From: a virus
Virus record (IMG/VR): IMGVR_UViG_3300022188_000026
Span: 1 to 37,795 of that record
Strand: one strand, 5' to 3'
DNA length: 37,795 bases
Shown here in pieces: positions 1 to 37,795 of the stretch. The stretch's first letter is position 1. Each line of letters starts with the position of its first letter. The translations under genes were made by a program, and so were the position numbers. The notes below the pieces were generated by a model. It searched no databases, was not told the DNA's origin, and worked only from the letters and a program-made list of their open reading frames with translations.

Positions 1-860
1 CAGCAAACTGGGGTGGGGAAGCTGGGGGTGCAAATGCCACTTCATTTTATGAAGAGCATCCTAATCCCCCAGAGCATCCAGGCCCAGTTATTACCACACA
101 ACGAGCTGCAGATTTTGCATACTATGTCGCAACACATAATCATAAACAAATAGTAAAATGGCTAAAAAATCACCCTGAAGTTTTTCAGCCAGATCCTAAC
201 GCAGTCCCAGTTACTAAACAGTATATAGAAAATTTTAAAAGTAACTTGGATCCTTATAAACAAATTACCCTGCAAAATCTTGAGCCTTTCTTTAACTACA
301 ATAACCAAGGGAACACAGCTCAAGGAAATACAACCCAAGGAAATATAACCCAAGGGAACACAGCTCAAGGGAACACAGCTCAAGGGAACACAGCTCAAGG
401 GAACACAGCTCAAGGGAATACAGTTGATTATAACACACTGGCCAGTAATGACTTACTTTCAAATTTGGTTAACTTTAGAATAGGTGATCAAACAGTACAG
501 TTAAGGCCTAAGTCTAGCCAACGAACTTTAGATTCACTTTTAAACTATTTAAGTGAAAAGGAAAAGAATCGAATTTATGAAGAGTCTTTTTTACTGGATG
601 ATAGTCAAAAGGCTGCGTTATTAAAAGCTAAACGTGAAGCTGCTGAGCCTTCTACAATAGATAAATTTACTCAAATACTTGGCTTAGGAAAAGATATAGC
701 CAGTGTCACTTCTTATATTACTGGAGACAGACCTGAAGAGTTATGGGATAAAGTTACTTCAGGAGCTGGAAGTCTTTGGGACACAATTACAGGATCAGGA
801 TCAGGACTTAGTGCTTTTATGGATCCTGAAAAATATGCCTCATTAATTACAGACTTTTAA
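1..860 (+). CDS. Virion-region protein with QGNTA repeats, 5' truncated
   Basis: The reading frame is open from the left edge (first full codon at position 3), so this is the C-terminal 285 residues of a longer protein; a TTG at 246 could pose as a start but has no ribosome site and the frame continues upstream. I do not recognise the family. Visible parts: a Pro/Gly-rich start, an aromatic/helical stretch (FAYYVATHNHKQIVKWLKNH), eight QGNTA-like pentapeptides encoded at 306-425, and a helical then Gly/Ser-rich C-terminus. It is followed after 11 bp by the next gene and lies upstream of the giant ejection-type protein, so a structural or ejection role is inferred from position only. Confidence 0.75.
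   Translation, partial: ANWGGEAGGANATSFYEEHPNPPEHPGPVITTQRAADFAYYVATHNHKQIVKWLKNHPEVFQPDPNAVPVTKQYIENFKSNLDPYKQITLQNLEPFFNYNNQGNTAQGNTTQGNITQGNTAQGNTAQGNTAQGNTAQGNTVDYNTLASNDLLSNLVNFRIGDQTVQLRPKSSQRTLDSLLNYLSEKEKNRIYEESFLLDDSQKAALLKAKREAAEPSTIDKFTQILGLGKDIASVTSYITGDRPEELWDKVTSGAGSLWDTITGSGSGLSAFMDPEKYASLITDF
306..425 (+). repeat. 15-bp tandem repeat, 8 units, in coding sequence
   Basis: Eight contiguous 15-bp units, consensus CAAGGGAACACAGCT, encode QGNTA. Units 4-7 are identical and units 1-3 and 8 carry a few changes. The length is a multiple of three, so copy-number change would keep the frame. Confidence 0.95.
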
Positions 861-871
861 TAGGAGTTATT

Positions 872-2071
872 ATGGGATTTTTCAGCTCAAGTCAAAATAG
901 CCCTAAGCCTGGCAGTTTGGCAGGTAGCTTGCAGCCTTATTTATTACAAAGAGACAAACTACTAGCTAGTTATAAAAAGCAACTTCGGCTAGAGGCTCTT
1001 ACAAAAAGTCTTTTGTCTTTAGACAATCCTTCTAAACAAGATATTCAACACTGGGCAGCAAATACAAACATCACGCCTTCAGAATTTCAAGCCCTTCAAC
1101 CTGTTATAAAAGAGATTGAAGATAAAAAGAAATTTAAAATACAAAAGACACCAAGTGGTGAAGAGCGCCAGATTAATACAGAAACTGGGCAAACAAGTAT
1201 ACTGAAACCCGGTGAGCATTTTAAAGTTATTATGAAAGAAGATGGCACAATAATACAAAAGAATACTAACACTGGTCAGATAAGTATCCTTGCTAAACCT
1301 GAAGATAAAAAGAAGTATACTACACAAGTTCTCCCTGATGGCTCAATAGTACAAATTGAAAAGTCTACAGGCAAGGAAACAGTCTTAAGGAAAGGTAAAG
1401 AATACACTCAGCTTGTAAAAGAAGATGGCTCTATTTTTCAGAAGAATATACACACTGGCCAGATGAGTATGATTAAAGGGCCTAATAAATCTAGTAGTTC
1501 TAAAATCTCAGATGATGTGCCTAAGTGGACTAAAACTGTTACTAACTTTGCTAAGACTGTTTCACAGTCAGAAGAGCCGGAAGCTGAAGCAAAAAAATAT
1601 AAAGAACTTGTTCCAGAATTAATAAATAGAGTAAATGCTAAAGCTAAAGCTGAAAATATATCACCTGAACAAGCAGTATTTCCTGCTATTACTGACTATG
1701 TTAATGAGCAAAAAACAAGAGCTCAAATTCAGTCTTTAATACCAAGAAATGATAATGCATGGTTTGGCTCAGGAAATTATAATATTGCTCAAGATACGGT
1801 TATACAATTAGCAGGGCAAGGTGTACCAATTCAAACTTTAGGAGAGGAGTTAGAAAAGAAAGGCTGGACAGATAGCCAGGTTAAAGAGTTTCTTAGTATG
1901 GCTATAAACTTTAAAACTCTTAAAGAAGCTGGCATAGACCCTAAGAGATTAGCCCATACATCTGTTCCTGAAGGTGGCTCTTTTATAGATTCAAAAGGCA
2001 ATGCCTGGGAAAGAAAAGGAAGATTTCTAGTAAACAAAATCAATGGGTGGACAATTCGTTATGACAGATAA
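872..2071 (+). CDS. Virion-region protein with four ~30-aa repeats
   Basis: Encodes 399 aa of unknown family. The ATG follows a good ribosome site (TAGGAG). Residues ~88-203 hold four related units of about 30 residues, each with a core like DGS/T-I-x-Q-x-N/E-x-x-TGQ-x-S followed by a Lys-rich linker, which suggests a repeated beta-strand structure. A helical region follows (~residues 225-270) and the C-terminus ends with a compact Gly-, Trp- and Arg-containing segment. The 3' end overlaps the next gene (stop at 2069-2071). Position between two large virion-type genes suggests a structural or ejected protein; this is inference from context and no function is assigned. Confidence 0.8.
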   Translation: MGFFSSSQNSPKPGSLAGSLQPYLLQRDKLLASYKKQLRLEALTKSLLSLDNPSKQDIQHWAANTNITPSEFQALQPVIKEIEDKKKFKIQKTPSGEERQINTETGQTSILKPGEHFKVIMKEDGTIIQKNTNTGQISILAKPEDKKKYTTQVLPDGSIVQIEKSTGKETVLRKGKEYTQLVKEDGSIFQKNIHTGQMSMIKGPNKSSSSKISDDVPKWTKTVTNFAKTVSQSEEPEAEAKKYKELVPELINRVNAKAKAENISPEQAVFPAITDYVNEQKTRAQIQSLIPRNDNAWFGSGNYNIAQDTVIQLAGQGVPIQTLGEELEKKGWTDSQVKEFLSMAINFKTLKEAGIDPKRLAHTSVPEGGSFIDSKGNAWERKGRFLVNKINGWTIRYDR

Positions 2072-5000
2072 TATTACAGGTTATAAAGTTATAGAGCCTG
2101 ATGAGATAATGACTCCAATTCCATACTCAGAACCTGATGATGGTGGGTACAAAGTTGTCTCACAAGATGAAGCACTTCAAGCTGCAAGAGCCAAACTTGG
2201 TGAGTATTTTGATGCAGTTGAAAAGTCAAAAGCTCCTAAAGAAGTAAAAGATCGATATATAAATGAGTTAAAGGCTCTTGATACTAAACTGGTCAGTGAG
2301 TATGATTCTGAAGGGCTAGAAGCACCTAAAGTAGGAATTTTTGAAACTGTTGCTTTTGCTGGAGCCGAAGCTTATCTTGCAGCTAAGCCTATTACAGCGG
2401 CTATAAAGCTTGGGCTTGAAGGAGCTTCTAAATCTTTGGCAGCTAAGACTGCAGCAAAGGCTTTTTTCAAAACTATAGGCCTTGTTGCTGCTACAGATGA
2501 AATCACTGAAGGTACTATTGAAGCAGTAGACTCTAAGATGAATAAAGATGTGCCTTGGTATGTAAAAGCCCCAATTGACCTCGGAGTTGGCTTAGTAACT
2601 GGTGTTGGCTCATGGGCTACCTTAGACAAAGCAGGTTTGACTCTTACAAAGGCAGCACAAAAATCACTGGCCAGTAAGTTATCAGTACCAGAGAAAGCTG
2701 TAGAAGATACTTTTGCAACTATTGATAAACAAGTTAAAACAGAGGCTGCTTTAAGTAGTACTTTGATTAACTTTGAAAGAGATAAAGTATTAAAAGATAC
2801 TGTAGCTGAATTACAAGATTTAAGAGCTACATTAGGCCCTGTAAGCAAGAGTAAAGAAAAAGTAGCTATAACTATTGATGACAGTAAAAAGGCTGTTAAA
2901 GAGGCCACAGAGACTCTTAAGGATATTAAAAGCACTTTAGAAAGCCCTTTAGAAACTAAGCGTTCAACAACACTCGATCTTGATCTTGAAAATCCTATTG
3001 ATGAGCCAGGTAAAAGTTTTGCAGGTTTTGAGGAAGTAAAAAAAGCTGGGAAAAACTATTTTTCTAAAGACCTCTTAAAATCTGCAAAAAATACTGAAGA
3101 TCTGCTTCGGGAACCTGAAGCTATGAATCAAACGATAAAAGCTCTTAAAGCTAAAAAGTTTGAAGGCATTCAAGACTTTGATACTGGGCTTAGATTTACT
3201 GGTGAGAGTCGAGAAGAAGTAATAACTGGGTACCAAAGGAATCGAGCCAAATATAACTTTTCTGAACTTACTCAACCTGCTACAACCACACCTGCTCCTG
3301 GGAAATATGCTGGCCTATCAGCAATTAAGCAAGGGGCTAAAGATATTTTCCCAGAGTCATTCCAAGCAGCAGAAAGTATAGATGAGTTTTTTCTAAGCAA
3401 AAAGCATGCAGAGAAGCTCATTGAAAAATTAAAGGACCAAGATTATATTGGTATAATTAAAGGGGCTAGGGGTTATGATTTTACTTCTGGCCAGTTGACA
3501 ATAAGTGACTTAGAGCTTCTTAAATTAGCTGAACAGTGCTCAGGTGATAATGCTGTATTGCCTACTTCAAAAGGCTTATTACATGGTATTATATGGGATA
3601 AGGTTAAACAGAAAATAACTGGCTTTAATCCTTTTAAAGCACTAATGTCTTTTTGGCCTAGTAAGTATGATGATATGGTGTACAGTTTTATTTCTGGGCC
3701 TAAGGGTAGGAAAATAACAGAAGATGAATTACAGACAATTGCTAAGCTTGAGGCTTTAGGTAATACCCCAGAAGAGATTGCTTTAAAAACTGGTTGGGTA
3801 AGACTTTCAAATGGAAGCCTTGCTGCTTTTAAACCTGAAGCAGAGTTAGCCTTAAAAGCCAACTGGCGTGAGCATCTTGAAGACCCAAATAAAACAACAC
3901 ATATTACTGATATAGTTGATTACCCAGATTTTGAAAAGTACTATGGTAAGACAGTAGGTAAACTGGTAAAAATTGTGCCAGCTGATGAGTATACTTTTAG
4001 TAATGGTTTTTATAATCCAATTACTAAAACTATAACTTTAAATGCTAGGCAATTAAAGGACAATAGAAAAGCTGTTCTTGAAGTTCTTAATCATGAAACT
4101 ACCCATGCTATTGCCCATTATGAAGGTCTCCCTCAAGGTGGAAGTTCAACAGCTTTTGGTGAAATATATGACTTATATGAAAAAGCAAAAGCTAAGTCTT
4201 CAAGTGAACGAACTATAGAAGATGTAATGCTTACAAAACTTGTAGATGCTGTTATTGCTAAATTCACCCCAGAAGAACAAATCAAATTTGCTACAGAAAG
4301 CAAAATGTGGAAAACTGTAACCTTTGGAAAACTAGCTTATAAACATATACTAGGTGAACAACTGGCCAGAAGCTCATCTTATAGAAAAGGTTTTGAAAAG
4401 GAAGTTATTCAAAAATTAGCAGATCCACAGTTTTTTGATGCTGAACCTATTTATAAATACTGCTTTGGAAAACGAGCCCTTTGGCTTCAAGCTTTTGAAA
4501 AGGGAGTTGATACCTTAGCTTCAAAAAAAGTTAAGTCTAACTTTTTCACAAAGTGGGAAGACCTTATGAATACCCAGGTTATTCAACCTCTTACTCACTG
4601 GGCAGACCTCAAAATAACTAACCAGACAGCTCGAACTCTGCTAGGCATTGATATGCCAAAAGAGTTTAGGGCTTTGAGCGACAAGTATATGAGGGAGTCT
4701 AATATACTGCTCAAAGATATAAATAATCTAGCTGTTGAGATTTACAAACGAGCACCAACAGAAGCGGAACAGGCCAAAGTTGTTGAGTTACTCCATGGCA
4801 AAACAACAACTAAAGATCCCATACTGGCCAGTAAGGTACAAGAAGTTCATAATCTCTGGGAAAAGATGCATGCTAAAAATATTGAACTTGGTATAAAGTC
4901 TAAAACTCTTTATGATAAGCTTACTGAGTCAGATATGAAGCACCTTAAGAAGCTTATTGATACTTCTACTGACCCAGAGGTAGTAGACAAAGCAAGACAA

Positions 5001-6896
5001 ATTTACCAACAGCAGTTAAACTCTGGCCCATATGACTATATACCTGTCTTCTTAAAAAGTAGAGAAGGTATAGTCGGTAGACAGAAAAAAGAACTGAAAA
5101 AACTACTGGCCAAGTACCAAGTAATAGTTCACCAGGCAAAAGATATTTATCCTGAAGATCTTGAATTTGCAAAAGAAAAGATTGCAATGATAGAAGACTT
5201 GCTTAAAGTAGGAAGTGCTGGTACAATAAATGCTGAACGTAAGTTACTTTCTTTAAGTGACAAAGGGATACATATTTCAATGGATCCTGAGCTTAGTCAT
5301 TACTTAGGGAAAGTTGATGAGGATGTAATATTATCTGGCAGTTACACTGTCGCTAGAGGCTTTGGTGAGGAGGCACTAAATGTGTCTCGATTTAAATTCC
5401 TTAATGCTATAAAAGAGAATCCTAACTGGGTACTTGATCCAAAGACAGACCCTGAAATGGTACCTGCCCATTTTAGAAAAGCTTCAGGTAAGTCTTGGGG
5501 CCCTCTTCAAGGATATTATGTTGACCGGAAAATTGCAGATAATATAACTGATATAAAAGAGCATGTTAATGGATTCTTAAGAGGCTATGATAAGGTAATA
5601 GGCTGGTGGAAGTACGGGAAAGCTGTTTTAAACCCAGCAACTCATGTAGGCAATTTCACTGCTAATTCAATGCTTGCATACTTTGCAGGTGTAAATCCCT
5701 GGGATGTAGATGTTTATCGTTCAGCTTTTCAAGCCTTAAAAATGGGGCCTGTCAATAAGTGGTATGCTTTAGCCAAGCCTACAGGTATGCTCAATGATAC
5801 ATTTGCTGCTGCTGAACTTTCTCAGTTTAAAAAAGACCTGACAAAGTTTAGAGAGATGCCTTCAACAATTACTACTGGCCAGAAGGTAAAAGACTTTATT
5901 GAGTATTCTTTAACTAAGCCATCTCAAGCTTACGAAAAGAGCGAGCAATTGTTCAAAATGGCAGTATTTATAAAATTTGTAAAGAAAGGTTGGTCGCCTG
6001 AAGCTGCTGCTGCCCGAGCTGAGGAATACCTTTTTAATTATCGCGATATACCTCCGATCGTGAGGCATTATAAAAGGTTTGCATCACCTTTCTTTACATT
6101 TTATTATAAAGCTTCAGGATTAGCACCTAAGGTAATCTTAAGACACCCAGAAAAGGTTGCTGCTTTAGCTGCTACTTATGCAGGATGGCAATACATTGCA
6201 GAGAAGAAAACAGGTGTAACTGATGCCCAAATAAAAGCTGCAAAAACTTTATCTCCCTCTGTTGATTCATTTAGTTTGTTACTTCCAAAGACATCTATAG
6301 AAGGCGACCCAATTTTCTGGGATGTTGGTAGACTAGTTCCTTTTGGCCAATATGGAGATACCTGGGGCCAAACAGGTCTACCTATTGGGGGCTTAGCTCC
6401 TACAGCAAATCCATTTATTAATATCTTTTATGCAATTGCTACAAACCGAGACATGTTTACAGGGAGTGATTTAGTTTCACCTGAATTAGATTCTCTGCAA
6501 GAAAGAGCTCAAAAGTGGTTTTCATATACCTGGAAAAATATGTTACCTTCTTTAGTACCGGGAGGCTATGGATTTGATAGAATAGCTAAAGGTGTTAAGG
6601 CAATTAACGCTGATATGAGAGACTACACTGGCCAGAGAGTAACATTAACTGATAGCCTTATGAGAACTATACTTGGGATTAAAACAACTATAGTAACTAA
6701 GGAGGCAGTAAATGCAGCATATAAAGGTACGCTAGGAAAGATGACTATTGATGTTGGTAGGAGAATACATAAGGTCAAAATGATGTATAAGCGACATGAG
6801 ATTGATTCTCATGAAATGAATGCAGCCATAGGAAAGCTTAGACAGCAAAAGAAACTTTACAAAGCTATGTTACGAGATGCAAGGAGTGCATTTTGA
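2043..6896 (+). CDS. Giant ejection/polyvalent-type virion protein with HExxH peptidase motif
   Basis: Encodes 1617 aa. Residues ~95-210 are Ala-rich and hydrophobic and could insert in membrane. A zinc-peptidase motif HETTH (H684, E685, H688) is followed by AIAHYEG. Long helical regions follow, and the C-terminal third (NPATHVGNFTANSMLAYF, then EEYLFNYRDIPP and an SPFFTFYYKAS segment) resembles the C-terminal part of very large podoviral internal virion/polyvalent proteins. Such proteins are packaged and ejected ahead of DNA; the HExxH domain could cut a host or virion protein. The start is uncertain: ATG 2043 has no ribosome site, while ATG 2061 has a weak GGTGG 10 bp upstream. It overlaps the previous gene, and its TGA overlaps the next gene's TTG. 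The family call is by resemblance from memory. Confidence 0.75.
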   Translation: MGGQFVMTDNITGYKVIEPDEIMTPIPYSEPDDGGYKVVSQDEALQAARAKLGEYFDAVEKSKAPKEVKDRYINELKALDTKLVSEYDSEGLEAPKVGIFETVAFAGAEAYLAAKPITAAIKLGLEGASKSLAAKTAAKAFFKTIGLVAATDEITEGTIEAVDSKMNKDVPWYVKAPIDLGVGLVTGVGSWATLDKAGLTLTKAAQKSLASKLSVPEKAVEDTFATIDKQVKTEAALSSTLINFERDKVLKDTVAELQDLRATLGPVSKSKEKVAITIDDSKKAVKEATETLKDIKSTLESPLETKRSTTLDLDLENPIDEPGKSFAGFEEVKKAGKNYFSKDLLKSAKNTEDLLREPEAMNQTIKALKAKKFEGIQDFDTGLRFTGESREEVITGYQRNRAKYNFSELTQPATTTPAPGKYAGLSAIKQGAKDIFPESFQAAESIDEFFLSKKHAEKLIEKLKDQDYIGIIKGARGYDFTSGQLTISDLELLKLAEQCSGDNAVLPTSKGLLHGIIWDKVKQKITGFNPFKALMSFWPSKYDDMVYSFISGPKGRKITEDELQTIAKLEALGNTPEEIALKTGWVRLSNGSLAAFKPEAELALKANWREHLEDPNKTTHITDIVDYPDFEKYYGKTVGKLVKIVPADEYTFSNGFYNPITKTITLNARQLKDNRKAVLEVLNHETTHAIAHYEGLPQGGSSTAFGEIYDLYEKAKAKSSSERTIEDVMLTKLVDAVIAKFTPEEQIKFATESKMWKTVTFGKLAYKHILGEQLARSSSYRKGFEKEVIQKLADPQFFDAEPIYKYCFGKRALWLQAFEKGVDTLASKKVKSNFFTKWEDLMNTQVIQPLTHWADLKITNQTARTLLGIDMPKEFRALSDKYMRESNILLKDINNLAVEIYKRAPTEAEQAKVVELLHGKTTTKDPILASKVQEVHNLWEKMHAKNIELGIKSKTLYDKLTESDMKHLKKLIDTSTDPEVVDKARQIYQQQLNSGPYDYIPVFLKSREGIVGRQKKELKKLLAKYQVIVHQAKDIYPEDLEFAKEKIAMIEDLLKVGSAGTINAERKLLSLSDKGIHISMDPELSHYLGKVDEDVILSGSYTVARGFGEEALNVSRFKFLNAIKENPNWVLDPKTDPEMVPAHFRKASGKSWGPLQGYYVDRKIADNITDIKEHVNGFLRGYDKVIGWWKYGKAVLNPATHVGNFTANSMLAYFAGVNPWDVDVYRSAFQALKMGPVNKWYALAKPTGMLNDTFAAAELSQFKKDLTKFREMPSTITTGQKVKDFIEYSLTKPSQAYEKSEQLFKMAVFIKFVKKGWSPEAAAARAEEYLFNYRDIPPIVRHYKRFASPFFTFYYKASGLAPKVILRHPEKVAALAATYAGWQYIAEKKTGVTDAQIKAAKTLSPSVDSFSLLLPKTSIEGDPIFWDVGRLVPFGQYGDTWGQTGLPIGGLAPTANPFINIFYAIATNRDMFTGSDLVSPELDSLQERAQKWFSYTWKNMLPSLVPGGYGFDRIAKGVKAINADMRDYTGQRVTLTDSLMRTILGIKTTIVTKEAVNAAYKGTLGKMTIDVGRRIHKVKMMYKRHEIDSHEMNAAIGKLRQQKKLYKAMLRDARSAF

Positions 6897-7174
6897 AAGA
6901 ATCTTATATTCTAGTTTTTTTAAGTTTTATCTTAGTAATAATTGGCAGAATTATATTTGGATTCTTTAACAAAGGAGGGCTTGAGTATGTGAAAATAAAA
7001 GACTGCTCAAAGTTAAGAGCTGCTTGTTGTTTGCCAACAGTAAAACAAAATGTATCAGCACTTAATGAACGGACTAAAAAGGAGGATGAGGCAATACAAA
7101 ATATTTTTCTTGAACTTAAAGATTTACATGCTGCAATACAAGCTGTGTATCTTGAAATTTTAAAAAAGGAGTAA
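6893..7174 (+). CDS. Small single-span membrane protein (holin/spanin-like candidate)
   Basis: Encodes 93 aa starting at TTG, chosen because AAGGAG lies 6 bp upstream and the codon overlaps the previous stop (TTGA). Residues ~5-24 form one hydrophobic span, followed by a positively charged and Cys-containing segment and a helical, charged C-terminus (about residues 50-93). One N-terminal span plus a coiled-coil-like tail fits an inner-membrane spanin or a small holin, and the place after the virion genes suits a lysis cassette, but no family is recognised. Confidence 0.7.
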   Translation: MKESYILVFLSFILVIIGRIIFGFFNKGGLEYVKIKDCSKLRAACCLPTVKQNVSALNERTKKEDEAIQNIFLELKDLHAAIQAVYLEILKKE

Positions 7175-7176
7175 TT

Positions 7177-7434
7177 ATGGATAAGTTTAATACAGGTTTA
7201 AGTATTCTACAAGGAGTATTTTCTTTGATTCATTTTGCTGAAGCCTGGTATTCTGATACACCAAAAACGGGCGAGCAAAAGAAACAACTCGTTATGAGTG
7301 GCCTTGAGTCAATTGTAAAGTCAGCTGAGGCTGTTACTACAGGTGGAGCACATAAGACTTGGGAGAAAATTGAAAAGATTGCCCCTGAGTTTATTGATGA
7401 CTCAGCTCAGCTATTATATCCACCAAACAAATAA
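7177..7434 (+). CDS. Small helical protein of unknown function
   Basis: Encodes 85 aa. The ribosome site AAGGAG overlaps the upstream stop region and only 2 bp separate the genes, so the two are almost certainly co-translated. The sequence is mostly helical, with a mildly hydrophobic N-terminus (LSILQGVFSLIHFAEAW), too short and interrupted to call a membrane span, and an Ala/Lys/Glu middle. Similar short proteins often sit beside holin-type genes in phages; this is position-based inference only. Confidence 0.65.
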   Translation: MDKFNTGLSILQGVFSLIHFAEAWYSDTPKTGEQKKQLVMSGLESIVKSAEAVTTGGAHKTWEKIEKIAPEFIDDSAQLLYPPNK

Positions 7435-7451
7435 ACGAATAAGGAGGTATT

Positions 7452-7769
7452 ATGGTAAATTTAAATGGAATGCCTTTTGACTTTGGCTTTGCTATCAAAG
7501 CTATGAAGAAAGGTAAAAAAGTTGCTCGTAAAGGTTGGAATGGAAAAAATATGTGGCTTGTTTATATGTCAGGAATGACACTACCAGCTTTTAATGATCA
7601 GACTTCTGGCAAAAAAGTAAATGACCGAACAGCCAAATTAATTGGAAAAGACACTCTTTTGGAAACATTACCTTATATTGCAATGTGGACAGCAGATAAA
7701 AAATGGTTACCTGGATGGCTTGCATCACAAACTGATATGCTTGCCGAGGATTGGTATATTGTAGGCTAA
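7452..7769 (+). CDS. tad2: Tad2-type anti-Thoeris protein (DUF2829)
   Basis: Encodes 105 aa with the hallmarks of the DUF2829/Tad2 family: an N-terminal FAIKAMKKGKKVARKGWNGK, then YIAMWTADKKWLPGWLASQ and the C-terminal SQTDMLAEDWYIV. Tad2 proteins form complexes that bind and sequester the cyclic ADP-ribose signal (gcADPR) made by the Thoeris sensor ThsB, so the effector ThsA is not activated; some members also bind cyclic dinucleotides. It is somewhat longer than the SPO1 protein because of an insert around residues 45-65. The ribosome site is AAGGAGG. The stop overlaps the next start (TAATG). Family assignment is strong; which signal it binds is not visible. Confidence 0.88.
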   Translation: MVNLNGMPFDFGFAIKAMKKGKKVARKGWNGKNMWLVYMSGMTLPAFNDQTSGKKVNDRTAKLIGKDTLLETLPYIAMWTADKKWLPGWLASQTDMLAEDWYIVG

Positions 7770-7939
7770 TGACCCGACAATGCTCAAATTGTGGAAGGTA
7801 TAAAACCCCATGTTTTTACCTTAATATTAAAAGGCTTGCTGAAGAGAAACAAGAGTCTTGCCCTATGTGGACTCCTATTTCTTTTCACAAGCCTTACTTA
7901 AGAGACAAAGTAATTGCTAAACTAAAAAAGTTTGGTTAA
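7769..7939 (+). CDS. Short four-cysteine (zinc-ribbon-like) protein
   Basis: Encodes 56 aa. I chose ATG 7769 because it overlaps the Tad2 stop as TAATG, typical of translational coupling; an in-frame TTG at 7751 would add six residues inside tad2. Cys at residues 5, 8, 15 and 31 (CSNC, then PCFY and SCPMW) could bind zinc. The C-terminus is basic (KVIAKLKKFG). It is the last + strand gene before the convergent operon. Function unknown; partner or accessory to Tad2 is only a possibility. Confidence 0.6.
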   Translation: MTRQCSNCGRYKTPCFYLNIKRLAEEKQESCPMWTPISFHKPYLRDKVIAKLKKFG

Positions 7940-7977
7940 ACTTTTTCTACCCCAAATAGTATTATTAATCCGTGTAG

Positions 7978-8017
7978 AGTTTAAGTGATAATAAGTATAA
8001 CCTTTATCACTTAAACT
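7978..8017. terminator. Hairpin between convergent operons, candidate bidirectional terminator
   Basis: Two perfect 14-nt arms, AGTTTAAGTGATAA (7978-7991) and its complement (8004-8017), enclose a 12-nt loop. It lies between the last + gene (ends 7939) and the last - gene (ends 8059). There is no long T-tract on either side, so strength as an intrinsic terminator is uncertain. Confidence 0.55.
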
Positions 8018-8058
8018 TACTGGAGTTAATACCAGCCAAATTGAAACAATAAATATTA

Positions 8059-8235
8059 TTACTTTTTTTGCCATAAACATGTTGAGCTACCTTTTATTAT
8101 AACTTGTTCATAGCCATGAGTAACATATAATTTTTTAACTTTATAATTATAAACAGTTATTATACTGACAAACGATACAAAAGTACAGGCTACTAAAGTC
8201 ACTAAAGCAATGATAATTTTAACTTCTTTATCCAT
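8059..8235 (-). CDS. Small single-span membrane protein
   Basis: Encodes 58 aa. The start at 8235 is chosen because a strong AGAGGAGG sits 8 bp upstream inside the end of the deaminase gene; the longer frame to 8265 lacks such a site. Residues ~5-26 form one hydrophobic span (IIIALVTLVACTFVSFVSII), followed by a basic, Tyr-rich tail of about 30 residues. It is the promoter-distal gene of the replication operon. No family recognised. Confidence 0.65.
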   Translation of the reverse strand: MDKEVKIIIALVTLVACTFVSFVSIITVYNYKVKKLYVTHGYEQVIIKGSSTCLWQKK

Positions 8236-8236
8236 T

Positions 8237-8668
8237 TTAAGCCTCCTCTGGGTTAAATTTTTCACAGATAATCTTTGCCTCAGTTAGCATTTCTATAGCT
8301 TTCATCTGGCCAGTAGACCAACTTGATAACACTTCTTCCGTTGTACTAAAAACCACCTGTTTTACACCCATTTGAACTATCAGTCCTGCACAATACTGGC
8401 AAGGACAATAAGGCCAAATATAAATTGAATCTGCTTTAGCCGCTCTATTCATTGTCATTATTGCATTCATTTCAGCATGTACTGGAGTGCTTGTTTCATT
8501 TTCTATACCTCTAGGAGGGCCGTTATACCCTGTTCCTAGTATTATATTATTCTTATCTGTTATAACACAGCCGACTTTATGCTTTTCCTTACTCCAGGAC
8601 GCAATTTCCTTAGCAAGCTTAAGCATCCGTTTCTGCCAAATACTGCTTGGTGTATTCCTTGAGAACAT
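8237..8668 (-). CDS. dCMP/cytidine deaminase family protein
   Basis: Encodes 143 aa. Zinc-site residues are clear: H64-A-E66 (HAEMN) and P-C90-x-x-C93 (PCQYC), with the substrate-side TGYNGPPRG at ~46-54. These match the deoxycytidylate deaminase family, which converts dCMP to dUMP and so feeds thymidylate synthesis, consistent with ThyX and a dUTPase-like gene in the same operon. The start at 8668 has GAGGAGGT 7 bp upstream and lies 50 bp inside the helicase gene. The length is slightly short for T4-type enzymes but usual for small phage members. Confidence 0.9.
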   Translation of the reverse strand: MFSRNTPSSIWQKRMLKLAKEIASWSKEKHKVGCVITDKNNIILGTGYNGPPRGIENETSTPVHAEMNAIMTMNRAAKADSIYIWPYCPCQYCAGLIVQMGVKQVVFSTTEEVLSSWSTGQMKAIEMLTEAKIICEKFNPEEA

Positions 8669-9998
8669 CTAATAACCTCCTCTGACTTGTATTCTTATCC
8701 TGTAAAGCCTTATATACACACTCATCAATTGTCTTTTTAAATACTAAGTGAAATATCTTTACTGTCTTTTTTTGGCCCATTCTATGTAAGCGTTTATTAA
8801 GTTGTAAATAATCTTCAAGGCTATAAGTAAGTGCATACCATAATACTATATGGCCACCAGTTTGTAAGTTCAATCCATGCCCTACTGACTTAGGATGAAC
8901 AACAAGAAGTGGTAATTCGCCTTTATTCCACTGTTTAATATATTTAAACTTTTGCTTGTTATCACACTGGCCAGTGATGAATCTAGCTTGTGGAAAATGC
9001 TTAGCAATCATTTCTTGCTCATATTTATATTGTATACAAACAATAATATTGCCTAAAGCATTACTTTCGATAAACTCTTTAAGTGCATTGATTTTGAGAT
9101 TATGTATAAAGAGTGATTCTCGCTGTCCGGACACCTCATTATCGTAATAGACGAATCCTTGAAGTACTTGTCTAAGCTTGGAGTTAAGAGCTGTTTTATT
9201 GAGTGCATCAACTTGTGTATCTGCCATTTTGAGAATAAAATCTTTTTTAAACGACTGGTATATTTTTCGTTCTTTAGCAGGAAGCTCCAAGCCAATTCGA
9301 ATGAACAATCGCTCTGGTAAACTGATATAATCAGACGACTGCAGTCTAAATGTTTTTGGAGCAATGAGCTTATGTATTGCATCCTCTGCTCCAAAACGTA
9401 TGTTCCAGGAAAACTTTCTATACTTAGGTTGCTCATAAAACTTTCGTTGAAACTTATAAAAGTTGTCTCCAAGAGTTTCTCCTCCGTCAAGTAAATAATA
9501 TTGAGACCAAAGATCTAGTAAAGAATTGGGGCTTGGTGTTCCACTTAAACAAAGCTTATATCTAAAGCCTTCACATATAGCCTTTAAAACTTTAAATCTT
9601 TGCGTTTTATGGCTCTTTACAAATGTAGACTCATCTAATACTAGACAATTATAAGGAAGCTTTTTATATACTTTATAATAGCTTTCAAGCTTCCCATAAA
9701 GCCATATTAAGCCCTCATAATTTATAATATGCACTTGTACACTTGGATCAAATAAATCATCTTTATCTTTTCCATGTAAAATAACATATGGTAGATTTAA
9801 GTCCCACTCTTTAATTCCCTCTGGCCAGGTTGTTTGTGATGGTCCTAAAGGAGCCAACACTAGGGCTTTAAGATTGAGATCTGCTATAACATGTAATGCT
9901 ATAGCAGTCTTTCCTAGGCCCATATCAATTGCCAAATAAACTTTTTTCTTCTGTTTACAAAAGCTGATCGCTTTCTTTTGATAGGGACGAAGTTCCAT
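8619..9998 (-). CDS. SNF2-family DEAD/DEAH-type helicase
   Basis: Encodes 459 aa covering two RecA-like domains. Seen motifs: Walker A DMGLGKT (K30), motif II DEST (122-125), motif III SGTPSPN, motif V GHGLNLQTGG, and motif VI QLNKRLHRMGQ with its arginine finger. N-terminal LRPYQKKAI is the Q-motif-like start typical of SNF2 phage helicases. It likely remodels DNA-protein complexes or forks during replication. The ATG directly follows the ligase stop (TAAATG), with GGGAG as the ribosome site. VRR-NUC plus SNF2 next to a family A polymerase is a recurring phage arrangement. Confidence 0.92.
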   Translation of the reverse strand: MELRPYQKKAISFCKQKKKVYLAIDMGLGKTAIALHVIADLNLKALVLAPLGPSQTTWPEGIKEWDLNLPYVILHGKDKDDLFDPSVQVHIINYEGLIWLYGKLESYYKVYKKLPYNCLVLDESTFVKSHKTQRFKVLKAICEGFRYKLCLSGTPSPNSLLDLWSQYYLLDGGETLGDNFYKFQRKFYEQPKYRKFSWNIRFGAEDAIHKLIAPKTFRLQSSDYISLPERLFIRIGLELPAKERKIYQSFKKDFILKMADTQVDALNKTALNSKLRQVLQGFVYYDNEVSGQRESLFIHNLKINALKEFIESNALGNIIVCIQYKYEQEMIAKHFPQARFITGQCDNKQKFKYIKQWNKGELPLLVVHPKSVGHGLNLQTGGHIVLWYALTYSLEDYLQLNKRLHRMGQKKTVKIFHLVFKKTIDECVYKALQDKNTSQRRLLDVLKEYTKQYLAETDA

Positions 9999-10787
9999 TT
10001 AGATCTCCCATCTAAAGCCTTTAAACCGAGGTTGTAAAGGAACACCATATTTTGAAAAGTCCTTGAACTCAATAGTAGCAATCTGGTTTTTAAAAATTTT
10101 ACGCTTAGCCCATATTCTATCTCGCCAGGCAGTATTAAATCCTTTGAAAATACCAACTGAAAACTTTTTACCACCATAAGAGCACAGAAAACTGCCCAGT
10201 GTGTTTTCAAATTTCTTGCCTTTTGTCCCAGGAAGCACATCAATGACCAATACTTCAATACTTTTAAATGGCACCCGTTTCATCCAGGTCCAATTACGTT
10301 TCCCAGGATTATAAGAAAAATCTGGAGCCTGCCAACAGACTCCCTCATACCCTTTAAGTACAGAAGACTCAAAGAAAGCATCAAAGGCCTGTTTTGTTTC
10401 AACCCAAACTTGTGGTATCACTTTAACCTGTTTTATTTCAGGTTGGCTATTTAATACATCTTCAAGATATAGCAAACCTAAATCTCCAATAACTGCAAAA
10501 ATATTAAGGACAAAATCAGGTGTCTCTTCTGAGTTTCTAAGCAGCCCGCTTAAAGTTTCAAAGTCAGCCCCTGGCAAAATAAGTTCACCAGCAATAGGAC
10601 TACCTATATACTTATATATCTTTTTAAGTTCAATGAGTAAATCAGTAAGTCCGATAAACTCTTTAGGTTTACGACTATATATAATACTTCCATCATATAT
10701 AGCATGGAGTCCATTAAGCTTAACTGAAGCCCAACCTGGCTTAAAGTATTTAGGATCATATGTTTTTAGCTTTTGTGCTTTTATCAT
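9999..10787 (-). CDS. ATP-dependent DNA ligase
   Basis: Encodes 262 aa: an adenylation domain and a C-terminal OB-like domain (from about 176). Motif I is KLNG with K23 as the predicted AMP-lysine; motif III holds GELI (E68); motif IV is YEGVCW (E148); motif V includes K170 (WTWMKR). It would seal nicks in newly made DNA. The usual KxDG reads KxNG here, an uncommon change also seen in some RNA-ligase-like enzymes; the OB fold and replication context favour DNA. The start has GAGAGGA 7 bp upstream and overlaps the VRR-NUC gene by 32 bp. Confidence 0.85.
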   Translation of the reverse strand: MIKAQKLKTYDPKYFKPGWASVKLNGLHAIYDGSIIYSRKPKEFIGLTDLLIELKKIYKYIGSPIAGELILPGADFETLSGLLRNSEETPDFVLNIFAVIGDLGLLYLEDVLNSQPEIKQVKVIPQVWVETKQAFDAFFESSVLKGYEGVCWQAPDFSYNPGKRNWTWMKRVPFKSIEVLVIDVLPGTKGKKFENTLGSFLCSYGGKKFSVGIFKGFNTAWRDRIWAKRKIFKNQIATIEFKDFSKYGVPLQPRFKGFRWEI

Positions 10788-11106
10788 TTCGTGTCCTCTC
10801 TTTTACCTTGTTTAAGAAAACTTCAATAGCTAACTCATTATTTACAAGAAAGTAATTAAGTTTTAACTTGTCTCTTATCAAAGTTCTGAAGGACTTCTGT
10901 AAAGCTGTTAATTGTCCTCCAGGTCTTTTCACTTCAACAAACCATACCTGGCCAGGGAAAACTATAAGTCTATCTGAAACACCTCTATTCATTTCAGAGT
11001 TAAACTTATAAGCTTTTCCTCCAGCCTGTTTCACTTGTTTAACAAGAGAACGCTCAATTGTTTTCTCAAGAGGCACAGCTCTATGCCTCAGTTTCATCTC
11101 GAACAT
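10756..11106 (-). CDS. VRR-NUC domain nuclease
   Basis: Encodes 116 aa. The PD-(D/E)xK core is visible: RGVSDRLIVF (catalytic D) and VWFVEVKRPGGQLTALQ (E-x-K plus the family's downstream Gln). VRR-NUC proteins are small structure-selective nucleases, often stand-alone in phages beside SNF2 helicases, acting on branched or Holliday-type DNA. I chose the start at 11106 because GGAGGG lies 8-9 bp upstream; the longer frame to 11181 runs inside the neighbouring gene. The C-terminus is Lys/Arg-rich. Confidence 0.85.
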   Translation of the reverse strand: MFEMKLRHRAVPLEKTIERSLVKQVKQAGGKAYKFNSEMNRGVSDRLIVFPGQVWFVEVKRPGGQLTALQKSFRTLIRDKLKLNYFLVNNELAIEVFLNKVKERTRNDKSTKAKNI

Positions 11107-11362
11107 ATAGGTAGCCCTCCAAAGCTTTTCTGTCCATTTTAGCCTGCAGCTTATTGTACCGAGACAATATACGCTGTGCAATATGAGACCGTTTTCTAGT
11201 CACTAATTCAGCCTTCAAAACTTGTTTCAGTCTAAAAAGATCACCTTTGTTAGGCTCAAGTTGTCTAAGCCAGCCTAAAAAGTAAAGCCATGACTGGGTA
11301 ACATGCTTATGCAGATGCTGTACATCTGGTGAAACATCAATCTTTTTTATATCTTCTAGCAT
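11081..11362 (-). CDS. Small helical protein of unknown function
   Basis: Encodes 93 aa, almost all predicted helix and rich in Lys, Arg and Leu, with several His residues (VQHLHKHVTQSWLYFLGWL). It overlaps the polymerase gene upstream by 26 bp and the VRR-NUC gene downstream by 26 bp, so it is tightly placed in the replication operon. No family recognised; a DNA-processing accessory role is inferred only from the neighbours. Confidence 0.6.
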   Translation of the reverse strand: MLEDIKKIDVSPDVQHLHKHVTQSWLYFLGWLRQLEPNKGDLFRLKQVLKAELVTRKRSHIAQRILSRYNKLQAKMDRKALEGYLYVRDETEA

Positions 11363-13247
11363 AAAAGCCTCCAGCTCTTAATGGAATATCTTTTGCCCAC
11401 ATATCTTTTTGAATTATACAGTTTAAAAACTTTCTGAGATTCTCTTCAGGATTCTCTTCAGGTCCAAGAGCTACCAGTTCATCATGAACTGTCATAAGCA
11501 GTTTAAAGTCAGGTAATTTATCAACGGCCAGAATAGCTGCTCCAATTATATCTCTGGCCAGTTTTTGTACAATATTCTCTGTAATACGTCCTGGTGACAG
11601 AAACCGCCTTGACCACTTATAATTTACTTGTCCCATATGTTTAATTTCAGGGCCATAAGCCCCTTGAGAAATCTCAGGAGAATGATAGTACAAAGATGTG
11701 CCAGAGGGAATTCTTATCTGGAGCCAAAATACACCTCGCCTATCATATTTACTGACAAAATTACAATTTTTATAAGAAACCATATAATTCGGATTTTCAA
11801 TTGCATATACAACCCTATTATAAAGGCCTTTCCATAAATTTGCAATATGCTTGTACTTTTTCCTATACCCTTTAACAGCAAAAGACGCCAACTTTGGGGA
11901 AATTTCGACACCATAATTTTGGCAAGTTTCCTTAAACCTCTTAGCTCCCATTTGATAACCACAACCTAAAACTGCTTGTTTCCCAAGGAAATATTCAAGG
12001 TTATCAATAGCATGCTTATCAATAGCTTCATAAGGCTTATTATACAAAAATGAAGCCATATCAATATAAGGACTCTTGCCCTCTTTAAAACGCCTTAAAG
12101 CTTCTTTTTCACCTGCAAGCCATGTAAGTAAAACATACTCAATACTTGAATAGTCACCTTGATAAATCAACTGGCCAGTAGGTGCAGTAATTACAGATCT
12201 ACATAAAGCTTTAGCACTTTCAAGAGGATTATCAATTTCTTCAAAATTCTTAAACTTGGCGATTAGAGCCTCTGGGTCTTTCACTGTTGCTTTAGGTAAA
12301 CTATGAACCTGGTATCCAGCACCTGCCCATCTTTGGGTTGATGTAGCACCATACTTGATGTAATTATGTAATTTACCATCCACTTCCATGTTTAGGAGTT
12401 TAGTAAACTTTGCTACAGATGAATGATTAGCTGCTTGTCTTGCTTGCAAGATATGCCTGCAGTCTTCAGGGAGATTATCTCTTTGAAGTAACTCTTCAAC
12501 AGTTTTTGCTGTTACATTTTTAGCATCAAGACCTTTTTTCTGAAGCCAGGTAAGTATTCGTTTTGTTTGAGTTGGCTTTGTTATAACACCATCTGTTAAA
12601 TTAGCCATGTCATCACATAAAGTTTCTTTAAAAGCTTCAGTTCGTAACTTTACGTGCTTTGCTAACTCAACATCAACAGGCAAGCCTCGCTGATCCATTT
12701 CAACTGTACTCCGCCATAAGTTCCATTCTCGATTAGGAATTACTATACTTGGGCAAGCCTTAAGTACTTCAAAAGTTGTATCAACATCTTGTTTACAATA
12801 GTCATACAATTGCTCATAGTCAGTTAGACCTGGGTTATAAGAAGAATTAGTACAGCATCTCTTTAATATAACAGGACCTAAGGGCTGTTTTTGTATAGAC
12901 GTTTTAAGAACTTTGGCAGCCTCTTTAAGACCAAATGGAAGGGAGAATTTTGACATTACAACTTGAACATCTTTCCATTTATCTAATGGACTATAATAAA
13001 TTGTATTAGCTACTTGCCAGTCAAAAGCAGCATTAACAGCCCAAATAAAGTCATAAGAGTCAAGTAACTCTGATAAAGAAGAAAAATCTGTAATGAGCTT
13101 AGTTTCCTTTTTTGCCATATTTATAGGATCAAACTCACAGTAAGCCACACATAAAGGCTTAAATGACTCATGTGTAATGTATTTATATGCCCCTACCTCT
13201 TTTATTGGTAAGTCGCAATAAGTTTCAAAATCTAATATAAGGTCCAT
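11337..13247 (-). CDS. polA: Family A DNA polymerase with 3'-5' exonuclease domain
   Basis: Encodes 636 aa, typical for phage polymerases lacking the 5'-3' exonuclease. The proofreading domain is N-terminal: Exo I LDFETY (~5-10), Exo II around VNAAFDWQ, Exo III YDYCKQDVDTT. Polymerase motif A is GDYSSIEYVLLTWLAG (~residue 360), motif B KQAVLGCGYQMG, and motif C TVHDELV (~587). It is the likely replicative polymerase. The start follows AGGAGG. Just upstream lie two copies of ACTGGCCAGTAGGA, the second running straight into the ribosome site, an unusual leader. Confidence 0.95.
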   Translation of the reverse strand: MDLILDFETYCDLPIKEVGAYKYITHESFKPLCVAYCEFDPINMAKKETKLITDFSSLSELLDSYDFIWAVNAAFDWQVANTIYYSPLDKWKDVQVVMSKFSLPFGLKEAAKVLKTSIQKQPLGPVILKRCCTNSSYNPGLTDYEQLYDYCKQDVDTTFEVLKACPSIVIPNREWNLWRSTVEMDQRGLPVDVELAKHVKLRTEAFKETLCDDMANLTDGVITKPTQTKRILTWLQKKGLDAKNVTAKTVEELLQRDNLPEDCRHILQARQAANHSSVAKFTKLLNMEVDGKLHNYIKYGATSTQRWAGAGYQVHSLPKATVKDPEALIAKFKNFEEIDNPLESAKALCRSVITAPTGQLIYQGDYSSIEYVLLTWLAGEKEALRRFKEGKSPYIDMASFLYNKPYEAIDKHAIDNLEYFLGKQAVLGCGYQMGAKRFKETCQNYGVEISPKLASFAVKGYRKKYKHIANLWKGLYNRVVYAIENPNYMVSYKNCNFVSKYDRRGVFWLQIRIPSGTSLYYHSPEISQGAYGPEIKHMGQVNYKWSRRFLSPGRITENIVQKLARDIIGAAILAVDKLPDFKLLMTVHDELVALGPEENPEENLRKFLNCIIQKDMWAKDIPLRAGGFYARRYKKD

Positions 13248-13257
13248 GCAGCCTCCT

Positions 13258-13289
13258 ACTGGCCAGTAAGATGATTCCTACTGGCCAGT
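13258..13289. promoter_or_regulatory. Paired ACTGGCCAGT palindromes in the polymerase leader
   Basis: Two perfect 10-bp palindromes at 13258-13267 and 13280-13289 are 22 bp apart, about two helical turns, in the 56-bp gap between the DUF2815 and polymerase genes. Read on the - strand each is followed by AGGA, giving a 14-nt direct repeat, and the second overlaps the ribosome site. A protein binding both on one DNA face, or an RNA-level control of polymerase translation, would fit; neither is shown. Confidence 0.6.
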
Positions 13290-13303
13290 TAGTTAAAAGT
13301 TAT

Positions 13304-13867
13304 TTAGAAAGTGTCTTCTGTATCCTCAGGTTTTTCAGGTGCCAATGAAGCAAAAGCCTCTTCAGGTGCCTCATGACCATCGAGGCGGTCACCATCATGA
13401 GCAAACATAATATTTTCAAGGCCCCAACCGATTCCTGCATTTCCTGAATAAAGATATGGGTATCCTTTAATCTGGATATTACAATAACAACCGGAATAAA
13501 TTTTATCCTTATCCATTACTGGCTGCAGATTTTCATCAACAACACCCGGCTTACCGAAAGATTCAGGGCGTGTAGCAGAAAAGAAATATTTCCCAGCATA
13601 GATTTTATCCGTCTGATCTCCATCAGCAAGCTCTTTATCACCGTCTCTTAAAGGCTGATAGCGGAATTTTTTCTTCTTGCCACCCCATTTTTTTTCCATA
13701 CCAATTTTGGTAAGCTTCTCAATTTCCCTCTTCATCTTTTCAACATTAACCTTATCATCTTTATTAATAAGAACTTGACAAGAATAGGCTAAATCACCTG
13801 AAAGATTTTCTGCTGGTTCAATAACATGTACATATGAAACTCTAACTTCTTTTAATACCACTGCCAT
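13304..13867 (-). CDS. DUF2815 family, single-stranded DNA-binding-like protein
   Basis: Encodes 187 aa. The N-terminus (VLKEVRVSYVHVIEPAENLSG, then YSCQVLINKDD) and the middle (FRYQPLRDGDKEL, KPGVVDE, SGCYCNIQIKGYPY) match the DUF2815 family, which accompanies phage family A polymerases and is thought to be an OB-fold ssDNA-binding protein. The C-terminus is acidic and ends in Phe (PEDTEDTF), like the protein-interaction tails of SSB and T7 gp2.5. The start has AGGGGGT and overlaps the end of the upstream gene by 26 bp. SSB function is inferred from family and tail. Confidence 0.85.
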   Translation of the reverse strand: MAVVLKEVRVSYVHVIEPAENLSGDLAYSCQVLINKDDKVNVEKMKREIEKLTKIGMEKKWGGKKKKFRYQPLRDGDKELADGDQTDKIYAGKYFFSATRPESFGKPGVVDENLQPVMDKDKIYSGCYCNIQIKGYPYLYSGNAGIGWGLENIMFAHDGDRLDGHEAPEEAFASLAPEKPEDTEDTF

Positions 13868-14183
13868 AATTACCCCCTTGTAGTCTCAGGTCTATTTTTT
13901 TCAATGTTTCACCTACTAAGTTTTCAATATTGTCTTCCTGTTTCAAACTTATAATAATGTCCAAACAAAATATTATTACATCTACCACCTCCTTTGCTGC
14001 TGCTTCTGGGTTATAGTTTTGAGCTTCTGCTGGCTTCCATGGCTTCCATGGCAACTCATTTAAAACTTCACTCAATTCCATATGAGCTGCTAAGACTAAG
14101 TCCCTTATATAGTCTACAGAGTATGTGAAGCCCATATATTCCTGTTGCTCTTTAACCTTATCAATTATTTCTGTAAGTTTCAT
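13842..14183 (-). CDS. dUTPase/MazG-like nucleotide pyrophosphohydrolase
   Basis: Encodes 113 aa from the start at 14183, selected because AAAGGA precedes it and the longer frame is hydrophobic sequence lying inside thyX. The all-alpha NTP pyrophosphohydrolase pattern is visible: HMELSEVLNELPWKPWK supplies the E-x3-E pair and KEVVDVIIFCLDI the E-x3-D pair for Mg2+. Such enzymes hydrolyse dUTP or other dNTPs; next to ThyX and dCMP deaminase a dUTP-to-dUMP role is the natural guess, but MazG-type house-cleaning is possible. Confidence 0.75.
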   Translation of the reverse strand: MKLTEIIDKVKEQQEYMGFTYSVDYIRDLVLAAHMELSEVLNELPWKPWKPAEAQNYNPEAAAKEVVDVIIFCLDIIISLKQEDNIENLVGETLKKIDLRLQGGNYGSGIKRS

Positions 14184-14835
14184 GCCATGGTCCTTTATCA
14201 CATTGCATTTTTCCTTGATTACATACACTGTCCATAAAACAAGGTGGGCCAACATATAGAAATAAAGTAGGCCACCAGTCAATACATATTTTCAGTAACT
14301 TATTGGCAAATACCTGCATCTCTTTTACATTTCTGTAACATAACCTGGTACGTAAGAAGTGCACCAAGGCCCGAGCATTTGCTGTTATCAACAGATTAAC
14401 AGTTGCTGCATTTGGTAGTACCTGCCGAGCTTCTTCCTTTTTAAAGCCTAAGCCTAATAACTCCTTATAGGCTTCATGACTCTGCTTTAAGGCCTTCCCA
14501 ATTGCTGAACTATTTGGTTTTTCAACAACAACAGGATAGTCAGTATAGTCTTGATAATGCTGACTAGCACTTGTAAAAGAGAAATGCCGTTCACGAGTTA
14601 TCTGGGCCAATAGCGAACGAGATATCCCACTGGCCAGTAGAGTCAGCGAATTATGTTCCAGTACCGAAGTATGCTCGGCTTTCAAAAGGTACTTGAATAA
14701 CTTAGGATTGAGCTCTTGGCCAATATTAAACCCTCTCTTCTGTGTAAGAGAGCAAGCTTGCTGAGCTAGGGCTGCTGGATTCTCAGTTTGCCTGAGCATA
14801 ACTAAGACCATGTCATTATAACTGAGTATATCCAT
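14161..14835 (-). CDS. thyX: FAD-dependent thymidylate synthase ThyX
   Basis: Encodes 224 aa. EHNSLTLLASGISRSLLAQ and the following RERHFSFTSASQHY (81-94) match the ThyX FAD/dUMP signature, and RALVHFLRTRLCYRN matches the second conserved helix with the dUMP-binding Arg. ThyX methylates dUMP to dTMP using methylene-tetrahydrofolate and FAD/NADPH. The signature is degenerate against the common RHRxxSxNxxSxRY (E, T and H at three positions). The start at 14835 has AAGGA 8-9 bp upstream and overlaps the DUF6378 gene by 20 bp. Confidence 0.9.
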   Translation of the reverse strand: MDILSYNDMVLVMLRQTENPAALAQQACSLTQKRGFNIGQELNPKLFKYLLKAEHTSVLEHNSLTLLASGISRSLLAQITRERHFSFTSASQHYQDYTDYPVVVEKPNSSAIGKALKQSHEAYKELLGLGFKKEEARQVLPNAATVNLLITANARALVHFLRTRLCYRNVKEMQVFANKLLKICIDWWPTLFLYVGPPCFMDSVCNQGKMQCDKGPWHETYRNN

Positions 14836-15091
14836 ATTCTTTTTCCTTTTTATCCTGTAGGTAATTAAGGGCCAATTGGCTGTAGCCAATAACATCTCTC
14901 CAGTGGTCAAGCTCATGAGGGTTTCCAGCTATTATTCGAGCAAGCTTCTGAGCAATATTATCTAAGGCTTCCTTTAAAACATAGTCCAGTACTATTTTTC
15001 TGTGTAAAACGGTTTTTAAGTCTTGACTAATTGCTGCATTTACCTTAAAATCACCATGGGTCTTTTTTCTTTCTTCCAATAATTTATTCAT
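14816..15091 (-). CDS. DUF6378-like protein
   Basis: Encodes 91 aa. The start (LLEERKKTHGDFKVNAAISQDLK) and the later EALDNIAQKLARIIAGNPHE and DHWRDVIGYSQLALNYL resemble the DUF6378 family often found in phage nucleotide and replication operons. The helical layout with Glu/Asp/His positions recalls MazG-like folds, but no catalytic role is established. It begins just after the terminator of the upstream gene, with AAAGGAG as ribosome site. I see no convincing promoter in the 80-bp gap, so read-through is likely. Confidence 0.7.
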   Translation of the reverse strand: MNKLLEERKKTHGDFKVNAAISQDLKTVLHRKIVLDYVLKEALDNIAQKLARIIAGNPHELDHWRDVIGYSQLALNYLQDKKEKEYGYTQL

Positions 15092-15133
15092 ATTACTCCT
15101 TTATGTGTAACAAAGTTTGTAAACAAGCTGGAA

Positions 15134-15171
15134 AATAATAGGCTGGGCAATTAGCTACCCAGCCTGTTATT
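15134..15171 (-). terminator. Intrinsic terminator after the wHTH gene
   Basis: Arms at 15134-15147 and 15158-15171 pair over 14 positions (one G-U), with a GC core AGGCTGGG/CCCAGCCT and a 10-nt loop. On the - strand the stem ends in a U-rich stretch. It begins at the stop codon of the 15171-15599 gene. Confidence 0.75.
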
Positions 15172-15599
15172 TATTCAGCTTCAATGGCTGCTTCAGCCTC
15201 TTCTAGTCTGATCTCTGCAAGTCTCAGTTCAAGCTGTGCTTTCTGAAAACGAAGATCAAGGACATTATCCTCGGGATCTTTTTCTGTGCGTGCTTTTGCA
15301 AGGTCACAGGACTTCTGGGCACGATCAAGGGCTTTCTGGGCTGCTTCAAGTTCTTCCTCAGGGGTCTTAGCTTTCTTTTTTGCACTAGAGGCTCGAGAAG
15401 CTTTATACTCTTCCCATTCTTCTGAAGAAATTATACTGTATGTACCATCTTCATTTTTGAAGGGACACTGGCCCATGAGCCGGAGGGTAGAAAAAATAGA
15501 CATTACTGATTCATATTTACAATCCGCAGCTTCCTGCAAAGACTCCATTGTAGCTCCGCCTTTTTTAATTTCCTGCAAAACAATCTCTCTTTTAGTCAT
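15171..15599 (-). CDS. Winged-helix-like DNA-binding protein with coiled-coil tail
   Basis: Encodes 142 aa. Residues ~1-60 look like a small winged helix: helix (REIVLQEIKKGG), turn, recognition helix (KYESVMSIFSTLRLMG), then a wing-like strand pair (FKNEDGTYSIIS). Residues ~65-142 are a highly charged Ala/Glu/Lys coiled coil. The architecture is roughly reversed in the 23513-23863 regulator, which has the coil first. AAGGAGG precedes the start; it has a candidate promoter upstream and its own terminator, so it may be produced at a different level from the rest of the operon. A regulator or nucleoid-like role is inferred. Confidence 0.75.
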   Translation of the reverse strand: MTKREIVLQEIKKGGATMESLQEAADCKYESVMSIFSTLRLMGQCPFKNEDGTYSIISSEEWEEYKASRASSAKKKAKTPEEELEAAQKALDRAQKSCDLAKARTEKDPEDNVLDLRFQKAQLELRLAEIRLEEAEAAIEAE

Positions 15600-15652
15600 A
15601 ACATACCTCCTTAAAGTTAAAATTTTTAAAGGCTCTCATTAACCTTTTTCTT

Positions 15653-15680
15653 AATATATAATAAAAAATAATTTTTGTAA
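15653..15680 (-). promoter_or_regulatory. Candidate promoter for the 15171-15599 gene
   Basis: On the - strand TTACAA (15675-15680) and TATATT (15653-15658) are 16 bp apart, about 50 bp ahead of the start codon. Both boxes are imperfect and the region is very AT-rich, so chance is possible. Confidence 0.4.
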
Positions 15681-15700
15681 ATGTAAAAATTAAAAATATC

Positions 15701-16201
15701 TTATATTCGAAGAGTACAGGAAGCATCAATTTCTGCAAACTCATTTACCCTATAAGAATAGCATCTGCGACAAACACCAAACCTGTTTAAAGGCTCTTTG
15801 TTGCCACAAAAAATACACTTTGTATATTTGTTAGGCTCAACAGGAGTAAAATTTGAGTAAGACTCTGGAATATAAGAAGCTGGCGGGGCCTCAGTAAGAT
15901 ATTTATTCCTATACTCTTTAAGTCTATTATCTTTAGCTTTTTGGCACTCAGGCTTATTACAATACTTTGCTGCATTACTTTTACAATTTATTCCTCTGGC
16001 CAGTAAGTCACCACAGTTTAGGCAAAACCGATTTTTCTTTGGCCTTTTACTGGCTTGCTTTTTACTGGCCTTTGCTGCAGTAATTTTCCTTCGCTGCTGT
16101 CGGGCCTGTTGGCATTCAGGCTTATTACAAAATATAGCCCTATATCCCCTGCAGTTCTCACCAACAATCAGCTCATCACCACAATTTATGCATTGTTTCA
16201 T
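15701..16201 (-). CDS. Protein with duplicated Cys-rich zinc modules
   Basis: Encodes 166 aa with three predicted zinc sites. Two near-identical modules (residues ~4-31 and ~60-87) share CxxCGD, GxNC, then FCNKPEC or YCNKPEC and a basic QxARxxR-like end; the third (~130-145) is CIFCGN then CRRC. A Lys/Arg linker joins the first two. This is a probable nucleic-acid-binding protein, the modules likely arising by internal duplication. The start overlaps the DUF2800 stop (ATGA) with a strong GGAGGAGG. I do not know a named family for it. Confidence 0.75.
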   Translation of the reverse strand: MKQCINCGDELIVGENCRGYRAIFCNKPECQQARQQRRKITAAKASKKQASKRPKKNRFCLNCGDLLARGINCKSNAAKYCNKPECQKAKDNRLKEYRNKYLTEAPPASYIPESYSNFTPVEPNKYTKCIFCGNKEPLNRFGVCRRCYSYRVNEFAEIDASCTLRI

Positions 16202-17295
16202 TTGAACACCTCCTCCAAAGACTTTGGCTCAATTGCAGGCCTTTTATCATCAAGAGGTGCTAAGATAGGCTTACCAGGAACAGTCTTAATTAATGATTGA
16301 AACTCTTTATGCTTTTTCAGCTTAAACTTTCGCTCAAGAGCTGCAGGACTTTTAAGCTTTGTATCAAAAAGCTCTTCAGCTGGTATTATATCAGTCAACT
16401 TTGGAACTGGATTTGGCTCTTTCCAAACTCTTGATTTTCTTCCTGCAACAAGCTTAACATGAGCCTGTTCTCGTTCATCAATTGTACAGTCTTTAAGATA
16501 GTCCTCTGCCTGTTTAAAAGCTTTAGTAAATACCTTTTTATATTTTATTAGTTTACCAGCAAATTCCAAAGGTGTTATATTAGCAGAAAGAGCTTTCTCA
16601 GCAGCAAAAACGGCTAAAGCTTTTTTATTTATCCAGTTCTCATATTCAGAACATTTAAACTTTGCTTTACACCATTCGCACTGCTCTTCACCAGCATGAA
16701 ACTCATTTGTTTTTACTGCATTTTTTGTAGCAGACACTATATACCGTATGTCATCAAGTGTCACTTTGTAAGTTCCAAAGTAATCCAGATTGGGTTGAAC
16801 AATATGAATAAGAACATTTTTATAGTGTTTAAAGGCACTGAAGCACTGAAGATAGCCAGCTGTATAAAACAGCAGCTGCTCATTCTTGTAAACGTCAACT
16901 GGAGTGAAGCCAAATTTCCAGTCAATCACATGTAGGTCATCAGCCTCTATAATAAGATCAACTGAGCCACCTGTCTCTCTAAAAAGCTTAAAGTCATAAG
17001 GCGTTAAGCTAATAGGTACTTCAGTTTGAATATAGTAAGGGCCATTGTCTAATGCTATTATTATGCCCTTTAATTTATCAAGACAAAATTGACAAAGTGA
17101 ATCATCCGAAACCCACTGGCCAGTGTTAATTAAGCCCTCCATGATTTTGTGCCGTCGAGTTCCCTCTGAAGCTGCTGTAACTTCATCTGTCTCATCTTCA
17201 TCTTTAAGCCCTAAGTGCTCAATAAACCCTACACTGCCAGGGCATCTGATAAACCGTTTTGCCTGTGAACCACTATACTTAGCATGAACTTCCAT
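16198..17295 (-). CDS. DUF2800 family RecB-like PD-(D/E)xK nuclease
   Basis: Encodes 365 aa. The opening SGSQAKRFIRCPGSVGF, the nuclease core DLIIEADDLHVIDWKFG (D...D-x-K), and the later EQCEWCKAKFKCSEY plus the early Cys fit the DUF2800/Cas4-RecB group, where cysteines may hold an Fe-S cluster. A predicted role is processing DNA ends in recombination or replication with the SSB-like DUF2815 protein encoded farther down the operon. GGGAGG precedes the start, which overlaps the upstream gene by 17 bp. Confidence 0.88.
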   Translation of the reverse strand: MEVHAKYSGSQAKRFIRCPGSVGFIEHLGLKDEDETDEVTAASEGTRRHKIMEGLINTGQWVSDDSLCQFCLDKLKGIIIALDNGPYYIQTEVPISLTPYDFKLFRETGGSVDLIIEADDLHVIDWKFGFTPVDVYKNEQLLFYTAGYLQCFSAFKHYKNVLIHIVQPNLDYFGTYKVTLDDIRYIVSATKNAVKTNEFHAGEEQCEWCKAKFKCSEYENWINKKALAVFAAEKALSANITPLEFAGKLIKYKKVFTKAFKQAEDYLKDCTIDEREQAHVKLVAGRKSRVWKEPNPVPKLTDIIPAEELFDTKLKSPAALERKFKLKKHKEFQSLIKTVPGKPILAPLDDKRPAIEPKSLEEVFK

Positions 17296-17590
17296 CTAAA
17301 CCTCCCATTATTTTTGATAAAGTTATAATTCCTTGTAAGCAAATTTCTTTAAGCTTTTGCTCACAATCTTCTTTAATTAAATAATACTGCTTATACTGGC
17401 TGCTATCAGTAAAATCCTTTGGAACACGGAATGTAAAAGAACTTTCTCTACATATTACAGTTACCTGTAAAGAGCCTTTATAAGTCTTGTATAACCCAAT
17501 TACTTGGTAAGATGTCATTTTTGGAATAAAGTCCTCTTTTAAACAGTAAATATTACCTTCAAGATTAAGATTATTAAAAGTTACTTCCAT
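17279..17590 (-). CDS. Small protein of unknown function
   Basis: Encodes 103 aa with a strong AAGGAGG ribosome site. The N-terminal two-thirds read as alternating beta strands (YQVIGLYKTYKGSLQVTVICRESSFTFRV) and the end as helix. No motif or family is recognised. It overlaps the DUF2800 gene, suggesting coupled translation. Confidence 0.6.
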   Translation of the reverse strand: MEVTFNNLNLEGNIYCLKEDFIPKMTSYQVIGLYKTYKGSLQVTVICRESSFTFRVPKDFTDSSQYKQYYLIKEDCEQKLKEICLQGIITLSKIMGGLDGSSC

Positions 17591-17613
17591 TTGGTCCTCC
17601 TTTTTATAAGATT

Positions 17614-17763
17614 TTATGCTCCTGCATCATAGCCACACCAAGGGCATATCAAGCCAGATACAAAAGGGTGCCTACAATTAGGACACTCCTTTATTATTAA
17701 GTACTCATAAGCAAGCTTATAAACTGCTTCCTTCCATTCTTCTTCACTTAAAGGTTCATCCAT
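17614..17763 (-). CDS. 49-aa zinc-ribbon protein
   Basis: A short gene found by reading the gap. It starts at an ATG preceded by AAAGGAGGTGAAT and encodes 49 aa: an acidic helix (MDEPLSEEEWKEAVYKLAYE) followed by a compact zinc ribbon, CPNC at ~28-31 and CPWC at ~40-43, then GYDAGA and stop. The perfect ribosome site, fit between two operon genes and intact Cys pairs support it as real. Such miniature ribbons often bind nucleic acid or a partner protein; function unknown. Confidence 0.75.
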   Translation of the reverse strand: MDEPLSEEEWKEAVYKLAYEYLIIKECPNCRHPFVSGLICPWCGYDAGA

Positions 17764-17774
17764 ATTCACCTCCT

Positions 17775-18080
17775 TTAAATTATAAAAGTTCTTTTATTTC
17801 TTAATTTGGCCTCAACTTCTTGTAAATGTTCTTTAGCTAGTTTACAGTGCTTTAGCATTTCATAAAAAATATCTTCTTCATAAACAGCTTTAACAGACAT
17901 GCAGATTGGGATTTTTGCTAAAGCATTCCTTAAAACAATTCCATTATTACCAGTTAAAAGGTATATTACAGGCCTTTCACCCTGTAAATAAACTTCAGGT
18001 AGCCTATAATATGAAAGACATTTTACCTCAACTACTTTAAATTTATTTAGTATTATTTCTGTTTTAATAACAATGCTCAT
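17775..18080 (-). CDS. Small protein of unknown function
   Basis: Encodes 101 aa. The start at 18080 is set by AAAGGAGGT just upstream; the longer frame to 18104 would run into the methyltransferase-like gene. The first ~70 residues are beta-rich and hydrophobic (VVEVKCLSYYRLPEVYL, RPVIYLLTGNNGIVL), and the end is a charged helix (FYEMLKHCKLAKEHLQEVEAKLRN). No family recognised. Confidence 0.6.
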   Translation of the reverse strand: MSIVIKTEIILNKFKVVEVKCLSYYRLPEVYLQGERPVIYLLTGNNGIVLRNALAKIPICMSVKAVYEEDIFYEMLKHCKLAKEHLQEVEAKLRNKRTFII

Positions 18081-18091
18081 ACCTACCTCCT

Positions 18092-18721
18092 TTAAATTGT
18101 CCATTGTGTTGCCATAGCTTTAGCAAAACCAGGAAAAGTTTTACTTCTATAAGTACTTCTTATCTTTCCCTTTGGTAATAGCAAACTTTCATATACCCAA
18201 AGTGATACTTTTTTACCTGATTTAAAGTAATGCCATTCAGGCTCAACCATCTTCGTAGGTTTAAGCTTAGGCAAATTCTTCAACCATAAACCAGTTTTCT
18301 TTTGATGTGGATCACCAAAAAAATATGGCTGAACATATTGATCAGGCTTTCTGAATCTTGAACTCATAATACCAACTGGATTTTCAATAGCAATTTTTTC
18401 AATTGGTACACTATATAAAGCAATAAAAAATTTTATAGCTTTTTCCCTTTGTTGGGCCCTGTTTGGAAATCTATCCTTATACACTGGCTTCATCCATTTA
18501 TTACCTGTTACTGTTAAGTAAGTACAAGGTGGATGTGCTATCATCATATCATACTTACCACTATAAGCTTCCATAAGGGCATCTCCTTGAATATGCCATT
18601 CATCATGGCCACCACTACATGGCTTTATGTCACAAGAAAATGCTTCATGACCTAATTTACGTAGCTCAATAGTAGTAGCTTGACTTTCTTCACAAGCAAC
18701 TAAAACTTTTAATTTTTCCAT
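18092..18721 (-). CDS. Cytosine C5-methyltransferase-like protein
   Basis: Encodes 209 aa. Motifs: LVACEESQATTIELRKLGHE with CDIKPCSGGHDEWH (SAM-site-like), IAHPPCTYLT (the PPC of motif IV, with the Cys in the catalytic place), AIENPVGIM (ENV-like motif VI), then PYFFGDPHQKKTGLWL and the C-terminal RSKTFPGFAKAMATQW. This matches a phage family often annotated as DNA cytosine methyltransferase. It is shorter than classical M.C5 enzymes and has no evident large target-recognition domain, so activity and target are unknown. A strong promoter lies directly upstream, with AAAAGGAGG as ribosome site. Confidence 0.65.
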   Translation of the reverse strand: MEKLKVLVACEESQATTIELRKLGHEAFSCDIKPCSGGHDEWHIQGDALMEAYSGKYDMMIAHPPCTYLTVTGNKWMKPVYKDRFPNRAQQREKAIKFFIALYSVPIEKIAIENPVGIMSSRFRKPDQYVQPYFFGDPHQKKTGLWLKNLPKLKPTKMVEPEWHYFKSGKKVSLWVYESLLLPKGKIRSTYRSKTFPGFAKAMATQWTI

Positions 18722-18759
18722 GATAAACCTCCTTTTATCTAACCAATTTTTATACTTAT

Positions 18760-18788
18760 ATTATATCACAAAAAAATTAAAAAGTAAA
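18760..18788 (-). promoter_or_regulatory. Sigma70-type promoter with extended -10
   Basis: On the - strand TTTACT (18783-18788), a 17-bp spacer and TATAAT (18760-18765) preceded by TGA (extended -10). It lies about 40 bp before the methyltransferase-like gene and likely starts the long operon below it. Confidence 0.75.
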
Positions 18789-18810
18789 TAATTTAATTTA
18801 TGAATGAAAT

Positions 18811-21237
18811 TTAATTTTTGAATAAGAGGCTCGGGGGTAACATCTTTTGCTGTATCATATCATCTATTCCTTTTTTAAATGGAAGTATATGGTACTTTGG
18901 CCGTCTTCCTGGAAATAATTTTGAAATAAAAAGCCCATTCTCATAAATACCAAATGGCCCTTCGTAGTTCTCTATATTATATGTGTTTTGAATGATTGTT
19001 GCTATGTTATGTTGAAATGATGTATTCTTTAACTTGATATTATAAAACATCTCAGTTATATTATTTAAGTATTTAAGTGCTTTTTGTCCATAAGTGGAAA
19101 AGGCGATTTTAGAAGTCACACATTGAGCTAATATTGTTTTATCTAAACAGTTTAAAAGCTTCTTATAGTCAATCTCCTGGCCAGTGTAGATTGCAGTACT
19201 CTCTTCAGAACTATTTAAAGCCATTTCTAATGTCAGCTCTTCTGAGTTTTGAGTAATGTAATGCTTGGCAACCTTATTGACAAAAGCCTCCTCTTCTTGA
19301 GATATCCCCCAGTCATCTAGAGTTAGCTGATTTGATAGATGAAATACCTCAGCCCATACCTGTTGGTAATCACAGTTTAGCCAAACTACAGCATCACATC
19401 GCTTTATAGGAATTATCCAAAAGCGTCTATTGCCAGTTTTATCTAATCTAAGTTGTTTAGCATTAGTAGTGCCAAAGAGCCCAGTAGCCCGGCAACGGTT
19501 ATGAAGTTGCTCCGAGTACATTTTACGGTAAGAATCAAACTCTTGGGTTATAAAGTTTTTAAAATCTGATAAATTAATAGTCTGAAGCACAACATCTATC
19601 TCATCTATATTAAAGACAAATGAGTTAGATAATGCTCGTTGTATCTCAAGAGTATTCTGAACAGTTGATGGTGTGGTGTTTACTGTCCAGAGAGGAAAGT
19701 TAGGTAGCAGACAACGTATCCAGGTTGATTTATGGGTATTTTGAGGTCCTTCAAGGATCAACACGGCTTGAGCTACCTTGAGTCTGTTAGTATTATCTGT
19801 AGTTAATGCTTTACGACGAAGCCCAGCCATTAAAGTTAAATGCTTTAAAATGAGATGGTAAAACATGTCACTTGGAAAGCTTTCTTCAGGCAGTTGAGAA
19901 TGGTTTAACTCTATAGAGTCTCTTATTAATTGCTTGATCCGAGGCTTACCATCCCATGGTTTCGCATCTACCCATGACAGAATTGGATCAAAAAGTTGAA
20001 ACTTAGACTCTACTAATCCAGCAGTTAATGGGCTGCCAGCTAAAGCTTTCTTAATACCAAATTGACGGAACAATCTTATCAGACTATACTGTAATTCCCG
20101 TGATTGATGAAATCTACTAGGAAAAGGTGTTGATAGATTAGGGTTGAACATATCAGGTGTAAAAAAATGACGAATCAGGCTTTTTGATGCTTTGATATAC
20201 AACTGGCCAGAAAGAGAACATTTTAGGCCTTCAATGCCCAGATAATTGGTAAGAAAAACATAATTCTCAGGGTCGGTAGGATCAGGGATTAAGCCATTTT
20301 GTGTTTTTACCACAGTAGGGAACTCTTTTACTGGAACTTTGTATGAGTAACATAACTTCCTTAAAAAGTTAAAGCTTATTAACCTTTGATCAGATTGACT
20401 CTGAGCTTGTGTTTGCTTTATAGAGGTATTTAAGCGTTGAATACAGTCTTCAGCGGATTTAAATGACTGGCCAGTAGATGACCATGAGACGAACAATTGT
20501 TGAGCCTGTTTCACTGTTGCTTGTGGGGCATTAGAGCTCACTATAAAGTCAGCAATAGCAAGGCTCACATATAGCCAGTGACTATAAAAGTCAACAGTTA
20601 GATCCTTAAACTTCAAGTCATAGATCACTTCTAAGGCTGGATTCACGTCTACAGGTACAATAGCTAGTATCCGTTTCAGCTCTATTAGTATCTTACTCGG
20701 GTCAGGATATTGGGTGGGTTGGGAAATTGGTTGTGGGGTAAAAGTAGACTTTGGTAGCTTAAAAGGGATAAATTGCTGAAGAGTCTGTATGTCAATTGAA
20801 CTGATTTGCTCTTGAGAAAAGTCAGACAAATCTGGATCTGTTGTAGTCACAAAAGCACCACAGTAAATTTCGCCATACTTATAAATTATCTTTTTCTTAG
20901 GTAATGGAGTTGTGGTGTTGTAGTAAATATGCCAGCCAGTACCCGACTTAGATAAATGGCGGAACGTAGGGTAGGCTTTGAGTAGTGATAGAAGAGTATT
21001 CGGTAGTTCTCTTTTGTCATCTACATCAATCACCAGGTAGTTAGTTGAACATATCCCTACAACCGGGGCATACTGATCAGGATTTTTCTCTATCTTCCTT
21101 TTGCACACTGGCCAGGTAGTTAATGGTGTCTTCTTGAAATATGACTCTGGGCCTTTTGAGTCCCGTGTCCCTCGTAATACGGGAGTCCAGATCTCAAGGT
21201 CCTGCATCTCCTTTGGAGGGGCATAAGTTTTAAGCAT
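18811..21237 (-). CDS. PrimPol-VirE fusion: primase with superfamily helicase domain
   Basis: Encodes 808 aa. Residues ~55-110 hold a primase-polymerase site: VIDVDD (D71, D73, D74) and KSGTGWHIYY (H103). The C-terminal half is a VirE-like P-loop ATPase: LILEGPQNTHKST (Walker A, ~residue 495), FNIDEID (Walker B, ~543) and FGTTNAKQLRLDKTGNRRFW (sensor). It would prime and unwind phage DNA. The start overlaps the small HTH gene by 8 bp. It is the first large gene facing away from the 1.36-kb non-coding repeat region, as expected for an initiator near its origin. Confidence 0.9.
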   Translation of the reverse strand: MLKTYAPPKEMQDLEIWTPVLRGTRDSKGPESYFKKTPLTTWPVCKRKIEKNPDQYAPVVGICSTNYLVIDVDDKRELPNTLLSLLKAYPTFRHLSKSGTGWHIYYNTTTPLPKKKIIYKYGEIYCGAFVTTTDPDLSDFSQEQISSIDIQTLQQFIPFKLPKSTFTPQPISQPTQYPDPSKILIELKRILAIVPVDVNPALEVIYDLKFKDLTVDFYSHWLYVSLAIADFIVSSNAPQATVKQAQQLFVSWSSTGQSFKSAEDCIQRLNTSIKQTQAQSQSDQRLISFNFLRKLCYSYKVPVKEFPTVVKTQNGLIPDPTDPENYVFLTNYLGIEGLKCSLSGQLYIKASKSLIRHFFTPDMFNPNLSTPFPSRFHQSRELQYSLIRLFRQFGIKKALAGSPLTAGLVESKFQLFDPILSWVDAKPWDGKPRIKQLIRDSIELNHSQLPEESFPSDMFYHLILKHLTLMAGLRRKALTTDNTNRLKVAQAVLILEGPQNTHKSTWIRCLLPNFPLWTVNTTPSTVQNTLEIQRALSNSFVFNIDEIDVVLQTINLSDFKNFITQEFDSYRKMYSEQLHNRCRATGLFGTTNAKQLRLDKTGNRRFWIIPIKRCDAVVWLNCDYQQVWAEVFHLSNQLTLDDWGISQEEEAFVNKVAKHYITQNSEELTLEMALNSSEESTAIYTGQEIDYKKLLNCLDKTILAQCVTSKIAFSTYGQKALKYLNNITEMFYNIKLKNTSFQHNIATIIQNTYNIENYEGPFGIYENGLFISKLFPGRRPKYHILPFKKGIDDMIQQKMLPPSLLFKN

Positions 21238-21460
21238 CAGCAGAGTCCTTTGTCTCTTCTACAAGTAACCGAGTTACGATCTTATGAGCCAACATCAACT
21301 GTGTTGCAGCTGGAAATGGCTCATGTAAAGCTTTAATTGTACGTATTATAGGATTGAGGTTAGCATATGGGACACCTAAAGCTTTTGATAGAGCCCTTGT
21401 TGTCATGCCCATTTTAACTCCACTGACCAGTGTGTTATAAGTATTTTCGTCTAATTTCAT
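21230..21460 (-). CDS. Small helix-turn-helix protein
   Basis: Encodes 76 aa. TTRALSKALGVPYANLNPIIRTIKAL (about 20-45) reads as a helix-turn-helix with a recognition helix. AAGGAGG precedes the start. It overlaps the upstream coiled-coil gene by 26 bp and the primase-helicase by 8 bp. A role as origin-binding or regulatory partner of the primase-helicase is inferred from position. Confidence 0.65.
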   Translation of the reverse strand: MKLDENTYNTLVSGVKMGMTTRALSKALGVPYANLNPIIRTIKALHEPFPAATQLMLAHKIVTRLLVEETKDSADA

Positions 21461-22154
21461 CGTTTACCTCCTTATTGAATTGTTTGAATTGTCTTAGCAC
21501 TTTTGCCCTTTGTTTGAGCTTTTTATGTAATTGTAGCTTTACTTTTTTAGAGACAGATGGAGCTTTAACATGATTAAGCTTGTCCCTTAAAAAGTCAATC
21601 TTTGATTCTAATTCTGTTATTTGAGTAATTAAAAGCTTATGATGTTTAAACATGTTCCATTCAGCTTGTAAAAATGAGTCAAGTCCAAACTCTAGCTCTT
21701 TATTTATGCAGAGTTCTTTAGGATCAGGATTAAATCCAAGTTTTTTAAGCTTTTTATTTATTATCTCTAACCTGGATAAACAAAACTCTTTAGCTCTTTT
21801 ATTTTCTTCCGCATACAGTTTCTCTATATTATGCACTGGCCAGGGTTGATCTAGTTTTTGAAGTTTACGAAGCTCAGGGCCTGTTAACTGCTTTCGCTGG
21901 ATCTTAACCTCTTTAACCTCTTTAACCTCTTTAACCTCTTTAGCTTCTCTCTCTTGGATTTTCTGTTCCAAGATCTCTAAAGTTTCTTGTTTTTCTATCT
22001 CTTTATACTTTTGAGCTTCAGATCGCCAGTATAGTATGTCTTCTATACGTTGGTTTATTTTTCTTATCTCATAGTTAATATTATGCTTACGAATGGTCCA
22101 GTCCATCTGATAGTCAAGTTTTTCTAGTTGTCTCTTGATCCGTGCTTTTTCCAC
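21435..22154 (-). CDS. Coiled-coil protein, GTG start
   Basis: Encodes 239 aa starting with GTG at 22154, supported by AAAGGAGGT upstream. Nearly all of it is charged helix rich in Glu, Lys, Gln and Arg (long coiled coil), with a tandem KEV repeat at about 72-83 encoded by four 9-bp units (21905-21940). It is the first gene of the leftward operon, right after its promoter. No family recognised. Confidence 0.7.
   Translation of the reverse strand: MEKARIKRQLEKLDYQMDWTIRKHNINYEIRKINQRIEDILYWRSEAQKYKEIEKQETLEILEQKIQEREAKEVKEVKEVKEVKIQRKQLTGPELRKLQKLDQPWPVHNIEKLYAEENKRAKEFCLSRLEIINKKLKKLGFNPDPKELCINKELEFGLDSFLQAEWNMFKHHKLLITQITELESKIDFLRDKLNHVKAPSVSKKVKLQLHKKLKQRAKVLRQFKQFNKEVNDEIRRKYL
21905..21940 (-). 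repeat. 9-bp tandem repeat, 4 units (KEV)
   Basis: Four identical AACCTCTTT units (plus strand), in frame, encoding KEV repeats in the coiled-coil protein. Confidence 0.9.
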
Positions 22155-22196
22155 TGATACCTCCTTTTGTCTAGCCGTTATTAACTTATTATAAAT

Positions 22197-22225
22197 ATAA
22201 TAACAAATTTAAGGCTTTTTGTAAA
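22197..22225 (-). promoter_or_regulatory. Promoter of the leftward replication operon
   Basis: On the - strand TTTACA (22220-22225), a 17-bp spacer and TATTAT (22197-22202), each 5/6 to consensus, about 45 bp before the GTG start at 22154. Confidence 0.7.
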
Positions 22226-22504
22226 TAAAAAATTAAAAATATTATTTATAAGACTGTGGGCCACAGAGAAATGTGTAACAAAAAATGTAAAAATGAATTT
22301 CACATGAGCACGTGTTCTGTGTGCTTAGTTCATGGCATGAATTGCACACTCTTTGAAAACATTAATAAAGTTCAAATATGTGATTACAAATTTTATGGCT
22401 TATTTTTTTATTAAAAAAATTAAATATGTCACTTTTAGCATAAGTACCTGAAATAACTACATTTACATAATGGTGTTACACATGAAAAAATAATAAATAG
22501 CACA

Positions 22505-22526
22505 CCACATAAGATGTGGATTTTTT
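22505..22526 (+). terminator. Weak candidate terminator hairpin
   Basis: CCACAT (22505-22510) and ATGTGG (22514-22519) form a 6-bp stem with a 3-nt loop, followed by ATTTTTTG. No gene is seen upstream on this strand, so it may end a short non-coding transcript or be chance. Confidence 0.3.
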
Positions 22527-22897
22527 GTAAATTACTGGTTTTTAAAGAATACATTATTTGTGAAAAATGTTTTACAAATTTGAGCGAAAAAAAGGAAACT
22601 ACTATTTATATATATATATGCACATAATATGTTGCGGTCCGGGTGTTTCAGCTTATATCTCTTACTTTATTATTTTACACAGTATATTGTAATATATCCT
22701 ATAATTTTATATACTTACAAAATTTAAAAATAAATTAATTTAATATCTTTTTTTGTGTAACTTTTTATGTGGTAGCCGACTCAGAAACCTCTTCTGGTCA
22801 GTACCAAAGTCACCCTTTACACTTTAAAACTTGGAAAAGTACTTATCTTTGTAACTTTGAGCCAGAAACTGAAACACCTAAACTTCACTGGTCAGTA

Positions 22898-23039
22898 TTT
22901 GAACTGGAGAATGAAAAAACTTAATACCTAATAATGTTCAAACTGGAGAATGAAAATGTTTTAGTGCCTAGTAATGTTTGGAACAAGGGAATGAAAATGT
23001 TTTAGTGCCTAGTAATGTTCAAACTGGAGAATGAAAATG
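22898..23039 (+). repeat. ~40-bp direct repeat array, 4 units
   Basis: Units at 22898-22936, 22937-22976, 22977-23017 and 23018-23039 (partial) share AACTGGAGAATGAAAATG followed by TTTAGTGCCTAGTAATG. Unit lengths of 39-41 bp do not keep a reading frame. There are no spacers, so this is not CRISPR. ACTTCACTGGTCAGT lies just before and ACTTCACTGGCCAGT just after. Confidence 0.85.
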
Positions 23040-23069
23040 CCAAACTTCACTGGCCAGTGGGCTATAGAG

Positions 23070-23122
23070 TTTGCTTAGCTGGTTTAAGGGTTGTCGAGTG
23101 ACTCGGTTTTGCTTAGCTGGTT
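23070..23122 (+). repeat. 15-bp direct repeat flanking a small hairpin
   Basis: TTTGCTTAGCTGGTT occurs at 23070-23084 and 23108-23122. Between them CGAGTGACTCG (23095-23105) is a short inverted repeat. Confidence 0.8.
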
Positions 23123-23147
23123 ATTGAGGACCAAAATTTTTTATCCT

Positions 23148-23383
23148 AGATATACTATGAAGGTTATTTAGTAAATATGATTCAGATATAATATGAAGGG
23201 TATTCAATAAATATGATTCAGATATAACATGAATGATATTCAGTAAATATGATTCAGATATAATATGAAGGGTATTCAATAAATATGATTCAGATATAAT
23301 ATGAAGGGTATTCAGTAAATATGATTCAGATATAATATGAAAGGTATTTAGTAAATATGACTTAAAGTATGAATATGATTCAG
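23148..23383 (+). repeat. 36-bp iterons, 5 full copies plus partial ones
   Basis: Full units at 23179, 23215, 23251, 23287 and 23323, each exactly 36 bp (GATTCAGATATAATATGAAG plus 16 more), with a partial copy before and degenerate copies after. Each holds a near-symmetric TTCAnATATnATnTGAA core. They stop about 30 bp before the promoter of the 23513 regulator, so they may be operators or replication iterons. Confidence 0.9.
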
Positions 23384-23413
23384 AAAAAGAATTTTATTTT
23401 GTGAAAAAAGTTG

Positions 23414-23442
23414 TTGACAAAGATAAGTAGGTAAGATATAAA
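23414..23442 (+). promoter_or_regulatory. Promoter of the wHTH regulator gene
   Basis: Perfect TTGACA (23414-23419), a 17-bp spacer and TATAAA (23437-23442). The start would be near 23449, just before two TTTAATTAAA palindromes. Confidence 0.85.
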
Positions 23443-23451
23443 AGGGTATGA

Positions 23452-23474
23452 TTTAATTAAATGGTTTAATTAAA
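23452..23474. promoter_or_regulatory. Twin TTTAATTAAA palindromes, candidate operator
   Basis: Perfect 10-bp palindromes at 23452-23461 and 23465-23474, 13 bp centre to centre, lie right after the predicted transcription start and before the regulator gene, a usual place for an autoregulatory site. Confidence 0.5.
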
Positions 23475-23512
23475 TTATAAAAATATTAATACTTTAAGTA
23501 AGGAGTTAAAAA

Positions 23513-23863
23513 ATGGATTACAGTAAAATGACTAAGGAGCAAATTAGGGCAGAACTTGATCGTTTAATGAAGGAGAATGAAAGTTTAAAAAGTAAAGGAT
23601 CAAGAAAGAAAGAGGTTTTGAGCCTACTAAGAAAAGGAATGAATAACATTGAAGAGATTGCAGGTAAAGTCGGTATTAAAGAAAAGAATGTAAGTAGTAT
23701 CCTTTCTTATTTGAGGAAAGATTTAAGCAGTAAAGGTGAAGGCATACTAAGTGTCAAATACGACAATAAGAATTTTGTGGTATTAATGAAGTTGAGTGAA
23801 ATTAATGAATTACTTTCATTGGATAATTTCGGTAAATTAAATGAAATGGAGTTGAGTAAATAA
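23513..23863 (+). CDS. Winged-helix-type transcription regulator with N-terminal coil
   Basis: Encodes 116 aa. Residues ~1-28 form a short coiled coil (EQIRAELDRLMKENESL), then a winged helix: helix (RKKEVLSLLRKG), helix (IEEIAGKVG), recognition helix (EKNVSSILSYLRKDL) and a strand pair (ILSVKYDNKNFVVLMK). It stands alone between its own consensus promoter and a textbook terminator, next to the 36-bp iterons. This arrangement suggests an early, self-regulated switch protein or an origin-binding factor. AAGGAG precedes the ATG. No exact family is recognised. Confidence 0.8.
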   Translation: MDYSKMTKEQIRAELDRLMKENESLKSKGSRKKEVLSLLRKGMNNIEEIAGKVGIKEKNVSSILSYLRKDLSSKGEGILSVKYDNKNFVVLMKLSEINELLSLDNFGKLNEMELSK

Positions 23864-23880
23864 ATCGTATTCATTGAGTG

Positions 23881-23916
23881 AGTAGGCAAGATTAAATAAA
23901 TCTTGCCTACTTTTTT
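23881..23916 (+). terminator. Strong intrinsic terminator
   Basis: A perfect 13-bp stem (23881-23893 with 23899-23911), 5-nt loop, followed by a T6 run; ends the regulator transcript. Confidence 0.92.
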
Positions 23917-23958
23917 ATTGTTTATTTATATCGTAAATAGAGATAATTGAGCGAACAG

Positions 23959-24015
23959 GATTTATTTCGTAGAATGAGATTTATTTCGTAGAATGGGATT
24001 TATTTCGTAGGGTGA
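23959..24015 (+). repeat. 19-bp direct repeat, 3 units
   Basis: Three contiguous units (23959, 23978, 23997) of GATTTATTTCGTAGAATGA with small changes, followed by a decayed copy. They lie in the non-coding stretch before the terminase operon. Confidence 0.9.
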
Positions 24016-24041
24016 GGTTTATTGAGTGAATGAGATTCAGA

Positions 24042-24125
24042 GAATAAATGAAATTTATTTTTCGACAAATAGAAAAGGGATTATAAACAGGGCGGGGGGT
24101 GTCGAAAAATAAATTTCATTTATTC
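24042..24125. repeat. Perfect 26-bp inverted repeat with G-rich spacer
   Basis: Arms at 24042-24067 and 24100-24125 are exact complements over 26 bp and surround a 32-bp spacer ending in GGGCGGGGGG, very unlike the AT-rich surroundings. Situated 116 bp before the terminase small-subunit gene, it could be a packaging (pac/cos) site, a long hairpin insulating the terminase promoter, or a genome-end/replication structure. The 377 bp between 23864 and 24240 otherwise hold only the terminator, the 19-bp repeats and the promoter. Confidence 0.9.
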
Positions 24126-24205
24126 AGTTCACCCCTTAAATATTTCCCAGATTTTCCAGTTCCTGCACACTTTTTGTGAGCTATAGTATATACTTAATTT
24201 TTTAC

Positions 24206-24234
24206 TTTACAAAGCTTAGTGTTTAAGCTATAAT
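24206..24234 (+). promoter_or_regulatory. Late operon promoter, predicted leaderless start
   Basis: TTTACA (24206-24211), a 17-bp spacer and TATAAT (24229-24234). The terminase small-subunit ATG is at 24241, where transcription would begin, and no ribosome site precedes it. An inverted repeat, AGCTTA (24213-24218) and TAAGCT (24224-24229), fills the spacer and could be an operator. Confidence 0.8.
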
Positions 24235-24240
24235 ATAATT

Positions 24241-24834
24241 ATGAAAGATTTTTTACTTAAATACAATGAAAGTCAGGATGAAGATATTTTCCAAGAAAAA
24301 TTTATTGGGGATCCTAATCTGCTGCCTCCGCCTGATCGTCAAGAGCTTGAATACCGCTATCAAGTTCTTGACGAAACAATTCCACAGCTAGCTGAACGCT
24401 TTCGTCTCACTGTTCATGCTCTACAGCTTTATATTGATGATAATAAGCTTAAACCCAGAAAGCTAACAACAGATGAAGAGTTTACAGAGCTTGAGGAATT
24501 CCTGAAACAGGAACTTGACAAACAGAGGGTGAAAGTGGCTGGTTTAGCCATTTATCAGTCAATTAAAGCCTGGTATACTTTGCTACAGAATGAGAATACT
24601 TTACTGGCCAGTGCTAAACGCAGTATTGAAGCTTTGTCCCAAGAGCTGATTCCAGATACTAAAACTCTTTCACAACTGGCCAGTGTTCAAGACAAGTTAT
24701 TCAGTAAACAACAAGGCTTACTCAATATCTTAAATATTTTTGATAAGGAATCGAGCTCTAATTTATCTGACATTATTGCTAGTGCTTTACAGAGAATAGA
24801 TGGTGATGGCTACAACTTACCAAATTCAAAATAG
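24241..24834 (+). CDS. Terminase small subunit (probable)
   Basis: Encodes 197 aa just upstream of and overlapping the large-subunit gene. ELEYRYQVLDETIPQLAERFRLTVHALQLYIDD (about 35-70) reads as a helix-turn-helix of the kind small terminases use to bind pac/cos DNA; a long helical, oligomerisation-like part follows. There is no ribosome site, and the ATG coincides with the predicted transcription start, implying leaderless translation. Two ACTGGCCAGT sites lie inside the gene, 72 bp apart. The call rests on HTH plus position. Confidence 0.75.
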   Translation: MKDFLLKYNESQDEDIFQEKFIGDPNLLPPPDRQELEYRYQVLDETIPQLAERFRLTVHALQLYIDDNKLKPRKLTTDEEFTELEEFLKQELDKQRVKVAGLAIYQSIKAWYTLLQNENTLLASAKRSIEALSQELIPDTKTLSQLASVQDKLFSKQQGLLNILNIFDKESSSNLSDIIASALQRIDGDGYNLPNSK

Positions 24835-26335
24835 AGAGTGGAGGTTAAACAACCTTTACTATATTATAGATAAGTTTGGGAAGAAGGTCATATTTAAAAT
24901 GAACTGGGCTCAAAGGATATTATATAATAACCTTTGGTATCTTTGTGATATTTTGAAAGCAAGGCAGTTAGGGATTACAACTTTCTTTTGTATCTATTTC
25001 CTGGATGCAGCTCTTTTTAACTCTTATACATCGTGTGGCATTATTGCTCATAACAGAGATGATGCTGAAAAGTTCTTTGATAAGAAAGTACGTTTTGCAT
25101 ATGACAATTTACCTATCGAGATAAAAAATACTCTTAAAGCTACTTCTGATACTGCTAAACAGCTTAAGTTTTCAAATGGCTCTATTATTAATGTAGGAAC
25201 CTCTTTACGTTCTGATACACTTCAGTTCTTACATATCTCAGAATATGGTAAAACATGTGCGAAATTTCCTGAGAAAGCTAAGGAAATAAGGACTGGGGCA
25301 ATAAATACAGTCCAAGCTGGGAATTTTCTGACTATCGAGAGCACTGCAGAGGGCCCATATGGAGACTTCTTTAACATAACAAAAGCAGCCCAAGCTAAAG
25401 CCTTAGCTGGTGCTAAGTTGTCCAAGTTAGACTTTAGGTTTTTCTTTTTTCCCTGGCAGAAGCACCCTGAATACAAACTCCCAATACCTACTGGCCAGTC
25501 GTTAAAAGATTTACCTGAGCAGCTTAAAGACTATTTTGATAAACTGGAAAAGATAGATAAGATATCTTTAGCTTCTGAACAGAAATGGTGGTATTTTAAA
25601 AAATGGGAGATTCAGCAGGATGAAATGACTAGAGAATACCCAACAACACCTGAAGAAGCATTTGCAATACCTCTGCGAGGTGCTTTCTATGAGATGCAAA
25701 TTCGTAGGCTCATCAGTGAGAGACGCCTTACAAAGGTTCCTTATGACGAAAGCATTCCGGTTCATACTGTTTGGGACCTTGGTATTTTTGACCAGATGGC
25801 TATCTGGTTTGTTCAAATTGTAGGAAGTGCCATACACTTTATTGACTTCTATTCTAATACAGACAAAGGGTTTCTGCATTACAAGAAAATGCTTGATAAG
25901 AAAGGCTATTTATATGGCCAGCATATAGGGCCATCTGACTTAAATATGAGACAGCATACGGATAAAGAGGTACCTGAGACCCGTACAGAAGTAGCAGCTA
26001 GAGTGGGAATTAACTTTTCTGAGCTACCACAAGAGCAGGATGTTTTAAATGGTATCAACCGAACTCGAGCAATGTTTAACCGGTTTTGGTTTGATGCTGA
26101 AAACTGTTGCCGTGGTGAAAAGTCTGGATTTTCTGGTATACAATTGTATTCTAAACAGTGGAACGAAAAGATGTCCTGTTACGATGACAAGCCAATAAAG
26201 AACTGGACTAGGAACCCTGCTGATGCCCTACGATATGTCTCACTTGCTGTTCAAGAGGGCTTCTTTGATAATAACTGGTATGATGAGTATGATCGTTCAC
26301 GATGGCTATATAAAAGGGATAAAGCAAGAGTATGA
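24800..26335 (+). CDS. terL: Terminase large subunit
   Basis: Encodes 511 aa. The ATPase P-loop-like KARQLGITT (~53-61) follows an adenine-site WAQRILYNNL; LHISEYGK fits Walker B with its catalytic Glu. The nuclease domain begins with HTVWDLGIFDQMAIW (metal-binding Asp) and continues to the C-terminal NPADALRYV. It pumps DNA into the prohead and cuts it. It overlaps the small-subunit gene by 35 bp and the portal start by 4 bp. The start may be either of two near ATGs (24800 or 24806). Confidence 0.9.
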   Translation: MVMATTYQIQNREWRLNNLYYIIDKFGKKVIFKMNWAQRILYNNLWYLCDILKARQLGITTFFCIYFLDAALFNSYTSCGIIAHNRDDAEKFFDKKVRFAYDNLPIEIKNTLKATSDTAKQLKFSNGSIINVGTSLRSDTLQFLHISEYGKTCAKFPEKAKEIRTGAINTVQAGNFLTIESTAEGPYGDFFNITKAAQAKALAGAKLSKLDFRFFFFPWQKHPEYKLPIPTGQSLKDLPEQLKDYFDKLEKIDKISLASEQKWWYFKKWEIQQDEMTREYPTTPEEAFAIPLRGAFYEMQIRRLISERRLTKVPYDESIPVHTVWDLGIFDQMAIWFVQIVGSAIHFIDFYSNTDKGFLHYKKMLDKKGYLYGQHIGPSDLNMRQHTDKEVPETRTEVAARVGINFSELPQEQDVLNGINRTRAMFNRFWFDAENCCRGEKSGFSGIQLYSKQWNEKMSCYDDKPIKNWTRNPADALRYVSLAVQEGFFDNNWYDEYDRSRWLYKRDKARV

Positions 26336-28440
26336 CACTTTTACCAAATCAAAAAGCCGACAATCTTAATGCCTACGAGGCCCCAGAAGAGGAGGCTCCT
26401 ACTTGGTCAGAGATAGAGGATCAGGCAGCAGAAGAGATTGATGCAGCTATAAAGTTTGTCAAAAATAATATAATTGAGAAGCGGACTTCTAACTGGGACT
26501 GTTATTATGGTAAGCCTTTAGGGAATGAGATAGCTGGTAAATCTAAATATGTTTCAAGAGATCTCTTAGAAACTATCGAATGGATTTTACCTAGCCTTAT
26601 TAATTTATTTACAGGTGCTGATTCAAAAGTAAAGCTGAAGATTTTTAATGAACAGGTTAACCAGCAGATTTCACCCACTCAGTTAGGCAAGCTATTAATT
26701 GATAAGATCTATAAAGACCTGTCAATGGACGAATATAAAGGGCTATTTTTGGTCTTTTACACTTGGTTCAAAGATGCCTTGGTCTCAGGTTCTGCATTTA
26801 CTCAGTTATACTGGGAGATTGACACTGTCTTAGATAAAATTCATCAAGCAATTCCCAATACTGAAATGAACAGGCTAAGTCAAACTAAAGAAGTGACTAT
26901 TGAGCAAATAAGGCCATCTGTTACTACTGGCCAGTCGATGGTAGACGCAACGATTGAACGTATATCTAAGAACACTTTAGTAGTAGACAATATACCACAT
27001 TGGGAATTCATTTTTGAAGAGTATGCTCAAACAATGAATGATGATGCTGGTAAAGGATTTGTTACTATCGTTTCAATAGATTATCTTCGTAGGATAAATG
27101 AGGCCTATTCTAAGCCTAATGAGCCATTCTTTCAGAACTTAGAATTGGTGTCACAAATTGGGTCAAATGACACTTATGATGACGTGTATGGTTTGGGTGA
27201 TGAGAAAAAGATTTATTTTGATTATGCAGTTCTCAATTCATTCACTGGCCAGAATAAAAAAGGGCCAAAGAAGAGAGTTCAGTTAACAAAATGGGTAACT
27301 CGTTTAGATATCAATGGGGATGGTTTTCTTGAAGATATATTAGTTTGGCGGGCTAATGGTGTTATGATTCGTTGGGAAATAAATGAGTCTCATTTTATTC
27401 CATTCTGCCAGTTAAGTCCTATTATCGATTGTTATAAGTTTCAAGGGATAGCCTATGCTGACCTACTTGTTGAACTGCAAGATCTTAAAACAGCTTTAAC
27501 TCGTAAGATGCTTGATAATTTTGATCTGCAAAACAGTGGGCGTTGGTTTATAAAACCTAATACTCAGATTGACCTTAAACGATTTCTTGAAAATGTTCCT
27601 GGGGATGTTTATCGAATAGACCCTGAAAGAATTAAGAATATGGCTCCTCAGGGTTTTGATACGTCACAGCTTGCATTATTAGAATATGTTGAAACTGTTA
27701 AAGAGAATCGAACAGGCTCTACACGCTATAACCAAGGAACTGATGCTAATACCTTAAATCAGACTGCACATGGCATACAAACTATAATGTCAGCTTCTAT
27801 GAAGAGGATAGAGCTAATAGGCCTATTGTTTGCCGAAAGTGGTATAAAGGACCTTTATAGAAAAGCTGCTTTACTTATGCAACAAAACTTGGAAGAGCCT
27901 TTTCAAGCCACTATTAATGGAGAAACAGTTACAATATCACCAGAAATGATTCAAGGCCGAATTGAGGTATCAGTTGAAATGGGCCTTGAAAATCAGGTAG
28001 GCCAAAGAGAGTCACAGAAACTGTTACAAATGTCTGCAGTACTAATGGACCTAAACTCAAAGTTTCCAGGGCTGGTTCCACCAGATAAGGCACATAATAT
28101 TGCAGTGAAATATATTACCTGTTTAGGGTATGAAGCTGATCAATATTTATCTTCTATTAAAGAATTTATGGAAGCTGAACAGAACTCTAGTAAGCAACAA
28201 CAGGCTTTACAGCAAATGCAGATACAGATGCAGCAATTAAAACTGCAGCTTGAGAAAGAGGCTGTTGATGTGAAAAAGCTTGCAGCTTTTGGGAAGATAG
28301 AAGAGGCCCAGAAAAAATTAATTGCAAGTCTATTACTGGCTGAGCATAAGACAAAAGAGGCTACACAACTGGCCAGTAAGGAACAGCGTGTAGATATATT
28401 TAAAACGTTATTTAAAGAGATGGCTCAAGGAGGTGCATGA
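26332..28440 (+). CDS. Portal (head-tail connector) protein
   Basis: Encodes 702 aa. The N-terminal GKSKYVSRDLLETIEWILPSLINLFTG, the central FCQLSPIIDCYKFQGIAYADLL, and RTGSTRYNQGTDANTLNQTA typify podovirus portal proteins that form a dodecameric ring at the packaging vertex. The long C-terminal part (from about 610) is a Gln-rich coiled coil (QQQALQQMQIQMQQLKLQL), likely the barrel/helical crown. Coupled to terL by ATGA. The length fits P22-like portals. Confidence 0.88.
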   Translation: MTLLPNQKADNLNAYEAPEEEAPTWSEIEDQAAEEIDAAIKFVKNNIIEKRTSNWDCYYGKPLGNEIAGKSKYVSRDLLETIEWILPSLINLFTGADSKVKLKIFNEQVNQQISPTQLGKLLIDKIYKDLSMDEYKGLFLVFYTWFKDALVSGSAFTQLYWEIDTVLDKIHQAIPNTEMNRLSQTKEVTIEQIRPSVTTGQSMVDATIERISKNTLVVDNIPHWEFIFEEYAQTMNDDAGKGFVTIVSIDYLRRINEAYSKPNEPFFQNLELVSQIGSNDTYDDVYGLGDEKKIYFDYAVLNSFTGQNKKGPKKRVQLTKWVTRLDINGDGFLEDILVWRANGVMIRWEINESHFIPFCQLSPIIDCYKFQGIAYADLLVELQDLKTALTRKMLDNFDLQNSGRWFIKPNTQIDLKRFLENVPGDVYRIDPERIKNMAPQGFDTSQLALLEYVETVKENRTGSTRYNQGTDANTLNQTAHGIQTIMSASMKRIELIGLLFAESGIKDLYRKAALLMQQNLEEPFQATINGETVTISPEMIQGRIEVSVEMGLENQVGQRESQKLLQMSAVLMDLNSKFPGLVPPDKAHNIAVKYITCLGYEADQYLSSIKEFMEAEQNSSKQQQALQQMQIQMQQLKLQLEKEAVDVKKLAAFGKIEEAQKKLIASLLLAEHKTKEATQLASKEQRVDIFKTLFKEMAQGGA

Positions 28441-28703
28441 GTTTAGCTTATTTAAAAGAGATAAGGAAACAAGCTCAAGAGGCTCGAGAATTGACTGGGG
28501 TACTAAAGGACTTTTTTGAAAAAGAACATGAAGAATGTTACAAAGCATTTCTTGCTTTAAAGTTTAATTCAAATATAGAGACCTTTATGACAGTACAAGC
28601 CAGGGTATCTGCTTTAACAGACCTGGAGACACACTTACTTTCATTTATCGAGCAAGAAGAGTTAACTCACTATTATACTAAAGGAGGCGACAATGCCAGA
28701 TGA
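28437..28703 (+). CDS. Small helical protein between portal and scaffold
   Basis: Encodes 88 aa, all helical and charged. It is coupled to the portal stop by ATGA with AAGGAGG only 3-4 bp from the ATG, and its end overlaps the scaffold start by 11 bp. Unknown family; possibly a head-assembly accessory. Confidence 0.65.
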   Translation: MSLAYLKEIRKQAQEARELTGVLKDFFEKEHEECYKAFLALKFNSNIETFMTVQARVSALTDLETHLLSFIEQEELTHYYTKGGDNAR

Positions 28704-29535
28704 TGCTTATGGGCTTTCTGATGAGGACTTTCAGAATTTACTGAATAACCCTGAACAGGAAGAACAGGAAGAACAGGAAGAACAGGAAGAACAGGAAGAA
28801 CAGGAAGAACAGGAAGAACAGGAAGAACAGGAAGAACAGGAAGAACAGGAAGAACAGGAAGAACAGGAAGAACAGAAACAGGAAGAACCTGAAGTCTTTC
28901 AGATAGTTCACAATGGCCAAGTTCATACTGTGCCCAAACAGCAACTTATAAATCTTGCTCAACAGGGCTTTGATTACAATGCTAAAATGAATGAGCTGGC
29001 ACCTAAACGAAAACTTGTTAAACTGGTGCAATCTGATCCTGATCTTCAGAAAATGATAAATGAGCATGTTGTCAAAAAAGCTATTCCTGAAGTCTCAGAC
29101 AGAGAAGACTATGAGACAGAACAAGACTGGCTTAAAGATAACTTAACGAAAACAATTTCAACAGTTAATCCTGTTATAGATCTGGAAGAAGGTGAGAAAC
29201 AGCCTGAAGTTAATCCTCTGGCCAGTACTGAGCCTCCTATAGTTACAAAACTAAGAGCTCTTGATCCTGAAGGATTTGAAGCCACAGTGCCAAAGATGAC
29301 TCAGGCAATAAAAAATTTAACAGTTAAACAATACCAAGAGATTACCAATGATGAGCAAAAGGTAATTCAATTGTATCAACAAGTGCGTAATTCAACTTTT
29401 AAACCTAAACCTCGAACTCAGCATTTTAATATAAGGGGTGGCCGAAGTCAGAAGGCCAATCCTCTAAAGAAGAATGTTTGGGATCTTGGTAATAAAGACT
29501 TTAATAAGATTCTTAAGAAAGTCAAAGGATATTAA
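28693..29535 (+). CDS. Scaffolding protein (probable) with QEE repeat
   Basis: Encodes 280 aa directly upstream of the capsid gene. After a short acidic start come 13 perfect QEE triplets (plus imperfect ones), then a moderately conserved FQIVHNGQVHTVPKQQLINLAQQGFDYNAKM typical of phage scaffold-like proteins, a helical middle and a basic C-terminus (RTQHFNIRGGRSQK) suited to capsid binding. AAAGGAGG precedes the start. The role comes from position, charge pattern and basic tail. Confidence 0.78.
   Translation: MPDDAYGLSDEDFQNLLNNPEQEEQEEQEEQEEQEEQEEQEEQEEQEEQEEQEEQEEQEEQKQEEPEVFQIVHNGQVHTVPKQQLINLAQQGFDYNAKMNELAPKRKLVKLVQSDPDLQKMINEHVVKKAIPEVSDREDYETEQDWLKDNLTKTISTVNPVIDLEEGEKQPEVNPLASTEPPIVTKLRALDPEGFEATVPKMTQAIKNLTVKQYQEITNDEQKVIQLYQQVRNSTFKPKPRTQHFNIRGGRSQKANPLKKNVWDLGNKDFNKILKKVKGY
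28756..28872 (+). repeat. 9-bp tandem repeat, 13 perfect units (QEE)
   Basis: CAGGAAGAA is repeated 13 times without change. Its complementary frame produces only a Phe-rich shadow frame. Such perfect identity suggests recent expansion or slippage; copy number may vary between isolates. Confidence 0.95.
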
Positions 29536-29537
29536 AT

Positions 29538-30542
29538 ATGGCTACAGCAACGACTACCTCAACAATCCCTATTCAAATAACGGGATTTTATGACAGAAAC
29601 TTACTTGAGAGAGCTTTACCTGCTCTTCTCTACAGCAAATGGGGCCAGGTTCGCCCCATTCCTAAAAATGCTGGTGACTTAATAAATTTCAGAAAGTATG
29701 GAGCCCTTGCTTCAAATACTACTCAGCTTAATGAAGGTACAACTCCAGCTGGCAAACAACTTTCTGCTACAACAATAACTGCACAGATGGGACAGTACGG
29801 TGATTTTGTTCTTATAACAGATAAGCTTCTTGATATGGGCCTTGATCCCATTCTTATTGAGGCTGGTGAAATTCTCGGTGAACAGGCAGGTTTGTCAATT
29901 GATACAATACATCGTAATGTTCTTTTGGCTGGTACAAGTGTACGGTATGCGGATGGTGTGGCAGGCCGTTCAAATATTGTGAAAACAATTCAGGCCTCTG
30001 ATATAAAAGCAGTTATTCGAAACCTTGAGGCTTCAAATGCCAAAAAACTCAGACAGCAGGTTAATGCTGGGGTTAAAATAAGTACATCTCCAATTCGTGC
30101 TGCCTTTATTGGCATAACACATACTGATTGCCGCCAAGACCTGGAAGAACTTGATGGTTTTGTTCCTGTTGAAAAGTATGCTCAGCAGGGTGATGTGATG
30201 GAAACTGAGATTGGCGAGTATAAGGGTATTCGGTTCATTGTAACTACCAATGCTGGAATTGTAGAAGATGCTGGTGGTAGTGCTGCAACAAATGGTTTGA
30301 TATATACTACAGCAGATACGGCCTGTGATGTTTATCAGACCCTTGTACTGGCAAAGGATGCTTTTGGTGTTATCCCTCTTCAGAAAGGTGGAATTGAGAA
30401 TATTATAAAACGAGCTAAGAACTCTGGTACGGAAGACCCCTTGAATCAGCGGAATACTTCTGGCTGGAAAGCTTATACAGCAATCAAAATTCTGAATGAC
30501 AATTTTATTTACAGAATTGAACATGGAGTTTCAAAACTCTAA
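29538..30542 (+). CDS. Major capsid protein, N4-gp56 family
   Basis: Encodes 334 aa. FYDRNLLERALPALLYSKWGQ, RPIPKNAGDLINFRKYGAL, LNEGTTPAGKQLSATTITAQ, QYGDFVLITD and DPILIEAGEILGEQAG are the hallmark stretches of the N4-gp56-type HK97-fold capsid protein. It forms the icosahedral shell. AAAGGA precedes the ATG. It carries none of the CTGGCCAG sites. Confidence 0.92.
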   Translation: MATATTTSTIPIQITGFYDRNLLERALPALLYSKWGQVRPIPKNAGDLINFRKYGALASNTTQLNEGTTPAGKQLSATTITAQMGQYGDFVLITDKLLDMGLDPILIEAGEILGEQAGLSIDTIHRNVLLAGTSVRYADGVAGRSNIVKTIQASDIKAVIRNLEASNAKKLRQQVNAGVKISTSPIRAAFIGITHTDCRQDLEELDGFVPVEKYAQQGDVMETEIGEYKGIRFIVTTNAGIVEDAGGSAATNGLIYTTADTACDVYQTLVLAKDAFGVIPLQKGGIENIIKRAKNSGTEDPLNQRNTSGWKAYTAIKILNDNFIYRIEHGVSKL

Positions 30543-30553
30543 AGGAGTAAGTA

Positions 30554-30943
30554 ATGGCACAGAAAGATCAGAAAGAAATTGACCCAAGACAGCAAAGGTT
30601 TTACTGTAAAATATATCACTTGTCTGCAGACAGTGGGAGTCGAGATGCAGTAATTCCAGTTAACGATTTGGGAGACATTCGGCATGGACGGGCAGCCTGT
30701 GTTCCTGGGAAACGGACTATTTTGTCCAAAGTACAGATTGGAATTTTGAAAGAAGCAGTAGTTCGTCATAAGCTTCCTGTACCTGAAGACTCAGGTATTT
30801 ATGGTGAACCTGATCCTTTGAAAGCCGCTGAGAAGCAGTTTCCAAAGTTCCATGCGATTTATGACCGTACCACTGGTCAAATATTTTTGGAGAAAGTAGA
30901 GCCACGTTTCTCCGTTGAAATTATTGAGCCTTATAAAGGATAA
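30554..30943 (+). CDS. Small head-region protein, unknown
   Basis: Encodes 129 aa with AAAGGAG ribosome site. Mixed alpha/beta sequence, no motif recognised (VIPVNDLGDIRHGRAACVPGK; a C-terminal strand pair FSVEIIEPY). Lying between capsid and connector genes, a head decoration or completion role is inferred from position only. Confidence 0.65.
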   Translation: MAQKDQKEIDPRQQRFYCKIYHLSADSGSRDAVIPVNDLGDIRHGRAACVPGKRTILSKVQIGILKEAVVRHKLPVPEDSGIYGEPDPLKAAEKQFPKFHAIYDRTTGQIFLEKVEPRFSVEIIEPYKG

Positions 30944-30949
30944 ACAGCA

Positions 30950-31534
30950 ATGCTACTTAGTGATATACTATCAAAAGTCAGGTTAAGGATTAAAGAAAAA
31001 GACGTACAGTATTTTTCTGATGAAGACCTTATTGATCTTGTTAATGGCCAAATGGAGTATTTCTATAGCCTTTTACGAGGTCATGAAAGTAGGTTTATCC
31101 TAGAGTGTATAAGTGTATCACTAACAACAGGACCTAATGATTTTATTTTTGACCATGAGGGAATAGCCTGGGGTCAGGTTTTTACTGATACCCAGGTTAT
31201 ACCTAAGTATGAGATAAATAAGCCTGATGCATTTTCTTACGAAGAGACATCAACAGGGATAGAGATTTATAATGCCCAAGAAGGCACAGCTTATATTAGC
31301 TACTGGAAACCTCTTGAATTGTATACCAGTGCTGACTTAAATTCAACTACACACTGGCCAGTATGGGATACTGCTTTATATCGTGCAGTGGTTGTTGAGG
31401 CCCAGGAAATTCGTGAGCATGATAATCATAGAACAGCGATTTTTGCTGAAGAAGCTTTACAAGAGGCATTATCTCGAACAATACAAAGATATGGGACTAT
31501 TGAAAGAAGAATGAGGTTTGGATTAGATGTTTAA
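30950..31534 (+). CDS. Head-tail adaptor protein (probable)
   Basis: Encodes 194 aa. The N-terminal LLSDILSKVRLRIKEKDVQYFSDEDLIDLVNGQMEYF and the later THWPVWDTALYRAVVVEAQEI resemble phage adaptor proteins that attach under the portal. It overlaps the next gene by 8 bp and lies between capsid and tail genes, the usual place. AAAGGAT precedes the start. Family assignment is by pattern, moderate. Confidence 0.7.
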   Translation: MLLSDILSKVRLRIKEKDVQYFSDEDLIDLVNGQMEYFYSLLRGHESRFILECISVSLTTGPNDFIFDHEGIAWGQVFTDTQVIPKYEINKPDAFSYEETSTGIEIYNAQEGTAYISYWKPLELYTSADLNSTTHWPVWDTALYRAVVVEAQEIREHDNHRTAIFAEEALQEALSRTIQRYGTIERRMRFGLDV

Positions 31535-33503
31535 ACAAATAAGTCAAAAGCCTATAAGTGTAACACAGCAGCCTAAACCTTTGCAGGTTTTAAGTATAAC
31601 TGACTTCAGTAAAGGGTTGAATACTTTTTTGGACCCTGGTGCACTTTCACCTCATGAACTTTCAGAGTGCTTAAATTACTATATTAAGGATGGAACCTTA
31701 AAGCCAAGGCCAGGGCTTACTAAATTTTCAACATCAGCAGTTATAGGAGATTTTTATGACTTAGAGCCTTTTGTTATTTCAGGTGAAAAGTTTTTAATTG
31801 TTAGTACTTCAACTGGCCAGTTGTATAAAATAGCTATGAATGGAACAGTGACTTTAATTAAAGATCTAACAGGTCCGGCTAAGTTATTTACTTATAGTGG
31901 GCAATGTGTTGTATGTGATGGGTCTTTTATTAAAGTTATTGACAAGGATGGGAATTTGGTACTTGCTTACGATGCAGGTACAAAAAATACTTTATATAAC
32001 ACTTTAGATGAATTACAGGAATCAAGTGTTAAGGTATATGGGGACAAAGAATACGGAGTAGCATTTACTTGTCCGGCGTTAGAAAGTAGCTTTAAGTTAC
32101 CTTTCTTTAGTGTTGAAGTTCCTATGAGAATAGTAGGAGCTCCTACCGGCGAAATTACAGCTAAACTTTATGATAGCACTCATAATCTTTTAAAAAGTTC
32201 AGCAGCAATAGCTGTAGCTTCTTTATCTTTTGACTATTTGAATTATACTTTTCTATTTGATATTGATAATAATGATCAAAGTTGGTGGATGGAAAGCGGA
32301 GCGGATTATGAGGTTTTAATCAAATGTACAGGTGGAGGGGCTTCTGACTATATAGAAATCCCTACTTGTTATAAAACAGATGGAGTATCTTTTGATGGGT
32401 CATCTTGGTCAACTGGAGATAGTCTTAATGTGAGACTTGCTCCAAATGCACCTCCTAAAGCCTCAACTGGACATGCATTAGTCAGGCCGTTTTTTGCTGG
32501 GGATCCAGATAATGTAAATTACCTTTGGTTCGGCAATCTTTCAGTTTATGACTTTTCTACTGATAACGGTGGTGGTTGGATAGATTTTACCGGTATAAGC
32601 TCTGCAAGTTTTGAAATGGGTGAACTTGGATCATTATTTGGAAATTTATTTATATTTGGCACTGAAAGGTCTGAATTTTTATATGAACTTACTGGTCAGA
32701 AAGTTGAAGATTTTACTTTAAAAAAACTTAAAAAAGAAACTTCTGCTGACCTTAGAAATGTTTTAAGTTTACCTAATAATCTTTGGTATAATAATCGAGC
32801 TGGCCTGCATAAAGTTCGAGGTGTTACAGAATATGGAGATTTACGACTTAATTCAGCAGCTAGGCAAATATACAATATTTATTATAATAATTCAGATAAA
32901 GAAACTTTTATAGGCTTTGACAATAATAATGATCTTCTTTACTTACAGTTTAAAGAGTTAGAAGAAACTTATGTTTGTCATTTAGGTGAACCTGGAAACC
33001 CTTGGACAAAGTATAAATTTAAGAGTGAGCCCCAGTTATTTAAAAATGGCTTTACAGAGTTTTATATAGGGTTAGATGATGGGTATTTATATAAACTTGA
33101 TAATTCAGTTTTACAGGATGACTTTACAGATTATGACTTTACTTGGGCCTCAGCGTTTGTACGATTTCCTTTTTCATATGTTGATATAAAATTAATACAA
33201 ACATTAGCTTCAGCAAAAGGTGGTTTATATAATAAGTTACAGATATTTACTGAGCTAGATTATACTGATTATGTACAAGAGTTAACTGTGAGTTTACCTC
33301 AGTCAGGAATCCTAGTTACAAATGCCACAAATTTACTTTCATACGCTGAGATACCTATCTCTGGCCAGTCAAATATTTCAGTTTTTCCCGTAAATATAAG
33401 GTGTTCAAGTATAATGTTAAAATCTCAAAAATGTTATAGTCTTCAAAAAGATGGAATAAGTTTGAAAGGTTTTAATCTTCAATTTAAAGGACTGGAAATG
33501 TAA
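31527..33503 (+). CDS. Tail/connector beta-rich protein (probable tail stabilisation or nozzle)
   Basis: Encodes 658 aa, dominated by beta strands. The opening LSITDFSKGLNTFLDPGALSPHELSECLNYYIKDGTLKPRPGLTKF is the usual start of podoviral tubular/nozzle-like tail proteins, and the repeating strand segments suggest a beta-propeller body. It probably forms the short tail below the adaptor. Starts inside the adaptor stop and ends as TAATG with the tailspike start. Confidence 0.72.
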   Translation: MFKQISQKPISVTQQPKPLQVLSITDFSKGLNTFLDPGALSPHELSECLNYYIKDGTLKPRPGLTKFSTSAVIGDFYDLEPFVISGEKFLIVSTSTGQLYKIAMNGTVTLIKDLTGPAKLFTYSGQCVVCDGSFIKVIDKDGNLVLAYDAGTKNTLYNTLDELQESSVKVYGDKEYGVAFTCPALESSFKLPFFSVEVPMRIVGAPTGEITAKLYDSTHNLLKSSAAIAVASLSFDYLNYTFLFDIDNNDQSWWMESGADYEVLIKCTGGGASDYIEIPTCYKTDGVSFDGSSWSTGDSLNVRLAPNAPPKASTGHALVRPFFAGDPDNVNYLWFGNLSVYDFSTDNGGGWIDFTGISSASFEMGELGSLFGNLFIFGTERSEFLYELTGQKVEDFTLKKLKKETSADLRNVLSLPNNLWYNNRAGLHKVRGVTEYGDLRLNSAARQIYNIYYNNSDKETFIGFDNNNDLLYLQFKELEETYVCHLGEPGNPWTKYKFKSEPQLFKNGFTEFYIGLDDGYLYKLDNSVLQDDFTDYDFTWASAFVRFPFSYVDIKLIQTLASAKGGLYNKLQIFTELDYTDYVQELTVSLPQSGILVTNATNLLSYAEIPISGQSNISVFPVNIRCSSIMLKSQKCYSLQKDGISLKGFNLQFKGLEM

Positions 33504-36076
33504 TGGCTAAAGAAAATTATGACGCAACAGGTCTTACTATAAAAGACGCAATACAAGTATTGTTAGACAATGATCTTACTGAGCTTTTTAATACTATGGA
33601 TGAAGTGATTGCAGCGAGATGTGGTGAGGCTACATTACAAGATAAAGAGTTAATTCAGGATACTGCAGCTCAAACAGTTATAGATGAAGTTGAGGCAGCA
33701 AGAGGTGGTGAGGTTTCATTACAGGCTAAAGAGCTAGCACAGGATACAGCAACCCAAACAATTGTAGAGGAGGTTGAAACAGCAAGAGACGGAGAGCCAA
33801 CTTTACTTGAAAAGGAGCAGGCTCAGGATACTGCAATTCAAATAGTTGCGGAAGAGGTTGGAACAGCAAGAGATGGGAAGTCAACTTTACTAGAGAAAGA
33901 GCAAGCTCAAGATACTGCAACTCAAATAGTTGTAAATGAAGTAGAAGAAGCTAGAGATGGGAGGGTTTCATTACTAGAAAAGGAACAGGCTCAGGATAAT
34001 GAAGTAGTGGCTTTAAAATCACAAGTTTCTATTGGTGAAAAAAATAATTATTATTTTCCAGATCCTCTTGAAGCAGACCAGGGAGTTAATGGTAATGGTT
34101 TTACTATTAAAGATTGTATTGATGCAGTAGGCAGTAAAAGAGCAACGATTTTTCTAAAGCATAATTCTATAGCAGATACAACTGTTTATACTGTATCAAC
34201 AGATTTAACTATCCCAGAAAATATATGTTTTATGATTGAAAATGGGGCTATTGTATCTGTTGATGATGGAAAAGTTTTAACTATTAATGGGGCTTTTGAA
34301 GCTGGACTTTATCAGGTGTTTAGTGAGGAGGGGAATGTAAATTTAGAAAAAGCTCAAATTAATTATATTATAGCAGAATGGTATGGGACAGGGACTACAG
34401 ATGATAGTATTGTACTTAAAAAGGTAATCGAAAATAGTATTCTTTATAATATACCCTGTAAGTTGACACGACAATCTTATACAATATTATCCCCAGTTAT
34501 TATATCTCATACAAATACCAATGTAAACGCACCAATAATCATAGGCAAAGGGAATGGCGGTCCAGGGGCTGCAACTGGACAAACAACAATATATTTTTCA
34601 TCTGCTGTTAATGGCATAGCGGCTATATCATTCAGTAGTACAGATAATTCTATGAGAGGCCTAAAATTCAAAAATATATCTATTAGAAAAACTGGAACTG
34701 GAACTGGAACTGGTCAAACCGGCCTTCTTTTAGACCAAATGCACTCTTTTAATTTAACTAATGTAAAAGTAGGTGGATTTTATGATGTTGATGACACTGG
34801 AATAGAAATTTCAAATTGTTGGGAAGGGTCTCTTAATTATTGTTATGCTCCTTTTAACAGAACAGGATTAAAATTTACGCCTGTTTCCACGGTAATTAAT
34901 ATAGTTGGAGGAAGTTTTAAAGCTTGTGATGTTGGCATTCTTTTTACAGGAGGACTTAGTGTAAATATATCTATCCAAGAAATTAACTTAGAATCATGTA
35001 CTACTACAGGAATAAAGGTAGATTCACAATTAACACTTTTGAGCTTACAAAATGTTCATCTTGAAGATTCAAAACTTCCATTAGACTTAAAGGGAGTGAA
35101 TCAGGCCACATTACATGGTTTTTTTAGTTTGAATTCTGAAGCCTTAAATACTGATCCTATTTGTAAAATTGAAGATTGTAAAGGAATTGAACTTAGTGGT
35201 TATGTTTATTCAGCTAATAGTTATATTTATCAGGTTATTGGTAATAATAATTCTAATTTTAGCATAGGTGATATTGGAGATAATCTCCAATATATGAAAT
35301 TACAAATATCTCCTGGTAACCCTTGGAAAAATTCAGAACAGTTAATCGGGTATAAAGGGAATCTGACTGTTAATGCAGACCCTTTTATGATGATGCCGCA
35401 ACTTGGTGAAAGTTACAGAACTCCCACAACGTATCCTATTGGTGTTCGTTCTTTCAATAATCCTGGGATGACAAGAGAATGGACAACAGTAGATGCTTAT
35501 GTTACAGATAAGTATGTATGGCATATAACAACTAATGCTAATGGGTTTTATTTTGCTGGGTATGAAATTCCTGTAGTACCAGGACAACTTTTTAAAGTTT
35601 GCACAATAGCTAAAGGTTCATCAGGTAGTACTTTTCGAGTCCAAACATCCACAGGGAATTTACTTGCTCAGCTTAGCCTTGATAGTACTTGGTCTGAAAA
35701 AACATTGGTATTTACTGTACCAGATGAAATCACATTTATCCGAGTTGGGTGGGCGGTAACAGATTCTGGGGATAATAAAGATATCTGGGTGCATTCAATG
35801 CATATACAATATGGTATAGACTATAAACCTGCTATCCCAAATCCTTTAGATGTTATTCGTAAATATTCCAGAAAATTAACTAATGTTGGGACTACAGGTG
35901 TTACAATAAATCTGCCAATAAATAACAGTAATTATCTTATAGCAGCTACACCAGAAAGGGCAACTAATTGTTGGGTAGAGCGAAATGATACAATAATTGT
36001 AGTAAAAACAGATGATACTGGAGACAGTGATGTTGTAAATGTAATTATTCTTCCTTTATCAGAAATATCTTATTAA
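33503..36076 (+). CDS. Tailspike/tail fibre with coiled-coil stalk and beta-helix
   Basis: Encodes 857 aa. Residues ~43-170 hold five 28-residue repeats (ARDGE-x-x-LLEKEQAQDTATQ), 28 being four heptads, so a trimeric coiled-coil stalk is likely. Then a tailspike-type domain (ATIFLKHNSIADTTVYTVSTD onward, AEWYGTGTTDDSIVL) and a parallel beta-helix (repeating LxxVxLxx turns to ~580), then a beta-sandwich that may bind sugar. It should recognise and perhaps cut a host surface glycan. The gene lacks CTGGCCAG altogether, suggesting a separate origin. No catalytic residues can be named. Confidence 0.85.
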   Translation: MAKENYDATGLTIKDAIQVLLDNDLTELFNTMDEVIAARCGEATLQDKELIQDTAAQTVIDEVEAARGGEVSLQAKELAQDTATQTIVEEVETARDGEPTLLEKEQAQDTAIQIVAEEVGTARDGKSTLLEKEQAQDTATQIVVNEVEEARDGRVSLLEKEQAQDNEVVALKSQVSIGEKNNYYFPDPLEADQGVNGNGFTIKDCIDAVGSKRATIFLKHNSIADTTVYTVSTDLTIPENICFMIENGAIVSVDDGKVLTINGAFEAGLYQVFSEEGNVNLEKAQINYIIAEWYGTGTTDDSIVLKKVIENSILYNIPCKLTRQSYTILSPVIISHTNTNVNAPIIIGKGNGGPGAATGQTTIYFSSAVNGIAAISFSSTDNSMRGLKFKNISIRKTGTGTGTGQTGLLLDQMHSFNLTNVKVGGFYDVDDTGIEISNCWEGSLNYCYAPFNRTGLKFTPVSTVINIVGGSFKACDVGILFTGGLSVNISIQEINLESCTTTGIKVDSQLTLLSLQNVHLEDSKLPLDLKGVNQATLHGFFSLNSEALNTDPICKIEDCKGIELSGYVYSANSYIYQVIGNNNSNFSIGDIGDNLQYMKLQISPGNPWKNSEQLIGYKGNLTVNADPFMMMPQLGESYRTPTTYPIGVRSFNNPGMTREWTTVDAYVTDKYVWHITTNANGFYFAGYEIPVVPGQLFKVCTIAKGSSGSTFRVQTSTGNLLAQLSLDSTWSEKTLVFTVPDEITFIRVGWAVTDSGDNKDIWVHSMHIQYGIDYKPAIPNPLDVIRKYSRKLTNVGTTGVTINLPINNSNYLIAATPERATNCWVERNDTIIVVKTDDTGDSDVVNVIILPLSEISY

Positions 36077-36130
36077 TAAAAAACTAAAATTAATTATTTA
36101 AATTAAATTTATGGTATAAAGGGGAGGCAT

Positions 36131-36226
36131 ATGAATAATAAGCAATGGGTTGCTTTAAGTGTTGCTACCTATTATACTTGGTTTAATCTTTATGTACTCA
36201 GATGTACAAATATTAAAAATTATTAA
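36131..36226 (+). CDS. 31-aa mini-ORF, possibly a frameshifted membrane protein
   Basis: An ATG at 36131 with GGGGAGG 5 bp upstream encodes 31 aa (MNNKQWVALSVATYYTWF...). From about 36156 the +1 frame (VLLPIILGLIFMYSDV, then IKANIINVANIK, stop at 36281) looks like a proper membrane span, so the original product may have been MNNKQWVAL joined to that segment, with one base lost or gained. Either a decayed gene, a sequence error, or a real mini-ORF. The rest of 36077-36306 is plain AT-rich spacer. Confidence 0.35.
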   Translation: MNNKQWVALSVATYYTWFNLYVLRCTNIKNY

Positions 36227-36306
36227 AGCAAATATAATAAATGTAGCAAATATTAAGTTGTGCTTTGCTAAAAATACTTGACAAAATATAATGAGGTAAA
36301 AATAAA

Positions 36307-36975
36307 ATGGCTTTTAATCCATCAGATTATGGTTGGACAGACCAAGATGTACTTAATTCCTTTGTAAATGACCCAGAAGGCCTAGCACAGTATGCAAAAG
36401 AAAATAATATATCAGCAAATGATTTAGCTGACTGGGCAAATACAGTAGAAGGAACTACTAGAGACTGGACAGCTGATAAAATTAATCAACTTTATGGGAT
36501 TAATTATGCTCCTGTTTCAACAAGAGGGCCTATACAATTATACCAGCCTAATACTTATCCATCCTCATATACAGGCATAGATAAACAGTATCTCGATCAG
36601 ATAATGCAAGCAGTAATACCTGAATTTAAGAAGTCTATTACAGGCCTAAATTCAAATATATCAAAATACTTTGATGAGGCAAAGAATTACAATACAAAAC
36701 AAGGAACTGATTTATTACAAGGTATTTTACAGCAACAGGTTAATTCACTGGCCAGTAGGAATATGTTAAACAGTAGTGTTGCTTCTACTGCTCTTGGGAA
36801 TGCCACAGGTGAAGTTTTAAAGAATATCAATAATCAGAATATGCAACTTGGAATGCAAGAAGCTAAAGCTAAGACAGATTTGCCTTCAGCTTTAGGCCAG
36901 TTGTTACAGTATGGTAAAGTATCTACTTGGTCAGATCCAAGTGTACCCTTAAGAAATTTATTATCTTTATTTTAG
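36307..36975 (+). CDS. Virion-region protein, unknown
   Basis: Encodes 222 aa with GAGGT 9 bp upstream. The first ~75 residues hold helical Asn/Asp-rich segments (NPSDYGWTDQDVL, ENNISANDLADWANTV), then a Pro/Tyr-rich linker and a Gln/Asn-rich helical half (QGILQQQVNSLASRNMLNSSVASTALGNATG) of the kind seen in podoviral ejection and virion proteins. No family named. It lies after the tailspike and shares the composition of the left-end virion proteins. Confidence 0.7.
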   Translation: MAFNPSDYGWTDQDVLNSFVNDPEGLAQYAKENNISANDLADWANTVEGTTRDWTADKINQLYGINYAPVSTRGPIQLYQPNTYPSSYTGIDKQYLDQIMQAVIPEFKKSITGLNSNISKYFDEAKNYNTKQGTDLLQGILQQQVNSLASRNMLNSSVASTALGNATGEVLKNINNQNMQLGMQEAKAKTDLPSALGQLLQYGKVSTWSDPSVPLRNLLSLF

Positions 36976-36985
36976 GAGATTTATA

Positions 36986-37318
36986 ATGAGAGCTATACCA
37001 AGAGACGGACAAGGAAATCTTATACAGGGCTCAGGGTCCCAGATAAAAACTTTCTGGGAGCCTACTACAGGTGGCTGGGATGCAGTTATGTTACCTCCTG
37101 GCCAAGATTGTAAAGTTATAAAAATTAACGTACATGATGGAATAGAGGGCTATAGTCATTCAAGTTCTCAGGAATTTATGTACTCTTCAGAAAGTGATGG
37201 TTCTTACTGGGATTGGGCTTTAGATGGTATAATTATAAATACTGCAAAAAGCTCTGGGATAATCTGTTATGTTAAAGCACCAGCAGGTAATCAAATTGCT
37301 ATTACTCTTTTAGCTTAA
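36986..37318 (+). CDS. Small beta-rich protein, unknown
   Basis: Encodes 110 aa preceded by TAGGAG. Gly/Ser-rich beta-strand pattern (AVMLPPGQDCKVIKINVHDG, GIICYVKAPAGNQIAITLLA) reminiscent of phage tail-tip or decoration domains; no family recognised. Confidence 0.6.
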   Translation: MRAIPRDGQGNLIQGSGSQIKTFWEPTTGGWDAVMLPPGQDCKVIKINVHDGIEGYSHSSSQEFMYSSESDGSYWDWALDGIIINTAKSSGIICYVKAPAGNQIAITLLA

Positions 37319-37327
37319 GAGATTATT

Positions 37328-37795
37328 ATGATACAAATATCAAATCAAAACTTAGCTTTAGGTAAGCCTTTAGGCATCCAAATTAAACACAGAAATAGGT
37401 ATAAATTCTGCTCCTACACCACAAACACAGCTTCACAATCAGCAGATATAAAGTTATCCCTGCCCGCCAATAAGAAAATTACTATCTTTTGGGGTGATGG
37501 TGAATCTACTGTTATCACAGGTGAAGTTACCGAAACAATATATTCTCATACCTACGCAGATGTTGGAACTTATAATCTTACAGTTTCAGGGGATTATAAT
37601 GATATTACGTATTTAAACTTTTATGGTGATGGGAGTTATGGTGGAGATATAAAGTATATGCCTGATAATTTAACTGTTTTTAATTGTAGTGGAAATAATA
37701 TAATATCAGGAGATATTCAATATTTGCCTGTTGGTTTAACTTATTTTTATGTTAGAGGAAATAATATAATATCAGGAGATATTCAATATTTGCCT
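37328..37795 (+). CDS. PKD-like plus leucine-rich-repeat protein, 3' truncated
   Basis: Open from ATG 37328 to the window edge (156 codons, no stop). After an N-terminal beta segment (~1-45) comes a PKD-like domain (KITIFWGDGESTV...YSHTYADVGTYNLTVSG, ~50-90). From ~95 on come LRR-like turns of 22 residues: GNNIISGDIQYLP appears twice, encoded by identical 39-bp DNA. The architecture suits a host-binding surface protein. The ribosome site is weak (AAGAGA). Confidence 0.75.
   Translation, partial: MIQISNQNLALGKPLGIQIKHRNRYKFCSYTTNTASQSADIKLSLPANKKITIFWGDGESTVITGEVTETIYSHTYADVGTYNLTVSGDYNDITYLNFYGDGSYGGDIKYMPDNLTVFNCSGNNIISGDIQYLPVGLTYFYVRGNNIISGDIQYLP
37691..37795 (+). repeat. 39-bp perfect direct repeat, 66-bp period
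   Basis: Positions 37691-37729 and 37757-37795 are identical, 66 bp apart, encoding successive LRR turns. The second copy ends exactly at the window edge, so the array probably continues. Confidence 0.9.

Follow-up and report, generated by a model that had tools for sequence, protein, structure and literature searches.

What is the role of a long perfect inverted repeat that stands directly in front of the terminase genes of an uncultured phage? The repeat lies in IMG/VR record IMGVR_UViG_3300022188_000026, all 37,795 nucleotides of which were analyzed and are referred to as the window. A first-pass annotation had considered a packaging start, a genome-end structure or a transcription terminator. 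Comparison with related contigs suggests that region 23959-24178, in a tailed phage with an SU10-type portal, acts in cis as the start site of packaging in the manner of pac or cos, a reading to which we assign about even odds (roughly 0.5). Judged by sequence, the hairpin itself is a local variant of an arrangement common to uncultured relatives, and a single hairpin has thereby led to an arrangement that can be tested across this clade of uncultured phages.

The hairpin and its surroundings

The arms of the 26-bp inverted repeat at 24042-24125 are 100% complementary, confirming the original observation. The stem is the longest short-range perfect stem of the window, with a runner-up of 14 bp, while the longest stems in 60 first-order Markov simulations of the whole window measured 9-15 bp. 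With about 4e-8 stems of 26 bp expected under a first-order Markov model, the hairpin lies far beyond chance. DNA folding yielded -22.5 kcal/mol, with z values of -7.4 for a wider and -11 for a tight stretch. An Rfam scan of the window gave no match at the gathering threshold. The spacer does contain the G-richest run, as had been claimed, the G6 at 24094 being the window's only run of six G or C. It is part of a G-rich core, GGGCGGGGGG at 24090-24099, that forms the 3' end of the loop, and TGT continues into the right arm.

To the left of the element lies a leftward replication module (helicase, ligase, polymerase, SSB, exonuclease and VapE-type primase), to its right a rightward late module (TerS candidate, TerL, SU10-type portal, scaffold-like protein, major capsid and adaptor). 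The element stands between the two modules, 116 bp ahead of the ORF of the TerS candidate, and this ORF, starting at 24241 directly before TerL, agrees with the small terminase that had been placed right downstream of the hairpin. An AlphaFold2 model based on a five-sequence alignment contains an HTH at residues 30-67 (pLDDT about 84-92) and, after it, a long helical hairpin, and the predicted fold is the usual TerS plan. The candidate matched no family above the cut-off in profile libraries, Foldseek and VIA returned generic helical hairpins for the model with no TerS among the matches listed, and the TerS of headful relatives matched it weakly at the profile level. The protein encoded beside the repeat array models well as a coiled coil plus winged helix (wHTH) and is possibly the array-binding protein. 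Relative to terS, its gene runs in the opposite direction in four close relatives and in the more distant L225 and L226 described below, and in the same direction in the window and in L231.

Table 1. Positions of the features at and around the element (window coordinates unless a relative is named).
Feature	Position	Strand	Basis or remark
36-bp (2 x 18) array, 5.9 copies, GATTCA..ATATGAA units	23148-23360	+	far side of wHTH gene
116-aa coiled-coil plus winged-HTH (wHTH) protein	23513-23863	+	structure model, relatives; beside array, conserved
wHTH gene in relatives	L011 1812-2141; L012 1790-2149; L014 6721-7020; L028 7966-8325 and 7312-7617		two copies in L028
Canonical intrinsic terminator, 14-bp stem and T-tract	23880-23920	+	after wHTH gene, shields element from upstream transcription
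19-bp array GATTTATTTCGTAGAATGA, 4.2 copies	23959-24037	+	diverged counterpart of relatives' 18-bp ATTCATTAAATGAATGGG array
Left arm, 26 nt	24042-24067	.	repeat detection, folding, simulation
Loop, 32 nt	24068-24099	+	3' end is the G-rich core GGGCGGGGGG
Right arm, 26 nt	24100-24125	.	repeat detection, folding, simulation
Right-hand box CCCAGATTTTCCAGTTCCTG-CACACTTTTTGTG	24146-24178	+	candidate TerS-binding site; box alignment, relatives
Promoter TTTACA-17-TATAAT (11/12)	24206-24234	+	best rightward promoter-like site; ends 6 nt before terS ATG
TerS candidate, 197 aa	24241-24834	+	position before TerL; predicted HTH 30-67 and long helical hairpin 78-185
TerL	24800-26335	+	phrog_2 E 5e-20; phrog_5989 E 4e-10
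CTGGCCAG, 36 sites	whole window, e.g. 438, 1455, 2667, 3487 ... 36748		about 1 per kb

A role of the hairpin in terminating leftover transcription had also been proposed, and this part of the annotation found no support. The stem is AT-rich, the sequence after the right arm is AGTTCACCCC with no T-run following the stem, and the GC-rich stem, short loop and T-tract of an intrinsic terminator are absent at the hairpin. A terminator scan reported none there and a strong one at 23880-23912, where a canonical terminator already stands, and the terS promoter lies downstream of the element. With this promoter downstream and the terminator upstream, the element is DNA outside the terS transcript, and the hairpin is best taken as a DNA element, outside the terS mRNA. 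The TTTACA-17-TATAAT layout of the promoter recurs in L028 and L012. In four of five phages the -10 TATAAT of terS was found 0-6 nt before the presumed ATG (window 24206-24241; L028 8975; L012 2970; L011 2775), and with so short a distance the terS mRNA should be leaderless or nearly so.

Array and core in close relatives

Searches with TerL and portal yielded five IMG/VR contigs, representing four independent close phages (L028, L011, L014 and L012, plus the near-duplicate L013), whose TerL are 60-67% identical to that of the window. In all four the site before terS comprises an array of about 18-bp palindromic units, a G-rich core and one to four boxes. The array lies left of the core and is built of 18-nt units, ATTCATTAAATGAATGGG, each a near-palindrome. 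The three 19-bp repeats noted earlier at 23959-24015 are present in the window and belong to the larger 4.2-copy array. The same non-coding region holds three further repeats of about 40 bp (AACTGGAGAATGAAAATGTTTTAGTGCCTAGTAATGTT) at 22902-23040. Other tandem repeats of the window are found in coding or probable coding DNA: a 15-bp unit in eight and an 84-bp unit in 4.8 copies (regions 306-423 and 33599-33998), 15 copies of the 9-bp GAACAGGAA in the scaffold-like gene (28753-28888) and, at the right contig end, a leucine-rich-repeat-like 66-bp tandem unit (37643-37795).

The core reads GGGCGGGGGTGT in L011 and L014 (in longer form GTGGGCGGGGGTGT and AAAGGGCGGGGGTGT, respectively), GGCTGGGGGTCAT in L028 and GGGGCTGGGGGGCAC in L012, where the core ATTCAGGGGCTGGGGGGC replaces exactly one array unit. 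A run of at least five G within 500 bp before terS is found in five of five genomes, i.e. the window and its four relatives, the product of the chance probabilities being about 2e-7. In each of them the core is on the sense strand of terS, at the right-hand end of the array or close to it, 151 bp before the terS ATG in the window and 230-430 bp before it in the relatives. One or two array units separate it from that end in the four relatives; the window has diverged on the right side. A pattern search for the core plus TTCATT gave nine matches, of which only G001 (L026) was relevant. G6 runs near some 70 TerLs of about 40-49% identity were somewhat more frequent before the terL start than after it; as several are placed where terS coding is expected and the signal is unclear, they were not counted as support.

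Perfect arms of at least 14 bp occur only in the window and in L011 among these five genomes. L011 has 14-bp perfect arms around the core, L014 and L028 have imperfect ones and L012 none of note, and the arm sequences of the window differ from those of the relatives. Of the packaging start proposed at the hairpin, the place directly upstream of terS and the G-rich core are conserved in four of four close relatives, as would suit a packaging site, whereas the arms as a perfect hairpin are not kept. By sequence comparison the conserved part is array, core and boxes, not the long perfect hairpin.

Boxes that keep with TerS

The boxes have the general form CCAATTTT...CACA-n-TTTT-GTG and are present in one to four copies before terS in the relatives. 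They align over about 35 nt as CCAATTTTC, some 11 nt and CACAnnTTTTGTG, and the window has one. Matches to CACA-n-TTT-n-TGTG in the five genomes, with overlapping matches counted once, fall between core and terS at eight of nine places.

Besides these five close genomes the set comprised three with another terminase, L225, L226 and L231. As these were found by a search with the wHTH protein family, co-occurrence of wHTH protein, TerS and boxes is partly by construction. Their TerS are homologous to that of the window (BLAST, E 1e-16 to 1e-27), their TerL is of the Terminase_3 type, and the portal of L231 is P22-type. Before terS, L226 has four boxes (CACAAATTTTGTG), L231 three with a 29-bp period, and L225 a single degenerate one. 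The array of L226 contains a GC-rich core, GTGGGCGGCGC. In L225 and L231 the ATTCATT array is absent although the wHTH gene is kept; L225 shows no clear core, and L231 has a (GGTCT)21 array (3327-3430) where relatives have array and core. L231 also has, at 1986-2616, a long stretch of low complexity with open frames on both strands (NIISADIISA... / AEIISAEII...). A further match of the wHTH search, L232, has different repeats before a TerS-like gene without detectable BLAST similarity to the present TerS.

The boxes are thus kept within a TerS family despite TerL exchange, and different repeats stand in L232, so that they appear to keep with TerS, as expected of a TerS site. The putative recognition sequence at terS goes with the TerS type across two TerL types, as one would look for in a pac site. 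The 19-bp repeats had been proposed as the TerS-binding array, an assignment that found no support: they belong to the 18-19-bp palindromic left array, and it is other elements, the boxes between core and terS, that go with the TerS family when TerL is exchanged. On sequence grounds the boxes are the better candidates for TerS sites, since they persist in three phages with the same TerS family but a different terminase. Genomes in which TerL and portal have been replaced but the boxes have stayed with TerS offer a natural experiment for assigning the parts of a packaging site to the terminase subunits that read them. How TerS binds DNA is described as elusive and controversial in a review (PMC9611059).

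A proposed packaging start and its alternatives

The reading as a packaging start builds on the anatomy of the site, its conservation and the association of TerS with the boxes, which we observe directly. TerS would bind one or more boxes of the 24146-24178 type, between core and terS, through its predicted N-terminal HTH. This would position TerL to cut first in the G-rich core (24090-24102) or close to it, with packaging proceeding rightwards into terS-terL. Another dimeric protein, for which the product of the neighbouring wHTH gene is a candidate, may bind the left 18-19-bp palindromic array and shape or regulate the complex. In this scheme the perfect hairpin would be the local result of inverted palindromic array-like DNA flanking the core and may help to extrude or present the core, but would not be required clade-wide. 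A bolder version would join a palindromic iteron array bound by its own wHTH protein, a G-rich core where the cut is made and the TerS boxes into a single nucleoprotein complex that couples replication to packaging and persists while TerL and portal are exchanged; this seems unlikely to us.

With respect to the type of packaging, the evidence leans weakly to pac over cos. Both ends of contig G001, that of L011, lie in the primase gene with about 2 nt missing between them, and the contig closes as a circle of about 40.76 kb that runs through the element. With its ends meeting in one gene, the genome was probably circular, concatemeric or permuted in the sample, which is compatible with pac or with ligated cos. 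Genome ends made at the hairpin by a protelomerase or a terminal protein are disfavoured, as G001 closes on itself within one gene. The contig ends of the L028 record and of the window are in late genes. The nearest named TerLs are about 42-44% identical and include those of Erwinia phages vB_EhrS_49/59 (TerL 42.6%), for which headful packaging is reported as noted experimentally (PMC7317114), and it is this presence of headful phages among the nearest named TerLs that favours pac. The records of Erwinia 49, Hafnia 76 and Cruim01 open at the terS start codon and are uninformative on ends.

Alternatively, the element may be a replication origin, which we regard as somewhat unlikely. The palindromic repeats would then be iterons bound by the wHTH protein in the manner of lambda O, the nearby AT-rich DNA would open, and the core would stabilize an R-loop or mark the start of the leading strand. 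Unit length and internal dyad are iteron-like, tandem 17-22-bp repeats with a dyad stand beside the gene of a putative DNA-binding protein, as expected of an iteron origin, and the wHTH plus coiled-coil protein adjoins the array. The region, with a GC content of 0.29-0.36 and a G-skew of +0.15 to +0.47 (strong, at +0.47, over 22.9-24.1 kb), separates the replication module, which runs leftward, from the rightward late module. GC skew, however, largely follows gene direction, L225 and L231 keep the wHTH gene without the ATTCATT array, initiator homology was not found and Pfam gave the wHTH protein generic matches that fall below the cut-off, and every core-bearing genome has its core beside terS together with TerS-linked boxes.

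Array and boxes could also be operators of a transcription switch, serving a divergent early-left promoter and the late terS promoter, with the hairpin or cruciform and the core incidental or insulating. The boxes are immediately upstream of the strong, near-leaderless terS promoter and could equally be its operators, the wHTH protein adjoins the array, and L014 carries array-unit-like sequences outside the main array, at 3039 and 3057. A switch nevertheless leaves the conserved G-rich core unexplained, and the box copy number (1-4) and the distance from core to ATG (151-430 bp) vary widely; we consider it decidedly unlikely. That the perfect repeat has no role of its own, being either a mutational product (quasi-palindrome correction or template switch in palindromic array DNA, in line with palindromic array units and with long perfect arms here only, those of relatives being shorter or broken) or an RNA terminator hairpin, is very unlikely. 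The core that the arms enclose and its array surroundings are conserved, so that the locus is of importance whether or not the arms are, and the AT-rich stem, 32-nt loop and missing T-tract do not suit a terminator.

A strongly over-represented palindrome

The palindrome CTGGCCAG is possibly a stronger lead, separate from the packaging region. It is the most over-represented 8-mer of the window, with 36 copies vs 0.13 expected (about 280-284-fold), and the top 8-mer in four of four close relatives, 72- to 189-fold over-represented. It is frequent in L225, L226 and L231 despite their different structural genes, and absent or rare in TerL relatives at 41-49% identity, L052 (65% GC) having five. 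In portal relatives at 36-40% (L149-L153) no element like the one before terS was recognized, and there is little or no CTGGCCAG; none of the five matches of part of the exact arm sequence among viral contigs has such a site. The sites are spaced more evenly than random (P 0.0016), use all three reading frames and are mostly not common to orthologues, i.e. they turn over. In kind the phage-borne CTGGCCAG resembles the cyanobacterial highly iterated palindrome HIP1 (PMC4390886). The extended form ACTGGCCAGT was found at such density in none of 274 sampled genomes from the class of Gayadomonas (Gammaproteobacteria).

Comparison with known systems

The lambda origin contains 18-19-bp O iterons. 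The site studied here shares with it the unit length, the internal dyad and a winged-helix protein gene alongside, but differs in standing at terS, in an array that is missing from the wHTH-bearing L225 and L231, and in the lack of detected initiator homology.

The cos region of lambda and P2 consists of cosN plus cosB, and the overhang is GGGCGGCGACCT in lambda and GGCGAGGCGGGGAAAGCAC in P2. The length of cos ranges from 4 to 19 bp (PMC5000459). A short GC-rich core next to terS, as in a cos site, is present here, together with repeats as candidate TerS sites between core and terS and the same gene order. Unlike lambda and P2 cos, the present site has a long array of 18-bp palindromic units to the left of its core, contigs run through it, and the nearest named TerLs include headful phages.

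A pac site of the SPP1 type is arranged as pacL-pacC-pacR. Multiple contacts flank the first cut in this type of site (PMC9611059). The repeat sequences differ from those found here, where the left array is larger, a G-rich core is present and the cut is putative. As in SPP1 pac, the layout is a three-part one of repeats, core and repeats near terS, and it is compatible with headful packaging.
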